From contig NZ_RKHK01000001.1 of the NCBI RefSeq assembly GCF_003752405.1, positions 1,798,001 through 1,862,000 on the forward strand: DNA of 64,000 bases, read 5' to 3'. The position numbers and the translations under genes are program-made. Origin of the DNA: Bogoriella caseilytica (GTDB lineage Bacteria > Actinomycetota > Actinomycetes > Actinomycetales > Actinomycetaceae). Within the stretch, counting starts at the first letter, position 1; the number at the start of each line of letters is the position of its first letter. Shown in pieces: positions 1-64,000 of this stretch. The notes under the pieces are model-generated. The model was not told where the DNA came from. It saw only the letters and a program-made list of their open reading frames with translations, and did not search any database.

Positions 1-143
1 GCGTCGCGAGCACCGCCTCGGTCCTCACGGGCACCGGCGTGACCCTGGGCCTGGGCGCGCTATGGCTGGCGGCGGCCGCGGGACTCTTCACCATCTTCGC
101 GGAGCGGGGCCGGCGGGCCGGGAGTATCGCCTTCCAGGAGTAG
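1..143 (+). CDS. C-terminal end of a membrane protein (5' end outside window)
   Basis: An open frame runs from the window edge (codons in phase from base 3) to a TAG at 141-143. It encodes about 46 residues: a hydrophobic stretch rich in Gly, Ala and Leu ending in LAAAAGLFTIF, followed by a short basic tail (ERGRRAG). This looks like the last transmembrane helix and cytoplasmic tail of an integral membrane protein, possibly a transporter. Too little is present to assign a family. The next gene starts 88 bases downstream on the same strand from its own promoter. Confidence 0.6.
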   Translation, partial: VASTASVLTGTGVTLGLGALWLAAAAGLFTIFAERGRRAGSIAFQE

Positions 144-193
144 GCCGGCCGCGAGCTTCCGCGATCGCCGCCGGTGCCCGTGCCGGGTGCTAC

Positions 194-230
194 TTGACCC
201 TCGACCCAGGTGAGGTCCGAGAGTCGCGGC
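194..230 (+). promoter_or_regulatory. MerR-type promoter of the MFS exporter gene
   Basis: TTGACC at 194-199 is followed by a 19-bp gap and a weak -10 (GAGAGT, 219-224) that ends 6 nt before the ATG at 231. The first 15 bases, TTGACCCTCGACCCA, recur exactly before the merR gene at 1518-1532. A 19-bp spacer is the hallmark of promoters remodelled by MerR-family activators. The spacer holds an imperfect dyad (GACC...GGTC). The mRNA would be leaderless. Confidence 0.55.
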
Positions 231-1508
231 ATGACCACCAAGCTCCCCGGACACGAGCGGCCGGCACCAGAGTCCGGTGGCCCTGCGGCCGCCTCAGCGC
301 AGCTATCCCGCACCTACTGGGCCTGGCTGGCCGGCGTGGCCTGGACCTCGGTGGGCGTCAATCTGCTCTCCTTCGGCCTGGTCTGGGCGGCTACCGACCA
401 CAGCGCGGCACTGGCCGGACCGCTGCTCCTGATCAGCACGATCCCCCGGGTGACCCTCAGCCTCCTCGGCGGCGCCGTCGCCGACCGGTACGGGCCGGCA
501 CGGATCATGCTCGGCTCGGATGTGCTCATGACCGCCGTCATGGCTGCGGTGGCGGTTTTCCTCCTGGGGCGCGACGCCTCACCGGCCCTGCTCGTCCTCG
601 CGGCCGCGGCCCTAGCGGTGACCTTCGCCTTCTACGAGCCGGCGGCCGGCGCCATCCCGAAGTTCCTCGTCCCCCCGGCTGCCCTGCCGCGTGCGATCTC
701 GGCCCGCCAGCTCGTGGCGCATGGATCACAGCTGGTGGGCCCGGTGCTCGGCGGACTCGCGGTCGGCCTCGCTGGGCTGCCCCTGGCCTTCGCCCTGGGC
801 GCGGCGGGCTTCGCGGGGATGGCCGTCATCCTGCTGGCCCTGAGGCGCCGGATGCCCATGCGCGCACCGCACAGTCCCGACGGCGGGGCCGGCGAGCCCG
901 GCCTGTGGTCGCGGATGCGCGCGGGCCTGGCCGTGGTGCTCCGCACTCCAGTGCTGCGCGGGATCTCCGTTCTGGTCGCGGCCTTCGCGGCCTTCGTGAT
1001 TCCCTTCGCGGCCCTGCTGGTGCCGGTCCTCGCCCGGGCGCGGGAATGGGACGCCGCAGCGGCGGGAACCATCGCGGGCACCTACGGCGGCGGTGTAGCC
1101 CTCGTGGCGGTGCTGGTGATGTGGCGCCGTGGCTTCGCGCGCGCCGGGTTGGCCGTCATCGGCGGGATGGGCCTCGCCGGGATCGGCATGGTCGCCTTCG
1201 CCTTCGCCCCGGCGGTTGAGGCGGGGCTGGCCGCGGGCCTCCTGGTGGGCGTAGGCACCGGTCTCTTCGTGACGCACCTGGGCCCGATTTTCGTGGCCGC
1301 CGCACCGCCGGAGGCGATGTCGCGGGTGTCGGCGGTGCTCCTCATGGCGCAGTCACTGCCGTTGCTGGCGGTCAATCCGGGCCTGGGCGTGGCAGCCGAG
1401 CGACTCCCGCCGGGGGTGGTCGTGGCGGTGTGGGGCGGCCTCGCGGTGGTTGTCGGCGTGCTGGCGCTGACCAGCACGGCCCTGCGGCGCATGCGACGCC
1501 CGCAGTGA
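231..1508 (+). CDS. MFS transporter, probable drug or metabolite exporter
   Basis: The product (about 425 residues) has the hydrophobic pattern of a 12-helix major facilitator, with the loop-2/3 signature GGAVADRYGPARIM near residue 85 and a short basic central loop (LRRRMPMRA) between the two six-helix halves. It resembles multidrug-efflux type MFS proteins of actinobacteria. I chose ATG 231 rather than an upstream in-frame GTG at 210 because the GTG lies inside the proposed promoter and the ATG sits just after the -10. The gene is 47 bases from merR-clamp and shares a promoter element with it, so the exporter is probably induced by that regulator. The substrate cannot be read from the sequence. 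Confidence 0.85.
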   Translation: MTTKLPGHERPAPESGGPAAASAQLSRTYWAWLAGVAWTSVGVNLLSFGLVWAATDHSAALAGPLLLISTIPRVTLSLLGGAVADRYGPARIMLGSDVLMTAVMAAVAVFLLGRDASPALLVLAAAALAVTFAFYEPAAGAIPKFLVPPAALPRAISARQLVAHGSQLVGPVLGGLAVGLAGLPLAFALGAAGFAGMAVILLALRRRMPMRAPHSPDGGAGEPGLWSRMRAGLAVVLRTPVLRGISVLVAAFAAFVIPFAALLVPVLARAREWDAAAAGTIAGTYGGGVALVAVLVMWRRGFARAGLAVIGGMGLAGIGMVAFAFAPAVEAGLAAGLLVGVGTGLFVTHLGPIFVAAAPPEAMSRVSAVLLMAQSLPLLAVNPGLGVAAERLPPGVVVAVWGGLAVVVGVLALTSTALRRMRRPQ

Positions 1509-1517
1509 CGGCCCAGG

Positions 1518-1555
1518 TTGACCCTCGACCCACTCCAGGGTGGAAGATCGGCGGC
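1518..1555 (+). promoter_or_regulatory. MerR-type autoregulated promoter with 19-bp spacer
   Basis: TTGACC (1518-1523) and GAAGAT (1543-1548) are separated by exactly 19 bp, and ATG follows 7 nt after the -10, so the transcript should be leaderless. A short dyad, ACCCT (1521-1525) and AGGGT (1537-1541), lies within the spacer. The first 15 bases are identical to the element before the upstream MFS gene, consistent with one regulator acting on both promoters. Confidence 0.6.
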
Positions 1556-2656
1556 ATGGCACGCGATGGCGCAGGAGACCTGGCGCTGCTCAGCATCGGG
1601 GAGCTGGCGCGCGCCTCGGGCCTGAGCATCAGCGCGCTGCGCTTCTACGACCGTCAGGGCCTGCTCCGCCCGGCGGAAGTCTCCGCTCACTCCGGCTACC
1701 GCTGGTATGCCGCCGCCCAGATCGAGGAGGCGCAGCTCCTGGCCGCGCTGCGCACGCTCGGCCTGCCACTTGCGGAGATGGCCGCGGTGCTGGCCCGCCC
1801 CGGCGAGTCCGCCTCACTGCTAGCCGCGCACCTGGATCGCCTCGAGGAGGAGCTGACCGGCGCCCGGGAGCAGGTCAGCTCGATCGGACGGCGGTGGGGC
1901 GCGACCCGCACCGGCGCGGGGGGTGCGGCAGGCGGCAACAACCGCCGGACCCCTGACTCCGGTGAGCCCACCACGCTCCTCGTGACCGCCTCGGCGCTCG
2001 CCGATGGTCTCCGCACCGTCCGGCACGCTGTCGGCGACGACCCGGACATGCCGGCCATCCACGGCGTCCTCTTGGTCGCGATCACCGGCGCCCTGCGCCT
2101 CGCCGCCACCGATCGCACGCGCGCCGCCTTCGCCGAGGTGCCCGGAGCGGTCACCGGGCGGTTCCGAGCCCTGTTGCCCACCGCGGCAGTCGATGCCCTC
2201 GTGGCGCGGCTCGCCGACATGCGCGGGCAGGCCGAGCTGTTGCTGAGGTGGCGGAAACCGCGGCTGAGCATGCGGGCCGGGATCGAGACCGTCCTTGAGG
2301 AAGACCTACCCGAGGCGGCCTTCCCGGATCTCAGCCATGCCATCCCCAAGGCACGGCAATCCGCCATGGTCGATGGCGCAGCACTGGCCCGCGCCCTGGC
2401 CACCACGCCCGAAGTGCAGACCTGGTGGCTCGCGCCGGGCGGAGCCCTCACGCCGGCCGGATCGGCAGTGCCCGAGGACGCGGCACTGGTGAATCGCGAC
2501 TACCTGGCGGATGCCCTCCAAGCCTTGGAGGAGCAGGCAGTACGGCTCGATTTCGACGGCCCAGCCCAGCCGCTGGCGTTGCGGCGCGCGGAAGACCCGG
2601 GCTCCTTCTCCGTGCTGCTCCCCATCACTCCTGAGGAGCGGGAAGGCCGGCACTGA
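1556..2656 (+). CDS. MerR-family regulator fused to a DNA polymerase III beta (sliding clamp)-like domain
   Basis: This 366-residue protein has two parts. Residues about 12-80 form a MerR winged helix (SIGELARASGLSISALRFYD, then HSGYRWY and a dimerisation helix). Residues about 140-360 resemble part of a bacterial sliding clamp: IHGVLLVAI followed by LRLAATDRTRAAF matches the clamp pattern of a strand then LxLxATD, and the end (VNRDYLADALQAL... SVLLPI) matches the clamp's last domain. Only about 220 residues of clamp-like sequence are present against about 370 in DnaN, so it cannot be a complete three-domain clamp. Start ATG 1556 fits a leaderless promoter. It probably controls the adjacent MFS gene. 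The effector may bind the clamp-like domain, but that is inference. The 3' end overlaps the convergent tetR gene by 32 bases. Confidence 0.8.
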   Translation: MARDGAGDLALLSIGELARASGLSISALRFYDRQGLLRPAEVSAHSGYRWYAAAQIEEAQLLAALRTLGLPLAEMAAVLARPGESASLLAAHLDRLEEELTGAREQVSSIGRRWGATRTGAGGAAGGNNRRTPDSGEPTTLLVTASALADGLRTVRHAVGDDPDMPAIHGVLLVAITGALRLAATDRTRAAFAEVPGAVTGRFRALLPTAAVDALVARLADMRGQAELLLRWRKPRLSMRAGIETVLEEDLPEAAFPDLSHAIPKARQSAMVDGAALARALATTPEVQTWWLAPGGALTPAGSAVPEDAALVNRDYLADALQALEEQAVRLDFDGPAQPLALRRAEDPGSFSVLLPITPEEREGRH

Positions 2657-3239
2657 TCTGGCCGAAGGCCTCCTCGATGAGCTCAGGCAGCCGATCGGCG
2701 TCCGCCCCCGAGTGCTCCCACAGGCGCAGGGCGGATCTGACCGCCGAGCCGGCGGCGGCGGCCACCAGCCAGGGATACATATGGGTGGCCGGGTCGATGC
2801 CGGTCCGGGTTGCCATGAGATCCCGGACGACGTCCTCGAGCCGGGTGATCGCCGCGGACTGGTAAGACCGCAGGGAGGGATTGGCATCAACGAGCTCGAT
2901 GCTCTGGCGGAGCAGTTCCAGCTCGTCGCGTGGCCGGGCACGGATGAACTGGCACATGAGCTCGCACATCACCTCGAGCGGGCGCTCGGTGCGTGGATCT
3001 CTGGCGAACTCCTCGATGACGCTCCGCCAGTCGAGGGCCCCGGCCGAGAGGACGGCCTCTTCCTTGGAAGTGAAGTAATTCGAGACCGTGCGGGGTGAGA
3101 CGAAGGCCTCGCGTGCGATCTCGTCGACGGTGACGGAATCGAGCCCCTTCTCGCGGGTCAGCCGAAGGGCGGCGTTCGTGATCGCCTGGCGGGTCATCTG
3201 CTTCTTGAGCTCCCGCAGCCCCATCTCAGGTTCCGTCAC
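2625..3239 (-). CDS. TetR/AcrR-family transcriptional regulator
   Basis: The 204-residue product has a typical TetR N-terminal helix-turn-helix (residues about 15-60: ITNAALRLTREKGLDSVTVDEIAREAFVS then PRTVSNYFTSKEE) and an all-helical ligand-binding C-terminal domain of unknown specificity. The start is GTG at 3239, preceded at 7 nt by TAATCT, indicating a leaderless mRNA. The next gene on the other side is the flp pilin gene, divergent, with a 255-bp shared region. It could regulate itself, the pilus operon or a distant target; nothing in the sequence decides this. Confidence 0.85.
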   Translation of the reverse strand: MTEPEMGLRELKKQMTRQAITNAALRLTREKGLDSVTVDEIAREAFVSPRTVSNYFTSKEEAVLSAGALDWRSVIEEFARDPRTERPLEVMCELMCQFIRARPRDELELLRQSIELVDANPSLRSYQSAAITRLEDVVRDLMATRTGIDPATHMYPWLVAAAAGSAVRSALRLWEHSGADADRLPELIEEAFGQISAGLPAPQE

Positions 3240-3252
3240 ATCGTTGAGATTA
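3240..3252 (-). promoter_or_regulatory. -10 box of tetR, leaderless start
   Basis: On the minus strand TAATCT (3252-3247) lies 7 nt before the GTG start at 3239. No Shine-Dalgarno sequence is visible. Confidence 0.5.
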
Positions 3253-3313
3253 CCGCGTTCTGCCAGGCGGGACAGGCCCTCAGGGCGGGCTCTGCGCAGC
3301 GACCTGCCCTTCC

Positions 3314-3329
3314 GACACGTGCGCGTGTC
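3314..3329. promoter_or_regulatory. Inverted repeat in the tetR-flp divergent region, possible operator
   Basis: GACACG-TGCG-CGTGTC is a perfect 6-bp inverted repeat with a 4-base centre, between the divergent tetR and flp genes. The size and symmetry suit a TetR-family operator, but no second copy is visible to support this. The same region also carries CGAATCGGGT twice (3339-3348 and 3436-3445), flanking the flp promoter. Confidence 0.35.
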
Positions 3330-3383
3330 TTAAAAGTGCGAATCGGGTGAATTGCGGACGCAGTGAAGTCCGAATCAAGAACC

Positions 3384-3412
3384 TTGCGGACCGTGCAAAA
3401 ATAGCCAATACT
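3384..3412 (+). promoter_or_regulatory. Probable promoter of the Flp/Tad operon
   Basis: TTGCGG (3384-3389) and AATACT (3407-3412) are separated by 17 bp, a good housekeeping sigma-factor arrangement. Transcription would start near 3419, giving an untranslated leader of about 75 nt before the flp start at 3495. Confidence 0.5.
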
Positions 3413-3494
3413 GAACCGTACGACGCGGTTCACCCCGAATCGGGTCGCCCCCGGGGCACCTGCCCCCAAGCCCCCAGTGAAGGAACTGATCCCC

Positions 3495-3716
3495 ATGAGC
3501 CGTGCAGCCGCGTACTTCGCCACCCTCCTCACCCTCGTGGGCGACCGCCTCGGAGACCGCCGTGATGAGCGCGGCGCCACCGCCGTGGAGTACGGCCTGA
3601 TGGTTGGCCTCATTGCCGTGGTCATCATCGTGGCCGTCATCGCCCTCGGTGAGAACCTCCTGGACATGTTCACCGATGTGAACACCGCGCTCACCGGCGA
3701 GGGCACGGAGGGCTGA
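3495..3716 (+). CDS. flp: Flp-family type IVb pilin
   Basis: This small protein (73 residues from ATG 3495) is the major pilin of the Tad system. After a basic leader of about 28 residues it has the prepilin peptidase site RG-ATAVEYG with the conserved Glu at +5, then a 20-residue hydrophobic helix (LMVGLIAVVIIVAVIALG). I chose ATG 3495 over an upstream GTG at 3477 because GAAGGAA lies 9 nt before it. It is the first gene of the Tad operon and is followed by a strong hairpin that probably boosts its relative expression. No prepilin peptidase (TadV/CpaA) gene is in the window. Confidence 0.9.
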   Translation: MSRAAAYFATLLTLVGDRLGDRRDERGATAVEYGLMVGLIAVVIIVAVIALGENLLDMFTDVNTALTGEGTEG

Positions 3717-3734
3717 CCTTCCCCCCGTGAGTCT

Positions 3735-3772
3735 GGCTTCGGCGCAGCACCCTGGGGCGCTGCGCCGAAGCC
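3735..3772 (+). terminator. Intercistronic hairpin after the pilin gene
   Basis: A perfect 14-bp stem, GGCTTCGGCGCAGC (3735-3748) pairing with 3759-3772, encloses a 10-nt loop between flp and tadE. No U-tract follows, so it may act as a partial terminator or as a 3' barrier that stabilises flp mRNA rather than as a full stop. Confidence 0.6.
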
Positions 3773-3820
3773 GGGCCTGACCACCAGCGTGACCGAGCGC
3801 GACCAGAGCAAAGGGCGACC

Positions 3821-4213
3821 ATGCGGGAACAGCATCGCGATCGCGGCGCCGCTGCCGTGGAGTTCGCGCTGGTGCTGCCGCTGCTGGTGGCCCTGGTCCT
3901 CGGGATTGCGGAGCTGGGCCGGGCGTACCACGTCCAGACCACGCTCTCCAATGCCGCTCGGGACGGCGTCCGGGTGATGGCCCTGCAGAACGATCCGGTA
4001 GCTGCCCGTGTGGCCGCACGGGCCTCGGCCAGCCCGCTGACCCTCAGCGATGAGCAGATCAGTGTCACACCGGCCAGCTGTGCCGCCATCGGCACCACCT
4101 CGGCCGGGACGGCCACGGTCACCGTGACCTATCCCTTCCGGCTCATCGGCGGCTTCCTGCCGATCGACGATTTCACAGTGACAGGTCAGGGGACCATGCG
4201 ATGCAACGGCTGA
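3821..4213 (+). CDS. TadE-like minor pilin / pilus assembly protein
   Basis: The 130-residue product begins RDRGAAAVEFALVLPLLVAL, the typical TadE prepilin start: charged leader, G-AAAVEFA cleavage site with Glu at +5, and one transmembrane helix. The remainder is an extracytoplasmic domain with two cysteines (about residues 87 and 128) that could form a disulfide. It lies 104 bases after flp and overlaps the next gene by 13 bases. It is expected to be a pseudopilin needed for Flp pilus assembly. Confidence 0.85.
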   Translation: MREQHRDRGAAAVEFALVLPLLVALVLGIAELGRAYHVQTTLSNAARDGVRVMALQNDPVAARVAARASASPLTLSDEQISVTPASCAAIGTTSAGTATVTVTYPFRLIGGFLPIDDFTVTGQGTMRCNG

Positions 4214-5145
4214 GGCAGGAACGCGGCGCGGTCAGCGTCACGGTCGCGCTGTTGATCGTGCCGCTGATCGCCTTCGCGGCCATCGCCATCGACATCGCGG
4301 CCATGCATGCCGAGCGGCAGCAGCTCCAGACCGGTGCGGACGCCGCTGCGCTCGCTATCGCCCAGGACTGCGCCCGCGATGCCTGCGAGGATCCGGGCCA
4401 CACGGCGCAGGAGTTCGCGACCGCCAATACCAACAGTGAGGCCACCGCCACCGTGGATCCGGTCCCCACGCCGGCCTCAGGACAGGTGACGGTGCAGAAC
4501 TCCGGGCTGCGTGGGCACTGGTTCGCTCCCGTCCTCGGCTTTGACGAGACCGCGATCACCGCCTCAGCCAGCGCCGGCTGGGGAGCGCCGTCCGGCGGAA
4601 CCTCGATGCTGCCGCTGGCCCTGTCGTACTGCGAATGGTGGAACCAGACCGGCGGCGGCACACCGTCCGGGAGCACCGCCCGGACCATCTACCTCGCCGG
4701 CACCGGCCCCACCCCGGGATGCCCCGGCCCTTCGGGCACTGTGCCTGGGGGCTTTGGCTGGCTCCGGACCGACCCGGGTACCTGCAACGTCACCACTGCG
4801 ATCATGCAGACCCTGCCCACGGACACCGGCGTCTCGGTCTCGTCGGGATGTACCCCGGCGGACTTCGTCGCGCTGCAGAACTCCACGGTGCTTCTCCCGA
4901 TCTTCGACCGCACCGAGGGAACGGGCTCCGGCGCTCGATATCGCGTGTACGGCTACGCTGCCCTGACCATCACCGGCTACAGCTTCGGCGGTCAGTACCG
5001 CTGGAACAACCCGTGCTCCGGTGATGCGCGCTGCGTCCGGGGGTACTTCACAGAACTTGTGGACCTCTCCGACGCCTTCGACTACAGTCCGGCCGCCCCG
5101 GAGCTGGGCGCGGCGATCGTCTCCCTGCTCCCCGGCCCCGAGTGA
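4201..5145 (+). CDS. TadG-like pilus assembly protein (TadE/G N-terminal domain)
   Basis: The 314-residue protein starts RQERGAVSVTVALLIVPLIA followed by a long hydrophobic helix and AERQQLQTGADAAALA, the hallmark of the Flp pilus-assembly TadE/G-like family, whose members are membrane-anchored with a large secreted region. The secreted part (residues 60-314) contains several Cys and many Ser/Thr/Gly. It overlaps tadE by 13 bases, so the two are translationally coupled. It probably acts as a minor pilin or surface adhesin component; the exact role is not established for this group. Confidence 0.8.
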   Translation: MQRLRQERGAVSVTVALLIVPLIAFAAIAIDIAAMHAERQQLQTGADAAALAIAQDCARDACEDPGHTAQEFATANTNSEATATVDPVPTPASGQVTVQNSGLRGHWFAPVLGFDETAITASASAGWGAPSGGTSMLPLALSYCEWWNQTGGGTPSGSTARTIYLAGTGPTPGCPGPSGTVPGGFGWLRTDPGTCNVTTAIMQTLPTDTGVSVSSGCTPADFVALQNSTVLLPIFDRTEGTGSGARYRVYGYAALTITGYSFGGQYRWNNPCSGDARCVRGYFTELVDLSDAFDYSPAAPELGAAIVSLLPGPE

Positions 5146-5152
5146 GTGCGCC

Positions 5153-5887
5153 ATGAATCGTCGTGTCCTGGCCGCCGTCGTGGCCCTTCTGCTGGCCGCA
5201 GTGGGCTCGTTCGTGCTTCTCCAGTACGTCTCCGCTGCTGATCAACGGGCCGTGGCCGGCCTCGAGCCCGTCCGGGTGCTGGTCACCACGGAAGCCATCG
5301 CCGAAGGAACCCCGGCCGAGGACCTCGCCGAGTCGGTCTCCAGTGAGCTCGTTCCCGCGACCGCGGTGGGCCCCGGGGCGCTGTCCAGCCTGGATGAGCT
5401 CGGCGGACAGGTGACGGCCACCGCTCTTGAACCGGGCGAACAGGTGCTCGCCGGCCGCTTCATCCTCCCGGAGGAGCTGGCTGAGACCGCCGAGGTCGAG
5501 GTCCCCGACGATCTGCACCAGGTCTCCATCCTGCTGGAGCCGCAACGCGTGCTGGGCGGGCAGCTGGCCCCCGGCGCCGCCGTGGGGGTCATCATCTCCG
5601 TGGATGGCGAAGACCCACGGACACACCTGACCCTGCACCAGGTGCTGGTCACCAGGGTGCAAGGCGGCATCACCTCCGCCTCCCCGGAGGCAGAGGACGG
5701 TTCGGCTCCTCCGGCTCCGGCGCCGATGCCGGAAGGCAGCGTGATGGTGACCTTGGCGCTCAGCCCGGATGAGGCGGAGAAGCTCGTCTTCGCCGCCGAG
5801 TTCGAGAGGGTATGGCTCTCCCTGGAGGGCCCGGAGGCACCAGAGTCCGGTACTCGCATCGTCGCCCGAGACACCGTGCACGAATGA
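5153..5887 (+). CDS. cpaB: CpaB/RcpC-like pilus assembly protein (SAF domain)
   Basis: The 244-residue product has an N-terminal membrane anchor (VLAAVVALLLAAVGSFVLL) and a SAF-type beta-clip domain (VRVLVTTEAIAEGTPAEDL... VTATALEPGEQVLAGRF), then the RcpC/CpaB domain (QVSILLEPQRVLGGQLAPGAAVGVII). In diderm bacteria CpaB supports the secretin; this cell has no visible secretin gene, so it probably works at the cell wall. ATG 5153 begins 7 bases after the tadG stop. The stop overlaps the cpaE start (ATGA). Confidence 0.85.
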   Translation: MNRRVLAAVVALLLAAVGSFVLLQYVSAADQRAVAGLEPVRVLVTTEAIAEGTPAEDLAESVSSELVPATAVGPGALSSLDELGGQVTATALEPGEQVLAGRFILPEELAETAEVEVPDDLHQVSILLEPQRVLGGQLAPGAAVGVIISVDGEDPRTHLTLHQVLVTRVQGGITSASPEAEDGSAPPAPAPMPEGSVMVTLALSPDEAEKLVFAAEFERVWLSLEGPEAPESGTRIVARDTVHE

Positions 5888-7107
5888 GCCACATCGTCCT
5901 GGCCAGTGCCTCAGCGGACCTCAGCGGGCGGGTCCAGGACGCCGTCGAGGGCGTGCGGCTTCTGTCGCTGCTGCCCGGGCCGCTACCGGCCACCCCCGCC
6001 CGCCTCCTCGAGCAGCTCGGCGACGCGGGCAGCCCCGACGTCGTCGTGCTCGACACAGCGCTCTCGGGCAGCGAGGAGGTGCTCAGTCTCGCCGCGCGCT
6101 TCGAGCAGCAGCACCCGGGCATCGCCGTGGTGCTGGTCAGCGATCAGGCCGCAGAGATCAGCCTGGCGGCGATGCGTGCCGGTGTGCGGGACATCCTGCC
6201 CGTTGTGGAGGATTCGCTCGAGATCCGGCGGGTGCTCAGCCGGGCCTACCAATACGCGCAGGCCTATCGCGCGAGCCAGGACGGCGCTGATGGTCCGGCG
6301 CCCACGGGCCGGATCATCAGCGTGGTCTCGGCCAAGGGCGGGGTCGGTAAGACCACCGTGGCCACCAATCTTGCCGTCGGCCTGGCCCGGGTAGCCCCTC
6401 ATGCCACGGTGCTCGTCGACCTGGACCTGCAGTTCGGCGACGCCGCGAGCGCCCTGAACCTGGATCCTGAGTTCAGCCTGCCTGATGCGGTGCGAGGCCC
6501 GGCGGTGCGCGACACCATGGCCCTCAAGACCTTCCTCACCCAGCACGAAACCGGGCTCTATGTCCTGTGCGGGCCTCCGACGCCGGCTGCTGCGGACGCC
6601 GTCACTACCGAGGATGTCGAACGCCTGCTGCAGATGCTGGCCTCGGAGTTCCGCTACGTGGTGGTCGACACCGCCCCCGGTCTGTCGGAGCACACCCTCA
6701 CAGTGATGGACCAGACCAGTGATCTGGTGCTGGTGACCAGCATGGACGTCCCCGGCATCCGGGGTCTGCGCAAGGAACTGGACACGTTGGCCGCCCTGAA
6801 CCTGTCCACCGAGACCCGGCACATCCTCGTGAACCTCGCGGATACCCGCGCCGGCCTCTCGCGGAGCGACGTCGAGGCCACCCTGGGGACCGCGGTAGAT
6901 CTGATGCTGCCGCGGTCCAAGGGCGCAGCGACCTCGGTCAATCAAGGCATTCCGCTCCTGCAGAGTGACGCGCGTGACCCGGTGACCAAAAGGCTGCGCG
7001 AACTCGTGGGGCTTTTCTCCCCGGCGGCGTCGCGTACCGCGCAACCCGATCGCCGGGCGGGGCGTCCGCGCGGTCGGCATCGCGCCACCCGGAAAGGCAG
7101 ACGATGA
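5884..7107 (+). CDS. cpaE: CpaE/TadZ-like MinD-family ATPase of the Tad system
   Basis: The 407-residue protein has an N-terminal receiver-like domain (residues 1-130, with VVVLDTAL and VVLVSDQ) and a ParA/MinD ATPase domain. The deviant Walker A KGGVGKTT lies at 151-158 and Walker B (VVVDTAPG) near 260. In other Tad systems this protein localises the machine to the pole. ATG 5884 overlaps the cpaB stop by 4 bases, and the stop overlaps the cpaF start by 4 bases, so these genes are tightly coupled. The basic C-terminus (RRAGRPRGRHRATRKGRR) is unusual and could bind DNA or membrane. Confidence 0.88.
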   Translation: MSHIVLASASADLSGRVQDAVEGVRLLSLLPGPLPATPARLLEQLGDAGSPDVVVLDTALSGSEEVLSLAARFEQQHPGIAVVLVSDQAAEISLAAMRAGVRDILPVVEDSLEIRRVLSRAYQYAQAYRASQDGADGPAPTGRIISVVSAKGGVGKTTVATNLAVGLARVAPHATVLVDLDLQFGDAASALNLDPEFSLPDAVRGPAVRDTMALKTFLTQHETGLYVLCGPPTPAAADAVTTEDVERLLQMLASEFRYVVVDTAPGLSEHTLTVMDQTSDLVLVTSMDVPGIRGLRKELDTLAALNLSTETRHILVNLADTRAGLSRSDVEATLGTAVDLMLPRSKGAATSVNQGIPLLQSDARDPVTKRLRELVGLFSPAASRTAQPDRRAGRPRGRHRATRKGRR

Positions 7108-8654
7108 ACCTCTCCCAGCGATTGCAGGCAGCACGTGCCCCGGGCGACCAGCCCCCATCGGCCGGAATCGGCCCGGACATCGAGGCCGGCGCCGCGGCCG
7201 ACCTGAGCCCAGTGGCCGAAGCGAGCCCTGCCCCGGTGCTGGGTCCGCCACCACCGGCTCCGCCGGAACCGGTCACGGGCCGCCGGACCCTGACTGCCCG
7301 CCAGAGCGCACCCGCCACCTCGCCACCGGCCACGGTGCAGGCCACGGCTACGCCGACAGCGGGGGCCGATGCGCTGACCCGGCTCAAGGATCGCGCAGCG
7401 AAGGCCCTGTTCGAGCGGATGGGGGCGCGCCTGAACGACCCCTCCCTGAGCGAGGAGCAGCTCCACGATCTGGTGCGCAGCGAGCTCAACCACGTGGTGG
7501 AAGGGGAGAAGGTGCCGCTGACTCCCGAGCAGCGCCAGCGCCTCATCAGCGAGGTGCAGGACGACGTGCTGGGCCACGGGCCGCTGGAACGGCTCCTGGC
7601 CGATCCCAGCGTCACCGAGATCATGGTCAACGGCCCGGACATGATCTACATCGAGCACAGCGGGAAGCTCACCCGCAGCGCAGCACGCTTCGCCTCCGAG
7701 GATCACCTGCGGCGCGTGATCGAACGAATCGTCTCGCGTGTGGGCCGCCGGATCGACGAGTCCTCCCCACTGGTGGATGCCCGCCTGGCCGACGGGTCGC
7801 GCGTGAACGCTGTGGTCCCGCCCCTGGCCTTCAACGGTTCCTCACTGACGATCCGCAAGTTCTCCAAGGATCCCTTTCAGGTCGACGATCTCATTCACTT
7901 CGGCACGCTCTCTCCAGAGATGGCCGAGCTGCTGCGGGCCTGCGTGCAGGCGCGGCTGAACATCATCGTCTCCGGCGGCACCGGCAGCGGGAAAACGACT
8001 CTGCTGAACGTGTTGTCCTCTTTCATCCCCGAAGGCGAGCGCATCGTGACCATCGAGGATGCGGTCGAGCTGCAACTGCAGCAGGAGCACGTGGTGCGCC
8101 TGGAGTCCCGCCCGCCCAACGTCGAGGGCAAGGGCGAGATCGGCATCCGTGACCTGGTGCGCAACTCCCTGCGCATGCGGCCTGATCGGATCGTGGTCGG
8201 GGAAGTCCGGGGCGGCGAGACGCTGGACATGCTCCAGGCGATGAACACCGGCCATGACGGCTCTCTGTCCACCGTGCACGCCAACTCACCCCGCGATGCC
8301 ATCGCGCGCCTGGAGACGCTGGTGCTCATGGCAGGGATGGACCTGCCCCTGCGCGCGATCCGGGAACAGATCGCCTCGGCCGTCGACGTCGTCGTCCAGC
8401 TCACCCGCCTGCGCGACGGCACCCGGCGAGTCACCGCCGTCACCGAGGTCCAGGGCATGGAGGGCCAGACCGTGACCTTGCAGGACGCCTTCCTCTTCGA
8501 CTATTCGGCAGGCGTGGACGCCGCCGGGCGGTTCCTGGGCAGGCCGCTCCCCACCGGGGTCCGCCCGCGCTTCACCGACCGCTTCGCCGAGCTCGGCATC
8601 AGCCTCTCCCCCCGGGTCTTCGGTACCGACCACTCACCCGGGGGGTTCCGGTGA
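7104..8654 (+). CDS. cpaF: CpaF/TadA secretion ATPase
   Basis: This 516-residue type II/IV secretion ATPase powers Flp pilus assembly. A Pro/Ala-rich N-terminal tail (about 90 residues) precedes the conserved region (DVLGHGPLERLLADPSVTEI near residue 155). Walker A GGTGSGKT is at about 291-298, followed by the Asp box and a Walker B region (DRIVVGEVRGGE) and the His box (GHDGSLSTVHANSP). All key motifs are intact. It overlaps cpaE and tadB by 4 bases each. Confidence 0.92.
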   Translation: MNLSQRLQAARAPGDQPPSAGIGPDIEAGAAADLSPVAEASPAPVLGPPPPAPPEPVTGRRTLTARQSAPATSPPATVQATATPTAGADALTRLKDRAAKALFERMGARLNDPSLSEEQLHDLVRSELNHVVEGEKVPLTPEQRQRLISEVQDDVLGHGPLERLLADPSVTEIMVNGPDMIYIEHSGKLTRSAARFASEDHLRRVIERIVSRVGRRIDESSPLVDARLADGSRVNAVVPPLAFNGSSLTIRKFSKDPFQVDDLIHFGTLSPEMAELLRACVQARLNIIVSGGTGSGKTTLLNVLSSFIPEGERIVTIEDAVELQLQQEHVVRLESRPPNVEGKGEIGIRDLVRNSLRMRPDRIVVGEVRGGETLDMLQAMNTGHDGSLSTVHANSPRDAIARLETLVLMAGMDLPLRAIREQIASAVDVVVQLTRLRDGTRRVTAVTEVQGMEGQTVTLQDAFLFDYSAGVDAAGRFLGRPLPTGVRPRFTDRFAELGISLSPRVFGTDHSPGGFR

Positions 8655-9592
8655 CCCCGATGGCGTCCGCGGCCGCCATGGGGATCACGGCCTGTGCGCT
8701 GGCCCTGTTCATCGGCGGCTACCTGCTCCTGAGCCCAGGCCCGGTGCGGGTGCCGCGTGATCGGCGTCGTCCTGCACATGAGGCCGGCCCCACGGTGCTG
8801 GCCAGCACCGCGACGGCGGCCACGGCGCTGGTCGGCCGTGCCTTGAGGTGGCGCGGCGCGCCCGGCGCCAGCGCCTTGGAGCAGGCCGGGATAAGAATGC
8901 GGTTGCAGGACTTCGTCTTCCTGGTGATGGTCACAGCCCTGGCCGCCGGTGCCCTCGGCCTGGTGGTCTCCGGCCCGCTGCTCGCGATCGTGCTGGCGCT
9001 CCTCGTACCCGTGGGAGCGAGGATCCTCCTCGTCATCCGGGCCAGCCGCCGCCGGACCGCTTTCGCCGATCAGCTCGACGACTCCCTGCAGCTCATGGCC
9101 AGCAGCCTCCGGGCCGGACACAGCCTGCTCCAGGCCATGGCCTCGGTCTCCCGCGAAGCCGAGGAACCCACCTCCGAGGAGTTCGCCCGGGTGATCAACG
9201 AGACTCGTGTGGGCCGGGAACTCGGTGAGGCCCTGGAGGAGACCGCCGCGCGCATGGGCAGCGAGGACTTCGTCTGGGTCACCCAGGCCATCGCCATCAA
9301 CCGTGAAGTGGGCGGGAACCTCGCCGAGGTTCTCGACGGCGTCGGCGAGACCATCCGGGAGCGCAACCAGATTCGCCGCCAGGTCAAGGCACTCGCCGCC
9401 GAGGGCAAGCTCTCGGCCTACGTCCTGATGGCCCTGCCCTTCGGGATCACGGCCTTCCTTTCCTGGGCCAACCCCCAGTACCTGGCCAGGTTCACGCAGA
9501 GCTTGGCCGGCTATGCCTTGATCGCCCTCTCCATCGTGCTGCTGATCGCCGGTGGGGTGTGGCTGCGCAAGGTCGTGAGCTTCAGGTTCTGA
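8651..9592 (+). CDS. tadB: TadB-like type II secretion F-family protein
   Basis: The 313-residue inner-membrane protein has the T2SSF domain (FADQLDDSLQLMASSLRAGHSLLQAM near residue 140, and the conserved block REVGGNLAEVLDGVGETIRER) with hydrophobic helices at each side. TadB and TadC form the platform for pilus assembly with CpaF. The start is GTG 8651, overlapping the cpaF stop. It is followed after 31 bases by tadC. Confidence 0.88.
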   Translation: MTPMASAAAMGITACALALFIGGYLLLSPGPVRVPRDRRRPAHEAGPTVLASTATAATALVGRALRWRGAPGASALEQAGIRMRLQDFVFLVMVTALAAGALGLVVSGPLLAIVLALLVPVGARILLVIRASRRRTAFADQLDDSLQLMASSLRAGHSLLQAMASVSREAEEPTSEEFARVINETRVGRELGEALEETAARMGSEDFVWVTQAIAINREVGGNLAEVLDGVGETIRERNQIRRQVKALAAEGKLSAYVLMALPFGITAFLSWANPQYLARFTQSLAGYALIALSIVLLIAGGVWLRKVVSFRF

Positions 9593-9623
9593 TGTTCCCG
9601 TTCCCGGCCGGAAGGAGGTCACG

Positions 9624-10517
9624 GTGCCACCGCTGATCATGATCGCCGTCGCGTTCGTCGCGATGGCACTGTGTGCGCTGACCTGGGCCGTCCTGGCCGG
9701 CCCCGACCGGGGGCGCGAGCGCACGCTGGACAATCTGCACCGCGGGCTGCACCAGCGCCCGGAGCAGAGCGCTTCGTCTGCTGAGGGTTCCGGCAGCGGG
9801 GTGCTGGCCGCGATCACGCGCCGCCTGACGCCCAGCGCCTCCCTCCGCCAACTGGAGCGCCTGCTCATGCGCGCCGGACGCCCTCCCGCCTGGCCGGTGG
9901 AGCGGCTGGCGGCAGCCAAGCTCCTCGGGGCCGGGGTGAGCGCCACGCTGAGCCTGTTGTTCATCAGCAGCGAGCCCCGACCGCTCACGGTGCTGGTCGG
10001 TGGTGGCGCGACCGTGGTGTGCTACTTCTTGCCCGAGTTGTTGCTGCACAGCCGCGGGCAGGAGCGCAGTCAGGAGATCGCTTTGGGGCTGGCCGACACC
10101 CTGGACCAGATGACGATCGCGGTCGAGGCCGGTCTCGGCTTCGATTCCGCCATGGCCCGGGCAGGGAAGAACGGCACGGGCCCTCTCGCCGAGGAGCTCA
10201 TCCGCACTCTGCAGGACATCCAGCTGGGCCAATCACGCCGCGAAGCCTATGAATCCCTCGCTCTGCGGACCGAGGTGCCCGATCTCCGCCGGTTCGTGCG
10301 CTCCCTCATCCAAGCCGATGCCTATGGCATTGCCGTGGCCGACGTGCTGCGCACCCAGGCCGCCGAGATGCGCGTCAAACGCCGTCAGCGCGCCGAGGAG
10401 AAGGCCATGCAGATCCCCGTCAAGGTCATCTTCCCGCTCATGATGTGCATTCTGCCCGTGCTGTTCATCGTGTTGCTCGGGCCGGCTGTCATGGACATCA
10501 TCGACGCCTTCGGTTAG
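9624..10517 (+). CDS. tadC: TadC-like type II secretion F-family protein
   Basis: The 297-residue product has the same architecture as TadB: N-terminal helix, paired central helices, a cytoplasmic T2SSF domain (LADTLDQMTIAVEAGLGFDSAM) and two C-terminal helices. GTG 9624 is chosen because AAGGAGGT lies just upstream. It ends the Tad operon and is followed by a bidirectional hairpin. No gene for a prepilin peptidase or further minor components follows, so TadV must be encoded elsewhere. Confidence 0.88.
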   Translation: MPPLIMIAVAFVAMALCALTWAVLAGPDRGRERTLDNLHRGLHQRPEQSASSAEGSGSGVLAAITRRLTPSASLRQLERLLMRAGRPPAWPVERLAAAKLLGAGVSATLSLLFISSEPRPLTVLVGGGATVVCYFLPELLLHSRGQERSQEIALGLADTLDQMTIAVEAGLGFDSAMARAGKNGTGPLAEELIRTLQDIQLGQSRREAYESLALRTEVPDLRRFVRSLIQADAYGIAVADVLRTQAAEMRVKRRQRAEEKAMQIPVKVIFPLMMCILPVLFIVLLGPAVMDIIDAFG

Positions 10518-10551
10518 CGCGCCGTGGGCACCGGTTCCGGTGCCGGCGCGC
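10517..10551. terminator. Bidirectional hairpin between convergent tadC and rlmB
   Basis: The outer stem GCGCGCC/GGCGCGC (7 bp) and inner stem GGCACCGG/CCGGTGCC (8 bp) are separated by a 3-nt bulge (GTG), with a TT apex. The hairpin sits directly after the tadC stop and before the rlmB stop. It has no U-tract, as is common in high-GC actinobacteria. Confidence 0.6.
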
Positions 10552-10563
10552 CCCGCCTCCGCC

Positions 10564-11610
10564 CTACGCCTGTGCTCGGAGGCGGTCCACCTCGTAGAGC
10601 GCGATGCCGGTGGCCACTGCGGCGTTCAAGGACTCCACGTCCGAGGCGATCGGGATCGAAGCGATCACGTCACAGCTCTCGCGCACGAGCCGGGAGAGCC
10701 CCTTGCCCTCCGCGCCGGTGACCAGCACCAGCGGCTCAGTGGCCACCTGCAGGTCGCGGACCGGCACTTCGCCGCCGCCGTCGAGGCCGACCACGAAGCA
10801 ACCGGCCTCCTTCAGCGCTTCGAGGGAACGCACCAGGTTCGTCACCCGCGCCACCGGTACCCGCGCCGCAGCGCCGGCCGAGACCTTCCAGGCCGTGGCC
10901 CCCACGCCCGCAGAGCGGCGCTCGGGTACGACGACGCCGTGTGCGCCGAAGGCACCGCCGCTGCGCAGTACCGCGCCGAGGTTGTGCGGGTCGGTCACCT
11001 GGTCCAGCGCGATGATCAGCGGCGGGCGGCCACTGCGTTCGGCCGCCTCGAGCAGGTCTTCGATGTCGCGGTAGTCGTAGGGCGGGACCTCGATGGCCAC
11101 ACCCTGGTGGACGGCGTTCTCGGTGAGCACGTCCAGGTCGGTGCGTGAGATCTCGATCAGCGGCGCACCCAGCGCGGTGGCGGTACGTACCACCTCGGAG
11201 AGGCGCTCGTCGGTGGGCTTGCCCCCCGAGAGCAGCACCCGGCGCAGCGGGACGCCCGCGCGCACGGCTTCGGTGACCGGATTGCGCCCGGCGATCAGGT
11301 CCGAGCCGGCTTCGATCCCGGCGGCGGCGCGAATGCGGCGCACCTTCGCCTCGGAGATCGGCGCGCCCGAGCTGCGTGCCCCGCTCCCTGCCCGTGGCCC
11401 GGTCTCGGCAGCAGTGCGCCCACCCGCAGCCTTGCGCTTCTCGGCGGCCGCCTTCTTCTTGGCTGCCGGGTGGTAGTCACGCTCCTCGGCCTTGGGTGTG
11501 GGGCCCTTGCCCTCGAGCCCGCGGCGGCGCTGGCCACCCGAGCCCACCTGCATGCCCTTCTTCGATCCTGGTTTGCGCACCGCTCCGCGGCGCTGTGAGT
11601 TCCCGGCCAT
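10564..11610 (-). CDS. rlmB: 23S rRNA (guanosine-2'-O-)-methyltransferase RlmB, TrmH family
   Basis: The 348-residue SPOUT methyltransferase modifies a guanosine of 23S rRNA. The N-terminal 95 residues are a Lys/Arg-rich unstructured extension, common in actinobacterial members. Then come the substrate-binding domain (DLIAGRNPVTEAVRAGVPLRRVLL) and the knotted catalytic domain with ALDQVTDPHNLGAVLRSGGAF, LVTGAEGKGLS and SLNAAVATGIALYE. ATG 11610 has AAGGAG upstream. It lies 19 bases after cysS in the same direction, a widely conserved cysS-rlmB pair. Confidence 0.92.
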   Translation of the reverse strand: MAGNSQRRGAVRKPGSKKGMQVGSGGQRRRGLEGKGPTPKAEERDYHPAAKKKAAAEKRKAAGGRTAAETGPRAGSGARSSGAPISEAKVRRIRAAAGIEAGSDLIAGRNPVTEAVRAGVPLRRVLLSGGKPTDERLSEVVRTATALGAPLIEISRTDLDVLTENAVHQGVAIEVPPYDYRDIEDLLEAAERSGRPPLIIALDQVTDPHNLGAVLRSGGAFGAHGVVVPERRSAGVGATAWKVSAGAAARVPVARVTNLVRSLEALKEAGCFVVGLDGGGEVPVRDLQVATEPLVLVTGAEGKGLSRLVRESCDVIASIPIASDVESLNAAVATGIALYEVDRLRAQA

Positions 11611-11629
11611 CAGCCTGCTCCTTCTTCCA

Positions 11630-13081
11630 TCAGCTGGGCCCTCCCAGGCTCCAGCGTGCGCCGGCGGGGGAGTCCTCGACGACGATTCCGGCTGTGGTCA
11701 GCCGGTCGCGCAGAGCGTCCGCGCGGGCAAAGTCCTTGGCGGCGCGTGCTTCGGCACGCTCGGCGAGCGCTGCCTGCACCAGGGCATCCAGGGCCTGACG
11801 TTCCCGGCCGCTGCCTGTGCCGCTACCCCCCACGGTCTCACGCCATGGCTCGGCGAGGGGATCCAGTCCCAGGACGTCGAGCATGGCACGCACCTGGAGC
11901 TGAGCGCTGCGCACGGCCGCGCCGTCGCCTTCGGCGAGGGCGTTGTTGCCGAGGCGGACCTGCTCGTGAATGGCCGCGAGGGCGACCGAGACGTTCAGGT
12001 CGTCGTCCATCGCGGCCACGAAGGCCTCGGGCAGGTCTGCGGGGCCGAGCGCCGCGATCTCGGCGGCGTCCACCTCTCCCTGCTCGGCAGCACGCTGCAC
12101 AAAACCGCTCAGGCGTTGCCAGACGGCGGCGGCCTCGGCGGCGGTGGTGTCGGTGTACTCGATGGTGGAGCGGTAGTGCACGGTACCCAGCGCGTAGCGC
12201 AGCACCGGTGAGGGTACGGAGCCCAGGAGGTGGGCGACCTGGAGGGAGTTGCCGAGCGACTTGCTCATCTTCTCCCCGCCGGTGGTCACCCAGGCGTTGT
12301 GCAGCCAGTGCCGGGCGAAGCCGTACCCGGCCGCGTGGGACTGCGCCTGCTCGTTCTCGTGGTGGGGGAAACGCAGATCCAGCCCTCCGGCGTGGATGTC
12401 GAAGCTCTCGCCCAGGTACCTGCGCGCCATCGCCGAGCACTCCAGATGCCACCCTGGCCGGGCCGTGCCCCACGGGGTGGGCCACGAGGCGGTCTCCGGC
12501 TCACCGGGACGGGGCGCCTTCCAGAGCGCGAAGTCGCGCGGGTCGCGCTTGTCACCGCCCGCCCCGGCTGCGGCTTCGTCCTCGGGCGCCATGTTCTCCA
12601 GCGCCTGGCGGGTGAGTGAGCCGTAGGAGTCGAGCGAACGTACATCGAAGTAGACGTTGCCCGACTGTCCGGCGTAGGCATGCCCGCGGGCGACCAGGAG
12701 TTCCACCAGGGCGATCATCTCGGGGATGTGACCGGTGGCGCGCGGCTCGTAGCTGGGGCGCAGCACCCCGAGGGCGTCGTAGGCGGCGGTGAACTCCTGC
12801 TCGAAGCGGTAGGCCCAGGCCCACCAGGGAGCTCCGGCTTCGGCGGACTTGGCCAGGATCTTGTCGTCGATGTCCGTGACGTTGCGGATCATCGTGACGT
12901 CCTGCCCGCAGCGGCGGAGCCAGCGCACCAGCACGTCGAAGGCGACGGCGGCGCGGACGTGCCCGATGTGGGGCGAGCCCTGCACGGTGGCCCCACACAG
13001 ATAGATCCCCACCTTGCCAGCGTCGAGTGGCACGAAGGCCCGCAGTGACCGGGTCGCGGAGTCGTACAGGTGGAGATTCAC
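11630..13081 (-). CDS. cysS: Cysteine--tRNA ligase
   Basis: This 483-residue class I synthetase charges tRNA-Cys. The zinc ligand Cys29 and the HIGH motif (38-41) open the protein, and [13 protein letters not shown] gives the KMSKS loop near residue 270. The tRNA-binding C-terminal helical domain ([24 protein letters not shown]) is present. The length is normal for CysS and distinguishes it from the shorter mycothiol ligase MshC. The start is GTG 13081, 6 nt after a TACCCT box, so translation is probably leaderless. It forms an operon with rlmB. Confidence 0.95.
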
Positions 13082-13093
13082 CCGGTCAGGGTA
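13082..13093 (-). promoter_or_regulatory. -10 box of cysS, leaderless start
   Basis: TACCCT on the minus strand (13093-13088) lies exactly 6 nt before the GTG start codon of cysS. There is no Shine-Dalgarno sequence in the gap. Confidence 0.5.
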
Positions 13094-13103
13094 CCGGCGC
13101 GCC

Positions 13104-14348
13104 TCAGTCCTCGATCGCCGGCATGGAGAGCGTCTCGCGGTCGAGGAAGGCGCGTTCGTCCGGGCGGTGCTTGAGCACGGTCTCCACGTAGTGCTCCACG
13201 GCCTCCATCATCGGCACGTTGCGTTCCTCCTGCTCCGCCAGGAACCAGCGGTGCTCGAGCACCTCGTGGAAGATCTCGGCCGGCTCGAGCTTGCGGCGCA
13301 GTTCGCGCGGCACGCCCTTGACCGTCGGGTTGAAGACCTCGTCCATCCAGTCATGGGCCACCAGCACGGGGTCGTCCTCCTGCCGGTCGGTCTCGGCGCG
13401 GTAGGCCTCGAGGTCGTTGAGCATGCGCCGTGCCTGGTTCTCCTGGACGTCCAGCCCGGTCCAGCGCATGATCTGGCGGTGGTAGTGCCCGGCGTCCACC
13501 ACCTTGGGCTGCAGCGAGACGGTGGTGCCCCCGATGTCGGTGGTCATGGTCAGCTCACCGACATCGAAGCCCAGGGCGTTGAGCCGGTTGATCCGCTCGG
13601 TCACCCGCCAGCGCTCGGAGGTCTTGAACAGCTCGACGTCCGTGAGTTCGCGCCAGAGTGACTCGTAGCGCTCCACGATCGTGTTGCCGACCTCGACGAC
13701 GTCGACGTCCTCGTCCAGTACCTCACCGGCCTGGAGGTCCATGAGTTCACCGATGATGTTGGTGCGGGCCAGGTCGACGTCGTAGTTGCGCTGCCCCGGG
13801 GTGAGGGTGGGGTGGAGCTCGCCGGTCTCGGCGTCCACCAGGTAGGCGGCGAAGGCCCCGGCGTCGCGGCGGAACAGGGTGTTCGACAGCGAGACATCGC
13901 CCCAGTAGAAGCCGAGCAGGTGCAGGCGCACCAGCAGGACCGACAGCGCGTCGATCAGCCGCGAGGCGGTCTCGGGGCGCATGTACTGCGAGAAGAGCGC
14001 GCGGTAGGGCAGTGAGTACTGCAGGTGCTCAGTCACCAGCACCGAGTTGAGTTCCTCGCCGTCGGGGGATCGCCGGCCGGTGATCACGGCCAGGGGAGTC
14101 ACCGAGGGCGCCTCGAGGCGGCGCAGCGATCGCAGCAGCTCGTACTCGCGGTAGGCCACGGACTCGCCGATCTCCTTGACGGCGATCACACGCCCGGAGA
14201 GCTTGACGAAGCGAACGATATGGCGGGAGATACCGCGCGGCAGTGCGGCGAGGACCTCGCCGGGCCACTCCTCCAGGGGCACCTCCCAGGGGAGGTCCAG
14301 CAGCGCCGGGTCAACCTTGGCGGCGGTGATCTGAAGGGAGGCAGGCAT
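13104..14348 (-). CDS. DUF4032 protein with a kinase-like fold
   Basis: The 414-residue product matches the actinobacterial DUF4032 family. The N-terminal half looks like a lipopolysaccharide-kinase-type fold: [15 protein letters not shown] supplies a possible nucleotide-binding Lys, and [21 protein letters not shown] resembles a catalytic loop with Asp and Asn. The C-terminal half has the DUF4032 signature, including [24 protein letters not shown] and an [10 protein letters not shown] block. The substrate is unknown. The gene is upstream of cysS on the same strand, 22 bases apart, but cysS seems to have its own promoter. Confidence 0.8.
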
Positions 14349-14545
14349 GCGGGAAGTCTCTCAGCAATCGGTGCGCGGTGTGGTGGGGAAGGAGTGGGTC
14401 AGAACCCTGACCGACAGTGTGACGTGAACAAGAATGTCGGAGAGTTGTGCTGGTGTTCCGGATAGGGAGCATCCTGGCATGTCGCCTTGACCACATATTC
14501 TTCGGGAACGTGGATCTCGAGCATGCGCTCCGCCACCATGAATTC

Positions 14546-14863
14546 ATGCATCAGACAATCAGTAAGATCATGAAAGCTGCCGTTGTTCCTGTGGCCGCGG
14601 GCCTGCTACTCGCCGGTTGCGGTGGCGCGGTCGTCGAGCAGGGTGAGGTGGAAGCCCAGGTCGCCGACCAGCTTGAGCAGATGGTCGGTCAGCGCCCGAA
14701 CGTCGATTGTCCTGGCGATCTCGAGGCCGAGGTCGGCGCCACCATGGATTGCGTGCTCTCCGAGGACGGGCACCCCGACGAGTATCTGGTCAGCCTGACC
14801 GTCACCTCTGTCGAGGACGGTGTCGCCTCGTGGGACTTCCAGGTCGCTGACGAACCGATGTGA
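14546..14863 (+). CDS. DUF4333-type small lipoprotein
   Basis: The 105-residue product has a signal peptide ending in the lipobox LLAG-C (cysteine at residue 25), so it should be lipid-anchored outside the membrane. The rest (VADQLEQMVGQRPNVDCPGDL... GATMDCVL) matches the DUF4333 fold, with two cysteines that probably form a disulfide. The start is uncertain: ATG 14546 gives a 25-residue signal peptide, ATG 14570 a 17-residue one, and neither has a clear ribosome site. It is followed by a strong terminator. Confidence 0.75.
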   Translation: MHQTISKIMKAAVVPVAAGLLLAGCGGAVVEQGEVEAQVADQLEQMVGQRPNVDCPGDLEAEVGATMDCVLSEDGHPDEYLVSLTVTSVEDGVASWDFQVADEPM

Positions 14864-14890
14864 TCGGTCGCTAGCTTCACCTCACAGGCA

Positions 14891-14926
14891 AAACAGGGCG
14901 GGATCCGGATGGATCCCGCCCTGTTT
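14891..14926. terminator. Perfect 16-bp terminator hairpin
   Basis: AAACAGGGCGGGATCC (14891-14906) pairs perfectly with 14911-14926 around a GGAT loop. The A-tract before and T-tract after make it a bidirectional intrinsic terminator for the DUF4333 gene and the convergent ugpC gene. Confidence 0.88.
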
Positions 14927-14939
14927 CATGTGGCCGTGG

Positions 14940-16061
14940 TCAGGACGGCAGTCGCTCTCCGGTGGTGTGGGAGAACACGTGCTGTTCGCCCTCGCGGATC
15001 GTGACGTGGATGGTGTCGCCCTTCATCGGGGTGCGACGGGGGTCGACACGCACGATGATCTGGTCGGCGTCCTCACCGGAGCCGAGGTCGGCGTCAGCTA
15101 CCTCGCCGGCGAGGCTGCCGTAGACGAAGGCGTCCGAGCCGAGCTCCTCCACCAGGTTCACCTTCACGGGGATGCCGTTGCCGCCCTCGCTGGTGGGCTC
15201 GAGAGCCTCAGGGCGGAAGCCCAGGGTGATCTGGTTGTCGTTCTCGTCGGTCAGGGCATTCATGGTGGCCCGGGAGAGTGGCACGCGCGCCGAACCGAGC
15301 ACGGCCTGGTCGCCCTCGAGCTTGAAGGTGCCGAGGTTCATGGCCGGGGAGCCGATGAAGCCGGCGACGAAGACGTTCTGCGGGGTCTCGTACATCTCGC
15401 GAGGGGTGCCGACCTGCTGAAGCAGACCATCCTTGAGCACCGCGATGCGGTCACCCATGGTCAGTGCCTCGGTCTGGTCGTGGGTCACGTAGACGGTGGT
15501 GACGCCCAGGCGGCGCTGCAGCGACGCGATCTGGGTACGCGTCTGCACACGCAGCTTGGCGTCCAGGTTCGACAGCGGCTCGTCCATGAGGAACACCGAG
15601 GGCTGACGCACGATGGCACGGCCCATGGCCACGCGCTGACGCTGACCACCCGAGAGTGCCTTGGGCTTGCGGTCGAGGTACTCGGTGAGGTCGAGGATCT
15701 TCGCTGCCTCTTCGACCCGCTGACGGATCTCGGACTTCGGAGTGCCGGCGATCTTCAGGGCGAAGCCCATGTTGTCGGCCACCGACATGTGCGGGTAGAG
15801 GGCGTAGTTCTGGAACACCATCGCGATGTCCCGGTCCTTGGGCTGGACGTCGGTGACGTCGCGGTCACCGATCAGGATGCGGCCGGCGTTGACGTCCTCC
15901 AGGCCGGCGAGCATCCGCAGCGAGGTGGACTTACCGCAACCGGAGGGGCCGACGAGCACGAGAAACTCGCCGTCGGCGACGTCCAGGTTGAGTTCGTTCA
16001 CCGCGGGGCGTTCCTGCCCCGGGTAGACGCGTGTAGCGGCGTCGAAAGTTACTGATGCCAT
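14940..16061 (-). CDS. ugpC: Sugar ABC transporter ATP-binding protein, UgpC/MsiK type
   Basis: The 373-residue ATPase has Walker A GPSGCGKST (about 39-47), Q-loop FQNYALYPHMSV, signature LSGGQRQRVAMGRA, Walker B VFLMDEPLSNLD and the H-loop THDQTEA, followed by the regulatory TOBE-type domain of the MalK/UgpC group (from about residue 235). It stands alone, without permeases or binding protein. In actinobacteria such orphan ATPases (MsiK) serve several carbohydrate importers; the permease pair at 55.9-57.8 kb in this window lacks an ATPase and is a likely client. GAAGGGA lies upstream of the ATG. Confidence 0.92.
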   Translation of the reverse strand: MASVTFDAATRVYPGQERPAVNELNLDVADGEFLVLVGPSGCGKSTSLRMLAGLEDVNAGRILIGDRDVTDVQPKDRDIAMVFQNYALYPHMSVADNMGFALKIAGTPKSEIRQRVEEAAKILDLTEYLDRKPKALSGGQRQRVAMGRAIVRQPSVFLMDEPLSNLDAKLRVQTRTQIASLQRRLGVTTVYVTHDQTEALTMGDRIAVLKDGLLQQVGTPREMYETPQNVFVAGFIGSPAMNLGTFKLEGDQAVLGSARVPLSRATMNALTDENDNQITLGFRPEALEPTSEGGNGIPVKVNLVEELGSDAFVYGSLAGEVADADLGSGEDADQIIVRVDPRRTPMKGDTIHVTIREGEQHVFSHTTGERLPS

Positions 16062-16329
16062 GGTTCTGCAATCCCTTCACCGGCAGGTACGTGCCGGACG
16101 ATCCGTTGTGAAAGGTGCCAGGGGCGTGTCCGCACTGACACAGCCGCTTGCGACGAGTTCATTCCGTACCGTGATCCACGGTGTGGAACGGGCCCGCTAC
16201 TAGCTGCCGTGAGAATAGTGCCACACTTTCGGCGGCTCGGGTATCGCGGGCGCCCTGACCGGATCCTTGCTCGAGTTTACTGCGGCTTGAACCCAAGGTG
16301 TGGTGCCCATGGTGAGGAGCGGGTGCCTG
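16062..16329. other. Intergenic region upstream of ugpC
   Basis: This 268-bp gap separates the ugpC start from the otsB stop. On the minus strand a TATTCT (complement of 16213-16218) could be the ugpC -10, giving a leader of about 145 nt. The leader contains CCGGCA-GGTACG-TGCCGG near the start codon and CCGTG-ATC-CACGG near 16172, either of which could be an operator or leader hairpin. No known riboswitch is recognisable. Confidence 0.4.
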
Positions 16330-17157
16330 CTACGACCCGGCGCGCAGCAGCTCGAGCAGCCGGTGGAGCACTACGGTGATCTCCGCGGGGGTGTCCACCC
16401 GGTAGGCGGCGCCTGTGTCGCCGTCACCGACCTTGATGGAGACGTCACCGCGCCCGGAATCCAGGGTTGCGAAGGCGTACTCATCGGTGGTGTCGTCGCC
16501 CGCGTAGAGCACGGCCTCGGCCCCGAGCTGCTCGCGCAGGCGCAGGAGCGCATCTCCCTTCGTCACGTGGAGGACGGACATCTCCACCACGTCCTTGCCC
16601 ACCACGGTGTGCACCCCGTCCAGGGCGGCGGGACCGGCGGTCGTGGCCTCGGTGACCTCCACGCCGCGGGTGCCGGCGGTTCGGGTGTGCAGCACCACCG
16701 CAGCGGGCTTGCGCTGCACCCATGCGCCCTCGACGCCGTCGGCGATCTCCTCGGTCCGGCGGCTCAACTCGGCGAGCAGCACGCGCTGATCCTCGTCGAG
16801 CTCCAGCGGGTCGATGACGGCCGCCTCGGGCGATCCCTCCTCCGAGACTCGCGCCCACTGCGCACCGTGCGACCCGATGATGCGGGTGCCGGCGGGCACC
16901 CCGGACCGGCCGGCAAGGTCCTCGGCGTCCCGCCCGGAGACCAGCACCACCTCCACGCCCTCGACCGTCGCGATCTGCGCGAGCGCGGCCACCGAGTCCG
17001 GCAGCGGCGCCGAGGCGGTGGGGTCATCGATCAGGGGGGCGAGCACGCCGTCGAAGTCGAGAGCGACCAGCACGGGCCGGTGGCTACTGAAGTCCACCAG
17101 TGCGCGATCCAGCTGGTGGTGCACCGCGGCCAGGAACCTCGGCTGTACATCGTTCAT
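16330..17157 (-). CDS. otsB: Trehalose-6-phosphate phosphatase
   Basis: The 275-residue HAD-superfamily enzyme removes phosphate from trehalose-6-phosphate. HAD motif I is LDFDGVLAPL (nucleophile Asp near 35), motif II is VVLVSGR, and motif IV is LYAGDDTTDEYAF. The OtsB-specific cap includes SHGAQW and the block GKDVVEMSVLHVTKGDALL. The start overlaps the otsA stop by 4 bases, so the pair is co-translated as the classical OtsA/OtsB trehalose pathway for osmotic and stress protection. Confidence 0.93.
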   Translation of the reverse strand: MNDVQPRFLAAVHHQLDRALVDFSSHRPVLVALDFDGVLAPLIDDPTASAPLPDSVAALAQIATVEGVEVVLVSGRDAEDLAGRSGVPAGTRIIGSHGAQWARVSEEGSPEAAVIDPLELDEDQRVLLAELSRRTEEIADGVEGAWVQRKPAAVVLHTRTAGTRGVEVTEATTAGPAALDGVHTVVGKDVVEMSVLHVTKGDALLRLREQLGAEAVLYAGDDTTDEYAFATLDSGRGDVSIKVGDGDTGAAYRVDTPAEITVVLHRLLELLRAGS

Positions 17158-18668
17158 CGCGCGTCCTCCTCGCGGGTCGTCCTGGCCTGCGACGGCTCAT
17201 CGCCCTGGGTCGTCTCGCCATGGTGACGTCCTGGGCGCAGGTCGCTGGGCGGCGTCGGAACCGACATGGCCAGGTAGCCCAGGAAGTCGTCCGCCCAGCG
17301 TTGCACGTCGTGGGTCAGCACCCGGCGGCGTAGCGACCGCATCCGGCGCCGCTTCTCCTGCGTGGACATCGTGACGGCCTGCATGATCTTGGCCTTCGTG
17401 CCGTTGATGTCGTGCGGGTTGATCATCAGTGCCTGGGTGAGCTCGTCGGCGGCGCCGGTGAACTCGGAGAGCACCAGCGCCCCGCCCAGATCGGAACGGG
17501 CGGCCACGTACTCCTTGGCCACCAGGTTCATACCATCGCGGAGCGAGGTCACCAGCATGACGTCGGCCGCGCTGTAGAGGGCCGCCATCTCTTCCATGGG
17601 ATAGGAGTGGTGCATGTAGTGGACCGCCGCGCGGCCCAGGGTGCCGTAGTCACCGTTGATGCGGCCCACGGTCACCTCGACCTCGTCACGCAGCTGCCGG
17701 TACTGCTCGACCCGCTCCCGTGAGGGGCTCGCCACCTGCACCATGCAGGCCTCCGGTGGCCGGAGCTGGCCGTCCTCGAGGAGCTCGCCGAAGGTCTTGA
17801 GGCGATGACTGATCCCCTTGGTGTAATCCAGCCGGTCCACCCCCAGCAGCACCACCTCCGGGCTGCCGAGTTCGAGGCGGATCTGCTTGGCCCGCTCCTG
17901 GACCTCGGGGGTGCGGGCGAGGCGGTCGAAGGCGGCGGAGTCGATGGAGATGGGGAAGGCCTGTGCCCGCACGGTGCGATCGGGGCGCGACCAGTGACCG
18001 GGCACGGTCACCTGGGGCCCGCGGACCTGCAGGCCGGTCAGGCGGCGCACCGAGCGCAGGAAGTTCGAGGCGTCGCCCGGGCGCTGGAAGCCCACCAGGT
18101 CTGCTCCGAGCAGCCCTTCGATGATCTGGCGGCGCCACGGAAGCTGGGTGAAGATCTCCAGCGGCGGGAAGGGGATGTGGTTGAAGAAGCCGATCTTGAC
18201 GTCCGGCCGCAGCGCGCGCAGAGCGGCGGGCACCAGCTGGAGCTGATAGTCGTGCACCCATACGGTGCCGCCGGGGGCGACCGCCTGAGCGGCAGCGGTG
18301 GCGAAGCGCCGGTTGATGGCGGAGTAGGTGTTCCACCAGGCGCGATGGAACTCCGGGGGGACGATGACGTCGTGGTAGAGCGGCCAGAGCGTCGCATTGG
18401 AGAAGCCCTCGTAGAAGCCCGCCACCTCCTGCTCGCTCAGGCGCACCGGCCAGAGGGTCATCGTCTCGTCCTCGAAGGGCGCGACGTCGATGTCGGGTTT
18501 GCCGGTCCAGCCCACCCAGGCGCCACCCTGGCTCTCCATCACCGGTGCCAGGGCGGTCACCAGGCCGCCGGGGGAGCGTTCGAAGCTCAGCGAACCGCCT
18601 TCACCGATGGTGACGTCCACCGGCAGGCGATTGGCGACGACGACGACATCGTGGGTACCTGCAGACAC
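17154..18668 (-). CDS. otsA: Trehalose-6-phosphate synthase
   Basis: The 504-residue GT20 glycosyltransferase joins UDP- or GDP-glucose to glucose-6-phosphate. It opens with VVVVANRLPV and carries the family blocks WVGWTG, WPLYHD, VWVHDYQLQLVP, LGVDRLDYTKGI and the donor-site region LRDGMNLVAKEYVA. The start is GTG 18668 with GAGGAGC upstream. Beyond the catalytic domain there is a short Arg/Gln-rich tail. Divergent from the kinase gene, with a 149-bp shared upstream region. Confidence 0.93.
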   Translation of the reverse strand: MSAGTHDVVVVANRLPVDVTIGEGGSLSFERSPGGLVTALAPVMESQGGAWVGWTGKPDIDVAPFEDETMTLWPVRLSEQEVAGFYEGFSNATLWPLYHDVIVPPEFHRAWWNTYSAINRRFATAAAQAVAPGGTVWVHDYQLQLVPAALRALRPDVKIGFFNHIPFPPLEIFTQLPWRRQIIEGLLGADLVGFQRPGDASNFLRSVRRLTGLQVRGPQVTVPGHWSRPDRTVRAQAFPISIDSAAFDRLARTPEVQERAKQIRLELGSPEVVLLGVDRLDYTKGISHRLKTFGELLEDGQLRPPEACMVQVASPSRERVEQYRQLRDEVEVTVGRINGDYGTLGRAAVHYMHHSYPMEEMAALYSAADVMLVTSLRDGMNLVAKEYVAARSDLGGALVLSEFTGAADELTQALMINPHDINGTKAKIMQAVTMSTQEKRRRMRSLRRRVLTHDVQRWADDFLGYLAMSVPTPPSDLRPGRHHGETTQGDEPSQARTTREEDAR

Positions 18669-18805
18669 AGCAGCGATCAGCTCCTCGATTCAGGCTCCCG
18701 CGCGGAGGTAGGCGGGGTCTTCAGCTCTCGTAACGGTACTGGCGCCAGCCAGCTGGCGCCCACTTGAGCCCCGGGTGCGGGCGGCGGACGGATGAACGGG
18801 GCAGG

Positions 18806-18817
18806 TACCTTGCTGAC
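18806..18817 (+). promoter_or_regulatory. -10 box of the kinase gene, leaderless start
   Basis: TACCTT (18806-18811) is followed by exactly 6 nt and the ATG at 18818. This supports the choice of that ATG over an upstream in-frame start at 18764. Confidence 0.5.
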
Positions 18818-20677
18818 ATGAGCCACTTCGCGCGCGAGGATCACGCCCATGAGGGCGCTGGCGGCGACGGCGCGGGCCCGGAGACCACCCGGCGAATCGA
18901 CGGCGCGGGCGAGAGCGTCGCCGGGCCAGACTTTCCGGAGAGTGCGGGGGAGGCGGTGACTCTGGACGCGCCCTCGCGCGCGCAACACTGGGAGCGCGAG
19001 GTGGGCGGGTACCGCCTGGTGCGCCGCCTCGGATCGGGCGGCATGGGCACGGTCTACGAAGCGCTCGACGGCGGGGGCCGCCCGGTGGCGCTGAAGATGC
19101 TCCACCCGCACATCGCCGCCGACCCCCAGGCGCGACGCCGGCTGGCCCGCGAGGTCGCTCTGATGCATCGCGTCTCGGGCACGGGGGTGGCCCAGGTGCT
19201 CGACGCCGAGGTCGAGGACGTCGAGGCCTTCGTCGTCACCGAACTGATCGAGGGGCCCACACTGGAGGAGGACCTGACCGCCGGTGGCCCCTTCAGCGCC
19301 GCCGAGATGGCCGGATTGGCGCATGGGCTCGCCGAGGCACTCGAGGCGATCCACGCCTCCGGAGTGGTGCACCGCGACCTCAAGCCCAGCAACGTCATGC
19401 TCTCCCCGGAAGGTCCGGTGCTCATCGACTTCGGGATCGCCCAGGTGGCCGATGATGTGCGGCTGACCCAGACCGGCCTGGTCACCGGCACGCCGGGGTA
19501 CCTGGATCCTGAAGTGATCTCGGGTGCGGACCCGGGCCCCGCCGGGGACTGGTGGGCGTGGGCCGCCGTCATCCTGCACGCGGCCACGGCCCGCCCACCC
19601 TTCGGTCGCGGCTCCAGCCAGGCCGTGCTCGCCCGGGTCTCCACCGGTCGCTGCGACAGCGACGGCCTGCCCGGAGTGGTCTCCGGGGTGCTGCGGCGAG
19701 CCCTGGACCCGGACCCCTCCCGGCGCGCGGCGGCCGAGGAGGTGATGTCGGTCCTCGACGCCGTCGCCGCCGATCCCGACTCCTATCTGAGCGATGATGC
19801 CGCTGCCACCTCACCGCTGGTGCCCGGCCCATCAACGAGCCCGCCACCGCCACCGGACTCGGCTCCCGATGCCGGGCCCGAGGCCGGAGGGCGCACGGCG
19901 ATCCTGCCGGCCGTCGGCTACCCGGCTCATGAGGCTCCGCCGCCCCCGCGCTATCCCATCGAGCCGGGCACGGACGCGACCCGGCGGATGCCCGCCGATG
20001 CCCCCGCAGCGCCGAATGCGTGGCAGCCCGGACTCGGCGGGCAGAACCAGACTCTCGCCACCGATCCCGGGCATCAGCCCGTGCCCGGCTGGGCGATCCT
20101 GCCCCGGCCTCGACCCTTCACGGTGCTGGCAGTGGGCATCGGCCTGAGCGCGCTGGCGCCCATCCTCCCCGGCGTGTTCCTCCTCACCGCGGCCGTCGTG
20201 CTGCTCGGCGCCGCCATGACTGGATGGGCCTCACGAGCCCGGCGCACCGCACGCATGCGCCGCGGAGTCCGCCCCGGAGACACCGCCCGCATGATCGTTG
20301 CGCTGCCCTGGTCCCTCCTGCGCGGCCTCGTGGCCCTACTGCCCGGTTTGCTGCTGGGCGCGGGTGCTGCGGCGGCCCTGTGGTGGGTCACGCCGGAGAT
20401 CGCCGGCCGCGCCGCGGAGCCCGCCTGGGGGCAGGAGCCGGTGGTGTTGGGGATCGCGGCTGCTGTGGCGCTGACCGTGGTCTGGCTGACCCCGACCAGC
20501 ACCAGCGCCCGCGAGGGCGCCCGGGTGTGGTTGGCAGTGGTCGCCCCGAGCGCCGGCTATCGGGCGTTCGTCATTGCGATCTTCCTCCTGATCGCTGTGG
20601 TGGTGGCCATAGGCGTGCTTGGCGACAGCCTCGGCGCCCCAACCTGGGCTCCATTTCCGATTACTCTGACCCGGTGA
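18818..20677 (+). CDS. Serine/threonine protein kinase with C-terminal membrane helices
   Basis: The 619-residue protein has a Hanks-type kinase domain at about 65-325: glycine loop GSGGMGTVYEA, Lys93 (VALKML), catalytic loop HRDLKPSN (Asp187), DFG at 204-206 and GTPGYLDPE in the activation segment. All catalytic residues are present. A Pro-rich linker (about 330-430) leads to four predicted transmembrane helices (from about 430 to 615) with no extracellular sensor domain, unlike PknB-type kinases with PASTA repeats. The stop overlaps the GTG of the next gene. Confidence 0.88.
   Translation: MSHFAREDHAHEGAGGDGAGPETTRRIDGAGESVAGPDFPESAGEAVTLDAPSRAQHWEREVGGYRLVRRLGSGGMGTVYEALDGGGRPVALKMLHPHIAADPQARRRLAREVALMHRVSGTGVAQVLDAEVEDVEAFVVTELIEGPTLEEDLTAGGPFSAAEMAGLAHGLAEALEAIHASGVVHRDLKPSNVMLSPEGPVLIDFGIAQVADDVRLTQTGLVTGTPGYLDPEVISGADPGPAGDWWAWAAVILHAATARPPFGRGSSQAVLARVSTGRCDSDGLPGVVSGVLRRALDPDPSRRAAAEEVMSVLDAVAADPDSYLSDDAAATSPLVPGPSTSPPPPPDSAPDAGPEAGGRTAILPAVGYPAHEAPPPPRYPIEPGTDATRRMPADAPAAPNAWQPGLGGQNQTLATDPGHQPVPGWAILPRPRPFTVLAVGIGLSALAPILPGVFLLTAAVVLLGAAMTGWASRARRTARMRRGVRPGDTARMIVALPWSLLRGLVALLPGLLLGAGAAAALWWVTPEIAGRAAEPAWGQEPVVLGIAAAVALTVVWLTPTSTSAREGARVWLAVVAPSAGYRAFVIAIFLLIAVVVAIGVLGDSLGAPTWAPFPITLTR
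20662..20673 (+). promoter_or_regulatory. -10 box inside the kinase 3' end, leaderless start of the DsbA-like gene
   Basis: TACTCT (20662-20667) lies 6 nt before the GTG at 20674, inside the last codons of the kinase gene. The downstream gene could therefore be transcribed independently as well as by read-through. Confidence 0.4.
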
Positions 20678-21522
20678 GTAATGCGACGTCCGGCCACTCG
20701 TCCGGAGCAATGACCAAGGCTCAGCGCCGTGCGGCCGCGCAGGAGAAGGCCAAGCAGCTGCGCGAGGCCCAGGAAAAGCGCGAACGGCGCAACCGCTTCA
20801 TCCTGATCGGTGGGGTCGGAGCGGTCCTGCTCGTCGTCGCGGTGCTGGTGTGGTTCATCTTCTCGGAGGGCTCACGCAGCCCGCTCGATCGCCTCGAGGA
20901 GAACGCCAAGCCGGCCAACGTCAGTGACGACGGAGGGATCCGCTTCGATTCCCAGCTGGTGGCCGGAGAGATCGACAGCGACGCCTCCGAACTGGCGATC
21001 TACCTCGACTTCGCCTGCGTGCACTGCCTCGACTTCGAGATGATGCACGGGCAGGACATCGCCGACCTCGTCGCGGCGGACGAGATGACTGTCGCCTATT
21101 ACCCGGTGGCCTTCATCGGTGCGGGTGACTCCAGCTCTTGGTCGGTTCGCGCTGCACAGGCCACGGCAGTGGTCACCGACGGCGCCCCGGATCGTGCCGA
21201 AGAGTTCCTGCGAGGTCTCTTCGAGCTTCACGAGGGCAACCCGAACCCCTCGGATGCGGAGATCGCCATGGTGGCCGTCGACCTCGGGGTTCCCCAGGAG
21301 GTTGTCGACCGTATCGGCGAGGCTCCCTTCCAAGCCTGGGTGGGCGCCGCCACACAGTCCGCACGTAACGACGACGACGTCACCGGAACGCCGGCCGTCT
21401 TCTTCGAGGGCGAGCAGGTGTTCACCGGTCCTGAGGGCGATGGCCGGAGCTGGGCGGAGCCGGGCTCGATCGCGTCGCTCGTGCGCGGCGAGGACGGCGC
21501 CGAGGAAACCCAGGACGACTGA
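20674..21522 (+). CDS. Membrane-anchored DsbA/thioredoxin-like protein
   Basis: The 282-residue product has a charged N-terminal coil (about residues 14-40), one transmembrane helix (FILIGGVGAVLLVVAVLVWFI) and an extracytoplasmic thioredoxin fold of the DsbA (Thioredoxin_4) type. The redox motif is FACVHCLDFE (CVHC), and the cis-Pro region GTPAVFFEG is intact. It probably forms or reduces disulfides in exported proteins. The GTG start overlaps the kinase stop (GTGA); an in-frame ATG at 20710 is an alternative. Confidence 0.88.
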   Translation: MSNATSGHSSGAMTKAQRRAAAQEKAKQLREAQEKRERRNRFILIGGVGAVLLVVAVLVWFIFSEGSRSPLDRLEENAKPANVSDDGGIRFDSQLVAGEIDSDASELAIYLDFACVHCLDFEMMHGQDIADLVAADEMTVAYYPVAFIGAGDSSSWSVRAAQATAVVTDGAPDRAEEFLRGLFELHEGNPNPSDAEIAMVAVDLGVPQEVVDRIGEAPFQAWVGAATQSARNDDDVTGTPAVFFEGEQVFTGPEGDGRSWAEPGSIASLVRGEDGAEETQDD

Positions 21523-21668
21523 CCCACCTCGGGCTGCCGGGCGAGCTCACCACCACGCGGGGGCGATGCCGGCAGCAGGGCTGGAACGGTCCAGCTCCGG
21601 TGCGCTGAGCATTGCTGGCACACTGGTAGTTAATGCCGATGCGCGGCTGAGGCCAGCGTCGGCGCCTT

Positions 21669-21741
21669 GCCTCCTTAGCTCAGTTGGTAGAGCGCTCGCC
21701 TTGTAAGCGAATGGTCGCCGGTTCGAATCCGGCAGGAGGCT
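21669..21741 (+). tRNA. tRNA-Thr (anticodon TGT)
   Basis: The 73-nt sequence folds as a cloverleaf: acceptor GCCTCCT/AGGAGGC, D arm GCTC-loop-GAGC, anticodon loop CTTGTAA with TGT at the centre, and T arm GCCGG-TTCGAAT-CCGGC. CCA is not encoded. A TGT anticodon reads ACA threonine codons. Its last base touches the stop codon of the convergent membrane-protein gene. Confidence 0.95.
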
Positions 21742-22592
21742 CAGTGAGAATCAGGGCGGTAGGTCCGACCTCGGCTATCCACCACCGTGCAGGACAGCGC
21801 GCCGTCGCCGGTCACTTCCCAGTGGATCCGGCCCCGGCCGATGTGTCTCGGGCGGCCCCACAGGGTGCCGGCCATCTCCGGGTTGTGCCGAGCGAGGTAG
21901 ATCCGGTGCTCAAGCTCGTCGAGGTGTAGTCCCCGCGTGTGGGGAAAGACCACACGACGACGACCAGGTGTCTCGCTGATCTCGGGATCGTCAGTGGCGG
22001 CGTCCGCGAGGAGACCGAAGGGATTGTGCGGCATGCTGGAGACATACTGCTCCAGCAGATACCGAGCGGCCTCCGGGGCGTCGAGTCTTCCCGTGGCCCA
22101 TCGGTGTAGGGCAATGCCCGCCGGAATGAGCAAGGCGCCACTGAGAGCCCAGCGCTGCTCCGCCGCGATCCCCACGGCGATGAACAGCACGCCGAAGAGC
22201 GGCAGGACGAAACCGGCGACCCGGTAGCGCACCAGGTGCTTGTACAGCTCGAGGTGGCGGCCCGCGGGGGTGAGGGTGCCGAGCGGGAGCCCGCGGGCCC
22301 CTTGGCCTGGACGGTTCGCGGCCCACCGGAAAGCTGCCTGCCACTCCTCGTACCCGTAAGGCTTCGCGAAGTGGAGCACGATGGGTATGGCCAGCGAGGC
22401 GAGCAGCATGACGCCGAAGGAGACTCCTGCCGCACCGATGGCCGCCTCGCGCAGGCGGTGGGAGAACTGGTCACCGGCGTGGTGGACCACGAGCATGAGC
22501 CCGACGGAGACGATCAGAGCGGCCAAGGTCAGCAGCGACAGTGCCAGGCGCGTGCGCACCCGTCGCCGCAGTGGCTGGCCATCGCGATGCAT
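21741..22592 (-). CDS. Unknown four-helix membrane protein (true 5' end uncertain)
   Basis: From ATG 22592 this gives 283 residues with two helix pairs (LALSLLTLAALIVSVGLMLVV and VSFGVMLLASLAIPIVL; then VAGFVLPLFGVLFIAVGI and ALSGALLIPAGIAL) and a soluble C-terminal part with HNPEMAGTLWGRPRHIGRG. The same frame stays open upstream to a TGA at 22826-22824 and encodes credible protein (RSWFGPDIDRVYG, ESLLQALQRS) with GC-rich third positions. No ATG, GTG or TTG exists there; CTG at 22775, with AGCGGAAG 9 nt upstream, is a possible start. No family recognised. Confidence 0.65.
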   Translation of the reverse strand: MHRDGQPLRRRVRTRLALSLLTLAALIVSVGLMLVVHHAGDQFSHRLREAAIGAAGVSFGVMLLASLAIPIVLHFAKPYGYEEWQAAFRWAANRPGQGARGLPLGTLTPAGRHLELYKHLVRYRVAGFVLPLFGVLFIAVGIAAEQRWALSGALLIPAGIALHRWATGRLDAPEAARYLLEQYVSSMPHNPFGLLADAATDDPEISETPGRRRVVFPHTRGLHLDELEHRIYLARHNPEMAGTLWGRPRHIGRGRIHWEVTGDGALSCTVVDSRGRTYRPDSH

Positions 22593-22823
22593 GACCAGGT
22601 AGCGCGAGAGTTCCCAGGCCTCCCGAGGGGGGTTGGCGGGACGGGATCGCTGGAGGGCCTGGAGAAGCGACTCGGCGTCGGTGGAGCCGTAGACCCGATC
22701 GATGTCGGGGCCGAACCACGAACGGAGCCGCCTGGCACCGGAGCGCAGGGTGCGTTCGCGGAGGATGTCGTTCAGCTGGCGTCGCTTCCGCTGTGCCGCC
22801 AGGGGTGGATGTGCAGACCAGGC

Positions 22824-23063
22824 TCAGGCATCGGGGGAAGCCGCGCGGCCGTAGACGAAGTCTTCCTGCTCCTCGGGCCCCGCCCCGACGAGTTCGTCAT
22901 CTGCGGCAAAACGCTCGGCATCGGTACGAGGAGCGCCGGTGGCGCGTCCGCCGGTGAGCACATCGCGTACATACGCCTCCTCCGCCTCCGGGCTCACGAG
23001 GCCGCGGTGCCGCAGCGCTTCGGTGACCAGGCCTGGTCGACGGACAGGATCGTGGCGGGTCAT
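22824..23063 (-). CDS. Small hypothetical protein
   Basis: A 79-residue acidic, hydrophilic protein from ATG 23063 with GGGGAG upstream. It contains RRPGLVTEALRHRGLVSPEAEEAYVRDVL, predicted helical, and ends FVYGRAASPDA. No membrane segment, signal peptide or known motif is visible. It is in the same reading frame as the following membrane-protein gene, separated only by its TGA stop, so the two may be one interrupted gene or a coupled pair. Confidence 0.5.
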   Translation of the reverse strand: MTRHDPVRRPGLVTEALRHRGLVSPEAEEAYVRDVLTGGRATGAPRTDAERFAADDELVGAGPEEQEDFVYGRAASPDA

Positions 23064-23215
23064 GGTCGGTCGATCTCCCCTCGAGCGGACAGCAACGCCG
23101 CCGTCCACATTGGCGACCTCCCCATCATGCCTCGCGCGCCGGGACGGCGCGAGGCTGACCGGGCTCGTTTCACAGATCGGATTCGCAGGTTTCACGTCTC
23201 GGAAACACCTGCGAC

Positions 23216-23227
23216 TAGTCTCGAGGC
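23216..23227 (+). promoter_or_regulatory. -10 box of ung, leaderless start
   Basis: TAGTCT (23216-23221) is followed by 6 nt and the GTG start of ung at 23228, with no ribosome-binding sequence. Confidence 0.5.
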
Positions 23228-23902
23228 GTGACGAGTTCGGCGAAGCAGATCCCCGATCCCGGTTGGGCACGCGCGCTGGCGCCGGTGGCGGAGCGCATCA
23301 GTGCCATGGGTGACTTCCTCCGGGAGGAGAATCGTGCCGGACGCGGGTATCTGCCGGCGGGCCCGAACGTGCTGCGCGCCTTCAACTATCCCTTCGAGGA
23401 CGTTCGCGTGCTCATTGTGGGGCAGGATCCCTACCCCACGCCTGGACATGCCATGGGCCTGTCTTTCTCGGTGCAGCGTGAGGTGCGCCCGATCCCGCGC
23501 TCCTTGCAGAACATCTACCGGGAGTTGCGCGATGACGTCGGTGTCGAGCCGCCGGTGCACGGGGATCTCTCCGCGTGGGCGGAGTCCGGCGTGATGCTCT
23601 TGAACCGCTGCCTGACCGTGCGGCCCGGCGCGCCTGCCTCGCATCGCGGCAAGGGGTGGGAGGCGGTCACCGACCTGGCCATCGCCGCGCTGGTCGAGCG
23701 TGAGGCGCCTCTGGTGGCCATCCTGTGGGGCCGTGACGCCGGTACCCTCCGCCCGATGCTGGGTGAGACGCCGATCCTCGCCTCGGCGCACCCCAGCCCG
23801 CTCTCCGCATCGCGGGGGTTCTTCGGCTCACGTCCCTTCTCGCAGGCGAATGAGCTCTTGTCTGCTGCAGGGGCGGAGCCGGTGGATTGGTCACTCGCCT
23901 GA
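23228..23902 (+). CDS. ung: Uracil-DNA glycosylase, family 1
   Basis: The 224-residue enzyme excises uracil from DNA. The catalytic water-activating motif GQDPYP is at 65-70 (Asp67, Tyr69), the uracil-binding block LLNRCLTV follows, and the DNA-intercalation motif HPSPLS begins at His188. All catalytic residues are intact and the length is normal for the family. GTG 23228 suits a leaderless promoter. Confidence 0.95.
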
Positions 23903-23953
23903 GCCATGCGGGCCGCAGGCTGCGAGCTAATGACACGGGTGTGATTCGGGCAG

Positions 23954-23965
23954 TACCATCGGACC
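23954..23965 (+). promoter_or_regulatory. -10 box of the DUF3263 gene, leaderless start
   Basis: TACCAT (23954-23959) lies 6 nt before the ATG at 23966. Confidence 0.5.
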
Positions 23966-24253
23966 ATGGTTGCCAGCACGCCGGAATCCGCGCTCGACTC
24001 GGCCACAAATGGTCTCAGTGACCTGGAGCAGCGTGTCCTGGCCTTCGAGCGCCAATGGTGGAAGTACGCCGGTGCGAAGGAATCCGCCATCCGCGAGCAG
24101 TTCGGGATGAACGCCACGCGGTACTACCAGGTGCTCAACCGTCTCCTCGACTCCGAACAGGCTCTCGCGGCGGACCCCATGCTCGTCAAGCGGCTGCGTC
24201 GCATGCGTTCCGCTCGTCAGCGCGAACGCACTGCGCGCCGCGTAGGCCTCTGA
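23966..24253 (+). CDS. DUF3263 protein
   Basis: The 95-residue protein is a clear member of the actinobacterial DUF3263 family: LSDLEQRVLAFERQWWKYAG, then KESAIREQFGMNATRYYQVLNRLLD, which reads as a helix-turn-helix, and a basic C-terminus (KRLRRMRSARQRERTARR). This suggests DNA or RNA binding, but no function is established. In related genomes the family sits beside a LytR_C gene, as here. Confidence 0.88.
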   Translation: MVASTPESALDSATNGLSDLEQRVLAFERQWWKYAGAKESAIREQFGMNATRYYQVLNRLLDSEQALAADPMLVKRLRRMRSARQRERTARRVGL

Positions 24254-24305
24254 GCACTGCGCGCCGCGCTGGTCGCGGCGAGCGCATCGGCCGGGTCGAT
24301 CACGT

Positions 24306-24317
24306 TAATCTCGACTC
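24306..24317 (+). promoter_or_regulatory. -10 box of the LytR_C gene, leaderless start
   Basis: TAATCT (24306-24311) lies 6 nt before the GTG at 24318, separating this gene's promoter from that of DUF3263. Confidence 0.5.
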
Positions 24318-25010
24318 GTGAGCAGCCTCGAGGAAGACGAGTTCGACATCGCCGGGCGTGACAACGCCCCGCAGGGCGTGCACCGCCGTCCCCGGTCTCT
24401 GGCTCGTGTGCTGCTCCCGATCATCGCGGTGCTCATCCTTGCGCCGTTGCTCGCCTGGGCGACGATTGCGCTGCTAGCCCGCACGGACACGCCCATCCCT
24501 TCGCCGCTGCCAGACCCGGAAGCCAACGAGACCGTGGTCGACCCCGACGAGGATCCGGGGGACGAGACCGAGGACGACGCGGACGGCGAGCAGGACGAGT
24601 CCACACCAGACGCCGGGGGTGACGAGGACGACTCCACCGACGCCGGGGACGACACGGACATGGACCCCGAAGGCGATACCGACCCCGACGCAGACGAGAC
24701 GCCGGAGGGCGACGAACTGCCCGCCGCCGAGGTCGACTATTTCGCCGGTGTCGCAGTTCTGAACGGCACCACCGTCGGCGGCCTCGCCACCCAGGCCACG
24801 CAGGATCTGGTCACGGCTGGCTTCACGGGCGCCAGTGCCGGGAACTACGCCAGCCCACAGCCCACAGTCTCGGCTGTGTACTACCGGGACCCGGCGCTCC
24901 AGGCCACGGCGGCCGAAGTCGCGTCCCTCCTGGGGATCGGTCCCGTGCAGGAGCTTCCCGGGGCCTCAGCGGAGGTCGTGGTCGTTCTTCGCAACGACTT
25001 CTCCGGCTGA
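24318..25010 (+). CDS. LytR C-terminal-domain membrane protein
   Basis: The 230-residue protein has one transmembrane helix (VLLPIIAVLILAPLLAWATIALL, residues about 31-53), a 75-residue extremely acidic linker of Asp/Glu/Gly (about 65-140), and a C-terminal LytR_C domain (VAVLNGTTVGGLATQATQDLVTAGF... VYYRDPALQATAAEVASLLG). The LytR_C fold is found in cell-envelope proteins and is thought to bind wall polymers. It lacks the LytR-CpsA-Psr catalytic domain, so it is not itself a glycopolymer transferase. Confidence 0.85.
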   Translation: MSSLEEDEFDIAGRDNAPQGVHRRPRSLARVLLPIIAVLILAPLLAWATIALLARTDTPIPSPLPDPEANETVVDPDEDPGDETEDDADGEQDESTPDAGGDEDDSTDAGDDTDMDPEGDTDPDADETPEGDELPAAEVDYFAGVAVLNGTTVGGLATQATQDLVTAGFTGASAGNYASPQPTVSAVYYRDPALQATAAEVASLLGIGPVQELPGASAEVVVVLRNDFSG

Positions 25011-25403
25011 GGCTGCATTCCGGATTCGCGGCGTCGGATTCTTCGGCGATCACCCGCGGGCGGGGTAAGAGGTACTGCGTGTTAGGCCCGGTGGGGCCCG
25101 GCCCTCTGCGGTGAGTGAGTACTCAGGTCGGTGTCCGGCGATGGCTTTTCCGGCAATCGTCTGATGGCAGGGAACTGATTCCCATACTTATGTATGGAGC
25201 GGAGCGAAATAGTTCATGTCGTTATCAAATCGTGATCTATTCCGGTTGCCGATTCGGCAACCTTTCGGGAAGGTGGTGTGGCGGACAGCACTGTGACCCT
25301 AGACACACGCGCGTGCGCAACGTGCTCAGCGGTAATGGGTCTGGTGCTGGCCGGTACAGCACACCAGGCTGCCCTCCGGGCGGCCAAAACCCGGGAGCCA
25401 TGA
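25011..25403 (+). other. Long AT-richer leader region before the surface-protein gene
   Basis: This 393-bp region is clearly less GC-rich than its surroundings from about 25175 to 25265. It contains CCATAC-TTAT-GTATGG (25182-25197), a perfect inverted repeat suited to an operator, and GGTTGCCG-ATT-CGGCAACC (25244-25262), an 8-bp hairpin followed by CTTTCGGG that could terminate or attenuate. A ribosome site GGGAG (25393-25397) precedes ATG 25404. I see no coding potential. Confidence 0.5.
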
Positions 25404-28400
25404 ATGAAACTGTCAGCAGAGCCGGCGGCACCGCCGGCGCGCCGAAGAGCAGCGAGGCCCTTAGCGGCCGCCGCCGCTCTCGGATTGACCGCAGGCCTTT
25501 CTTTCGCCGGCGCCGTGCCGGCCCTGGCCGATTATCCGGAAGGGCCCAGCGAGTCCCGCGCTGAACTTGTCGACCTGGAGGCCCTTGGTCTTGAGGTGCT
25601 CGAAGCGAATCGCACGGCCGCCGGTTTTCCGGAGGATCCAGGCCCGAACTTCGCCCCAGTGGACCTTGAGGTGCTGGGGGGCGTGGCGAATGTCGTGATC
25701 GGTGGAGTGACTCTTCCGCTGCTGAGTGACGGCACGGCTCCTGGCCTGTTGAACCTGGGCCAAGCGGGAGCGCTGAACGGCTACGCGGCCTCCGAGCATC
25801 CCGCCACCTCCACCGCTGCCTCCGGCGCGGTCGGAGATGGCGGCGCGATCGACCTCGACCTGGTGGACGGCGACCCGGCCGATACCGACTTTGCGCGGGT
25901 GGACCTCACCGAGTTGCTCCCGCAGCTCGGGCTCGACGGACTCGACTATGCCGCTGACGAGCTCAGCCTGGGACTGGGTGCTTTGGCATCGAGTGCCACC
26001 CAGACAGCCCCGGTGGCACCGGTGGCGGCCGAGAGTGACTACGTGGTTGCCGGCGCCGAGCTCCGCATCTCCAGCCCCGCTGTCGGGGACGTGACCGCCC
26101 TGGTGGACGATGCAGTCGACACCGCAGAGGGCACGGTCAATGAGTTGCTCGGACCTGAGGGGCCGATCCAGGAGGTGCTCGATGGGCTGAGTTTCGATCC
26201 GGTGACCGTGATCGGACTACTTACGATTGACCTGGGCACGCCGACGCTCAATGCGAGTGTCGACCTCGATGGTGTGACCACTGGCTTGTTGGAGGAGCCG
26301 CTCGTTGATGAGACCGGCCTGGTCACCATCGATCTGAACACCGGGGAGATTCTGGTCGATCTCGCCCAGTTGCACGGCGGTGACCTGAACAACCTGCCTG
26401 CGAACACCTCGCTGCTGACCTCCGCCGAGCTGACGCAGATCAGCGACACAGTGGCGCTGCTCCTCGGCGACATCGTCGACATCGTGACGGACGCGGTCAA
26501 CGAAGCGTTGCTGACAACGGAGGTGACCATCACCTTCGATCCGGAACTGGACGGTATCGGTGGCCTGGTGAGTGGGGACCTCGATGTCGAAATATCCGGG
26601 AGCCTGGGCGACTTTGCCGGGCTGACTGACGACGACCCTGTCGTGGACATCGATGGGAACGTGTCGGTTCTCGTCACCACTATTCCCCTGGGTGAGATCA
26701 CCAGCGTCCTGACGCCGTTGGTCTCCTCGGTCCTTCCCGCGGTCCTCGGACCGGTCGCCACTGTGGTCACCGAGGCCGGGGGCATCGTCACCGATCTGGT
26801 CGGCGGAGTCGTGGGAGAGACCCTGAGCGCCCTTGACCCGCTCTTCGACGCCTTGCCGGGCCTGGTGGGCATCACGATCAACGCCCAGCCCACAGAGCCG
26901 CCGGTCAACGGCGTGGGTGATCTCGGAGCGGACTCCTTCACGGTACGGGCACTATCTGTGGATGTTCTCCCCGGCGTCAGCGGCGTTGACCTGAACTTGG
27001 CGAGCTCCAGTGTGCGGGTGAGTCAGCTTGAGCCTGGCCTGGTCGTCACACCGGAGGTCGTCGAGATCGGCGACGAGCTCACCGCTGATGGCTCCGGATA
27101 TCTGCCGGGCTCGACGGTGACGGTGACCTACACCGACAGCGAGGATGAAGACGTCGAGGTGACTCCCGGCGTACCTGTTGACGAGGACGGCGAGTTCACG
27201 GACACCATCACGGTGCCGGAAGGTACCGCACTCGGAACGCTGACGGTCGTCGCCACCGATGACGAAGAGCCGCTGTTGACCGCCTCAGGCACGACGACGG
27301 TCACTGAGGACGGCGGCGAACCGACTGAGCCGACCGAGCCCACGGAACCGACTGAGCCGACTGAGCCGACCGAGCCCACGGAACCGACTGAGCCCACGGA
27401 GCCGACCGAGCCCACGGAACCGACTGAGCCGACCGAGCCGACTGAGCCGACTGAGCCCACGGAGCCGACCGAGCCCACGGAACCGACTGAGCCGACCGAG
27501 CCGACTGAGCCGACTGAGCCCACGGAGCCGACCGAGCCGACCGAGCCGACTGAGCCCACGGAGCCGACCGAGCCGACGGAGCCGACGGAGCCCACGGAAC
27601 CGACGGAGCCGACCGAGCCCACGGAGCCGACTGAGCCGACGGAACCGACGGAACCGACGGAGCCGACGGAGCCGACCGAGCCGACCGAGCCGACGGAGCC
27701 GACCGAGCCCACGGAACCGACGGAACCGACTGAGCCGACCGAGCCCACTGAGCCCACGGAACCGACCGAGCCGACGGAGCCGACGGAGCCCACGGAGCCG
27801 ACGGAACCGACGGAGCCGACGGAGCCGACGGAGCCCACGGAACCGACCGAGCCGACGGAGCCCACGGAACCGACCGAGCCGACGGAGCCGACGGAGCCCA
27901 CGGAACCGACGGAACCGACCGAGCCCACGGAGCCGACGGAGCCCACGGAACCGACCGAGCCGACTGAGCCGACGGAACCGACCGAGCCGACGGAGCCGAC
28001 GGAGCCCACGGAACCGACGGAACCGACCGAGCCCACGGAACCGACGGAACCGACGGAACCGACGGAACCGACCGAGCCGACGGAACCGACGGAACCGACG
28101 GAACCGACGGAGCCGACCGAGCCCACGGAGCCGACTGAGCCGACGGAACCGACGGAACCGACGGAGCCGACGGAGCCCACGGAACCGACGGAACCGACGG
28201 AGCCCACGGAACCGACGGAACCCACGGAGCCCACGGAACCGGCTATCGAGGCGACGCCTGAGGAGGTCGAGGAGGGCGACACCATCACCGTGGACGGTGA
28301 GGGGTACGAGCCCAACGAGACCGTGACGGTGGTCTACACCGATAGCGATGGCGACGTGATCGCGGTGAACGAGGCCGAGACCGACGGCGACGGCAACTTC

Positions 28401-28973
28401 CAGGACACGCTCATCGTCCCGGTGGGTACGCCGTTGGGTCCGCTGACCATAGTCGCCACGGGCGAGAACGGTGAGGCCGAAGACACCGTGCAGGTTGTCG
28501 CCGGCCCCGCCGAGCTCGGTATCGACATCGAGCATCCGGTGATCCAGCGTCTTGAGACGCAGGTCGGCTACGGATGGGGATACGAGCCCGGCACCGAGGT
28601 GCATGGACGCATGAACTCCTCGCCTGAGCTCGACCTGGGGACCGAGGTGGCTGACGAGGATGGAATGGTCGTCTTCGCCTGGCAGATCCCAGCCGATGCG
28701 GAGTTGGATATCCATACCTTCTCGCTGAGTGCTGAGGACTACGCGGATCAGTCGATCCAGTTCCGAGTGATCTCGGAGACGACTGACCCGACCGATCCGC
28801 CGCCCGCGCCTGCGCCTCCGGGTGCCGGACCGGGGCCCTCGCCTGGGCCGAGCATTCCGCCCACTGGTGTGGCGGGTGTGACGGGGCTCGCGATCGCCGC
28901 CGGTATCGTCCTACTCCTCGGAGTCGGCGCGGTGGTGGCCGTCAATCGCCGCCGTTCGATCAGCGAGGTCTAG
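25404..28973 (+). CDS. Large cell-wall-anchored surface protein with Glu-Pro-Thr repeats (choice-of-anchor G type)
   Basis: This 1189-residue exported protein has a basic signal peptide (residues 1-41, ending VPALA), then a region of about 480 residues with repeated VDLxxL and DLxLG motifs that resembles the choice-of-anchor G family. An Ig-like beta domain (VVTPEVVEIGDELTADGSGY, about 550-635) precedes an uninterrupted (EPT)102-EP stretch at about 639-946. A second copy of the Ig-like domain follows (ATPEEVEEGDTITVDGEGY), then a further beta domain. The C-terminus is a Pro-rich linker, an LPXTG-like IPPTG, a hydrophobic helix and a basic tail (NRRRSISEV), consistent with sortase anchoring. 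No sortase is nearby. Confidence 0.85.
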   Translation: MKLSAEPAAPPARRRAARPLAAAAALGLTAGLSFAGAVPALADYPEGPSESRAELVDLEALGLEVLEANRTAAGFPEDPGPNFAPVDLEVLGGVANVVIGGVTLPLLSDGTAPGLLNLGQAGALNGYAASEHPATSTAASGAVGDGGAIDLDLVDGDPADTDFARVDLTELLPQLGLDGLDYAADELSLGLGALASSATQTAPVAPVAAESDYVVAGAELRISSPAVGDVTALVDDAVDTAEGTVNELLGPEGPIQEVLDGLSFDPVTVIGLLTIDLGTPTLNASVDLDGVTTGLLEEPLVDETGLVTIDLNTGEILVDLAQLHGGDLNNLPANTSLLTSAELTQISDTVALLLGDIVDIVTDAVNEALLTTEVTITFDPELDGIGGLVSGDLDVEISGSLGDFAGLTDDDPVVDIDGNVSVLVTTIPLGEITSVLTPLVSSVLPAVLGPVATVVTEAGGIVTDLVGGVVGETLSALDPLFDALPGLVGITINAQPTEPPVNGVGDLGADSFTVRALSVDVLPGVSGVDLNLASSSVRVSQLEPGLVVTPEVVEIGDELTADGSGYLPGSTVTVTYTDSEDEDVEVTPGVPVDEDGEFTDTITVPEGTALGTLTVVATDDEEPLLTASGTTTVTEDGGEPTEPTEPTEPTEPTEPTEPTEPTEPTEPTEPTEPTEPTEPTEPTEPTEPTEPTEPTEPTEPTEPTEPTEPTEPTEPTEPTEPTEPTEPTEPTEPTEPTEPTEPTEPTEPTEPTEPTEPTEPTEPTEPTEPTEPTEPTEPTEPTEPTEPTEPTEPTEPTEPTEPTEPTEPTEPTEPTEPTEPTEPTEPTEPTEPTEPTEPTEPTEPTEPTEPTEPTEPTEPTEPTEPTEPTEPTEPTEPTEPTEPTEPTEPTEPTEPTEPTEPTEPTEPTEPTEPTEPTEPTEPTEPTEPTEPTEPTEPTEPTEPTEPAIEATPEEVEEGDTITVDGEGYEPNETVTVVYTDSDGDVIAVNEAETDGDGNFQDTLIVPVGTPLGPLTIVATGENGEAEDTVQVVAGPAELGIDIEHPVIQRLETQVGYGWGYEPGTEVHGRMNSSPELDLGTEVADEDGMVVFAWQIPADAELDIHTFSLSAEDYADQSIQFRVISETTDPTDPPPAPAPPGAGPGPSPGPSIPPTGVAGVTGLAIAAGIVLLLGVGAVVAVNRRRSISEV
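27318..28241 (+). repeat. 924-bp coding tandem repeat of 9-bp Glu-Pro-Thr units
   Basis: The array is 308 codons: 102 perfect Glu-Pro-Thr triplets plus a final Glu-Pro. The protein repeat is invariant while synonymous codons vary (GAG/GAA, CCG/CCC, ACT/ACC/ACG) in longer blocks, indicating growth by unequal exchange of multi-unit segments. The period of nine keeps several other frames open, giving false long reading frames on both strands. Confidence 0.97.
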
Positions 28974-28988
28974 TAGGCCGGTCTACCC

Positions 28989-29033
28989 ACGCAGTGGCCG
29001 CATACGCCTTCGGGCGTATGTCGGCCACTGCGT
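28989..29033. terminator. TTCG-tetraloop terminator after the surface-protein gene
   Basis: A 20-bp stem (ACGCAGTGGCCGCATACGCC, 28989-29008, with 29013-29033) has one bulged T at 29021 and a UUCG loop, which is unusually stable. It starts 16 bases after the TAG of the surface-protein gene. Confidence 0.85.
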
Positions 29034-29060
29034 GCGTACGCGATCAAGAGAAGGAAGAAT

Positions 29061-29915
29061 GTGAGCGCGAACCGCGGTGGTCCACGGAGCAGAGCCGTAT
29101 CTCCGCGCGAGGGTGTGCCCGGCCAGCACTCTCACGCGACCGATTCGCCCCATACGGCGATGCGCCGGGTGCCTGGGTGGGCTCGTCTCCTGGTCTGGCC
29201 GCTCGTGGCGGCCGTGCTCGCGCACACCTTCATCATCGCCACGTGGGTGGGCCCTGCGACGCCGATCCGCCAAGGCATAGGAGCCGAATCGCTGCGCAGC
29301 TACGTGGTGCCCGTCTTCGAACAGAACTGGCGACTCTTCGCTCCGGACATTCGCCGTCGGGAACACTCGCTGGAGATCCGCGTGAACCTCATCGACGAGC
29401 ACGGGGACGCGGAACTCACCGAGTGGGTGGACCTCGTGGGTCTCGAGAACCAGATGATCCGCCACAATCCGTTCCCACCCAGGATGTATCTCGCAGCGCG
29501 ACGCGTGGCCAATCGGATCAATGCCGCCAGTGGCGCCATGAGCGCCGAGCAGCTGGAACAAGCCCAGGCGAACTACATCTCGAACCCCGTGTCCGGCCTG
29601 GGCCCGGCACTGCTGAACGCCGGGGGCGATGCCCCTGCCGGGCAGCACACGGTGGAGGCGTACCTGACCTTCGACGAGGCAGCCACGATCCTGGCGTCGT
29701 CCTTTGCTGCGAACGTCTGGGACGGCGAGGTCGCCCATGTCCAGTACCGGATTGCGACGCGGGCGATTCCGCCCTTCGATGACCGGCATGGACAGCGCAT
29801 CGAGGACGTCGAACCCACCTACCGCACCTTCGGGTGGCGCCCCGCACACGAGGTGGACGAAGACCTCGAGAATCTGTTCGCGCCCTATGTTCGCTACGAA
29901 CGGGAGCAGTCGTGA
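29061..29915 (+). CDS. DUF5819 family protein
   Basis: The 284-residue product has a Ser/Arg-rich N-terminus, one membrane helix (LLVWPLVAAVLAHTFIIATWV, about 43-63) and an extracytoplasmic domain with QNWRLFAPDIRRREHSLEIR, which matches DUF5819. Members are typically encoded directly before an HTTM protein, as here, and have no known activity. GTG 29061 has GAAGGAAG upstream. The stop overlaps the next start (GTGA). Confidence 0.8.
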   Translation: MSANRGGPRSRAVSPREGVPGQHSHATDSPHTAMRRVPGWARLLVWPLVAAVLAHTFIIATWVGPATPIRQGIGAESLRSYVVPVFEQNWRLFAPDIRRREHSLEIRVNLIDEHGDAELTEWVDLVGLENQMIRHNPFPPRMYLAARRVANRINAASGAMSAEQLEQAQANYISNPVSGLGPALLNAGGDAPAGQHTVEAYLTFDEAATILASSFAANVWDGEVAHVQYRIATRAIPPFDDRHGQRIEDVEPTYRTFGWRPAHEVDEDLENLFAPYVRYEREQS

Positions 29916-30991
29916 GCACGGTCGGCGCGCGGGCGTGGGTGCGGAGCCACCGCGAGTGGGTAGAGCAGTGGTTCTTCCTCCGTAAGAACGCTGAACGGGG
30001 TCTGGCAGCAAGCCGGATCCTCATCGGCTCAGCAATGCTGGGCATCCTGCTGTCGAACTTCACCGTGCGGCATGCGCTCTGGGGCCCGGCCTCGACGTGG
30101 ATCGAGCCCTTCCGTGACGACACCAACTTCGGGAGACTGCCCGAGCTCTTCGGAGACTCCCAGGCCTGGACTTTCACCCTGAAGTACCTGCTCCTGATGG
30201 CCATCGCGGTCGCCGTCATCGTCGGCTGGCGCACCAGGATGAACACCTTGCTCCTGGTCATCGGAGTGACCGCGCTTGTCGAGCGCAACACCCTGGTGGG
30301 CGATGCCGGCGACAACATCGCCCGCATCGGCCTGCTGCTCATGGTCTTTATGAGCACCGCCGAGTACTGGTCAATCGATGCCCGGCGCAGACGGCGCGCC
30401 GGAGCGCAGGCACCGCCGTCCTTGTCGCGGCGGCTGCTTCTCGGGCTGCCGGTCCTCCCCGGCTGGCTGACCAACGCGGTGCACAACCTGGCACTGATGG
30501 CGTTGGCGCTGCAGGTCTTCATCCTCTATACCGCCTCAGCGCTCTTCAAGGTCCAGGGGGAGATCTGGCAGACGGGTACTGCGCTGTACTATCCGCTGGC
30601 CTCCGCGGAGTTCTCCGTCTTCCCTACGCTGAACAGCCTCATGGCGAGCAATGCGGTCATCCTGACCGCAGCGACGTACTTCGCGGTCTACGTCCAGCTT
30701 TTCTTCGCCGTCGGCCTGCTCCATCCGCTCACGCGGCGGCTTGCCCTCGTCGGTGTGATCGCGATGCATATCGGGATTGCGATTCTGATGGGCCTGCCAT
30801 GGTTCTCGCTCTCGATGATCGCCTTCGACGCGATCTTCGTGACCACGGCGACCTTCGTGGCTCTCGAGGCTCTGCTCCGGCGGCGCTTCGGTCCGGCACT
30901 GGCCCGGTGGCGTACCCGGATGCCTGAGGCGTGGCGTGGGGCGCCCGAAGAGGTGCCCGCCGAGCCAGTGGCCGCTCAGCCGGCGCGATGA
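29912..30991 (+). CDS. HTTM-domain membrane protein
   Basis: The 359-residue integral membrane protein resembles HTTM proteins, the membrane domain of vitamin K-dependent gamma-carboxylase. Recognisable blocks are LAASRILIGSAMLGILL near the start, the loop GPASTWIEP, FMSTAEYWSID, and the long C-terminal helices (YVQLFFAVGLLHPLTRRLALVGVIAMHIGIAILMGLPWFS). It lacks the soluble carboxylase C-terminal domain. The start is GTG 29912, overlapping the DUF5819 stop, so the two proteins are probably made in equal amounts and act together. Confidence 0.85.
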   Translation: MSTVGARAWVRSHREWVEQWFFLRKNAERGLAASRILIGSAMLGILLSNFTVRHALWGPASTWIEPFRDDTNFGRLPELFGDSQAWTFTLKYLLLMAIAVAVIVGWRTRMNTLLLVIGVTALVERNTLVGDAGDNIARIGLLLMVFMSTAEYWSIDARRRRRAGAQAPPSLSRRLLLGLPVLPGWLTNAVHNLALMALALQVFILYTASALFKVQGEIWQTGTALYYPLASAEFSVFPTLNSLMASNAVILTAATYFAVYVQLFFAVGLLHPLTRRLALVGVIAMHIGIAILMGLPWFSLSMIAFDAIFVTTATFVALEALLRRRFGPALARWRTRMPEAWRGAPEEVPAEPVAAQPAR

Positions 30992-31088
30992 CCTCCGTGG
31001 CGCTCTCGTGGGCCAGCCCGCTCAGCGGGTGGGGGCCTGGCGCCGGCGTTAGTGTGAAGCGGACCCGCCCAGCCCCGACGAGGAGCTT

Positions 31089-32594
31089 ATGAGCCACTCC
31101 CAGCCTCGCGAGACGACCGACGTGGTCGTGATCGGATCCGGCCCTGGCGGCCTGGCCGCCGCGGTGAGCATGGCCCGCGCCGGTCTCGAGGTGGTGCTCT
31201 ATGAAGCCGAGCACACGCTCGGTGGTGGTTCGCGCACCCTTGATCTCGGCCTTGCGGCGGGTGTGCGCCACGACGTGTGCTCCGCGGTGCACCCCATGGC
31301 CCTGGCCAGTCCCTTCTTCCGCGAGTTCGACCTCGAAGCCCGCGGAGTCGAGTTCGCCGTGCCCGAGCTCGCCTACGCTCAGCCTCTGGATGGGCCCGAG
31401 GCAGCCCTGGCCTGGCACAGTCTTGAACGGACCGCCGATGGCCTCGGCCGGGATGGCCCGGCCTGGCAGCGCATGATGGGCCCGCTGGTGGAGAACGCCG
31501 AGGCAGTGGTGGCCCTCGCCCTGGGAGATCATCGGGGCTTGCCCCGGGAGGCACGCAGCATCTCCGGCCTCCACGCCGCGGCCATGATGGGCGCCTCCGT
31601 GCTCCTGCAAGGCACGCGGGCCTGGAACTACCCGCTCGCCACCGAGCAGGCGCGAGCGCTGCTCACCGGAGTTGCCGCCCATACCGTGGCGACACTGCCG
31701 GCGCTCGCGGCCAGCGGCACCGCCATGTTGCTCGGCTCCCTGGGCCACTCGGTGGGCTGGGCCCTTCCGCGCGGCGGGAGTCAGGCCATCGCCGATGCGA
31801 TGATCGCCGACCTGCGCGCGCACGGCGGCAGGATCCACGCCGGGGAGCGAGTGGCCAGCTGGCGGCAGCTGCCTCGTGCCCGCAGTTACCTCCTCGACGT
31901 CGCACCGGAGGTTGCCGAGAGCATCTGGAGTGACCGGTTGCCAGGGGCCACGCGGCGGGCCTATCGGCGCTTCACGCGCGGCGATGCCGCCGCCAAGGTC
32001 GACTACGTTCTCTCCGGGCCCGTGCCCTGGCGCGACGAACGGGTCGGGGGAGCTGCCACGGCGCACATCGGCGGAACCCGGGAGGACATGGCCCGGGCCG
32101 AGGCGCAGGTCTCGGCCGGCCGGATGCCCGAGCGGCCCGTGGTGCTGCTCTCCGATCCCGCGGTCGGTGATCCCGGGCGAATCAGCGCGGGGAAGCGCCC
32201 GCTGTGGACCTACGCCCATGTTCCCCACGGCTACGACGGGGACGTCACAGAGACCGTCACCGCCCAGATCGAACGCTTCGCGCCCGGCTTCCGCGACGTC
32301 GTCGTCACCTCGCGCTGCACACCTGCCTCACGGCTCGATAAGCACAATGCGAACTACCTCGGCGGGGACTTCGCTGCCGGTGCCGTCACCGTGCCCCGCC
32401 TGGCCACGGGTCCGCGGTGGGCGTGGAATCCCTACGCCACCGGGATCCCGGGCGTCTACCTCTGCTCGCAGTCGGTGCCCCCTGGCCCTGGAGTGCACGG
32501 CATGACCGGCTATTTCGCCGCACGTCACGCCCTGCGCGAACGCTTCGGCCTCGCGGACGTCCCGCCGCTGGCGCCGTCCCGCTCCCTCAACTGA
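31089..32594 (+). CDS. Phytoene-desaturase-like NAD(P)/FAD-dependent oxidoreductase
   Basis: The 501-residue flavoprotein opens with a Rossmann dinucleotide motif VVVIGSGPGGLAAAVSMARAG and the second Gly-rich motif GGGSRT. The central part has WALPRGGSQAIADAMIADLRAHG, typical of CrtI-like desaturases and their actinobacterial relatives, and the C-terminus has GVYLCSQSVPPGPGVHGMTGYFAA, the FAD-closing motif. No other carotenoid genes (crtB, crtE) are nearby, so the substrate is open. ATG 31089 has GAGGAGC upstream. Confidence 0.85.
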   Translation: MSHSQPRETTDVVVIGSGPGGLAAAVSMARAGLEVVLYEAEHTLGGGSRTLDLGLAAGVRHDVCSAVHPMALASPFFREFDLEARGVEFAVPELAYAQPLDGPEAALAWHSLERTADGLGRDGPAWQRMMGPLVENAEAVVALALGDHRGLPREARSISGLHAAAMMGASVLLQGTRAWNYPLATEQARALLTGVAAHTVATLPALAASGTAMLLGSLGHSVGWALPRGGSQAIADAMIADLRAHGGRIHAGERVASWRQLPRARSYLLDVAPEVAESIWSDRLPGATRRAYRRFTRGDAAAKVDYVLSGPVPWRDERVGGAATAHIGGTREDMARAEAQVSAGRMPERPVVLLSDPAVGDPGRISAGKRPLWTYAHVPHGYDGDVTETVTAQIERFAPGFRDVVVTSRCTPASRLDKHNANYLGGDFAAGAVTVPRLATGPRWAWNPYATGIPGVYLCSQSVPPGPGVHGMTGYFAARHALRERFGLADVPPLAPSRSLN

Positions 32595-32689
32595 GGCGAG
32601 AGGTGGGAACTGCTCAGCCACCGTGGTGAGTGGCCAGCGGCGCGGGAGCGAATACCGTCCGGAGTGCCCTCGGCCGGCCGCCGCCCGTG

Positions 32690-32716
32690 CTTGCACTCTC
32701 GGGCAGAGAGTGCCAA
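32690..32716. promoter_or_regulatory. CIRCE operator 1 (HrcA site)
   Basis: CTTGCACTC-N9-GAGTGCCAA matches the CIRCE consensus TTAGCACTC-N9-GAGTGCTAA with two or three differences. It overlaps a likely -35 (TTGCAC, 32691-32696) and extends towards CAATAT (32714-32719) at 17-bp spacing, so bound HrcA would block RNA polymerase. Confidence 0.88.
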
Positions 32717-32723
32717 TATCGAG

Positions 32724-34497
<1,774 letters not shown>

Positions 34498-34600
34498 CGA
34501 TTGCGAAGTCGAGCGTAGGCCTGAGGTACGAAGGCCTGCCGAGACGGAGCTGAGGAAGAGGCCCCATGAACAGGGGCTTCCGACGAAGCCCTGGGAGCTT

Positions 34601-34632
34601 GCTCGGGCCGGGCGGCGACGCCCGGCCCGAGC
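34601..34632 (+). terminator. 14-bp perfect hairpin after groL
   Basis: GCTCGGGCCGGGCG (34601-34614) pairs with 34619-34632 around a GCGA tetraloop of the GNRA class. It lies 104 bases after the groL stop and upstream of a second, U-tract-bearing terminator. Confidence 0.75.
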
Positions 34633-34644
34633 GCACCTGAGAAG

Positions 34645-34683
34645 AGGGAGGTACCCGCTGCGGAGGGCAGCGGGTACCTCCCT
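34645..34683. terminator. 17-bp terminator after groL
   Basis: AGGGAGGTACCCGCTGC (34645-34661) pairs perfectly with 34667-34683 around GGAGG, followed by TTCTGTG. It lies between groL and the convergent WXG100 gene and can serve both. Confidence 0.85.
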
Positions 34684-34725
34684 TTCTGTGTGCCCACGGC
34701 GGGTACAGGCACTCGGGCCCCAGGC

Positions 34726-35016
34726 TCAGGTGCCGAACATCGAGCGTGCTGCAGTCTCAGTCTCCTCGTACATCCGCGCGGCGTTGTCGAGCGCGTGGCT
34801 GATCTGCTCCAGAGAGGTGTCCACGGTGGCCTGCGTGGCCTGCCATTGGGCAGCACAGGCGTCGAAGGTCTGCGAGGCCGTACCCCGCCAGCTCGCCTGC
34901 AGGGCGGTCAGATGCCCCATCATGGCGGCAACCTCTCCGCGGATGGCCGTGGCCGTGGCCCGGGTGCGGTCTGCGGCGATCAGGATCTCGCCGCTGTCTA
35001 CGGTGAACTGCGTCAT
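34726..35016 (-). CDS. WXG100-family (ESAT-6-like) protein
   Basis: The 96-residue helical protein starts at ATG 35016 with GAGGAGC upstream. It has the helical-hairpin pattern of WXG100 proteins, with the turn ASWRGTASQTF (WRG in place of WXG) near residue 43. Such proteins are exported as dimers by ESX/type VII systems, and the C-terminal helix has YEETE, near the YxxxD/E export signal. No other type VII gene is present, so this copy is an orphan in the window. Confidence 0.85.
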   Translation of the reverse strand: MTQFTVDSGEILIAADRTRATATAIRGEVAAMMGHLTALQASWRGTASQTFDACAAQWQATQATVDTSLEQISHALDNAARMYEETETAARSMFGT

Positions 35017-35192
35017 CGGTGGTGCTCCTCGTCTGCGTCGGTGGGTGCTCCCGCCGTGGTTGGCGAGTACTGCGCACGCTAGGGACGGCTCACCTCGAAT
35101 GGATGCCACCGGCCGGCCGGATGTGGACGGTTCCGCGCGTCAGGGAGGAGCTGTGCATGAGTCGCCGGTAAGCCATGGCCGCCGTTGCGCGG

Positions 35193-35205
35193 TAACATGC
35201 GCGGA
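35193..35205 (+). promoter_or_regulatory. -10 box of the FAR/HAD operon, leaderless start
   Basis: TAACAT (35193-35198) lies 7 nt before the ATG at 35206. This favours 35206 as the start over upstream in-frame candidates. Confidence 0.5.
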
Positions 35206-37467
35206 ATGCCACACCCATTGGATAAGGCGCACGTGCTGCTCACCGGCGCCACCGGATTCGTAGGACAAGCCGTGCTCGAACGGCTCCTGTCCGGGCACCC
35301 CGACGCCCACGTCACCCTGCTCGTCCGGCCCCGCGGCGACATCACTGCCGCCCAGCGAGTGGCCAAGCTCTTGCGCAAGCCGGTCTTCCGGCCGTGGCGT
35401 GAAACGGTGGGCAACGAGGGCGCCGAGGCTGCCCTGCGGGATCGCATTTCCGTGATCGAGGGCGATCTCGGTGCCGTGCCCGAACTCCCCGGTGATCTCG
35501 ACGTCGTCATCCACTCCGCCTCCACCGTCTCCTTCGACCTGCCGATCGATGAGGCCTTCGTGGCCAACGTCGCCGGCCCGGCGTCGCTCTATGAGGCGCT
35601 CCAGGCCGCCGGCGGCGATCCGCACGTGGTGCACGTGTCCACCGCCTACGTGGCCGGAGCCCGCAAGGGCGTGGCCGAGGAGCGTTCCCTCGACCACGAG
35701 ATCGACCATCTCCGTGAGCTCGACTTCGCCGTCGCGGCACGCGCTGCCGCGGAGAACGACTCCCGCACCCCCGCCATCCTCGGCGACCTGAACCAGCAGG
35801 CCGTGGCCGAGCACCGCCGCGCCGGTCCGCGCGCCGTCGCCGCTGCTACTGAGGCTCTGCGCCAGGAATGGGTCACCGAACGCCTCGTTGACGCCGGGCG
35901 AATCAGGGCCCAGTCCCTGGGCTGGCCGGACGTGTACACCTTCACCAAGGCCATGGGTGAGCGCGTGGCCGAGGGCATGTGGGCCGGCGCCGGCCACCGC
36001 CTCTCCGTCCTGCGGCCCACCATCATCGAGTCTGCGCTCCGCCACCCCTTCCCGGGCTGGATCGACGGATTCAAGGTGGCCGACCCGCTCATCGCGGCCT
36101 ACGGGCGCGGGATGCTCCCCGAGTTCCCCGCCCTGGCCGACACGGTGTTGGACATCATCCCGGTCGACTTCGTCGTCAACGCCACGCTGGAAGCCGCGGC
36201 CACCCCGCCACCGGTGGAGGAACCCGCGTACTACCAGGTCTCCTCCTCGGTCACGAACCCCCTGCGCATCGGTCAGCTCGTTTCCACCGTGCGGGAGTAC
36301 TTCTCCGAGAACCCCCTCACCGATCATGACGGCTCCCGCGTCTCAGTGCCGGCCTGGTCGTTCCCGCACCCGCGCGCCGTCGAGCGCGCCCTGCGCCGCC
36401 GCGAGTCGGCGGTCTCCGTGGCAGACAAAGCCCTGAGCAAGCTGCCGGCCACGGCGCGCACGCGCGGCTGGATCAAGGGCCTGGACCGCACCCGGAAGGA
36501 TCTCGTCCGCCTGCGGAAGTTCACCTCGCTCTACCAGCCCTACACCCAGACCGAGGTGACCTTCGACGACGCCCGGGTGCGCGAGCTGCACTTCGCTCTT
36601 TCCGAGGAAGAGCGCGCCGATCGCGGCTTCGACGTCACCGACATCGACTGGCGGCACTACTTGCAGTCGGTGCACATCCCCAACGTGCCGGGCCTGTTGC
36701 GGCAGAGCGGGGGCCCCAGCAAGGCCCCAGCCCCGGCGGCGCTCCCCGAACGCACCGACGTGCTGGCCGTATTCGACCTGCAGCGCACGCTGGCCTCGGC
36801 CACGCTGGTGGAGCAGTACCTGTGGGTGGAGCTGGCCGCCCATCCGCCGTCGCGCTGGCCGCGCTCCCTGGCCGGCCTGGTGGCCTCCGCGCCCCGCTTC
36901 CTGCAGGCCGAGCGCCGCGATCGCGCCGACTTCATCCGCACCTTCATGCGCCGCTACGCCGGCGTGGACCCCGAGGTGCTGCGCGAAGTCATCGCCCGCG
37001 AGGTCACTCCCTCCATGCGCCGCGACGTGTTCCTCGACGCCATGAGGCGCGTGCAGGCCCACCGCGCTGCCGGGCACCGCACGGTGCTCGTCTCCGGTGA
37101 GATCGACGTCTTCGTGGAACCCTTCGCCCCGCTCTTCGACGACGTCGTGGCCGGGAGCATGGAGGTCGGCGAGGACGGCTTGTGGACCGGCCACCTCGAG
37201 ACCTCCCCGCTGGTGGGGGAGGCCCGCGCCGCCTGGTTGCGCCGCTACGCCCGCGAGCACGACATGGACCTCGAGGGCTCCTTCGCCTACGGCGATGCCT
37301 ACGCGGATCGGCCCTGGCTCGACGTGGTCGGCAATCCTCACGCGGTCAACCCCGACGCCTCGCTCTACCGGTATGCTCACGCCCGGCGGTGGCCGGTCCT
37401 GACCTGGACGGAGACCGCCGAGAGCCGGGTGGTCCCGGTTCTCCGCAGCCTCCGGGGAGGATCGTGA
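35206..37467 (+). CDS. Fatty acyl-CoA reductase fused to a HAD-IB hydrolase domain
   Basis: The 753-residue protein joins two enzymes. Residues about 8-420 are a NAD-binding fatty acyl-CoA reductase (FAR) of the Male-sterility type: VLLTGATGFVGQAVLERLL at the N-terminus, HVSTAYVAG, and YTFTKAMGER with the catalytic Tyr-x3-Lys. It should reduce acyl-CoA to fatty alcohol. Residues about 520-740 are HAD-IB-like: motif I is FDLQRTLASATL, where the usual second Asp (DxD) is Gln; motif II is LVSGE and motif IV YGDAYADRPWL. The HAD part may thus be weak or inactive. It heads an operon with SDR, PlsC and AGPS genes and overlaps the SDR start (TGATG). Confidence 0.85.
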   Translation: MPHPLDKAHVLLTGATGFVGQAVLERLLSGHPDAHVTLLVRPRGDITAAQRVAKLLRKPVFRPWRETVGNEGAEAALRDRISVIEGDLGAVPELPGDLDVVIHSASTVSFDLPIDEAFVANVAGPASLYEALQAAGGDPHVVHVSTAYVAGARKGVAEERSLDHEIDHLRELDFAVAARAAAENDSRTPAILGDLNQQAVAEHRRAGPRAVAAATEALRQEWVTERLVDAGRIRAQSLGWPDVYTFTKAMGERVAEGMWAGAGHRLSVLRPTIIESALRHPFPGWIDGFKVADPLIAAYGRGMLPEFPALADTVLDIIPVDFVVNATLEAAATPPPVEEPAYYQVSSSVTNPLRIGQLVSTVREYFSENPLTDHDGSRVSVPAWSFPHPRAVERALRRRESAVSVADKALSKLPATARTRGWIKGLDRTRKDLVRLRKFTSLYQPYTQTEVTFDDARVRELHFALSEEERADRGFDVTDIDWRHYLQSVHIPNVPGLLRQSGGPSKAPAPAALPERTDVLAVFDLQRTLASATLVEQYLWVELAAHPPSRWPRSLAGLVASAPRFLQAERRDRADFIRTFMRRYAGVDPEVLREVIAREVTPSMRRDVFLDAMRRVQAHRAAGHRTVLVSGEIDVFVEPFAPLFDDVVAGSMEVGEDGLWTGHLETSPLVGEARAAWLRRYAREHDMDLEGSFAYGDAYADRPWLDVVGNPHAVNPDASLYRYAHARRWPVLTWTETAESRVVPVLRSLRGGS

Positions 37468-38354
37468 TGACGCGGGCCGCATGGACGATCGGGGTCGCTG
37501 GTGCCGCTGGAGCTACCGCCGCTGCGGTGGCGGCGGCACGGTGGGCGCGACCGACCGTGGAGGTTGCTCCCGCGCGGCCCGTCCTGCACGGCCAGGCCAT
37601 GGTGACCGGCGGCACCTCGGGCATCGGTCTGGCTTTCGCCCGGGCACTGGCCGAGCGCGGCTGTGACCTGGTGCTGGTGGCCCGCCACGGTGAACGTCTG
37701 AAGAAGACCGCCGGCCAGCTCTCCTGGCGATACGGCATCACCGTGGAGACCCTCGAGGCCGATCTCGCCACACGCGAGGGTGCCGCAGCTGCGGCTGAGC
37801 GCCTCGCCGATCCGGACCGGCCCATCGAGGTGCTGGTCAACAACGCCGGCAAGGGCGTGCACGTGCCGCTCGCTGCGGAGGACACCAGCGAGCACGAAGC
37901 CTCCATCGACCTCATGATCCGCAGCGTCCTCATCCTCGGCGCCGCGGCCGGAGGTGCCATGCGTGCACGCGGTCACGGAGCCATCATCAACGTGGCCTCA
38001 GTGGCCGGCTTGATCCCCATGGGTGCCTACTCCGCCATCAAGTCCTGGGTGGATACTTACAGCGAGTCCTTGGCCATGGAACTCGGGGGAGATGGCGTGC
38101 AGGTGCTCAGCGTGCGGCCCGGGTGGGTGCGCACCGAGTTCCATGAGCGGGCTGGGATCCGCACCACCTCCATCCCGGACTTCCTCTGGCTCGATGCCGA
38201 GCGCGTGGTCGAGGACGCGCTGGCCGATCTTGACCGCGGGAAGATCCACTCCACCTCCACCCTTCGCTTCAAGGTCCTCGCAGCGGCAGCGGCCCATGCG
38301 CCGCGGCCACTGGTGCGCTGGGCGACAGCCAAGATCAAAGGGGGGCGATCATGA
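37467..38354 (+). CDS. Short-chain dehydrogenase/reductase with N-terminal membrane segment
   Basis: The 295-residue SDR has an N-terminal Ala-rich membrane-like segment (residues 8-27), the cofactor motif TGGTSGIG (47-54), NNAG, and the catalytic Ser and YSAIK (Tyr188, Lys192). By its place between a fatty acyl-CoA reductase and an AGPS-like gene it is a candidate acyl/alkyl-DHAP reductase, which would make 1-alkyl-glycerol-3-phosphate. The sequence itself shows only a classical SDR. It overlaps both neighbours (1 and 4 bases). Confidence 0.82.
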   Translation: MTRAAWTIGVAGAAGATAAAVAAARWARPTVEVAPARPVLHGQAMVTGGTSGIGLAFARALAERGCDLVLVARHGERLKKTAGQLSWRYGITVETLEADLATREGAAAAAERLADPDRPIEVLVNNAGKGVHVPLAAEDTSEHEASIDLMIRSVLILGAAAGGAMRARGHGAIINVASVAGLIPMGAYSAIKSWVDTYSESLAMELGGDGVQVLSVRPGWVRTEFHERAGIRTTSIPDFLWLDAERVVEDALADLDRGKIHSTSTLRFKVLAAAAAHAPRPLVRWATAKIKGGRS

Positions 38355-39163
38355 CGGCAAAGAAGCCGCGCACACAGCGCTACCACTCGGCATGGCATCG
38401 GAGCCTGCGCTACGTCACTCAGCGCCTCATCATGCGCGCGGTGGTGGGTTCAACCGTGCAGGTGAAGGCCGAAGGCCTGGACAACCTGGAGTCTCTGGAG
38501 CGGCCTTTCATCGTGGCGGCTAACCACTCCAGCCATCTGGACACCACGGTGCTGCTGACTGCCCTGCCGTGGCGAGTCACCTCCCACCTGGCGGTGGGCG
38601 CGGCTTCGGATTACTTCTACAACCATATGTACCGCTCCATGGCGGCTTCGGCGTTCTTCAACACCTATCCGGTGCATCGTCCTGGGTCAAAGGGCCGCTC
38701 GGCTAAGCGCAGCAAGGGCATGACGCGCAAATTGGTCGAGGAGCAGATTCCTGTGCTGCTCTTCCCCGAGGGCACCCGCAGCCGGGACGGCAAGATGGCG
38801 GCCTTCAAACCGGGTGTGGCGGCCATCTGCGCCGAGCAGCAGATCCCATGCGTGCCGGTGGCGCTCCTGGGCACCTTCGATGCCATGCCCCCCGGGCGGA
38901 GCTGGCCGATGCCCGGCCGCCCTCGGGTGCGGGTGCTGGTGGGCCGCCCGATGCGTCCGCGCCGCGGCGAGGCGGTGGGGGACTTCAACGAACGACTCTC
39001 CGCACGGGTGCGGACCATGATCGACATGCAGACGCCGTACGTGCTTGCCGATAAGCCTGCCGCGCGCGAGAGCGCCGCGGAGGACGGCGAGACACGCCAG
39101 GGCAAGAGGTCTCGACCCCGAGACGCACAAGGGCCCGGCCGGGCACAGGAGGAAGCCTCGTGA
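38351..39163 (+). CDS. 1-acyl-sn-glycerol-3-phosphate acyltransferase, PlsC family
   Basis: The 270-residue acyltransferase has the catalytic motif NHSSHLD (58-64, NHx4D), the phosphate-binding motif FPEGTRS (138-144), and a third block VPVALLGTFDAMPPG. These match LPLAT/PlsC enzymes that acylate the sn-2 position of lysophosphatidate. The C-terminal 40 residues are charged and unstructured. It sits within the ether-lipid-like operon, where it could acylate 1-alkyl-glycerol-3-phosphate. The start overlaps the SDR stop by 4 bases. Confidence 0.88.
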   Translation: MTAKKPRTQRYHSAWHRSLRYVTQRLIMRAVVGSTVQVKAEGLDNLESLERPFIVAANHSSHLDTTVLLTALPWRVTSHLAVGAASDYFYNHMYRSMAASAFFNTYPVHRPGSKGRSAKRSKGMTRKLVEEQIPVLLFPEGTRSRDGKMAAFKPGVAAICAEQQIPCVPVALLGTFDAMPPGRSWPMPGRPRVRVLVGRPMRPRRGEAVGDFNERLSARVRTMIDMQTPYVLADKPAARESAAEDGETRQGKRSRPRDAQGPGRAQEEAS

Positions 39164-40866
39164 CCACACAGTCACACAAGAACACCGTCCCGCACATGAA
39201 GTGGTGGGGCTGGGGCGTCGAGGGCGTCGCCTTCAACCACCGGGACAAGCCGAACTTCCGGCCCTTCGTGCTCGACCAGGTCGGCGTCGACGTCGACGTC
39301 CCCGGCACGCCCCCGCCTGCCTTCGAGGAGATCGATGTTCCCGCCCCCCGCATCGGCGAGGAACTGCTGGCCGAGCTGGCTGAGGCGGTCGGCGAGGAGA
39401 ACGTCTACACCGAGGACTTCGACCGTGTCGTCCACACCTACGGCAAGGGCTTGCCGGACCTGATCAAGGTCCGCGCCGGGCACCTGCCCCGTGCCGTCGA
39501 CGTCGTGGTCTACCCCGGCAACGAGAGCGACGTCCAGGCCGTGCTCGACGCCGTGGTGGCCGCCGACGCCGTGCTGATCCCCTTCGGTGGCGGCTCGAAC
39601 ATCTCCGGCTCGCTCACCCCGCCGGAGTCCGAGGAACGTCCCGTGGTCTCCCTGGATCTCGGGCGGATGAACCGGGTGCTCGAGATCGACGAGACGGCCG
39701 GCCTGGCGCGGATCCAGGCCGGCGTGCTGGGCCCGGACATGGAAGAGCAGCTCACGGCCCGAGGCTGGACCATGGGTCACCAGCCCGACTCCTTCCGCCA
39801 CTCCACTCTCGGCGGGTGGATCGCCACTCGCTCCTCGGGGATGCAGTCCGACAAGTACGGCGACATCGCCGACATCACCCGTGGTCTGCGCGCCGTCCAG
39901 CCCGGCCGGATGCTGGTGCTGCGCCCCCTGCCCTCGACCTCGACCGGTCCGAGCGTGCGGGAGATGATCCTGGGATCCGAAGGCCGTCTCGGTGTGATCA
40001 CCGAGGCCTGGGTGCAGGTGCACCGGCTGCCGGAGAACCGCGAGATCATCGCCTACCTCTACCCGAGCTGGGCTGCGGCGCTGGCCGCGATGCAGGAGAT
40101 CTCTACCTCCGACGCCTCGCCGTCGGTCACGCGTGTGTCCGATGACCGCGAGACCGCCTTCTCCTTCTCCACGCAGAAGGCGAAGAAGGGCCTGAAGTCC
40201 ACGGTGCAGAAGGGCCTGTTCGACCTGCTGGAGCGCCGCGGGTGGGACATGGATGCGGTGTGCCTGTCCTACGTGGGGTACGAGGGCGGCTCCGCCCGGG
40301 TCAAGGCGGAGAAGGCGATCGTGGGCAAGATCGTGCGCCGTCACGGCGGCATCAAGCTCGGCTCCGGGCCGGGTGAGCTCTACGACCAGAAGAAGTTCGA
40401 CACTCCCTACATCCGTGACTACCTGCTCGACATCGGTGCGGTGGCTGACGTCTCGGAGACGGCGACGCCGTGGTCGAACCTGCTCGACATCTACAACGGC
40501 ACGGTGCGCGCCGCCAAGGACGCCTATGCAGCTCTGGGCGTTCGCGGCTACATCATGTGCCACCTCTCGCACAGCTATCACTCCGGTGCGTGTCTCTATT
40601 TCACCTTCGCCTTCCCCCCGGCCACCGAGAAGTGGGAGGAGCAGATCGAGCAGTACTGGAAGGTCAAGAGCGCCATCCAGCAGTCCTTCGTCGATCTGAA
40701 GGGCACGATCTCTCACCACCACGGTGTGGGTACGGAGCACGCGCACTGGATCGAAGAGGACATCTCCGAGGCCGGTGTGGAGACCATGGTCGCGCTGCTA
40801 CGCGGTGTGGACCCCAGCCGCAACCTCAACCCCGGCAAGGTCATCCCCACCCACCGCGAGTGGTGA
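39160..40866 (+). CDS. FAD-linked oxidase family protein resembling alkyl-DHAP synthase (AGPS)
   Basis: The 568-residue flavoprotein is of the VAO/FAD_binding_4 type. Its N-terminus KWWGWG, the FAD motif PFGGGSNISG (141-150), GWIATRSSGMQSDKYGDI, the block STGPSVREMILGSEGRLGVITEA, DYLLDIGAVADVSETATPW, SHSYHSGACLYFTF and the active-site SHHHGVG (His519-521) all follow eukaryotic and myxobacterial alkyl-dihydroxyacetone-phosphate synthase rather than glycolate or lactate oxidases. AGPS swaps the acyl chain of acyl-DHAP for a fatty alcohol, forming the ether bond. The partner genes upstream (FAR, SDR, PlsC) fit. The GTG start overlaps the PlsC stop by 4 bases. Confidence 0.78.
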   Translation: MTTQSHKNTVPHMKWWGWGVEGVAFNHRDKPNFRPFVLDQVGVDVDVPGTPPPAFEEIDVPAPRIGEELLAELAEAVGEENVYTEDFDRVVHTYGKGLPDLIKVRAGHLPRAVDVVVYPGNESDVQAVLDAVVAADAVLIPFGGGSNISGSLTPPESEERPVVSLDLGRMNRVLEIDETAGLARIQAGVLGPDMEEQLTARGWTMGHQPDSFRHSTLGGWIATRSSGMQSDKYGDIADITRGLRAVQPGRMLVLRPLPSTSTGPSVREMILGSEGRLGVITEAWVQVHRLPENREIIAYLYPSWAAALAAMQEISTSDASPSVTRVSDDRETAFSFSTQKAKKGLKSTVQKGLFDLLERRGWDMDAVCLSYVGYEGGSARVKAEKAIVGKIVRRHGGIKLGSGPGELYDQKKFDTPYIRDYLLDIGAVADVSETATPWSNLLDIYNGTVRAAKDAYAALGVRGYIMCHLSHSYHSGACLYFTFAFPPATEKWEEQIEQYWKVKSAIQQSFVDLKGTISHHHGVGTEHAHWIEEDISEAGVETMVALLRGVDPSRNLNPGKVIPTHREW

Positions 40867-40872
40867 GCGGGC

Positions 40873-41745
40873 CTGGACGTCCACCAGGCCCAGGCCTTCC
40901 TGACCCTGGCCCAGGAGCTGCACTTCGGCCGCGCTGCGCAGCGCCTGCACATGGCCCAGCCGCCACTGAGCCGGCTCATCCGCAAGATCGAAGCCGAGTT
41001 GGGCGCCGCCCTTTTCGACCGCAGCACCCGCGGCGTCGCCCTGACGCCGCAGGGCGAGGCGCTGGTCGAGCCGGCGCGGGAGCTCGTCATGCAGTCCCAG
41101 CGCATCAAGGAGATCGTGCAACGCACCCAGGGCGGCATGATCGGGCGCGTACGCCTGGGCTACGCCGGCCCGTCGGTGGGCCATCTCGTGGGGCCGCTGG
41201 CGCGGCGGGTGCGCCAGGAGCGCCCCGGCATCGCGCTGGAGCTGTTCAGCTCCCAGTTCTCCCACCGTGGTCTGGAGAAGGTCACCGACGGCTCACTGGA
41301 CCTGGTGATCGGTCGATGGGACTTCCTTCCCGCTGAGGTCGACTCCCGTGTGCTGGCCCGTGAGGAGTTGCTGCTCGCCGTGCCGGCGGGCCACCGCCTG
41401 GCCACGTTCGAGATCGTGCCGGTGACGGAGCTCGCTGAGGAGCCCTGGATCGTACTGCCCGGGCGCAGCGCCGCCACCTTGCCGAACCGGCTGAACCTGC
41501 TCGGCGTCGCCGGGGGGTTCCTCCCGCGGGTGGTGCAGGTAGCTCCGGACTCCGCCACGCTCATGCTGCTCGTCGGTGCCGAGATGGGCATCGCGCTGAC
41601 CTTCTCCGGGGTGCGCGACCGTGTGCCGGCCGAGAACGTGGTCTTCCGCCGGCTGGGTCCGGAGCCCGGGGAGGTGAAGGTGCGGCTCGCCTGGCGCCAG
41701 GGGGACGAGAACCCCGCCCTGGCCGCGGTGGCTGAGCTGGCCTAG
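40873..41745 (+). CDS. LysR-family transcriptional regulator with an apparent CTG start
   Basis: The protein has a complete LysR N-terminal winged helix only if translation begins at CTG 40873: LDVHQAQAFLTLAQELHFGRAAQRLHMAQ... aligns with the usual M-D-x-x-Q-L start. No ATG, GTG or TTG is in frame between the AGPS stop (40864-40866) and ATG 40951, and that ATG would remove half of the DNA-binding domain. Alternatively GTG 40863, overlapping the stop, could be used with a 1-base frameshift near GGGCC. The rest is a substrate-binding domain (LRLGYAGPSVGHLVGPLARR). About 290 residues. It may control the upstream operon. Confidence 0.75.
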   Translation: MDVHQAQAFLTLAQELHFGRAAQRLHMAQPPLSRLIRKIEAELGAALFDRSTRGVALTPQGEALVEPARELVMQSQRIKEIVQRTQGGMIGRVRLGYAGPSVGHLVGPLARRVRQERPGIALELFSSQFSHRGLEKVTDGSLDLVIGRWDFLPAEVDSRVLAREELLLAVPAGHRLATFEIVPVTELAEEPWIVLPGRSAATLPNRLNLLGVAGGFLPRVVQVAPDSATLMLLVGAEMGIALTFSGVRDRVPAENVVFRRLGPEPGEVKVRLAWRQGDENPALAAVAELA

Positions 41746-41781
41746 GCGGTCGAGCCCGGCGGCGAGGCGCCGCGAGCGTAG

Positions 41782-42765
41782 TCAGGGTTGAGCGCGCGAG
41801 CGGCGGATGTCTGGCAACGAGGCCAGGACGACGGCCACCAGGGTTAGTCCCGTGCCCGCCACGGTGGCGAAGGCGACGATGGAGCCGGCGGTGGGGACGA
41901 CGACCTCGAGAACCAGCGACCCGACGAGTTGCCCCGCGATCATGCCCATGGCCGTCACCAGCACTCCCACCTTGGCGACAAGCACCGCACCGGCACCGAT
42001 GAAGACGATCCCCAGCGGCCCGCCGAGGTAATGCCACCACACCGGCGAGAGGGCCGGACCGATGCCGGTGGCGACGGCTTGGATGCCCCACACGGCCAAC
42101 AGCACGGTGCTGCCGGTCAGGAAGTTGATCAACGTGGTCGGTACCGGGCCGTAGGCGGCGGCCTGGCGGCCGTTGAGCGCCTGCTGGCCGGAGTTGAGGA
42201 AACCGGCTGCGGCCGGGAGAAGCACCAGGATGAGCCAGTCGACGCCGCGCCCAGCCGCGGTGAGATGGGGTGAGACGGTCCAGGCGACCGCCACGAGGGT
42301 GAGTATGGCGCCCAGTACGCGGAACGGGCTGATCATCTTCCTGCCGGCGGGTCCCAGGCCGATCCGGTCCCACAGCAGACCACCGACGGTCTGGCCGGTG
42401 ATGACGGCCACCGAGAAGACGGCGACGCCGATGAAGCCGACCGTCAGCGTCTGGGTCAGGACGAAGTAGGCTCCCACGCATCCGGCGAGCAGGTACCACC
42501 AACGCACCTGACCCGAACGCAGTGCGGGACGGACCCGCCGCACCGCCCGGCGGCCAGTGGACGTGGTGGTCGTGACCACGATCATCACCAGCAGTCCGGT
42601 GAGGAAGCTGATAGTCGCTGCGAGCGTGGCGGAGCCGATCTCGGCGGCAAGTGCAGTGTTCACCCGGCTCTGGATCGGCATGGCCATGCCCACCAGGACC
42701 ATCACGAGGATGAGGAGCGCCCAGATCGGGAGGGATCGGTCGGGCTGCTCGCTCTGCTGTCGCAC
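41782..42765 (-). CDS. DMT-superfamily transporter (DUF606/YdcZ, tandem)
   Basis: The 327-residue membrane protein contains two tandem DUF606 units of about 145 residues, each with four or five helices; the repeated signature is seen as ATISFLTGLLVMIV in the first unit and TLINFLTGSTVLLAV in the second. These belong to the drug/metabolite transporter superfamily; the substrate is unknown. GTG 42765 lies 6 nt after a TAGGTT box, which overlaps the stop codon of the upstream CaiB gene. Confidence 0.85.
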   Translation of the reverse strand: MRQQSEQPDRSLPIWALLILVMVLVGMAMPIQSRVNTALAAEIGSATLAATISFLTGLLVMIVVTTTTSTGRRAVRRVRPALRSGQVRWWYLLAGCVGAYFVLTQTLTVGFIGVAVFSVAVITGQTVGGLLWDRIGLGPAGRKMISPFRVLGAILTLVAVAWTVSPHLTAAGRGVDWLILVLLPAAAGFLNSGQQALNGRQAAAYGPVPTTLINFLTGSTVLLAVWGIQAVATGIGPALSPVWWHYLGGPLGIVFIGAGAVLVAKVGVLVTAMGMIAGQLVGSLVLEVVVPTAGSIVAFATVAGTGLTLVAVVLASLPDIRRSRAQP

Positions 42766-42777
42766 AGGGAAAACCTA
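42766..42777 (-). promoter_or_regulatory. -10 box of the DMT transporter, overlapping the caiB-like stop
   Basis: On the minus strand TAGGTT (42777-42772) begins with the TAG stop of the upstream CaiB-family gene and ends 6 nt before GTG 42765. The DMT gene can thus be transcribed separately as a leaderless mRNA. Confidence 0.45.
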
Positions 42778-43962
42778 GTGTGTCTCAGCTCCCAGCCAGC
42801 GCAGCACGCGGTCCCGGTCGGCGTCGAGGCGCGGGGGTGCCTGGTGGTAGTCCACCTCGGAGCTGTCGAAGCGCACGGGATGGCGCACCGTGGGGATGCG
42901 GCGTTCGCCGTTTCCGGCCACCGCCACCGGCTCCAGGCCGAGATCCGCAGCGAAGTCCACGCCCTCGGCCACGGTCAGGATCGGCGCCGAGGGCACCCCG
43001 GCCGCACGGAACCGATCGAACCAGTCCATGGCCCCGCGAGCGGCCAGGCGTGCAGCCAGCAGCGGTCGCAGCGTGTCTCGGTGCCGATTCCGCGCCCCCA
43101 TGGTGGCGAAGCGCTCATCCGTAGCCAGCTCGGGCACCTCGAGCAGCTCGCAGAGCCGCACGAACTGCCGGTCGTTGCCCACCGCGATGATCAGGTCCTT
43201 GTCCGCCGTCGGGAAGGGCTCATACGGGTACAGGCTCGGGTGGGCGTTGCCCATCCGCGAGGGCGTCACCCCAGCCATCACCGCCGCGGCGGACTGGTTG
43301 ACCAACCCGGACAGCGCGGAGGAGAGCAAGTCCACCTGTAGATGGTCACCGAGCCCGGTGGCGCTGCGCCGGTGCAGGGCGGCGAGGATCCCGGTCAGGC
43401 AGTGCAGCCCGGTGATCACATCCACCAGCGCGACCCCCACCTTGGTGGGCTCGCCGTCGGGTTGGCCGGTCAGATCCATCAGGCCGGAGACCGCCTGGGC
43501 GACCAGGTCGTATCCGGGCAGATCCACTCCCTCGGCGGTGCCGAAGCCGGTGATCGAGGCGTAGACGAGGTCCGCGCGCTCGGCACTCAGCGTGGCGTAG
43601 TCCAACCCGAAGCGGGCCAGGCCCCCGGGTTTGAAGTTCTCCACCAGCACATCGGCGCGGCGCACGATCCGGTGGGCGAGGGCGAGATCGCCCTCGTCGG
43701 AGAAGTCCAGCGCGATGGAGTGCTTATTGCGGTTCACCGAGAGGAAGTACGTGCCCTCGCCGTCCCGCTCGGGCGGCACCCAGGTGCGGGTGTCATCACC
43801 GCGCGGGCTCTCGACCTTGATCACCAGCGCACCGAGGTCGGCGAGCATCATCGTGCAGTACGGTCCCGCCAGCACCCGGGAGAGATCGGCAACCACCACC
43901 CCGGCCAGTGGCCCGGTGGCCTGCGCGGCGAGAGCGTCGAGGTCGGTGAGGTCGGCTGCCAT
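42775..43962 (-). CDS. CaiB/BaiF-family CoA-transferase, candidate succinyl-CoA:glutarate CoA-transferase
   Basis: The 395-residue class III CoA-transferase has VVADLSRVLAGPYCTMMLADLGALVIKVE at the N-terminus, NRNKHSIALD, ENFKPGG, and the catalytic Asp in VALVDVITGLH. Members next to a glutaryl-CoA dehydrogenase gene act on glutarate in animals and some bacteria. Here the start overlaps the gcdH-like stop, so the two are translationally coupled, which supports glutarate activation as the role. Other dicarboxylates remain possible. Confidence 0.82.
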   Translation of the reverse strand: MAADLTDLDALAAQATGPLAGVVVADLSRVLAGPYCTMMLADLGALVIKVESPRGDDTRTWVPPERDGEGTYFLSVNRNKHSIALDFSDEGDLALAHRIVRRADVLVENFKPGGLARFGLDYATLSAERADLVYASITGFGTAEGVDLPGYDLVAQAVSGLMDLTGQPDGEPTKVGVALVDVITGLHCLTGILAALHRRSATGLGDHLQVDLLSSALSGLVNQSAAAVMAGVTPSRMGNAHPSLYPYEPFPTADKDLIIAVGNDRQFVRLCELLEVPELATDERFATMGARNRHRDTLRPLLAARLAARGAMDWFDRFRAAGVPSAPILTVAEGVDFAADLGLEPVAVAGNGERRIPTVRHPVRFDSSEVDYHQAPPRLDADRDRVLRWLGAETH

Positions 43963-45146
43963 CAGCGGTAGGCCGCGTGGCCGGTGATCTGCTGGCCGAG
44001 CACCAGGGTGTGTACCTCGTCGGTGCCCTCGTAGGTGCGCACCGATTCGAGGTTGTTCGCGTGCCGGAAGGGCGAGTGGTCCAGCGTCACACCATTGCCG
44101 CCCAGGATCGTGCGAGCCTCACGGGCGATGTCGATGGCCACGCGGCAGTTGTTCAGTTTGCCCGCAGAGATCATCTGGTGCTCGAGTGCGCCGGCGTCCT
44201 TCAGGCGGCCGATGCGCAGGGCGAGAAGCTGGCCCTTGGTGATCTCCAGGGCCATGTTCGCGAGCTTCTGCTGGGTGAGCTGAAAGGAGGCCAGCGGTTT
44301 GCCGAACTGCTCGCGCTGCTGGGAGTACTCCAGCGCAGCCTGGAAGCTGTCCCGAGCAGCACCCATGGCCCCCCACACGATGCCGTAGCGGGCCTCGTTC
44401 AAGCACGAGAACGGCGCACGAAGGCCGGACCCGCCCGGCAAGATCGCCTCGGCGGGCAGGCGCACAGCGTCCAGGTGAATGTCGCACTGGATGGAGGCGC
44501 GCATGGACAGCTTCGGCTCGATGTCCACTGCGTGGAAGCCTTCGGTGGCCGTCGGCACCAGGAAGCCGTGCACCCGGTCGGTACCGGTCTCCGCGTCTTC
44601 TACCTTGGCCCAGATCACCGCGACATCGGCGATCGAGGCCAGCCCGATCCAGCGCTTCTCGCCGGTGAGCACCCAGGAGTCGCCGTCCTTGACGGCGCGC
44701 GTGGTCATGCCGCCCGGGTCGGAGCCGGCGCCGGGCTCAGTCAGCCCGAAACAGCCCACGGCCTGCCCGGCCGACATCTTCGGCAGCCACTCCTGCTTCT
44801 GTTCCTCGCTGCCCCACTTGTGGATCCCGGACATCGCCAGGGAGCCCTGCACCGAGACGAAGGTGCGCAGACCGGAGTCGCCGGCCTCGAGCTCCTGCAC
44901 GGCCAGCCCGTACTCCACCGCTGAGCGTCCCGCGCAGCCATAGCCCTGCAGGTGCATGCCCAGCAGACCCAGGTCTGCGAACTCCCCGATCAGCTCACGG
45001 GGAAAGACGGCGTCGGCGAACCAGCCGGCAATGTGCGGGCGGATGCGCTCATCGACGAAGCTGCGCACGCGGTCACGGGTGTGCAGTTCCGACTCCGAGA
45101 ACTCGGAGTCGAGATGGAGCAGGTCGCTCGGGTTGGCGTGCGCCAC
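43962..45146 (-). CDS. gcdH: Glutaryl-CoA dehydrogenase-like acyl-CoA dehydrogenase
   Basis: The 394-residue flavoprotein follows human and bacterial GCDH closely: GYGCAG, the SGLRTFVSVQ segment with the Arg that contacts the glutaryl carboxylate, GCFGLTEPGAGSDP, CLNEARYGIVWGAMGA, ILGGNGV and NLESVRTYEGTDEVH with the catalytic-base Glu. It oxidises and decarboxylates glutaryl-CoA to crotonyl-CoA. I chose GTG 45146 because AGGAGG lies 6 nt upstream, rather than a frame-open start at 45260. Confidence 0.87.
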   Translation of the reverse strand: MAHANPSDLLHLDSEFSESELHTRDRVRSFVDERIRPHIAGWFADAVFPRELIGEFADLGLLGMHLQGYGCAGRSAVEYGLAVQELEAGDSGLRTFVSVQGSLAMSGIHKWGSEEQKQEWLPKMSAGQAVGCFGLTEPGAGSDPGGMTTRAVKDGDSWVLTGEKRWIGLASIADVAVIWAKVEDAETGTDRVHGFLVPTATEGFHAVDIEPKLSMRASIQCDIHLDAVRLPAEAILPGGSGLRAPFSCLNEARYGIVWGAMGAARDSFQAALEYSQQREQFGKPLASFQLTQQKLANMALEITKGQLLALRIGRLKDAGALEHQMISAGKLNNCRVAIDIAREARTILGGNGVTLDHSPFRHANNLESVRTYEGTDEVHTLVLGQQITGHAAYR

Positions 45147-45307
45147 GGGATCCTCCTGGGATTCGACTGCTCGTAGTCTCGCCAACTTCTGCTCCGGAGG
45201 CAGAGCTTTCAGACCGTGCATACCGAAGTCGGGTGCCCTGAGATACCCGCAAGGTATCAATCGCCGGTTCCCCTGCGCCGTCGCGCGCGAGCAAGCATCC
45301 TGGTCGC

Positions 45308-46165
45308 ATGGGACAAGAGCGAGTACTCGTCGTCGGAGCCGGGGCCATGGGTACGCAGATCGGGGCGGTCTTCGCCCTGGCGGGCCATCCGGTGACCGTG
45401 CAGGACATCAGTGAGGACGCGCTGGAGCGTTCGCAGGCCGTGGTGCGCAAGCGTGTGGGCCGCCTGGCGGAGAAGGGGGCGATTGAGGCTGTCGACGCCG
45501 AGGCCGCTATTGGGAGGATGAGCTGGACCGCAAATCTCGAGGACGCTGCCGCCACCGCCGATCTGGTGGTCGAGGCGGCCTCGGAGCGCCTCGACATCAA
45601 GCGGGAGGTCTTCGCCCGCCTGGGCGCCGCGGCGCCGGAGCACACCATCCTGGCCACGAACTCGTCCTCGATCCCTTCCTCGTTGCTCGCCGAGGCCTCC
45701 GGCCGCGCGGACCGGCTGTGCAACATGCACTTCTTCAACCCGGCGCTGGTGATGCAGGCGGTGGAGGTCGTCCCGAACGACCAGACCTCGGAGGCCACCA
45801 TCGAGACGGTGCTGCGCCTGACCGAGGGCATCGGCAAGCATGCGGTCCGCCTGCACGCCGAGGTGCCCGGCTTCGTGGCCAACCGTCTGATGATGGCGCT
45901 GCTCAACGAGGCCGTGGCCCTGCAGGCCCAGGGCCTGGCGAGCATCGAGGACATCGACGCCGCTGCCAAGCTTGGCCTCGCCCACCCGATGGGCCCCTTC
46001 GAACTGATGGACCTGGTCGGCCTGGACGTCGTCCACGACATCCAGGTGGCCATGCATGACATGACTGACGGCGACGACCCGGCCCCCCACCCCGATGTGC
46101 AGCGGCTCTACGATGCCGGCCACTACGGCCAGAAGTCCGGGAAGGGCTGGTACGACCACTCATGA
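45308..46165 (+). CDS. 3-hydroxyacyl-CoA dehydrogenase (3-hydroxybutyryl-CoA type)
   Basis: The 285-residue single-function enzyme has the NAD motif VLVVGAGAMGTQIGAVFALAG, the catalytic His in MHFFNPA, VPGFVANRLMMALLNEA, and the C-terminal dimer domain (LAHPMGPFELMDLVGLDV, GQKSGKGWYDH). The length matches 3-hydroxybutyryl-CoA dehydrogenase (Hbd/FadB2), not the large FadB fusion. ATG 45308 is 6 nt after CATCCT, a weak -10. It is divergent from gcdH and overlaps the thiolase start by 4 bases. Confidence 0.88.
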   Translation: MGQERVLVVGAGAMGTQIGAVFALAGHPVTVQDISEDALERSQAVVRKRVGRLAEKGAIEAVDAEAAIGRMSWTANLEDAAATADLVVEAASERLDIKREVFARLGAAAPEHTILATNSSSIPSSLLAEASGRADRLCNMHFFNPALVMQAVEVVPNDQTSEATIETVLRLTEGIGKHAVRLHAEVPGFVANRLMMALLNEAVALQAQGLASIEDIDAAAKLGLAHPMGPFELMDLVGLDVVHDIQVAMHDMTDGDDPAPHPDVQRLYDAGHYGQKSGKGWYDHS

Positions 46166-47349
46166 CCACGCCGCACGACGTCGTCATCGTCTCGGCCGCG
46201 CGCACGCCGCTCGGCCGCTTCCGTGGCGCGCTGGCTACCCAGTCGGCCGTCGACCTCGGGGTAGTGGCGGCCCGGACCGCCATCGAACGCTCGGGCCTCG
46301 CCGCGGAGGAGATCGACGCCGCGATCCTTGGGCAGGTCCTCCAGGCCGGCGCCGGGCAGAACCCGGCCCGGCAGACCGCCGTCCAGGCCGGGGTCCCCCT
46401 GGCCACGCCGGCAGTGACCGTGAACAAGGTGTGCCTCTCCGGCCTGACCGCCATCATCGACGGCGCCCGCCTGATCCGCTCCGGTGAGGCCACCGCGGTG
46501 CTCGCCGGCGGCCAGGAATCCATGACCAACGCGCCCCACGTGCTGCCCGGGGCGCGTCTGGGCCTGGGGTACGGCGACGCGACCCTGATCGACACCGTCG
46601 CGCGCGACGGGCTCTCCGATGCCCTCGACGGGCGTGCCATGGGGCTGCTGACCGAGGAGCACAACGACGGCGCCGCATTCGTCTCCCGCCAGGAACAGGA
46701 CGAGATCGCCGCCCGCTCCCACCAGCGCGCCGCGGCCGCCACCGCCGCGGGGGCTTTCGACGACGAGCTGGCCGAGGTGCGCATCCCGCAGCGCCGCGGC
46801 GAGCCGGTGGTGGTCGGCGCCGACGAGGGCATCCGCGCCGACAGCACTGCCGAAGCCCTCGGGCGACTGCGTCCCGCCTTCGCCGAGCACGGCACGATCA
46901 CCGCGGGCAACGCCTCGCAGATCACCGACGGCGCCGCCGCGCTGGTCCTGACCACCCGGGAACGAGCGGAGGCCGCAGGGTCCACCGTGCTGGCTACCGT
47001 GCGCGCCTGGGGCCAGGTGGCCGGCCCGGACACCTCCCTGCAGTCCCAGCCCTCCCGCGCCATCTCCGCGGCACTGGGCAAGGAGGGATGGCGGCCGGAG
47101 GACCTCGACGTCGTGGAGATCAACGAGGCCTTCGCCGCGGTGGTCGCCGTCTCCGCGCGCGAACTGGGCCTGTCGCACGAGAAGGTGAACATCCACGGCG
47201 GCGGCATCTCGCTCGGCCACCCCATCGGGGCCTCCGGCGCCCGCCTGGCCGTGCACGCCGCGCACCAGCTGCACGCGCGGGGAGGTCGCGCCGCCGTGGC
47301 CCTGTGCGGTGGCGGCGGCCAGGGCGAGGCCCTGTTGCTGGAGGCCTGA
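46162..47349 (+). CDS. Acetyl-CoA C-acyltransferase (thiolase)
   Basis: The 395-residue thiolase has the nucleophile Cys in VNKVCLSGLTAI (about residue 90), GHPIGASGAR with the catalytic His and CGGGGQGEA with the second Cys. All three active-site motifs are intact. The biosynthetic/AtoB-type length and the adjacent hydroxyacyl-CoA dehydrogenase suggest cleavage of acetoacetyl-CoA to two acetyl-CoA. It is co-translated with the dehydrogenase (ATGA). Confidence 0.92.
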   Translation: MTTPHDVVIVSAARTPLGRFRGALATQSAVDLGVVAARTAIERSGLAAEEIDAAILGQVLQAGAGQNPARQTAVQAGVPLATPAVTVNKVCLSGLTAIIDGARLIRSGEATAVLAGGQESMTNAPHVLPGARLGLGYGDATLIDTVARDGLSDALDGRAMGLLTEEHNDGAAFVSRQEQDEIAARSHQRAAAATAAGAFDDELAEVRIPQRRGEPVVVGADEGIRADSTAEALGRLRPAFAEHGTITAGNASQITDGAAALVLTTRERAEAAGSTVLATVRAWGQVAGPDTSLQSQPSRAISAALGKEGWRPEDLDVVEINEAFAAVVAVSARELGLSHEKVNIHGGGISLGHPIGASGARLAVHAAHQLHARGGRAAVALCGGGGQGEALLLEA

Positions 47350-47414
47350 GCCCTCGGCAGCGCCCCGGCCCGAAGGATCCGTGGCCGGGCGGAGCCGGCG
47401 TGGGAGGATGCCGC

Positions 47415-48635
47415 ATGCGCAGTGACCGGTGGCTCGACGTCGCCCGCGGAGCCGGCCTGCTCGCGCCCTCCGGCGCCGTGGCCTCGACGATCTTTGCGGA
47501 GATGTCCGAGCTGGCCATACGCACCGGTGCGGTCAATCTCGGCCAGGGCTTCCCGGACGTCGACGGCCCCGTGCATCTCTGCGAGGCCGCGATCGCCGCG
47601 ATCCGCGAGGGCCACAACCAGTACCCGCCCGGAGCCGGGATCCCGCAGCTGCGCCACGCCGTGGCCGCACACCAGGAACGCCATTACGGGCTCACCGTCG
47701 ATCCGGAGACCGAGGTGCTGGTCACCGCTGGGGCCACCGAGGCGCTCGCGGCCACGATCCTGGCGCTCGCCGGGCCCGGCGACGAGGTGCTCACCCTCGA
47801 GCCCTTCTACGACTCCTACGCGGCCTCGATCGCGATGGCCGGCGCCACTCACCGCACCATCCCGATGCGCCCCGGGCCGCAGGGCTTCACCCTCGAAGCC
47901 GAGCAGGTGCGCGCCGCCTTCACCGACTGCACGCGCCTGGTGCTGATCAACACCCCGCACAACCCCACCGGTGCCGTCCTGCGCACCGAGGACCTCACCC
48001 TGCTGGCCGAGCAGGCCGCGGCGCACGACGCCGTCATCGTCACCGACGAGGTCTACGAGCACCTCACCTACGACGGCGTGGCCCATGTCCCCATCGCCAC
48101 CCTTCCTGCCGCAGCCGGGCGCACCCTGACCATTTCCTCGGCGGGCAAGACCCTGTCCTTCACTGGGTGGAAGGTGGGGTGGCTGCACGGCCCCGCGGAA
48201 CTGGTCACCGCGGTGCGCACGGTCAAGCAGTTCCTCACCTACGCGACCTCCGGCCCCTTCCAGCACGCGGTCGCCGTCGCGCTCGCGGATGACGACGGCG
48301 CGACGCGGGAGTACGTCGGCGCGCTCGCCGCCTCTCTGCAGTCCCGGCGGGACCTGCTCCTGGGGGCCCTCGACGCCGCCGGTTTCGCTGCGGTGCGCCC
48401 GGAGGGAACCTATTTCGTGGCCGCCGACGCCGCGCCGCTGGGGTTCACCGACGCCGCCGAGCTGTGCCGGCGACTGCCCGAACTGGCCGGCGTGGTCGCC
48501 GTGCCGCTGAGCGCGTTCTGCGCGGCCGGCTCACCGACCCATGAGCTGCTGCGCTCGTGGGTGCGGTTCACCTTCGTCAAGCAGGAGAGCGTGCTGCGCC
48601 AGGGCGCGGAGGCGCTGGCGAGCCTGCGGGCTTAG
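47415..48635 (+). CDS. Pyridoxal-phosphate aminotransferase, class I (DapC-like)
   Basis: The 406-residue fold-type I aminotransferase has LGQGFPDVDGP, QYPPGAGIPQLR, INTPHNPTGAVL, VITDEVYEHLTYDG, SSAGKTLSFTGWKVGW (PLP Lys) and VRFTFVKQ. It resembles mycobacterial DapC (N-succinyldiaminopimelate transaminase), which also lies beside fatty acid thiolase genes, and the kynurenine/glutamine transaminase group. The substrate cannot be decided here. ATG 47415 has GGGAGGATG upstream. Confidence 0.82.
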   Translation: MRSDRWLDVARGAGLLAPSGAVASTIFAEMSELAIRTGAVNLGQGFPDVDGPVHLCEAAIAAIREGHNQYPPGAGIPQLRHAVAAHQERHYGLTVDPETEVLVTAGATEALAATILALAGPGDEVLTLEPFYDSYAASIAMAGATHRTIPMRPGPQGFTLEAEQVRAAFTDCTRLVLINTPHNPTGAVLRTEDLTLLAEQAAAHDAVIVTDEVYEHLTYDGVAHVPIATLPAAAGRTLTISSAGKTLSFTGWKVGWLHGPAELVTAVRTVKQFLTYATSGPFQHAVAVALADDDGATREYVGALAASLQSRRDLLLGALDAAGFAAVRPEGTYFVAADAAPLGFTDAAELCRRLPELAGVVAVPLSAFCAAGSPTHELLRSWVRFTFVKQESVLRQGAEALASLRA

Positions 48636-48695
48636 CGCTCACTCCCGAAGCCCGGGAACCCCAAGCCCGAGCCTGGAGCCGCTCCTGCGGCGTGC

Positions 48696-49493
48696 CTACT
48701 CACTGCGCGGGACCACCCGGTAGCGGCGCGCCTTCAGCGCCGGGTTGATCTCCCGCACCTGCGCGAGACGGGCACGCTCGAGTCTTGCCACCGCCAGCCC
48801 GGGGGCCTCGCCGGCCGCGGCCAGGGCCACCCCCATGGGGTCGAGGATGATGCTGTTGCCGATGCCGGCGGGCGGGGTCTGATCCGCTGCGAGGACGTAG
48901 ACGGTGTTCTCGATGGCCCGGGCCCGCAACAGGGTGTTCCAGTGGAACTCCTTCAGCGGGCCGGGCGCCCAGGCCGCAGGGACGGCGAGGAGCTCCGCGC
49001 CGGCATCGACCAGTGCCCGGGAGCTCTCCGGGAAGCGCAGGTCGTAACAGGTCTGCAGCCCCACGCCGTACCCGTTAACGTCCAGCACCGTGGCCTGCGG
49101 GTCCGCAGCGAGCACCCGGTCGGATTCGCGGTACCCGAAGGCATCGTACAGGTGGGCCTTGCGGTAGACGGCCACCAGTTGACCGCCCTGCAGTGCGACC
49201 AGCGCATTGTGGATGCGCCCCCGTCCGGCGGCCTCGTTGACGCCGGCCACCAGGGTGAGGCCGTGCTCGGCGGAGAGTGCGGCCAACCTCGCGACGGTGG
49301 GGCCCTGGAGCGGCTCGGCGCTGTCGACGAAGCGGTCGTCCATGGCTGACGCCGCGAATACGGCGAATTCGGGCAGGATCACCAGCTCCGCACCGCGTTC
49401 CACCGCCTGGGCGAGGAGCTCCGCGATGGTCGAGAGATTGACGGCCTTGTCCTCACCGGGTGCGTACTGTGCCACCGCCACGGTCAGCGTCAT
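48696..49493 (-). CDS. Carbon-nitrogen hydrolase (nitrilase superfamily amidase)
   Basis: The 265-residue hydrolase has the Glu-Lys-Cys triad: Glu in LVILPEFAVF (about residue 43), Lys in YRKAHLYDAFGYRES and Cys in GLQTCYDLRFPE. The pattern is that of Nit1/Nit2-like omega-amidases or deaminated-glutathione amidases. I chose ATG 49493 because AGGGAGGAA lies just upstream; a start 7 codons earlier is less likely. It is convergent with the aminotransferase and 26 bases upstream of... the enoyl-CoA hydratase stop on the same strand, so the two form a likely operon. Confidence 0.87.
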   Translation of the reverse strand: MTLTVAVAQYAPGEDKAVNLSTIAELLAQAVERGAELVILPEFAVFAASAMDDRFVDSAEPLQGPTVARLAALSAEHGLTLVAGVNEAAGRGRIHNALVALQGGQLVAVYRKAHLYDAFGYRESDRVLAADPQATVLDVNGYGVGLQTCYDLRFPESSRALVDAGAELLAVPAAWAPGPLKEFHWNTLLRARAIENTVYVLAADQTPPAGIGNSIILDPMGVALAAAGEAPGLAVARLERARLAQVREINPALKARRYRVVPRSE

Positions 49494-49519
49494 CGTTCCT
49501 CCCTGTGCCGCCACCCCGG

Positions 49520-50296
49520 TCAGCGGTGCTGGAAGTGGGGCTTGCGCTTCTCCGCGAAGGCCGTCATCCCCTCGGTCTGATCCTCCAGGGCGAAGGTGCC
49601 CGCTGCGGCTTGGGACTCGAAGCTCAGCCCACCGGCGAGGGAGCCCTCCTGGGCGGCCTTCAGGGCAGCCTTGGCCGCATAGACGGCGGGCAGCGACTTC
49701 GCGGCGATCGTCTCGGCCACCTCGGTAGCGGTGCTCAACAGCTCCGCGGCCGGCACCACCCGAGAGACCAGGCCTGCACGCTCGGCTTCGGCGGCGTCCA
49801 TGGTGCGCGCCGTGAGTACCAGATCGGCCGCCTTGTAGGCGCCGATGGCCCGGGGCAGGCGCTGGGTGCCGCCGAGCCCGGGGATGATGCTGAGGTTGAT
49901 CTCGGGCTGCCCGAAGGTGGCCGAATCCGCGGCGATGATCAGGTCGCAGGCCATGGCGAGCTCGCAGCCACCGCCGAGTGCGTAGCCGGAGACGGCGGCG
50001 ATGGTGGGGGTGCGCAGGCGGTCCAGGGCGCGGATGTCCTCGAACAGGCCGTTCGCGGCGATGTCGGTGTAGTCCTTGCGGGCCATCTCCTTGATATCAG
50101 CGCCCGCGGCGAAGGCCTTCTCCGAGCCGGTGATCACGATCGCGCCGATGTTCTCGTCGCCATCGAGGGCGATCGCAGCGGCGGCGAGCTCGCGCACCAG
50201 CTGTTCGTTCAGCGCGTTCAGCGCCTTCGGGCGGTTCAGGGTCAGATAGCCCACCCGGTTCTCGGTGCGGACCTCGATCGTCTCGTACTCGCTCAC
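49520..50296 (-). CDS. Enoyl-CoA hydratase
   Basis: The 258-residue crotonase-fold enzyme has the oxyanion-hole segments [12 protein letters not shown] and [13 protein letters not shown], and both catalytic glutamates in the usual places ([35 protein letters not shown]). It matches short-chain crotonases (EchA/Crt) that hydrate crotonyl-CoA. GTG 50296 has GGAG upstream. It completes the GcdH-to-thiolase route together with its neighbours. Confidence 0.92.
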
Positions 50297-50424
50297 AGCT
50301 GACTCCGTTCGTGGGGGCGCGATCCCTGACGCTCGCCGGCGCGAGCGTTCCTGTGACGGTATCGCGAGCGCCGGGAGTGCGGTCTACGGTGGAGGAGCAC
50401 CAGCACCGCGATGGACGGAGCACG

Positions 50425-51384
50425 ATGAGCACACGCATGACCCGCGCCGTCGGCGTCACCGAGTACGGCGGCCCCGATGCCCTGCAGGTTCTCGACCTCC
50501 CCACCACGGAATGCGGACCAGGCCAGGTGCGGGTGCAGGTCGCCGCCGCGGCGATCAACCCGACGGACACCTTCGTCCGCAACGGGGCGCGCTCGAATAC
50601 CGGCACCCCGGCGGGGATCGCAGACGTCCCCGGCATGGATGTGGCCGGCGTCCTTACCGAGATCGGGCCCGGAGTCGACACCGGCCTGCAGGTCGACGAC
50701 CGGGTGGTGGCGGTGGTGGTCCCAAAGGACGAGCACGGCGCCTACCGCGAGGACGTGGTGCTGCCGCAGGGATCGGTGGTCGCGGCCCCGGCCGGCCACG
50801 ACGACATCGCCGCCGCGACGCTGCCCATGAACGCGATGACCGCGCGGAAGACCCTCGACCTCCTGGCGCTCGAGCCCGGCCAGGTGCTCGCGGTGACCGG
50901 CTCGGCCGGAGCCTACGGCGGCTATGTCATCCAGCTGGCCAAGCACGAGGGCCTGCACGTGATCGCCGACGCCGCCGAGGCGGACGAGGAGCTGATCCGC
51001 TCCCTGGGCGCCGACGAGATCGTGCGGCGCGGCACCGACGTCGCCGCCCGGATCCGGGAACGGTTCCCCGAGGGCGTGGACGGCCTGGCCGACGGCGCCG
51101 TGCTCGACGAGCACGTCCTGCCCGCGGTCAAGGACGGCGGCGCGGTGGCCACCGTGCGCGGCTATCGCGGAGACGGCCAGCGTGGACTGCAGGTCCATCC
51201 GGTGTGGGTCTTCGGTATCGCTGAGGAACGCGAGATGCTCGCCGGCCTCAGTGCGCTCGCCGCCGACGGCACGCTGACCCTGCGGGTGGCGGATGCGGTG
51301 GCACCGGCCGAGGCCGGGCAGGCCCATGCCCGGCTCGAAGCCGGTGGCGTGCGGGGCCGGCTGGTCATCGATTTCAGCCGGTAG
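50425..51384 (+). CDS. NADP-dependent quinone-oxidoreductase-like protein (zinc-free MDR)
   Basis: The 319-residue medium-chain reductase lacks the structural and catalytic zinc ligands and carries the quinone-reductase pattern: AAAINPTDTFVRNG, PGMDVAGVLTEIGPGV, and the NADP motif VTGSAGAYGGYVIQLAK (AxGGxG-like). It probably reduces quinones or other enones with NADPH. I start it at ATG 50425 (GGAG 5 nt before). It is divergent from the enoyl-CoA hydratase. Confidence 0.85.
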   Translation: MSTRMTRAVGVTEYGGPDALQVLDLPTTECGPGQVRVQVAAAAINPTDTFVRNGARSNTGTPAGIADVPGMDVAGVLTEIGPGVDTGLQVDDRVVAVVVPKDEHGAYREDVVLPQGSVVAAPAGHDDIAAATLPMNAMTARKTLDLLALEPGQVLAVTGSAGAYGGYVIQLAKHEGLHVIADAAEADEELIRSLGADEIVRRGTDVAARIRERFPEGVDGLADGAVLDEHVLPAVKDGGAVATVRGYRGDGQRGLQVHPVWVFGIAEEREMLAGLSALAADGTLTLRVADAVAPAEAGQAHARLEAGGVRGRLVIDFSR

Positions 51385-51387
51385 ACA

Positions 51388-52572
51388 ATGGGCGGCATGA
51401 CCATCCACGAATGGACCGCGCCCGCCGATGCTGACCAGCCACTCTCACCCGCCCGCCTCGGCGAGGAGTACGGCCGCGCCTGGGCCGGTCGGCTCACCAC
51501 CGCGGTGGCCGAGTACCGCGGGCTCTACGAGCTGAACAGCATCGGCGCCGACGTCGTCTCCCAGGTCACTGCCGCCTGCCGGGCAGCCACCCTGGAGCAC
51601 GCCCCAGATCTGGCCGAGGAACTCGACGCCATGGCCACCGGGGCGGCGGCCGCCGGCGCCACCGGGATCGACGGTGCGCCGCTGGCGCTCGAGGACCTGT
51701 GGATGCTCACCTCCCGCACCGAGATCCTGGCGCACAAGCAGCGCCCGGCGGCCGAGTGCTCCACCATCGTGCACCTGCCCGACGATGAGCACGCAGCGCC
51801 GCGCACCCTGCAAACCTGGGACTGGTTGGAGTCGACCTCGCAGGAGATGCTGGTGCGGCGGCACAGCACCGCAGACGGCGTGCGAGTGGTGAGCTTCTGC
51901 GAGTTCGGCCAGCCCGCCAAGATCGGGGTGAACACCCGCGGTCTGGGCGTGCACTTCAACATCCTGCTGCACGAGCGCGACGGCCAGACCGGCCGGGACG
52001 GCCTCGTCGTGAGCGGGGGAGGGGTGCCGGTGCACGTCATCGCCCGCCTGATCCTCGAGCAGGCCGCCACCGTGGCCGAGGCCGCGCAGATTGCCCGGTC
52101 ACTGCCGGTGAGCGCCTCCACGGTCATCACCGTGGCCACCACCAACGGCACCGAGCCGGGCACCGGCCGGCGCGTGCCGGAGGCCGCTTCCATCGAGATC
52201 AGCCCGGCCGGGGTGGCAGTGATCGCTGTGACGCCGGGGCAGACCCTGACGCACACCAACCACTTCCTGGACGCGGAGCTGGCCGTCGGCGAGCGAGCGG
52301 AGTCGACCTCGACCTCCTGGAAGCGCCTGGACTGCCTGAGCGGGGCCCTCGAGCTCGCCGCGATCGAGCAGGGCCGCGAGCGGGCCGAGGCCTTCGGCCG
52401 GCTGCCCGCCGCCCCGATCAACGTGGTCGCCGATCCGGCGAAGCCGCCGCAGGATCGCTCCGAGACCAAGGCGACCCTCGTGCTGGACCTCGCCGGTGGC
52501 CGGCTGGAGTTCGCTCGCGGCTCCACCGCTCGCGTAGCCGCGGGCGGCGAGTGGCGCGTGATGGCGGCCTAG
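51388..52572 (+). CDS. C45-family autoproteolytic acyltransferase/hydrolase
   Basis: The 394-residue protein matches the C45 (penicillin acyltransferase-like) family of N-terminal-nucleophile hydrolases: a pro-region to about residue 125, the nucleophile in AECSTIVH, then QTWDWLES, GVNTRGLGVHFN, and VITVATTNGTEP. Self-cleavage before the Cys would create the two chains. In classical members the residue before Cys is Gly or Asp; here it is Glu. The start is ATG 51388 or 51397. The TAG stop (52570-52572) lies within the target duplication of the adjacent IS. Confidence 0.8.
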   Translation: MGGMTIHEWTAPADADQPLSPARLGEEYGRAWAGRLTTAVAEYRGLYELNSIGADVVSQVTAACRAATLEHAPDLAEELDAMATGAAAAGATGIDGAPLALEDLWMLTSRTEILAHKQRPAAECSTIVHLPDDEHAAPRTLQTWDWLESTSQEMLVRRHSTADGVRVVSFCEFGQPAKIGVNTRGLGVHFNILLHERDGQTGRDGLVVSGGGVPVHVIARLILEQAATVAEAAQIARSLPVSASTVITVATTNGTEPGTGRRVPEAASIEISPAGVAVIAVTPGQTLTHTNHFLDAELAVGERAESTSTSWKRLDCLSGALELAAIEQGRERAEAFGRLPAAPINVVADPAKPPQDRSETKATLVLDLAGGRLEFARGSTARVAAGGEWRVMAA

Positions 52573-52573
52573 A
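52568..52573. repeat. 6-bp target-site duplication, left copy
   Basis: CCTAGA flanks the left end of the IS and is repeated at 53681-53686. It fits the NCTAGN target preference known for IS481. Confidence 0.88.
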
Positions 52574-52593
52574 TGTGATGTTCAGGGAGGTTG
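52574..52593 (+). repeat. Left terminal inverted repeat of the IS
   Basis: TGTGATGTTCAGGGAGGTTG is an exact inverted copy of 53661-53680; similarity continues inward as one mismatch followed by TC. Confidence 0.95.
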
Positions 52594-52626
52594 TTCGGGC
52601 TGGGGCGGCGTGGCCTGCTGAGAGGT

Positions 52627-52686
52627 GAAGGCCTCCGGTTGTGAAGTGGAGATGTCGAGTAACCGCTTCACAACCAGGAGGCCTTC
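52627..52686 (+). promoter_or_regulatory. Hairpin sequestering the transposase ribosome site
   Basis: GAAGGCCTCCGGTTGTGAAG (52627-52646) pairs with CTTCACAACC-A-GGAGGCCTTC (52666-52686), giving 20 bp with one bulged A and a 19-nt loop. The Shine-Dalgarno AGGAGG (52676-52681) is inside the right arm and the GTG start follows directly. Read-through transcripts would hide the ribosome site, limiting transposase production. Confidence 0.75.
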
Positions 52687-53685
52687 GTGTCCCACGCTAA
52701 CGCTGCTTTGACCCCTCGTGCCCGGGCGCGCCTGGCGCGTCTGATCGTTGACGATGGCTGGAGCCCCACGACGGCAGCGCGGATGTTCATGGTCTCGCCC
52801 AACACTGCGAGGAAGTGGGCTGAGCGCTACCGCGCCGAAGGGGTGGCCGGGATGGCTGACCGGTCCTCGCGCCCGCGTCAGTGCCCTTCAAAGACCCCGC
52901 AGAAGGTGGTGCGCCGGATCGTCTCGCTGCGGCTGCGTCACCGCCTGGGACCGGTCCAGATCGCTGGGCGTCTGGGCGTGCCGGCCAGCACCGTTCACGC
53001 TGTGCTGGTGCGCTGCCGGCTGAACCGGCTCTCCCGAATCGACCGGGTCACCGGGGAAGCGATCCGCCGCTACGAACACGACCACCCCGGCTCGTTGATC
53101 CACGTCGATGTCACCAAGTTCGGCAACATCCCCGACGGCGGCGGACACCGCTACCTCGGGCGTGAACAGGGAGGGAAGAACCGCCGATCCACCGCTCAGC
53201 GCACCGGGCAGCGAACCCTCCACCGCTCACCACGCCTGGGCCGGGGCTACGTGCACACGGTCATCGATGACCACTCCCGGATCGCCTACGCCGAGATCCA
53301 CGCCGATGAGAAGGCCACCACCGCCACAGCCGTGCTGCGCCGGGCAGTGGCCTGGTTCGCCGAGCGCGGGATCGCCGTCGAGCGGGTCCTTTCCGACAAC
53401 GGCTCTGCCTACCGCTCGCGGCTGTGGGCTCACGCCTGCGCCGAGCTTGGCATCAAGGCCAAGAGAATCCGGCCATATCGGCCCCAGACCAACGGAAAAA
53501 TCGAACGCTTCCACCGCACTCTGGCCGAGGAATGGGCCTACGCCCGCTTCTACACCTCAGAGACCCAGCGCCGCGACGCCCTGCCGCAGTGGTTGCACTT
53601 CTACAATCACCACCGTCCCCACTCCTCAACCGGAGGACGACCACCAGTCACCCGACTGACCAACCTCCCTGAACATCACACCTAG
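52687..53685 (+). CDS. IS481-family transposase
   Basis: The 332-residue DDE transposase has two N-terminal helix-turn-helix regions (PTTAARMFMVSPNTARKWAERY; RLGVPASTVHAVLVR) and an rve integrase core. The catalytic residues are the Asp in IHVDVTKFG, the Asp in VLSDNGSAYRS and the Glu in NGKIERFHRTL. The end has WLHFYNHHRPHSSTGGRPPVTRL, typical of IS481. GTG 52687 has AGGAGG 5 nt before it. The stop TAG (53683-53685) belongs to the target duplication, not the element. Confidence 0.95.
   Translation: MSHANAALTPRARARLARLIVDDGWSPTTAARMFMVSPNTARKWAERYRAEGVAGMADRSSRPRQCPSKTPQKVVRRIVSLRLRHRLGPVQIAGRLGVPASTVHAVLVRCRLNRLSRIDRVTGEAIRRYEHDHPGSLIHVDVTKFGNIPDGGGHRYLGREQGGKNRRSTAQRTGQRTLHRSPRLGRGYVHTVIDDHSRIAYAEIHADEKATTATAVLRRAVAWFAERGIAVERVLSDNGSAYRSRLWAHACAELGIKAKRIRPYRPQTNGKIERFHRTLAEEWAYARFYTSETQRRDALPQWLHFYNHHRPHSSTGGRPPVTRLTNLPEHHT
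53661..53680 (-). repeat. Right terminal inverted repeat of the IS
   Basis: This is the exact reverse complement of 52574-52593. It also encodes the last residues of the transposase (NLPEHH). Confidence 0.95.
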
Positions 53686-53686
53686 A
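53681..53686. repeat. 6-bp target-site duplication, right copy
   Basis: CCTAGA supplies both the transposase stop codon TAG (53683-53685) and the first bases of TAGAAT (53683-53688), a likely -10 box for the downstream RNA. Confidence 0.85.
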
Positions 53687-53694
53687 ATGGGCAA

Positions 53695-53760
53695 AGAAAA
53701 ACCCCGGCTGCATGCCGACTCGTGTTCGACAGAGGCGTGTGCCGGGGACTTCTCTCTCAG
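53695..53760 (+). ncRNA. Structured RNA candidate upstream of the Abi gene
   Basis: CCCCGGC (53702-53708) pairs with GCCGGGG (53741-53747). After one bulged T, GCATGCC (53710-53716) pairs with GGCGTGT (53734-53740) through five Watson-Crick and two G-U pairs, giving a 14-bp stem capped by a 17-nt loop. A TAGAAT box at 53683-53688 would start transcription near 53695. Conserved noncoding RNAs (abiF motif) are known beside Abi-family genes; membership of this hairpin in that class is my inference. Confidence 0.5.
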
Positions 53761-53787
53761 CATACAACGACCAGGAGGCGCCGTCCA

Positions 53788-54507
53788 TTGTCGATGCCCG
53801 CCCACCACGTCACCGCGTTGGACCGCTCGATCACACCGACGCGGATGCAGACGTACCTCGCCGCTGTCGCCGGAGATCCAGATCGAGCGCGAGACCTCTA
53901 CTTGTGGGACCGCGAGCTCGCGGTGGCATTCTTGAGCGATCTGGCGATCCTCGAAGTTGCTCTGCGCAATGCGATGGTTTCTCAGCTCGAAGCCAAGTGG
54001 GGCACCCGCTGGTACGCGAACCTCGACATGCCACTCGATGACCGCTCCATGAACACTCTGGCCAAGGCGTGGGGACAGATCAGGGGCCCGAAGACGCCAG
54101 GCAAGCTGGTGGCCCAGTGCATGTTCGGATTCTGGCGCGGACTCCTGGACAAGGGCGACCACGCGGGCAAGCATCCCCGCCGGATCCGATGCGACTACGA
54201 GGTCTTGTGGAGGGGCGTCCTCGACAAGGCTTTCCCTGGTGGGCGCGCCCAGGCCAAGGCCGATGGTGAACGGTGGAACAGGGAGTACGCGCTGGCCGTC
54301 GTGTCCAGGCTGAACGAGCTTCGCAATCGGGTGGCGCACCACGAACCACTGGTCAACGGCTTCCCCTTACCGGGCCAGGGCATCCGGCGGACAGCCCAGG
54401 AAGCGCATGAGGACACGATGAGGCTCGCTGCCATGCTTGACCGCGATCTCCATTCCTTCCTGCAAGCCCAATCCAAGGTCCCGCAGATGCTCGCCGCAAG
54501 ACCATGA
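53788..54507 (+). CDS. Abi-family (AbiD/F, Abi_2) protein, predicted HEPN ribonuclease
   Basis: The 239-residue protein matches the abortive-infection Abi_2 type: YLWDRELAVAFLSDLAILEVALRNAM near the N-terminus and LNELRNRVAHHEPL near residue 200. The latter holds the HEPN catalytic pattern R-x4-H (RNRVAH). Such proteins are thought to cleave RNA and arrest growth upon phage infection. TTG 53788 is preferred because AGGAGG lies 9 nt before it; ATG 53794 is two codons later. A structured RNA precedes it and an IS has inserted just upstream. Confidence 0.83.
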   Translation: MSMPAHHVTALDRSITPTRMQTYLAAVAGDPDRARDLYLWDRELAVAFLSDLAILEVALRNAMVSQLEAKWGTRWYANLDMPLDDRSMNTLAKAWGQIRGPKTPGKLVAQCMFGFWRGLLDKGDHAGKHPRRIRCDYEVLWRGVLDKAFPGGRAQAKADGERWNREYALAVVSRLNELRNRVAHHEPLVNGFPLPGQGIRRTAQEAHEDTMRLAAMLDRDLHSFLQAQSKVPQMLAARP

Positions 54508-54531
54508 CCGCCCACTACGCGCATCGGCCGC

Positions 54532-55917
54532 CTAGTCGAACAGGCGCGCGATCCGCTCATTCGCCTCCGTCAGGTCCGAGGAGTCCGCGCTGCCGATGTA
54601 CATCGCGTCCAGGACCGGGCTGAGGATCGAACCGATCTCCGAGCCGTAGTTGGTCACCGGGAACAGCACGGTGTGCTGCTCCTCGACCAGGTCAGTGAAG
54701 GGCTCGACGTCGATGCCCTTCTCGCCGAAGGCCTCGATCGCCGCCTCGGTGCCGGCCGGATGGGCGGGGAAGACCACGCCCTGCTCCCCGACCAGCACCT
54801 GACACTCCTCGGAGCCGAGGAAGGCCACCCACTCTGCGGCCTCCTCGGGGTGATCGGTCTGCGCGCTGATGGAGTCGCCCAGCCCGTTGTACATGGAGAC
54901 CGGATGGCCCACCGGTCCGGCGGGCAGCGGGGCGACACCCAGATCAATCCCCTCGAGCAGCGTGTAGCTGCTGATCGTCCACGAGCCGTTCGGTGACAGC
55001 GCCGCCGCTCCGGAACCCAGCTGCTGGGTCGGGTTCGGTGAGGTTCCGACCTCGGCGAAAGACGGCATGAAGCCCTTGTCCACCAGCCCGAAGAGCCACT
55101 CGAGAGATTCGTGCACACGCTCGTCGTCGTAGTTGTACTCCTCGGCCCACACCGGCTCGTCGGTGTAGACCCAGCCGGTGGACGCAGCCAGCCAGGACCA
55201 TTGGGTCTGACCGTGGCCGTCCCCGCCCGCACCACCGGAGGCGAGGCCGTAGGTGACCACATTGTCCGGGTCGAAGCCCTCCTCGCTCCCGCGCACGCCC
55301 TCGGCATCGATGGAGAGGTGGGCGATGACCTCCTCGAAGGTGCCGCCGTCCTCCGGGTTCCAGTCCAGGCCCTCCAGGTCCTCCGCCGTCATGCCGGCTT
55401 CCTCGAGCACGTCGTGGTTGAAGAAGATCGCGATGGTGTCGAAGTCCTTCGGCATCCCGTACTGCCGGCCGTCCGGCCCCTCCCAGAGCTCGGCCAGGCC
55501 CTCCTGGAAGTCGCCGCCGTCGAAGTCGCTGGTGGCCTCCATCTCGTCGAAGGGCAGCAGCACTCCGCGGCTGACGAACTCCGGGTACATAGTGAGGTGG
55601 TCGGCGAACACATCCGGGCCCGCCCCCGCCACCATGCTCGCGGTGAGCTTCTCCCAGTAGTCGCCCCAGCCGTACTGCGTGATCCGGATGTTGATGTCCG
55701 GGTTCTCCGCCTCGAAAGCGTCCGCACAGGCTTGGTAGCCGGGCAGTTGCACGGATTCCCAGAGCCAGTAGTCGATGGCCACGTCGCCCTCGCCGCCGGG
55801 AACGGCGGCGCCGGCGCAACCGGCGAGCCCGAGAGCTGCGGCGCTGAGGGCGGCACCCGCCAGGTGGCGCCGGAGCCGGCGCGGGCGGCGTGCGGGGGAG
55901 TGTCGCGTAGAGCTCAT
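54532..55917 (-). CDS. Extracellular solute-binding lipoprotein of a sugar ABC importer
   Basis: The 461-residue binding protein has an Arg-rich signal peptide (RRPRRLRRHLAGAALS) with lipobox GLAG-C (Cys34); the paired arginines could also allow Tat export. The mature part follows family 1 carbohydrate-binding proteins (DYWLWESVQLPGYQACADAFEAENP, GPDVFADHLTMYPEFVSRG, ALSPNGSWTISSY). It is the last gene of a minus-strand operon with two permeases, an oxidoreductase and GH4, so the ligand is probably an alpha-galactoside. Confidence 0.9.
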   Translation of the reverse strand: MSSTRHSPARRPRRLRRHLAGAALSAAALGLAGCAGAAVPGGEGDVAIDYWLWESVQLPGYQACADAFEAENPDINIRITQYGWGDYWEKLTASMVAGAGPDVFADHLTMYPEFVSRGVLLPFDEMEATSDFDGGDFQEGLAELWEGPDGRQYGMPKDFDTIAIFFNHDVLEEAGMTAEDLEGLDWNPEDGGTFEEVIAHLSIDAEGVRGSEEGFDPDNVVTYGLASGGAGGDGHGQTQWSWLAASTGWVYTDEPVWAEEYNYDDERVHESLEWLFGLVDKGFMPSFAEVGTSPNPTQQLGSGAAALSPNGSWTISSYTLLEGIDLGVAPLPAGPVGHPVSMYNGLGDSISAQTDHPEEAAEWVAFLGSEECQVLVGEQGVVFPAHPAGTEAAIEAFGEKGIDVEPFTDLVEEQHTVLFPVTNYGSEIGSILSPVLDAMYIGSADSSDLTEANERIARLFD

Positions 55918-55927
55918 GGCTGAAACC

Positions 55928-56893
55928 TCACTTGATTCCGGTGAAGCCGATGGAGTTGACGATCCGCTTCGCGAACAGGGAGAACAGGACGATCATCGGC
56001 AGGGCGGCCACCAGCGTGGCGGCCATCAGACCGGACCAGTCCGGCCCCGACTGCGGGCTCTGTGCGCTGAAGGCGCCCAGGGCGACGGTCAGCACGCGGG
56101 AGTCGTCGGTGTAGGAGACCATCAGCGGCCAGAAGTAGTCGTTCCAGGCGGTGATGTAGGTCAGGATCGAGATCGTCGCGATCGGGGCGGCCGACATCGG
56201 GATGATCAGGGCGAAGAACACCCGCACCTTGGAGGCCCCGTCGATCAGCGCCGCCTCCTCGATCTCCAGCGGCACGTTCATGAAGAACTGCCGGAGGAAG
56301 AAGATCGCGAAGGGGGCCATGAACAACCCCGGCAACATGATGCCGAACAGGGTGTCGATCAGGCCGAGATCCCGGATGAGCAGGAAGTTCGGGAGCAGGG
56401 TGAAGATGATCGGCACCATCAGCGAGAGCAGGAAGGCGCTGAAGACCAGGTTCCGGCCCCTCCAGCGGAGCCGGGAGAAGGCGTAGGCCGCCATGGCGGA
56501 GAAGAACACCTGGCACACCGTGATGCCGGTGGCCACGATCACCGAGTTCCGCAGGTACAGCCAGAAGTTCAGCTGCGCTCCCGAACCGCCCTGGGCGATG
56601 GCCTCGTCCACGGTCTGCAGGCCGAAGACCCGCTCGAAGCCGCCCCAGCTGAAGTCGACGGGCAGCAGCGAGGTGGCGTTGGCGTACAGGGCGCTGTTGC
56701 TGGACAGTGCGGTGCGGAGCATCCAGTAGAAGGGGAAGATCGTGATCAGCAGCATCGCGATCATCACCGCCCAGGCGGCCACGCGGCCCAGGCTCAGGCG
56801 GCGGCGCGGGCGCTTCTGCTCCGCGGGATTCTCGGGTTCGCGCCGGGCGACGGCTTCGGCGCCCAGGCCGGCGGTGCCATGAAGTTGAGTCAT
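55928..56893 (-). CDS. Carbohydrate ABC transporter permease (MalG/UgpE type)
   Basis: The 321-residue permease has six predicted helices and the EAA loop that contacts the ATPase (EIEEAALIDGASKVRVFFALIIP). The short cytoplasmic N-terminus is Arg-rich. It lies 10 bases before the binding-protein gene and 10 bases after the partner permease, in one operon. No ATPase gene is in the operon. Confidence 0.92.
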   Translation of the reverse strand: MTQLHGTAGLGAEAVARREPENPAEQKRPRRRLSLGRVAAWAVMIAMLLITIFPFYWMLRTALSSNSALYANATSLLPVDFSWGGFERVFGLQTVDEAIAQGGSGAQLNFWLYLRNSVIVATGITVCQVFFSAMAAYAFSRLRWRGRNLVFSAFLLSLMVPIIFTLLPNFLLIRDLGLIDTLFGIMLPGLFMAPFAIFFLRQFFMNVPLEIEEAALIDGASKVRVFFALIIPMSAAPIATISILTYITAWNDYFWPLMVSYTDDSRVLTVALGAFSAQSPQSGPDWSGLMAATLVAALPMIVLFSLFAKRIVNSIGFTGIK

Positions 56894-56903
56894 GTCTGCC
56901 CCC

Positions 56904-57827
56904 TCAGTTCAGGTCGGTCTGGCCGGCGCGGGTGACGCGGTACTGGGCGAAGGTCACCACGATCAAGATGGCGAGCATTGCCACGCTCAGGGCCGCGGCG
57001 TAGCCGAAGTTGAATTCGGCGAAGGCGTTCTCGTAGATGTACAGCTGCAGCACCCGGCTGGCGTTGACCGGGCCGCCGCCGGTGGTGACCGAGACCGTGT
57101 CGAAGACCTGGAAGGAGCCGATCACCGAGATGATCAGCACTAGGCCGAGGATGGGTCGCAGCAGCGGCACGGTGATGGAGCGGAACATGCGTACCTCCGA
57201 GGCCCCGTCCACGCGGCCGGCCTCGTACAGGTTGCTGGGGATCGCCTGGAGCCCGGCGAAGATGAGCAGGGCCGTGTAGCCCATGTGTCGCCAGACATTC
57301 ACGCCGGCGATGGTGGGGATCGCCCAGGCTTCGGTGGTGAAGAAGCCGATGCGGCTGAGCCCGATCCATTCGAGCAGCTGGTTGCCGATGCCGAGCTGGA
57401 AGTCGAGGATCCAGAAGAACACCAGGGCGGCCACCACGTTCGAGACCAGGTAGGGGGCCAGGATGAGCGAGCGCAGCATCGCCGAGCGCGTGAGTCGTTG
57501 CATCAGCACCGCGATGACGAGCGCGACCACCGTCTGGATGCCGATGTTCAGCACCACGTAGTACAGCGTCACGCGCACGGCGTTCCAGAACACCGGGTCC
57601 TGGACCATCCGTACGTAGTTCTCTGCTCCGATGAACTGCGCTGGAGAGAGCAGATCCCAGGAGGTGAAGCTGAGCGCGATCCCGCGCACCAGGGGCCAGA
57701 AGTAGAACAGCAGCAGGCCGATCAGCGCGGGTAGGATGAACAGCCAGGCCAGCCGGGAATCGTCGCGTCTTTTCTTCACCCCCTCGGGCACGGACCGGGG
57801 GACGGCGTCTTCGGTAGTGGTGGCCAC
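56904..57827 (-). CDS. Carbohydrate ABC transporter permease (MalF/UgpA type)
   Basis: The 307-residue permease has a first helix LAWLFILPALIGLLLFYFWPL, the motif WDLLSPAQFIGAENYVRM of the UgpA group, and an EAA loop (NLYEAGRVDGASEVRMFRSITVP). It pairs with the next permease to form the membrane channel of the importer. The upstream 67-bp gap to the Gfo/Idh gene shows no obvious terminator. Confidence 0.92.
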   Translation of the reverse strand: MATTTEDAVPRSVPEGVKKRRDDSRLAWLFILPALIGLLLFYFWPLVRGIALSFTSWDLLSPAQFIGAENYVRMVQDPVFWNAVRVTLYYVVLNIGIQTVVALVIAVLMQRLTRSAMLRSLILAPYLVSNVVAALVFFWILDFQLGIGNQLLEWIGLSRIGFFTTEAWAIPTIAGVNVWRHMGYTALLIFAGLQAIPSNLYEAGRVDGASEVRMFRSITVPLLRPILGLVLIISVIGSFQVFDTVSVTTGGGPVNASRVLQLYIYENAFAEFNFGYAAALSVAMLAILIVVTFAQYRVTRAGQTDLN

Positions 57828-57894
57828 GGTGACTCCCTTGTCAACGACGGCGGCGTCCTGACACTGCGGACGACCGGATGCTGGATGGTGCTCC

Positions 57895-59091
57895 CTACTC
57901 GGGGGCGTTCCCGAAGTCGGGGATGGGCAGGCGCTCGCCGTTGCGGCGCGCGGACTCGAAGGCGACGATGCCCGGCAGGGTGAAGCGGGCCGCGACCCAG
58001 GCGTTCACCGGCGGCATCGTGCCGGTGGTGACCGCACGGACGAAGTCATCGGCCAGGAAGTGGTGCGAGCCCTCGTGCCCGTTGCTGGCGCCCTCGTAGG
58101 ACTGCGGGAGCCGGCTGCGGTCGTGGACCGGCGCGGTGCCGCTGCGGAAGCTGTTCAGCAGGGCGGGGTCGAGGTTCTGGTACTCCGCGGAATCGGCGTC
58201 GACGTCGATCCTGGTGCGGAACAGGTCGCCGATGTCGCTGATGGTGTTCCGGTCGCTCTCACTCGCGGAGGTCGAGGTCTGCTCCATGACGCCGTCGGTG
58301 CCGTAGAAGCGGAACCGGGACTCGTGAGCGGCGGCCGGGTGGCCCACGCGGCGGAACTCGTTGGTGCGCATGACGCCGCCATCGGCGAGTTCGAAGAGCG
58401 CGGACATGTTCGAGTAGTCGTTGTCGAACATGGAGACCTGCCGGTCGAAGACGCCGTCGCCGCGGTCGTCCGGGATCCCGATGCAGCTCACGCTCACCGC
58501 GTGGGTGGGCACGGCGCCGAGCACACCGCCCACGGCGTGCGTGGGGTAGAGCATCGGCGGGTAGCTGGCGGTCGCCTTCCAGTCCTCACCGCCGCTGAAC
58601 TGGTAGGCGGCGTAGAAGCCGTTGTCCATGTCGTGGACGTAGTCGCCCTCGGAGTAGAAGACCCGGCCCCACTCGCCGGAGACGATCTTCTGGCGCGCGT
58701 AGACCACGGCGGGGTTGTAGTAGCTGGTCTCGCCCATCATGTAGGTCAGGCCGGTCTCACCGACCTTGGCGATGATGTCCTCGATCTCCTGCGCGGTGAG
58801 TGCCATGGGCACCGCGGAGTAGACGTGCTTGCCGGCCTCGAGGGCCTGCAGCACCAGCGGCCCGTGCGTCCAGCGCTGGGTGAAGATGGCCACCGCATCG
58901 ACGTCGGAGGCAAGCATGGCCTCGAAGTCGGGGAAGGTCCCGGCCAGGCCGTAGCGCTCCACGTGTTCCTCGGCGCGCCCGGGGAGCACGTCGGTGGCGT
59001 AGACGGCGTGGACGTCAGGGTGCAGATCGAAGAGGTTCATGAAGGTCCCGGCGAACTGCCCGGCGCCGGCGAAACCGATGGAGATGGTCAT
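57895..59091 (-). CDS. Gfo/Idh/MocA-family oxidoreductase
   Basis: The 398-residue enzyme has the N-terminal NAD(P) motif IGFAGAGQFAGTFMNLF and the family EKP-like segment altered to YSAVPMALT, where the usual Glu-Lys-Pro reads Ala-Val-Pro, so the canonical catalytic Lys is not at its normal place. The C-terminal domain is the sugar-binding beta sheet. ATG 59091 has AAAGGAC upstream. It probably oxidises or epimerises a sugar released by the importer; substrate unknown. Confidence 0.82.
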   Translation of the reverse strand: MTISIGFAGAGQFAGTFMNLFDLHPDVHAVYATDVLPGRAEEHVERYGLAGTFPDFEAMLASDVDAVAIFTQRWTHGPLVLQALEAGKHVYSAVPMALTAQEIEDIIAKVGETGLTYMMGETSYYNPAVVYARQKIVSGEWGRVFYSEGDYVHDMDNGFYAAYQFSGGEDWKATASYPPMLYPTHAVGGVLGAVPTHAVSVSCIGIPDDRGDGVFDRQVSMFDNDYSNMSALFELADGGVMRTNEFRRVGHPAAAHESRFRFYGTDGVMEQTSTSASESDRNTISDIGDLFRTRIDVDADSAEYQNLDPALLNSFRSGTAPVHDRSRLPQSYEGASNGHEGSHHFLADDFVRAVTTGTMPPVNAWVAARFTLPGIVAFESARRNGERLPIPDFGNAPE

Positions 59092-59123
59092 GTGTGTCCT
59101 TTCGGAGAGTGGCCTGGAGAAGA

Positions 59124-60545
59124 TCAGGGTCGGGCCGGCCCGGCGGCCGGGGCAGCGTGCTGGCGGGGGAAGACCTCGCTCAGGGCGGCGGCGTGGGCCT
59201 CGAGAAGTTCCTCGGTCATCGCGCGGATCTGCTGGAGCGTGCACTGCGCGCCGGTGAGCGGATCGAGGGCGACGGCGTGGTGGACGTGCTCGACCTCGCC
59301 GGTGAGCGCGGCGCGCACGGCCAGGGTCTGGACGTTGACGTTGGTGCGGTTCAGCGCCGCCAGCTGCGGTGGCAGCTCGCCCTGGGCGGTGGGCTGGACC
59401 CCGTTCGCGTCGACCAGGCACGGCACCTCCACGCAGGCATCGGCGGGGAGGTTCTCGATGATTGCGCCGTGGTTGGGCACGTTGCCGTAGACCACGCTCG
59501 GGGTCCCGGTGACGATCGAGTTGACGATGCTCGCGCCGTACTCCACCGAGGGGGCGAGGTGGTCCTTCAGGGCAGTGAGCTGCTCGCTGAGATCCCCGGT
59601 GACGTCGTGGGCGGCGCAGATCTCGTAGTAGTCCCACCGCTGGGGGATGAACTCCTCGACCAGAGCGGGGTTCTTGCGGAAGTAGGGCAGGTACTCCGAG
59701 GCGTGGTGGCTGGACTCGGTCTGGAAGTAGCCGAAGGCGTCCATGATCGCGGTCCGGACCTGTTCGTTCCCGCCCTCGTAGGTGCTCGCGGCGTCGGCGG
59801 CCCCGCTATGGTCGCCGTCGTCGGCGACGAGATCCTGCGCGCCGCGGCCCGGCTGGTGCCGGGCGAGCATGGTCTCGCGCAGGCGCGGGTACAGATCTTC
59901 CGTGCCGCGCCGGAACTCCAGGATCCAGGCCTGGTGGTTGATGCCGGCGCAGCGGTAGCTCACCTCGTCGTAGGGGACGTCGAGGGTGCGGGCCAGCATC
60001 CGGGTGGTGCCCTGCACGCTGTGGCACAGGCCCACGGTGCGCAGGCCCTGGGCGTTCAGGTACGCGGTGGCCATCGCCATCGGGTTGGCGTAGTTGATGA
60101 ACTGCGCCTCCGGACAGAGTTCGCGGGCATCCTCGGCCAGGGCCCGGTAGGCGGGGACCGAGCGCAGGAAGCGGAACACCCCGCCGGGCCCGACCGTGTC
60201 GCCCACGGTCTGATCCACCCCGTAGCGGCGCGGGATGTCCACGTCGTGGCGGTAGGCCTCCACGCCACCGACCTGGAAGGTGATGATCACGATGTCGGCG
60301 TCGCGTAGCGCCTCGCGCTGGTCGGTGGTCTCCTGCACCTGGGTGGGGAAGCCGTGGTGAGCCACGAGCTCGCGGGTAGCACCGGCCACATTGGCCAGCC
60401 GCTCACTGTCGATATCCATCAGGCACAGCTGGGCGTCGCGCAGGGCAGGGAAGCTCAGCAGGTCTCCGATGAGCCGGAAGGGGAACACGAAGCCGCCAGC
60501 ACCGATGAGGGCGACTTTGACCCCATTCATCCTCGAATGTGTCAT
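59124..60545 (-). CDS. Glycoside hydrolase family 4, alpha-galactosidase-like
   Basis: The 473-residue enzyme is of the GH4 type, which uses NAD and a divalent metal. It opens with VKVALIGAGGFVFPFRLIGDLL, has FINYANPMAMATAYL, the metal-ligand motif GLCHSVQGT (Cys and His) and CAGINHQAWIL. GLCHSVQ is characteristic of MelA-type alpha-galactosidases, while 6-phospho-glucosidases differ. Choice of ATG 60545 rests on TAGTGT 7 nt upstream; ATG 60530 is an alternative. It heads the transporter operon, so imported alpha-galactosides would be cleaved in the cytoplasm. Confidence 0.87.
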   Translation of the reverse strand: MTHSRMNGVKVALIGAGGFVFPFRLIGDLLSFPALRDAQLCLMDIDSERLANVAGATRELVAHHGFPTQVQETTDQREALRDADIVIITFQVGGVEAYRHDVDIPRRYGVDQTVGDTVGPGGVFRFLRSVPAYRALAEDARELCPEAQFINYANPMAMATAYLNAQGLRTVGLCHSVQGTTRMLARTLDVPYDEVSYRCAGINHQAWILEFRRGTEDLYPRLRETMLARHQPGRGAQDLVADDGDHSGAADAASTYEGGNEQVRTAIMDAFGYFQTESSHHASEYLPYFRKNPALVEEFIPQRWDYYEICAAHDVTGDLSEQLTALKDHLAPSVEYGASIVNSIVTGTPSVVYGNVPNHGAIIENLPADACVEVPCLVDANGVQPTAQGELPPQLAALNRTNVNVQTLAVRAALTGEVEHVHHAVALDPLTGAQCTLQQIRAMTEELLEAHAAALSEVFPRQHAAPAAGPARP

Positions 60546-60637
60546 GCGACTCACACTAGGGATGAGCCAGAGGGCAGTCCTTCCGGATTCTGTGGGCGAT
60601 CTTCCAGGATCCTCAGGTGCTGCCGTAGGCTCGCCCC
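60546..60637. promoter_or_regulatory. Divergent GH4/AraC promoter region with direct repeats
   Basis: The 92-bp gap holds TAGTGT for the GH4 gene (minus, 7 nt before its ATG) and TAGGCT at 60626-60631 for the AraC gene (6 nt before its ATG). Between them CTTCCGGAT (60580-60588) and CTTCCAGGAT (60601-60610) repeat with 21-bp spacing, as AraC-family half-sites do. The first copy overlaps the expected GH4 -35 region. Confidence 0.5.
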
Positions 60638-61501
60638 ATGCGTGGGGGCATGGGAACGGTCGACGACGACGTCGTCACGGTGCCCCCTGCCCTGTGGGCG
60701 CGGCACGGGGCGCCGTTGCCTATGCAACGCCCGCACCGCCACGACGACATCGAACTCAACTTCGTCGAGTCCGGGCAGCTGGAGTACCTCTTCGGTGGCA
60801 CGCACGTGCGCGTGGGCCCCGGGGAGATCGCGGTGTTCTGGGGCGCCACCCCGCACCGGTTGACCGAGCCGGTGGCGCACGACGGCGAGGTGAGCTGGGT
60901 GCACATCCCCCTGGCCACCGCGCTGAGCTGGTCTCTACCGGCGGAGGGTCTGGCCGTGCTGCTGCGCTCGACGCCGCTGGTGCTGGACGCCGAGGTGGTC
61001 AGGTGTGACCTGGCGGCCCAGTTCGCCACCTGGCAGGCCGATCTGCTCGAGGAGGACGCCACCGCAGCGCTGCTGGAGGTGCAGGCCCTGGTGCGGCGGG
61101 TGCTGCATCACGCTGATGCGGCGTCCACCGGTGAGGACGTCAGCGGGGGCGGTCCGGAGCAGATGAGCACGGCGGTGGCCATCGCCCGGTACGTCGCCGA
61201 GCACTTCCGCGAGCCGATCTCCGCCGCCGACGTCGCGGCTGCCACGCACCTCAATCCCACCTACGCCATGACTCTCTTCCGGCAGACGGTGGGCTGCACC
61301 ATCGGCACCTATCTCACCCGGTGCCGGGTGGCCGAGGCACAGCGCCTGCTCATCGGGACGTCCATGACCACCGTGGACGTGGCACACGCGGCCGGCTTCG
61401 GCTCGCAGAGCACGTTCTACTCCCATTTCACCCGCACCTGCGGACGGGCCCCCGGCGCCTACCGGGCCGCCATGCAGCACGATGCGCGCTCCCGTGGATA
61501 G
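60638..61501 (+). CDS. AraC-family transcriptional regulator
   Basis: The 287-residue regulator has a cupin-like N-terminal sensor (HRHDDIELNFVESGQLEYLFGGTHVRVGPGEIAVFWG) and two C-terminal helix-turn-helix motifs (PISAADVAAATHLNPTYAMTLFRQT; MTTVDVAHAAGFGSQSTFYSHF). It resembles MelR/RhaS-like activators of sugar operons. Divergent from the GH4 operon, it is the likely regulator of both. Start ATG 60638 is leaderless. The 3' end overlaps the MFS start by 20 bases. Confidence 0.9.
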   Translation: MRGGMGTVDDDVVTVPPALWARHGAPLPMQRPHRHDDIELNFVESGQLEYLFGGTHVRVGPGEIAVFWGATPHRLTEPVAHDGEVSWVHIPLATALSWSLPAEGLAVLLRSTPLVLDAEVVRCDLAAQFATWQADLLEEDATAALLEVQALVRRVLHHADAASTGEDVSGGGPEQMSTAVAIARYVAEHFREPISAADVAAATHLNPTYAMTLFRQTVGCTIGTYLTRCRVAEAQRLLIGTSMTTVDVAHAAGFGSQSTFYSHFTRTCGRAPGAYRAAMQHDARSRG

Positions 61502-62783
61502 CCCGAGCCAGGGCTCTGGCACACAGCAGATCGCCCAGGCGCTCGCCGTCGATGAGGCGGCGCAGCAGCGCCTGCATCGGCGCACCCTGGCCGTGGTCGT
61601 CCTCAGCCAGGTGCTCGGTGGTGCCGGCTTGGCGGCCGGCATCACCGTGGGTGCGCTGCTGGCGCAGGACATGCTCGGCTCGGATGGGCTCACCGGGCTT
61701 CCCACGGCGCTGTTCACCGTGGGCTCGGCTGCGTCCGCCTTCCTCATCGGGCGCTTCACTCAGCGCCTGGGCCGGCGCCTCGGGCTGGGCCTGGGCTTCA
61801 CGGCCGGGGCGCTCGGCGCCGCGGGCGTGGTGGTGGCCGCGGTGCTCGGCAGTGCGCCGCTGCTGTTCCTGGCGCTGTTCATCTACGGGGCCGGGACGGC
61901 GGCCAATCTGCAGGCCCGCTACGCCGGAACCGACCTGGCGCTCCCGGCCCAGCGCGGCACCGCGGTGAGCGTGGCGCTGGTCTCGACCACGCTCGGCGCC
62001 GTCGCGGGCCCGAACCTCGTGGAGCCGCTGGGCACGCTCGCCACCGGCCTGGGCATCCCGGCGCTGGCTGGGCCCTTCCTGCTGGCCGGGGTGGCGTACC
62101 TCGCGGCCGGCCTGGCACTCCTGGCCCTGTTGCGCCCGGACCCCTTCCTGGTGGCGCGCGAGCTGGAGGTCATCGCGGCTGGCCCGCCGGTGGCGGGCCA
62201 GCCGCCCGAAGAGTCGCCGCCGCCCGCCACGGGGGCCTACGTGGGCGCCGCGGTCATGGTGCTCGCGCAGATCTCGATGGTGGCGATCATGACGATGACG
62301 CCGGTGCACATGCGCGCCCACCACCACGACCTGGGTGAGGTAGGCCTGGTGATCGGCATCCACGTGGGCGCGATGTACCTGCCCTCCCTGCTCACCGGCG
62401 TGCTGGTGGACAAGATCGGCCGCACGGCTGTGGCGCTCGCCTCCGGCGTCACCCTCTTGCTGGCCGGCGTCGTGGCGGCGGTGGCGCCCGGTGACTCCCT
62501 CGGCCTGCTGATCCTGGCGCTGGCACTGCTGGGCATCGGATGGAACTTCGGCGTCATCGCCGGCACCGCGCTGGTCGTGGACGGCACGGTGCCCGCCAAT
62601 CGCGCCCGCACCCAGGGCAGTATCGACGTGCTGATCGCGCTCGCCGGAGCGGGCGGAGGCGTGGCCTCGGGGGCCGTGATGTCCGCGACCAGCTACGGCA
62701 CCCTCTCGCTGGCGGGCGGCGTGCTGGCCCTGCTGCTCATTCCGGTGCTGCTCTGGGCGCGGCGCCGTCCGGCTGGGGTGTGA
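61482..62783 (+). CDS. MFS transporter
   Basis: The 433-residue protein has 12 predicted helices, the MFS loop motif GRFTQRLGRRLGLG after helix 2 and a second-half copy LVDKIGRTAVALA. The central loop is Pro/Glu-rich (GQPPEESPPP). ATG 61482 lies within the AraC gene, so translation is coupled. Its link to the alpha-galactoside locus is unclear; it may export a metabolite or sugar. The 3' end overlaps the convergent CoA-disulfide reductase gene by 47 bases. Confidence 0.87.
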   Translation: MRAPVDSPSQGSGTQQIAQALAVDEAAQQRLHRRTLAVVVLSQVLGGAGLAAGITVGALLAQDMLGSDGLTGLPTALFTVGSAASAFLIGRFTQRLGRRLGLGLGFTAGALGAAGVVVAAVLGSAPLLFLALFIYGAGTAANLQARYAGTDLALPAQRGTAVSVALVSTTLGAVAGPNLVEPLGTLATGLGIPALAGPFLLAGVAYLAAGLALLALLRPDPFLVARELEVIAAGPPVAGQPPEESPPPATGAYVGAAVMVLAQISMVAIMTMTPVHMRAHHHDLGEVGLVIGIHVGAMYLPSLLTGVLVDKIGRTAVALASGVTLLLAGVVAAVAPGDSLGLLILALALLGIGWNFGVIAGTALVVDGTVPANRARTQGSIDVLIALAGAGGGVASGAVMSATSYGTLSLAGGVLALLLIPVLLWARRRPAGV

Positions 62784-64000
62784 GCGGCGGGGCGGCTGCT
62801 CGGTTGCTCAGGTCTGGCAGTTCCGCAGGGCGACGTGGTCGTTGAACCACTCTGGGCGCGAGTGACGGTGCAGGGGCGGTCTGGAGGGAGCGCAGGGTGT
62901 TCCAGCCGCCGGAGAGGCTGCGGGCATCGATGCCCGCTCCGCGCAGGATGCGCACGGCGAGGTAGGAGCGCACGCCGCTCGCGCAGAGCACGGCCACCGA
63001 ACGTCCCCGGGCCGCGGCACGCACCTCGTCGAGGCGGTCACGCAGTTCGGTGTGTGGCAGGTGCAGCGCGCCGTCGAGGTGGCCGGCGGCGTACTCCTCG
63101 GCTGAGCGGACATCCAGCACGAGGGAGTGTGCGCGGACTTGCTCAAGCTCCTCGGGGTGCCACTGCGGCATGGTCCCGTCCAGCGCGTTCTGGGCGACAA
63201 AACCGAGCATGTTCACCGCGTCCTTCGCTGAACCGTAGGGCGGGGCGTAGGCGAGCTCGAGTTCGGCGAGATCGTCGGCCGTCATCTCCGCGCGCAGGGC
63301 GGTGGCGAGGACGTCGATCCGTTTGTCCACACCGTCCCGGCCCACGCCCTGCGCGCCGAGCAGTCGGCCGTCCGGGGCGAAGCTCGCCACGAGGTGAAGC
63401 TGTTCGGCGCCCGGGAAGTAGCCCGCGTGGTGGCCGGCGTGGACTCGCACCACCTCGTATTCGATGCCGGCCGAGCGCAGGGTGGACTGGTTCGCCCCGG
63501 TCACCGCGGCCGTCATCCCGAAGACTCGCACAATGGCTGTGCCGAGCACGCGTTGCTGCGGCGTCGTGCGGTGCCCGCTGAGGGAGTCGGCGGCGCGCCG
63601 TCCCTGGCGGTTGGCGGGCCCGGCCAGCGGCACACTCCCCAGGGCGCCGGTCACGGCGTGGCGGACCTCCACGGCGTCTCCGACGGCCCAGATGTGCGGA
63701 TCCGAGGTGCGCTGATCGCCGTCCACCCGGATCGCGCCGCGGGCGCTGAGCTCCAGGCCGGCCTCCTCGGCCAGTGTGCTGGCGGGCCGGACGCCGACGT
63801 TGACCACGACGAGGTCAGCCGGCAGGTCCGTGCCGTCGGACAGCGCCACCGTGGTGGTGCCGTCCGCGGCGTCCGTGACCGCCTGGGCGGAGACGCCGAG
63901 GTGCAGGGTGACGCCGTGTGCGGTGAGTTCCTGGGCGAGCAGCGCGGCGAGCTCGGCATCCAGCGGAGGCAGGACGTGGTCGGCGAGCTCGACGAGATGG
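62737..64000 (-). CDS. CoA-disulfide reductase/rhodanese fusion (5' end outside window)
   Basis: Reading from the window end, the visible 420 residues contain the second half of a pyridine-nucleotide disulfide oxidoreductase (LVVVNVGVRPASTLAEEAGL, HIWAVGDAVEV, and a dimerisation domain with AYAPPYGSAKDAVNMLGF) followed by a rhodanese domain (HSLVLDVRSAEEYAAGHLDGALHLP) with the active Cys in VLCASGVRS. This is the CoADR-RHD architecture used for CoA-disulfide or polysulfide reduction. The last 45 residues are a Pro/Ala/Arg-rich tail that overlaps the MFS gene and is probably unstructured. Confidence 0.87.
   Translation of the reverse strand, partial: HLVELADHVLPPLDAELAALLAQELTAHGVTLHLGVSAQAVTDAADGTTTVALSDGTDLPADLVVVNVGVRPASTLAEEAGLELSARGAIRVDGDQRTSDPHIWAVGDAVEVRHAVTGALGSVPLAGPANRQGRRAADSLSGHRTTPQQRVLGTAIVRVFGMTAAVTGANQSTLRSAGIEYEVVRVHAGHHAGYFPGAEQLHLVASFAPDGRLLGAQGVGRDGVDKRIDVLATALRAEMTADDLAELELAYAPPYGSAKDAVNMLGFVAQNALDGTMPQWHPEELEQVRAHSLVLDVRSAEEYAAGHLDGALHLPHTELRDRLDEVRAAARGRSVAVLCASGVRSYLAVRILRGAGIDARSLSGGWNTLRSLQTAPAPSLAPRVVQRPRRPAELPDLSNRAAAPPLTPQPDGAAPRAAPE

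Follow-up and report, generated by a model that had tools for sequence, protein, structure and literature searches.

The window that we analysed, a 64,000-nucleotide stretch of the Bogoriella caseilytica genome, holds a set of four genes, all on the plus strand, that encode a fatty acyl reductase (FAR) fused to a HAD domain, an SDR, a PlsC-like acyltransferase and a flavoprotein resembling alkylglycerone-phosphate synthase (AGPS). The features are as follows, with positions counted within the window and Pfam matches in brackets:

35206..37467, plus strand: FAR-HAD fusion (NAD_binding_4 1e-46, HAD 2e-31, Sterile 9.4e-9)
37467..38354, plus strand: SDR, ATG start (adh_short 1.2e-36)
38351..39163, plus strand: PlsC/LPLAT-type acyltransferase (PF01553, Acyltransferase, 5.9e-20)
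39160..40866, plus strand: AGPS-like flavoprotein, a putative alkyl-DHAP synthase (FAD_binding_4 4.9e-32, FAD-oxidase_C 5.5e-39)
about 40873-41745: LysR gene, downstream of AGPS

Adjacent genes of the set overlap by 1 base (FAR-HAD/SDR), 4 bases (SDR/PlsC) and 4 bases (PlsC/AGPS), and the AGPS gene begins with GTG, with AGGAGG 7 bases upstream. A first-pass annotation had described four genes overlapping by 1-4 bases with these same products; the overlaps and the Pfam architecture of all four bear this out, and the AGPS-type motifs that it listed (PFGGGSNISG, SHHHGVG and SHSYHSGACLYFTF) are all present in the flavoprotein. The LysR gene probably does not belong to this set, as no LysR match above 60 bits was found in the regions of 17 close family relatives; a 29% match occurs at a distant locus (L082).

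The FAR part of the fusion comprises NAD_binding_4 and Sterile domains (residues ~12-489), the latter scoring 35.8 bits, 0.4 bits above its cut-off of 35.4, and keeps the nucleotide-binding motif GxxGxxG and YxxxK; it would be a fatty acyl-CoA/ACP reductase supplying fatty alcohol. In the HAD-IB domain (residues ~521-718) the motif reads FDLQRTL, and the acid/base Asp, the second of DxD, is missing; in 50/50 homologues this Asp+2 position is E, Q or H, never Asp. Without this residue the HAD domain would probably not function as a phosphatase, a role that we rejected. The SDR has an Ala/Val-rich N-terminal stretch, as read by eye, and its best NCBIfam model is mycolate reductase (155.7 bits; cut-off 380). 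We suggest that it acts as an alkyl-DHAP reductase, and perhaps on acyl-DHAP as well, in the role of PexRAP/Ayr1. The translated PlsC-like protein contains HX4D and EGT motifs (NHSSHLD and FPEGTRSR) and is a putative DHAP acyltransferase, sn-2 acyltransferase or both; two additional PF01553 genes are present in the genome.

AGPS relationship and conservation of the gene set

Against AGPS of Dictyostelium and mammals the flavoprotein scored 270-373 bits (Dictyostelium about 372), whereas every other oxidase family scored at most 78 bits, and its best AGPS structure matches were 2uuu (3.4e-110) and 4bby (9.1e-80). At nine positions that we take to be of the AGPS active site (H300, T309, S367, R419, R515, Y578, H615, H616 and H617 in guinea pig numbering), all nine residues are identical to both eukaryotic AGPS sequences. 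Two further positions, guinea pig L469 and S527, are Gly and Val in this protein and likewise in Dictyostelium. The gene also has a conserved MKWWGWG region at 39196. L002, the one other FAD-oxidase of the same genome that could be aligned (the third, L001, gave no tblastn row), matches at three of the nine positions (T309, R515, H617); R419, Y578 and the first two His are missing from it. In a quick tree the AGPS operon clade makes up one side of a branch with SH-aLRT 99, the eukaryotic AGPS rows lying on long, unresolved branches.

A D-lactate, glycolate or other 2-hydroxyacid oxidase, in an operon for hydroxyacid or wax-ester metabolism, would have the same FAD_binding_4 and FAD-oxidase_C domains, which are common to both families, and the NCBIfam glcD model does match the flavoprotein at 134.8 bits, yet its cut-off is 567.9. 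Given the gap in bit scores between AGPS and the oxidases, and the retention of the AGPS His triad, Tyr and both Arg, we regard this reading as highly improbable, and a lactate or glycolate oxidase identity is contradicted by scores and residues alike. The clustering with such oxidases that the first-pass annotation named as telling against AGPS was not seen in these comparisons, and as judged from sequence the flavoprotein is genuinely related to AGPS. AGPS residues alone are no proof of the ether-lipid pathway, since actinobacterial AGPS-like proteins at 34-41% identity keep them without operon partners: all 14 that were aligned keep at least 8/9, and none of 21 loci, scored over the stretch fetched with some flanks short, has a FAR, SDR or PlsC match above 60 bits nearby.

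The neighbourhood survey that had been proposed for this operon, in which neighbour genes were scored by tblastn, revealed strong conservation. Of 17 close family relatives, 16 (L062-L077) have the four genes collinear and on one strand, so that the arrangement is not a matter of chance; the remaining one (L078) has a divergent FAR. Georgenia, Jiangella, Ruania, Subtercola, Agreia and Herbiconiux are among the genera that carry the set. Across the 80 loci kept, an SDR lies on the AGPS strand within 1.6 kb of AGPS at 68, and PlsC within 400 bases, on either strand, at 76. Where 7 kb or more lay upstream of AGPS (68 loci), FAR, SDR and PlsC were all near AGPS at 48, and FAR was not found near AGPS at 19, about 14 of which are Propionibacteriaceae by title. 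In those genomes the alcohol may come from elsewhere. The proximity of PlsC to AGPS at 76 of 80 loci suggests that PlsC is the likely missing DHAP acyltransferase. In the first-pass annotation such an enzyme was not evident; the operon's own PlsC-like protein would most simply fill the step.

Proposed ether-lipid pathway

We consider it most likely that the operon builds ether-bond membrane lipids by the chemistry of animal peroxisomes, that is, by a DHAP-based ether-phospholipid pathway. From gene content, homology, catalytic residues and conserved linkage we infer each substrate and the order of the steps. FAR would turn a long-chain acyl thioester, probably one with a branched chain, into a fatty alcohol, and the PlsC-like protein would acylate DHAP. 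AGPS would swap the acyl chain for the fatty alcohol via a flavin adduct, giving alkyl-DHAP, which the SDR would convert to 1-alkyl-glycerol-3-phosphate. PlsC, or one of the two other PF01553 enzymes, would add the sn-2 acyl chain, and the resulting 1-alkyl-2-acyl-phosphatidate would then enter ordinary head-group synthesis. In genomes holding the diiron pair described below, the alkyl chain may gain a double bond at C1', which would make it a vinyl ether (plasmalogen). The synthesis of 1-alkyl-2-acyl-phosphatidate claimed in the first-pass annotation gains support, as a predicted function, from the AGPS scores, residues, Pfam architecture and conserved linkage.

The eukaryotic peroxisomal pathway (FAR1, GNPAT, AGPS, PexRAP) is matched here by one candidate gene per step, for all four steps, and by an AGPS with the same residue at nine active-site positions; it differs in that the genes here form a bacterial operon, with a PlsC-type protein putatively in GNPAT's place. 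The nearest known system, Myxococcus MXAN_1676-1674, has FAR fused to a GNPAT-like acyltransferase, whereas here FAR is fused to HAD and a small PlsC is separate; the reductase here belongs to the classical SDRs, and a search for CarF (PF10520) gave no match, though positive controls gave none either. The likeness is that AGPS, FAR, an acyltransferase and an NAD-dependent reductase occur together, in an aerobe (PMC9131029). A point against the pathway comes from the same paper, in which ether lipids fell only slightly when MXAN_1676, the Myxococcus AGPS, was disrupted (PMC9131029).

Myxococcus also makes an alkyl-diacylglycerol (TG-1; PMC9131029), and the present operon might similarly yield alkyl-glycerol neutral lipids such as alkyl-diacylglycerols through AGPS and PlsC, with FAR producing wax esters or free alcohol, rather than membrane phospholipids. 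The HAD domain fused to FAR would suit this reading, but lacks its acid/base Asp in every homologue compared, and the Subtercola dimethyl acetals would fit phospholipids, the lipid class not being given in the passages of PMC5945732 consulted; we think neutral-lipid synthesis unlikely. Agps homologues are reported in Black Sea actinobacterial MAGs (PMC11868695), and ElbD-like clusters in sponge symbionts are treated in PMC9426513. In the accessible portions of the open-licence PMC literature we found neither an AGPS operon nor a diiron plasmanyl desaturase described for aerobic actinobacteria.

A diiron protein pair and the reported dimethyl acetals of Subtercola

Plasmalogens are seldom expected in air-breathing bacteria; among bacteria they are mostly associated with anaerobes, by the reductive PlsA/PlsR route, or with myxobacteria and Leptospira, by way of CarF. 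The genome of Subtercola vilae DB165 carries the operon (L142), and the lipids reported for this strain count in favour of the pathway. Dimethyl acetals, which are plasmalogen derivatives, are reported at about 22% in this strain, as i-16:0, a-15:0 and a-17:0, and the published Subtercola profiles contain no more than trace unsaturated acyl chains, which leaves the vinyl ether as the sole unsaturation described (PMC5945732). Frondihabitans is reported to be without dimethyl acetals. DUF2229 (PF09989), part of anaerobic PlsA and a mark of it, was found in 0/24 genomes, which include B. caseilytica and four Subtercola, and the genome of DB165 has no match; controls were positive in 4/14. A search for PF10520 (Lipid_desat), the CarF family, also gave 0/24, B. 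caseilytica included, but its positive controls gave no match either, and a CarF enzyme may be present. Given the missing DUF2229 match, we do not trace the Subtercola dimethyl acetals to the anaerobic PlsA route, which we rejected; that route shares vinyl ethers as end product, and differs in being reductive and DHAP-independent (PMC9702350).

The genome of B. caseilytica also encodes a diiron protein with a ligand-poor partner (G000:C1:1533838-1535456), unlinked to the operon and outside the window, and the first-pass annotation, made from the window alone, could therefore not include it. Of 55 Microbacteriaceae genomes that have a close AGPS, 54 encode the diiron protein and/or its partner on the same contig, no more than 13 kb away from AGPS. 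The ligands E45, E77xxH80, E141 and E171xxH174 (an E, ExxH, E, ExxH pattern) are invariant in 14/14 sequences. The predicted model (pLDDT 84.9) has a four-helix acyl-ACP-desaturase/ferritin-like fold, with castor stearoyl-ACP desaturase as best match (Z 18.7, 241 residues, 3.3 A), where mostly helical models have a typical best Z of 14. The protein missed the PF03405 gathering score (18.6 bits vs 22.7) and had no PF10520 match at E up to 1; phmmer against the PDB returned a designed helix bundle as best (2.1e-5) and DesA2 weakly (0.061).

We propose that the pair is a plasmanyl desaturase unlike CarF/PEDS1. The reaction would be that of the CarF/TMEM189 (PEDS1) plasmanylethanolamine desaturase, and the difference would lie in the missing PF10520 match and the soluble fold of the model. 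The pathway probably continues to vinyl ethers in relatives with the pair. We tentatively put forward, as quite possible if somewhat short of probable, a third plasmalogen route in aerobic actinobacteria: AGPS-dependent plasmanyl synthesis, then desaturation at C1' by a soluble diiron heterodimer of the ferritin-like kind (a catalytic subunit with a ligand-poor partner), unrelated to CarF/PEDS1 and PlsA/PlsR.

It is also conceivable, and we give the idea real though lesser than even weight, that ether lipids are made while the diiron pair serves as an aldehyde/alcohol or acyl-chain oxygenase (hydrocarbon formation, hydroxylation or mid-chain desaturation), the Subtercola dimethyl acetals coming from another, unseen enzyme. 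The fold is common to aldehyde deformylating oxidase (6d9f, Z 15.4) and R2-like oxidases (15.8), against 18.7 for acyl-ACP desaturases. Six of 60 Microbacteriaceae genomes have a diiron match without a close AGPS match, one of them (G681) with its contig cut inside the operon; the diiron protein is absent from 11 of 30 operon genomes, and a Pseudokineococcus genome is without it. In a phylum sample of 396 genomes, 21 had a diiron match, and 5/21 also carried an AGPS-like protein (1e-60), about as many as the base rate of 77/396 would give (at most three candidates scored per genome), so a tie of the broader diiron family to AGPS was rejected. In the family samples the AGPS link was seen only for the closer subfamily (at least 60% identity; 3/21), and in 11 regions around distant members (38-48%) the sole sign of an ether-lipid gene was one weak SDR match. 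Set against an oxygenase are the linkage in 54 of 55 Microbacteriaceae genomes and the vinyl ether as Subtercola's one reported unsaturation.

The third route by C1' desaturation, if true, would explain the Subtercola dimethyl acetals, and perhaps those of Kineococcus too, with the diiron pair as a candidate vinyl-ether-forming desaturase of a different fold. Routine fatty acid analysis does not release alkyl ethers as methyl esters, so ether lipids may be overlooked in Georgenia, Jiangella and Ruania. With an AGPS operon conserved in many actinobacterial genera alongside published dimethyl acetals for one strain that has it, an old chemotaxonomic oddity becomes a testable gene set.

Organization of the operon and identity of its flavoprotein

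The first-pass annotation had described a compact operon of four genes, and coordinates, overlaps (1, 4 and 4 bases between successive genes) and Pfam domains agree with that description. The genome around the window is a single contig of 3,235,396 bases.

Genes of the operon in the window
35206-37467, + strand, fatty acyl-CoA reductase (FAR) fused to a HAD domain (Pfam NAD_binding_4, Sterile and HAD)
37467-38354, + strand, SDR (by Pfam)
38351-39163, + strand, PlsC acyltransferase (Pfam PF01553)
39160-40866, + strand, AGPS flavoprotein (Pfam FAD_binding_4 and FAD-oxidase_C)

A GroEL gene (32839-34497) lies directly upstream, and in two compared loci (L062 and L063) GroEL matches are likewise no further than about 5 kb from the operon.

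At the sequence level, the proposed identity of the flavoprotein as an AGPS was upheld. In a phmmer search of the PDB it matched Dictyostelium AGPS at 372.6 bits (3.4e-110) and mammalian AGPS at 270-272 bits, versus 77.6 for the putative oxidoreductase 3pm9, 70.2 for glycolate oxidase and 69.8 for D-lactate dehydrogenase. The aligned parts show 38% identity with Dictyostelium AGPS (194/509) and 29% with guinea pig AGPS (153/520); the two eukaryotic enzymes share 32%. Nine positions that we take to form the active site (H300, T309, S367, R419, R515, Y578 and H615-617, guinea pig numbering) are identical across the window protein, both eukaryotic enzymes and 18 aligned operon-clade relatives. 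The other alignable FAD-oxidase of this genome (L002) agrees at three of them (T309, R515 and H617), and 14 aligned distant actinobacterial homologues keep at least eight, T309 being the one that varies. The closest named sequences in a quick tree, which leaves the eukaryotic rows unresolved, are from Georgenia sp. EYE_87 and Oceanitalea. AGPS is reported to convert acyl-DHAP and an alcohol to alkyl-DHAP by a ping-pong mechanism with a flavin adduct (PMC3509576).

Conservation of the operon and assignment of the pathway steps

At E<=1e-60, AGPS matches were found in 26 of 151 genomes from the window's family. Eighteen of them, the one in this genome among them, reach at least 66% across almost the whole length; G112 has a fragment at 73%, and seven stand at 35-37%. 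Neighbourhood conservation had been named at first pass as a check, and FAR-SDR-PlsC-AGPS proved collinear in 16 of the 17 close relatives fetched, FAR being divergent in the other. No partner gene above 60 bits stood beside AGPS in the three 35-37% relatives fetched or in 18 distant loci of the phylum; PlsC adjoins AGPS in two more distant loci with a 60% AGPS (L082 and L083).

Scanning named genomes yielded at least 472 AGPS relatives, and the best 80 of these were kept. They come from Georgenia, Oceanitalea, Jiangella, Ruania, Occultella, Pseudactinotalea, Actinotalea, Subtercola, Agreia, Herbiconiux, Labedella, Microlunatus, Enemella, Propioniferax, Phytoactinopolyspora, Frankia, Thermoleophilaceae, two Mycobacterium and others. 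Among these best 80, PlsC is the most constant neighbour, no more than 400 bases from AGPS on one strand or the other in 76, and an SDR on the AGPS strand is at most 1.6 kb away in 68. FAR was counted in the 68 loci whose flank upstream of AGPS reaches 7 kb or more: it is near AGPS in 49, on the same strand in 24 and on the opposite strand in 25, and all three partners are near in 48. The 19 loci lacking a near FAR presumably comprise about 14 Propionibacteriaceae and two Thermoleophilaceae, among others. The two mycobacterial loci (L122, M. simulans FI-09026; L124, a bog MAG) carry SDR-PlsC-AGPS, with AGPS identity of 65-69% and a HAD-related match immediately downstream.

Homology and linkage suggest the pathway steps. 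FAR retains its nucleotide-binding motif and YxxxK, and the SDR would suit alkyl-DHAP reduction. The HAD motif reads FDLQRTL in the window protein, and all 50 homologues examined carry E, Q or H where the second Asp would be, which makes a working phosphatase unlikely; the domain fused to FAR at 35206-37467 looks like a conserved pseudo-phosphatase without the acid/base Asp. A DHAP acyltransferase had seemed not evident at first pass. Because PlsC is so constant beside AGPS, and because two further PF01553 genes in the genome could serve ordinary sn-2 acylation, we infer that the operon copy fills this role.

A diiron protein associated with the operon

In the compared neighbourhoods, a 264-residue protein adjoins FAR, or lies about 2.5 kb away in Subtercola; it occurs by the operon in Ruania, Occultella, Agreia, Herbiconiux, Phytoactinopolyspora and others, and there is also a related partner some 290 residues long. 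The putative diiron residues E45, E77xxH80, E141 and E171xxH174 are invariant in 14 of 14 sequences of the former. In the partner, E45 and H174 are kept, and E77, H80 and E171 are gone from all 8 sequences compared. The predicted structure of the 264-residue protein (pLDDT 84.9, pTM 0.86) has its top matches among soluble acyl-ACP desaturases (Z 18.7, at 3.3 A over 241 residues); R2-like oxidases and phenol hydroxylase follow at Z 15.8, and 14 is a typical best Z for helical models in that search. Foldseek likewise placed desaturases first, with E-values of only about 1e-3. The partner model (pLDDT 74.5) was closest to R2-like oxidases (Z 16.1). A role as plasmanyl desaturase is proposed for the pair.

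AGPS and the diiron protein were sought in the same 199 Microbacteriaceae genomes. Close AGPS (E<=1e-120) occurred in 55, a diiron match (E<=1e-30) in 60 and both in 54, always on one contig and at most 13 kb apart (Fisher p ~1e-40, the genomes being related rather than independent); in one of the 54 (G686) the ligand-poor partner alone matched. G675 alone had close AGPS and no diiron match. Six genomes had the reverse. In one, G681, the contig breaks inside the operon, with PlsC, SDR and FAR still there. The other five (L213-L217) carry the pair with no ether-lipid genes beside it, and it may have another use there.

In the family sample, the diiron protein was found in nine genomes, all among the 19 with close AGPS, and in 5 of 36 genera, all inside the six AGPS genera; it lay near AGPS on its contig in one genome only (G012). 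The wider diiron family showed no such link phylum-wide. The first 30 operon genomes searched included 19 with the protein and 11 without, among them Pseudokineococcus and all three Georgenia searched; other Georgenia seem to have it (G125).

Measured lipids in relatives and prediction for Bogoriella caseilytica

Dimethyl acetals (DMA), derivatives of plasmalogens, are reported for Subtercola vilae DB165 (i-16:0 17.0%, a-15:0 3.2%, a-17:0 1.9%) in PMC5945732, whose table also lists individual acetals at 1.5-13.3%, some only as traces or missing, in S. frigoramans, S. boreus and S. lobariae. For Agreia, that table gives the major acetals as not detected and the discussion only iso-15:0 DMA at up to 4%; none are reported for Frondihabitans (PMC5945732). 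The operon is present in DB165 itself (L142); genomes of S. boreus, S. lobariae and Agreia pratensis have it as well, and these may be of strains other than those measured. DUF2229, which we take to mark anaerobic PlsA, had no match in any of 24 genomes, four Subtercola included, in a search whose controls matched in 4 of 14. CarF (PF10520) gave no match in these 24 genomes either, in a search in which no control matched.

Aerobic Kineococcus rubinsiae contains a-15:0 DMA, termed at first sight surprising, and S. boreus and S. frigoramans are named as further aerobic taxa with such acetals (PMC7472656). The MIDI system had called that peak C14:0 2-OH (PMC7472656); with this precedent, 'C14:0 2-OH' peaks of other aerobic actinobacteria (Frondihabitans and Kineococcus profiles; Subtercola L136, L142) may be anteiso-15:0 dimethyl acetal.

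Bogoriella caseilytica has its own diiron pair, about 0.3 Mb from AGPS.

Diiron pair in the genome
G000:C1:1533838-1535456 (= L208:6839-8457), two genes with a 4-base overlap

The catalytic member is 62% identical to that of Herbiconiux. Judging from the translations, sigK/rskA-like genes and a MarR-IDI-GGPPS-CrtB-like carotenoid cluster flank the pair; sigK/rskA-like genes are near it in L209 and L210 too. Plasmalogens are reported to have a part in the light-induced carotenogenesis of Myxococcus as well (PMC9131029).

By gene types, Myxococcus MXAN_1676-1674 plus elb (PMC9131029) comes closest among known systems; the operon described here differs from it in its fusions and acyltransferase type. 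The operon would work like the peroxisomal pathway. Given the diiron pair in its genome, Bogoriella caseilytica is predicted to make plasmanyl and probably plasmenyl lipids. Should the diiron step prove real, it would be a novel way of carrying out a known reaction.
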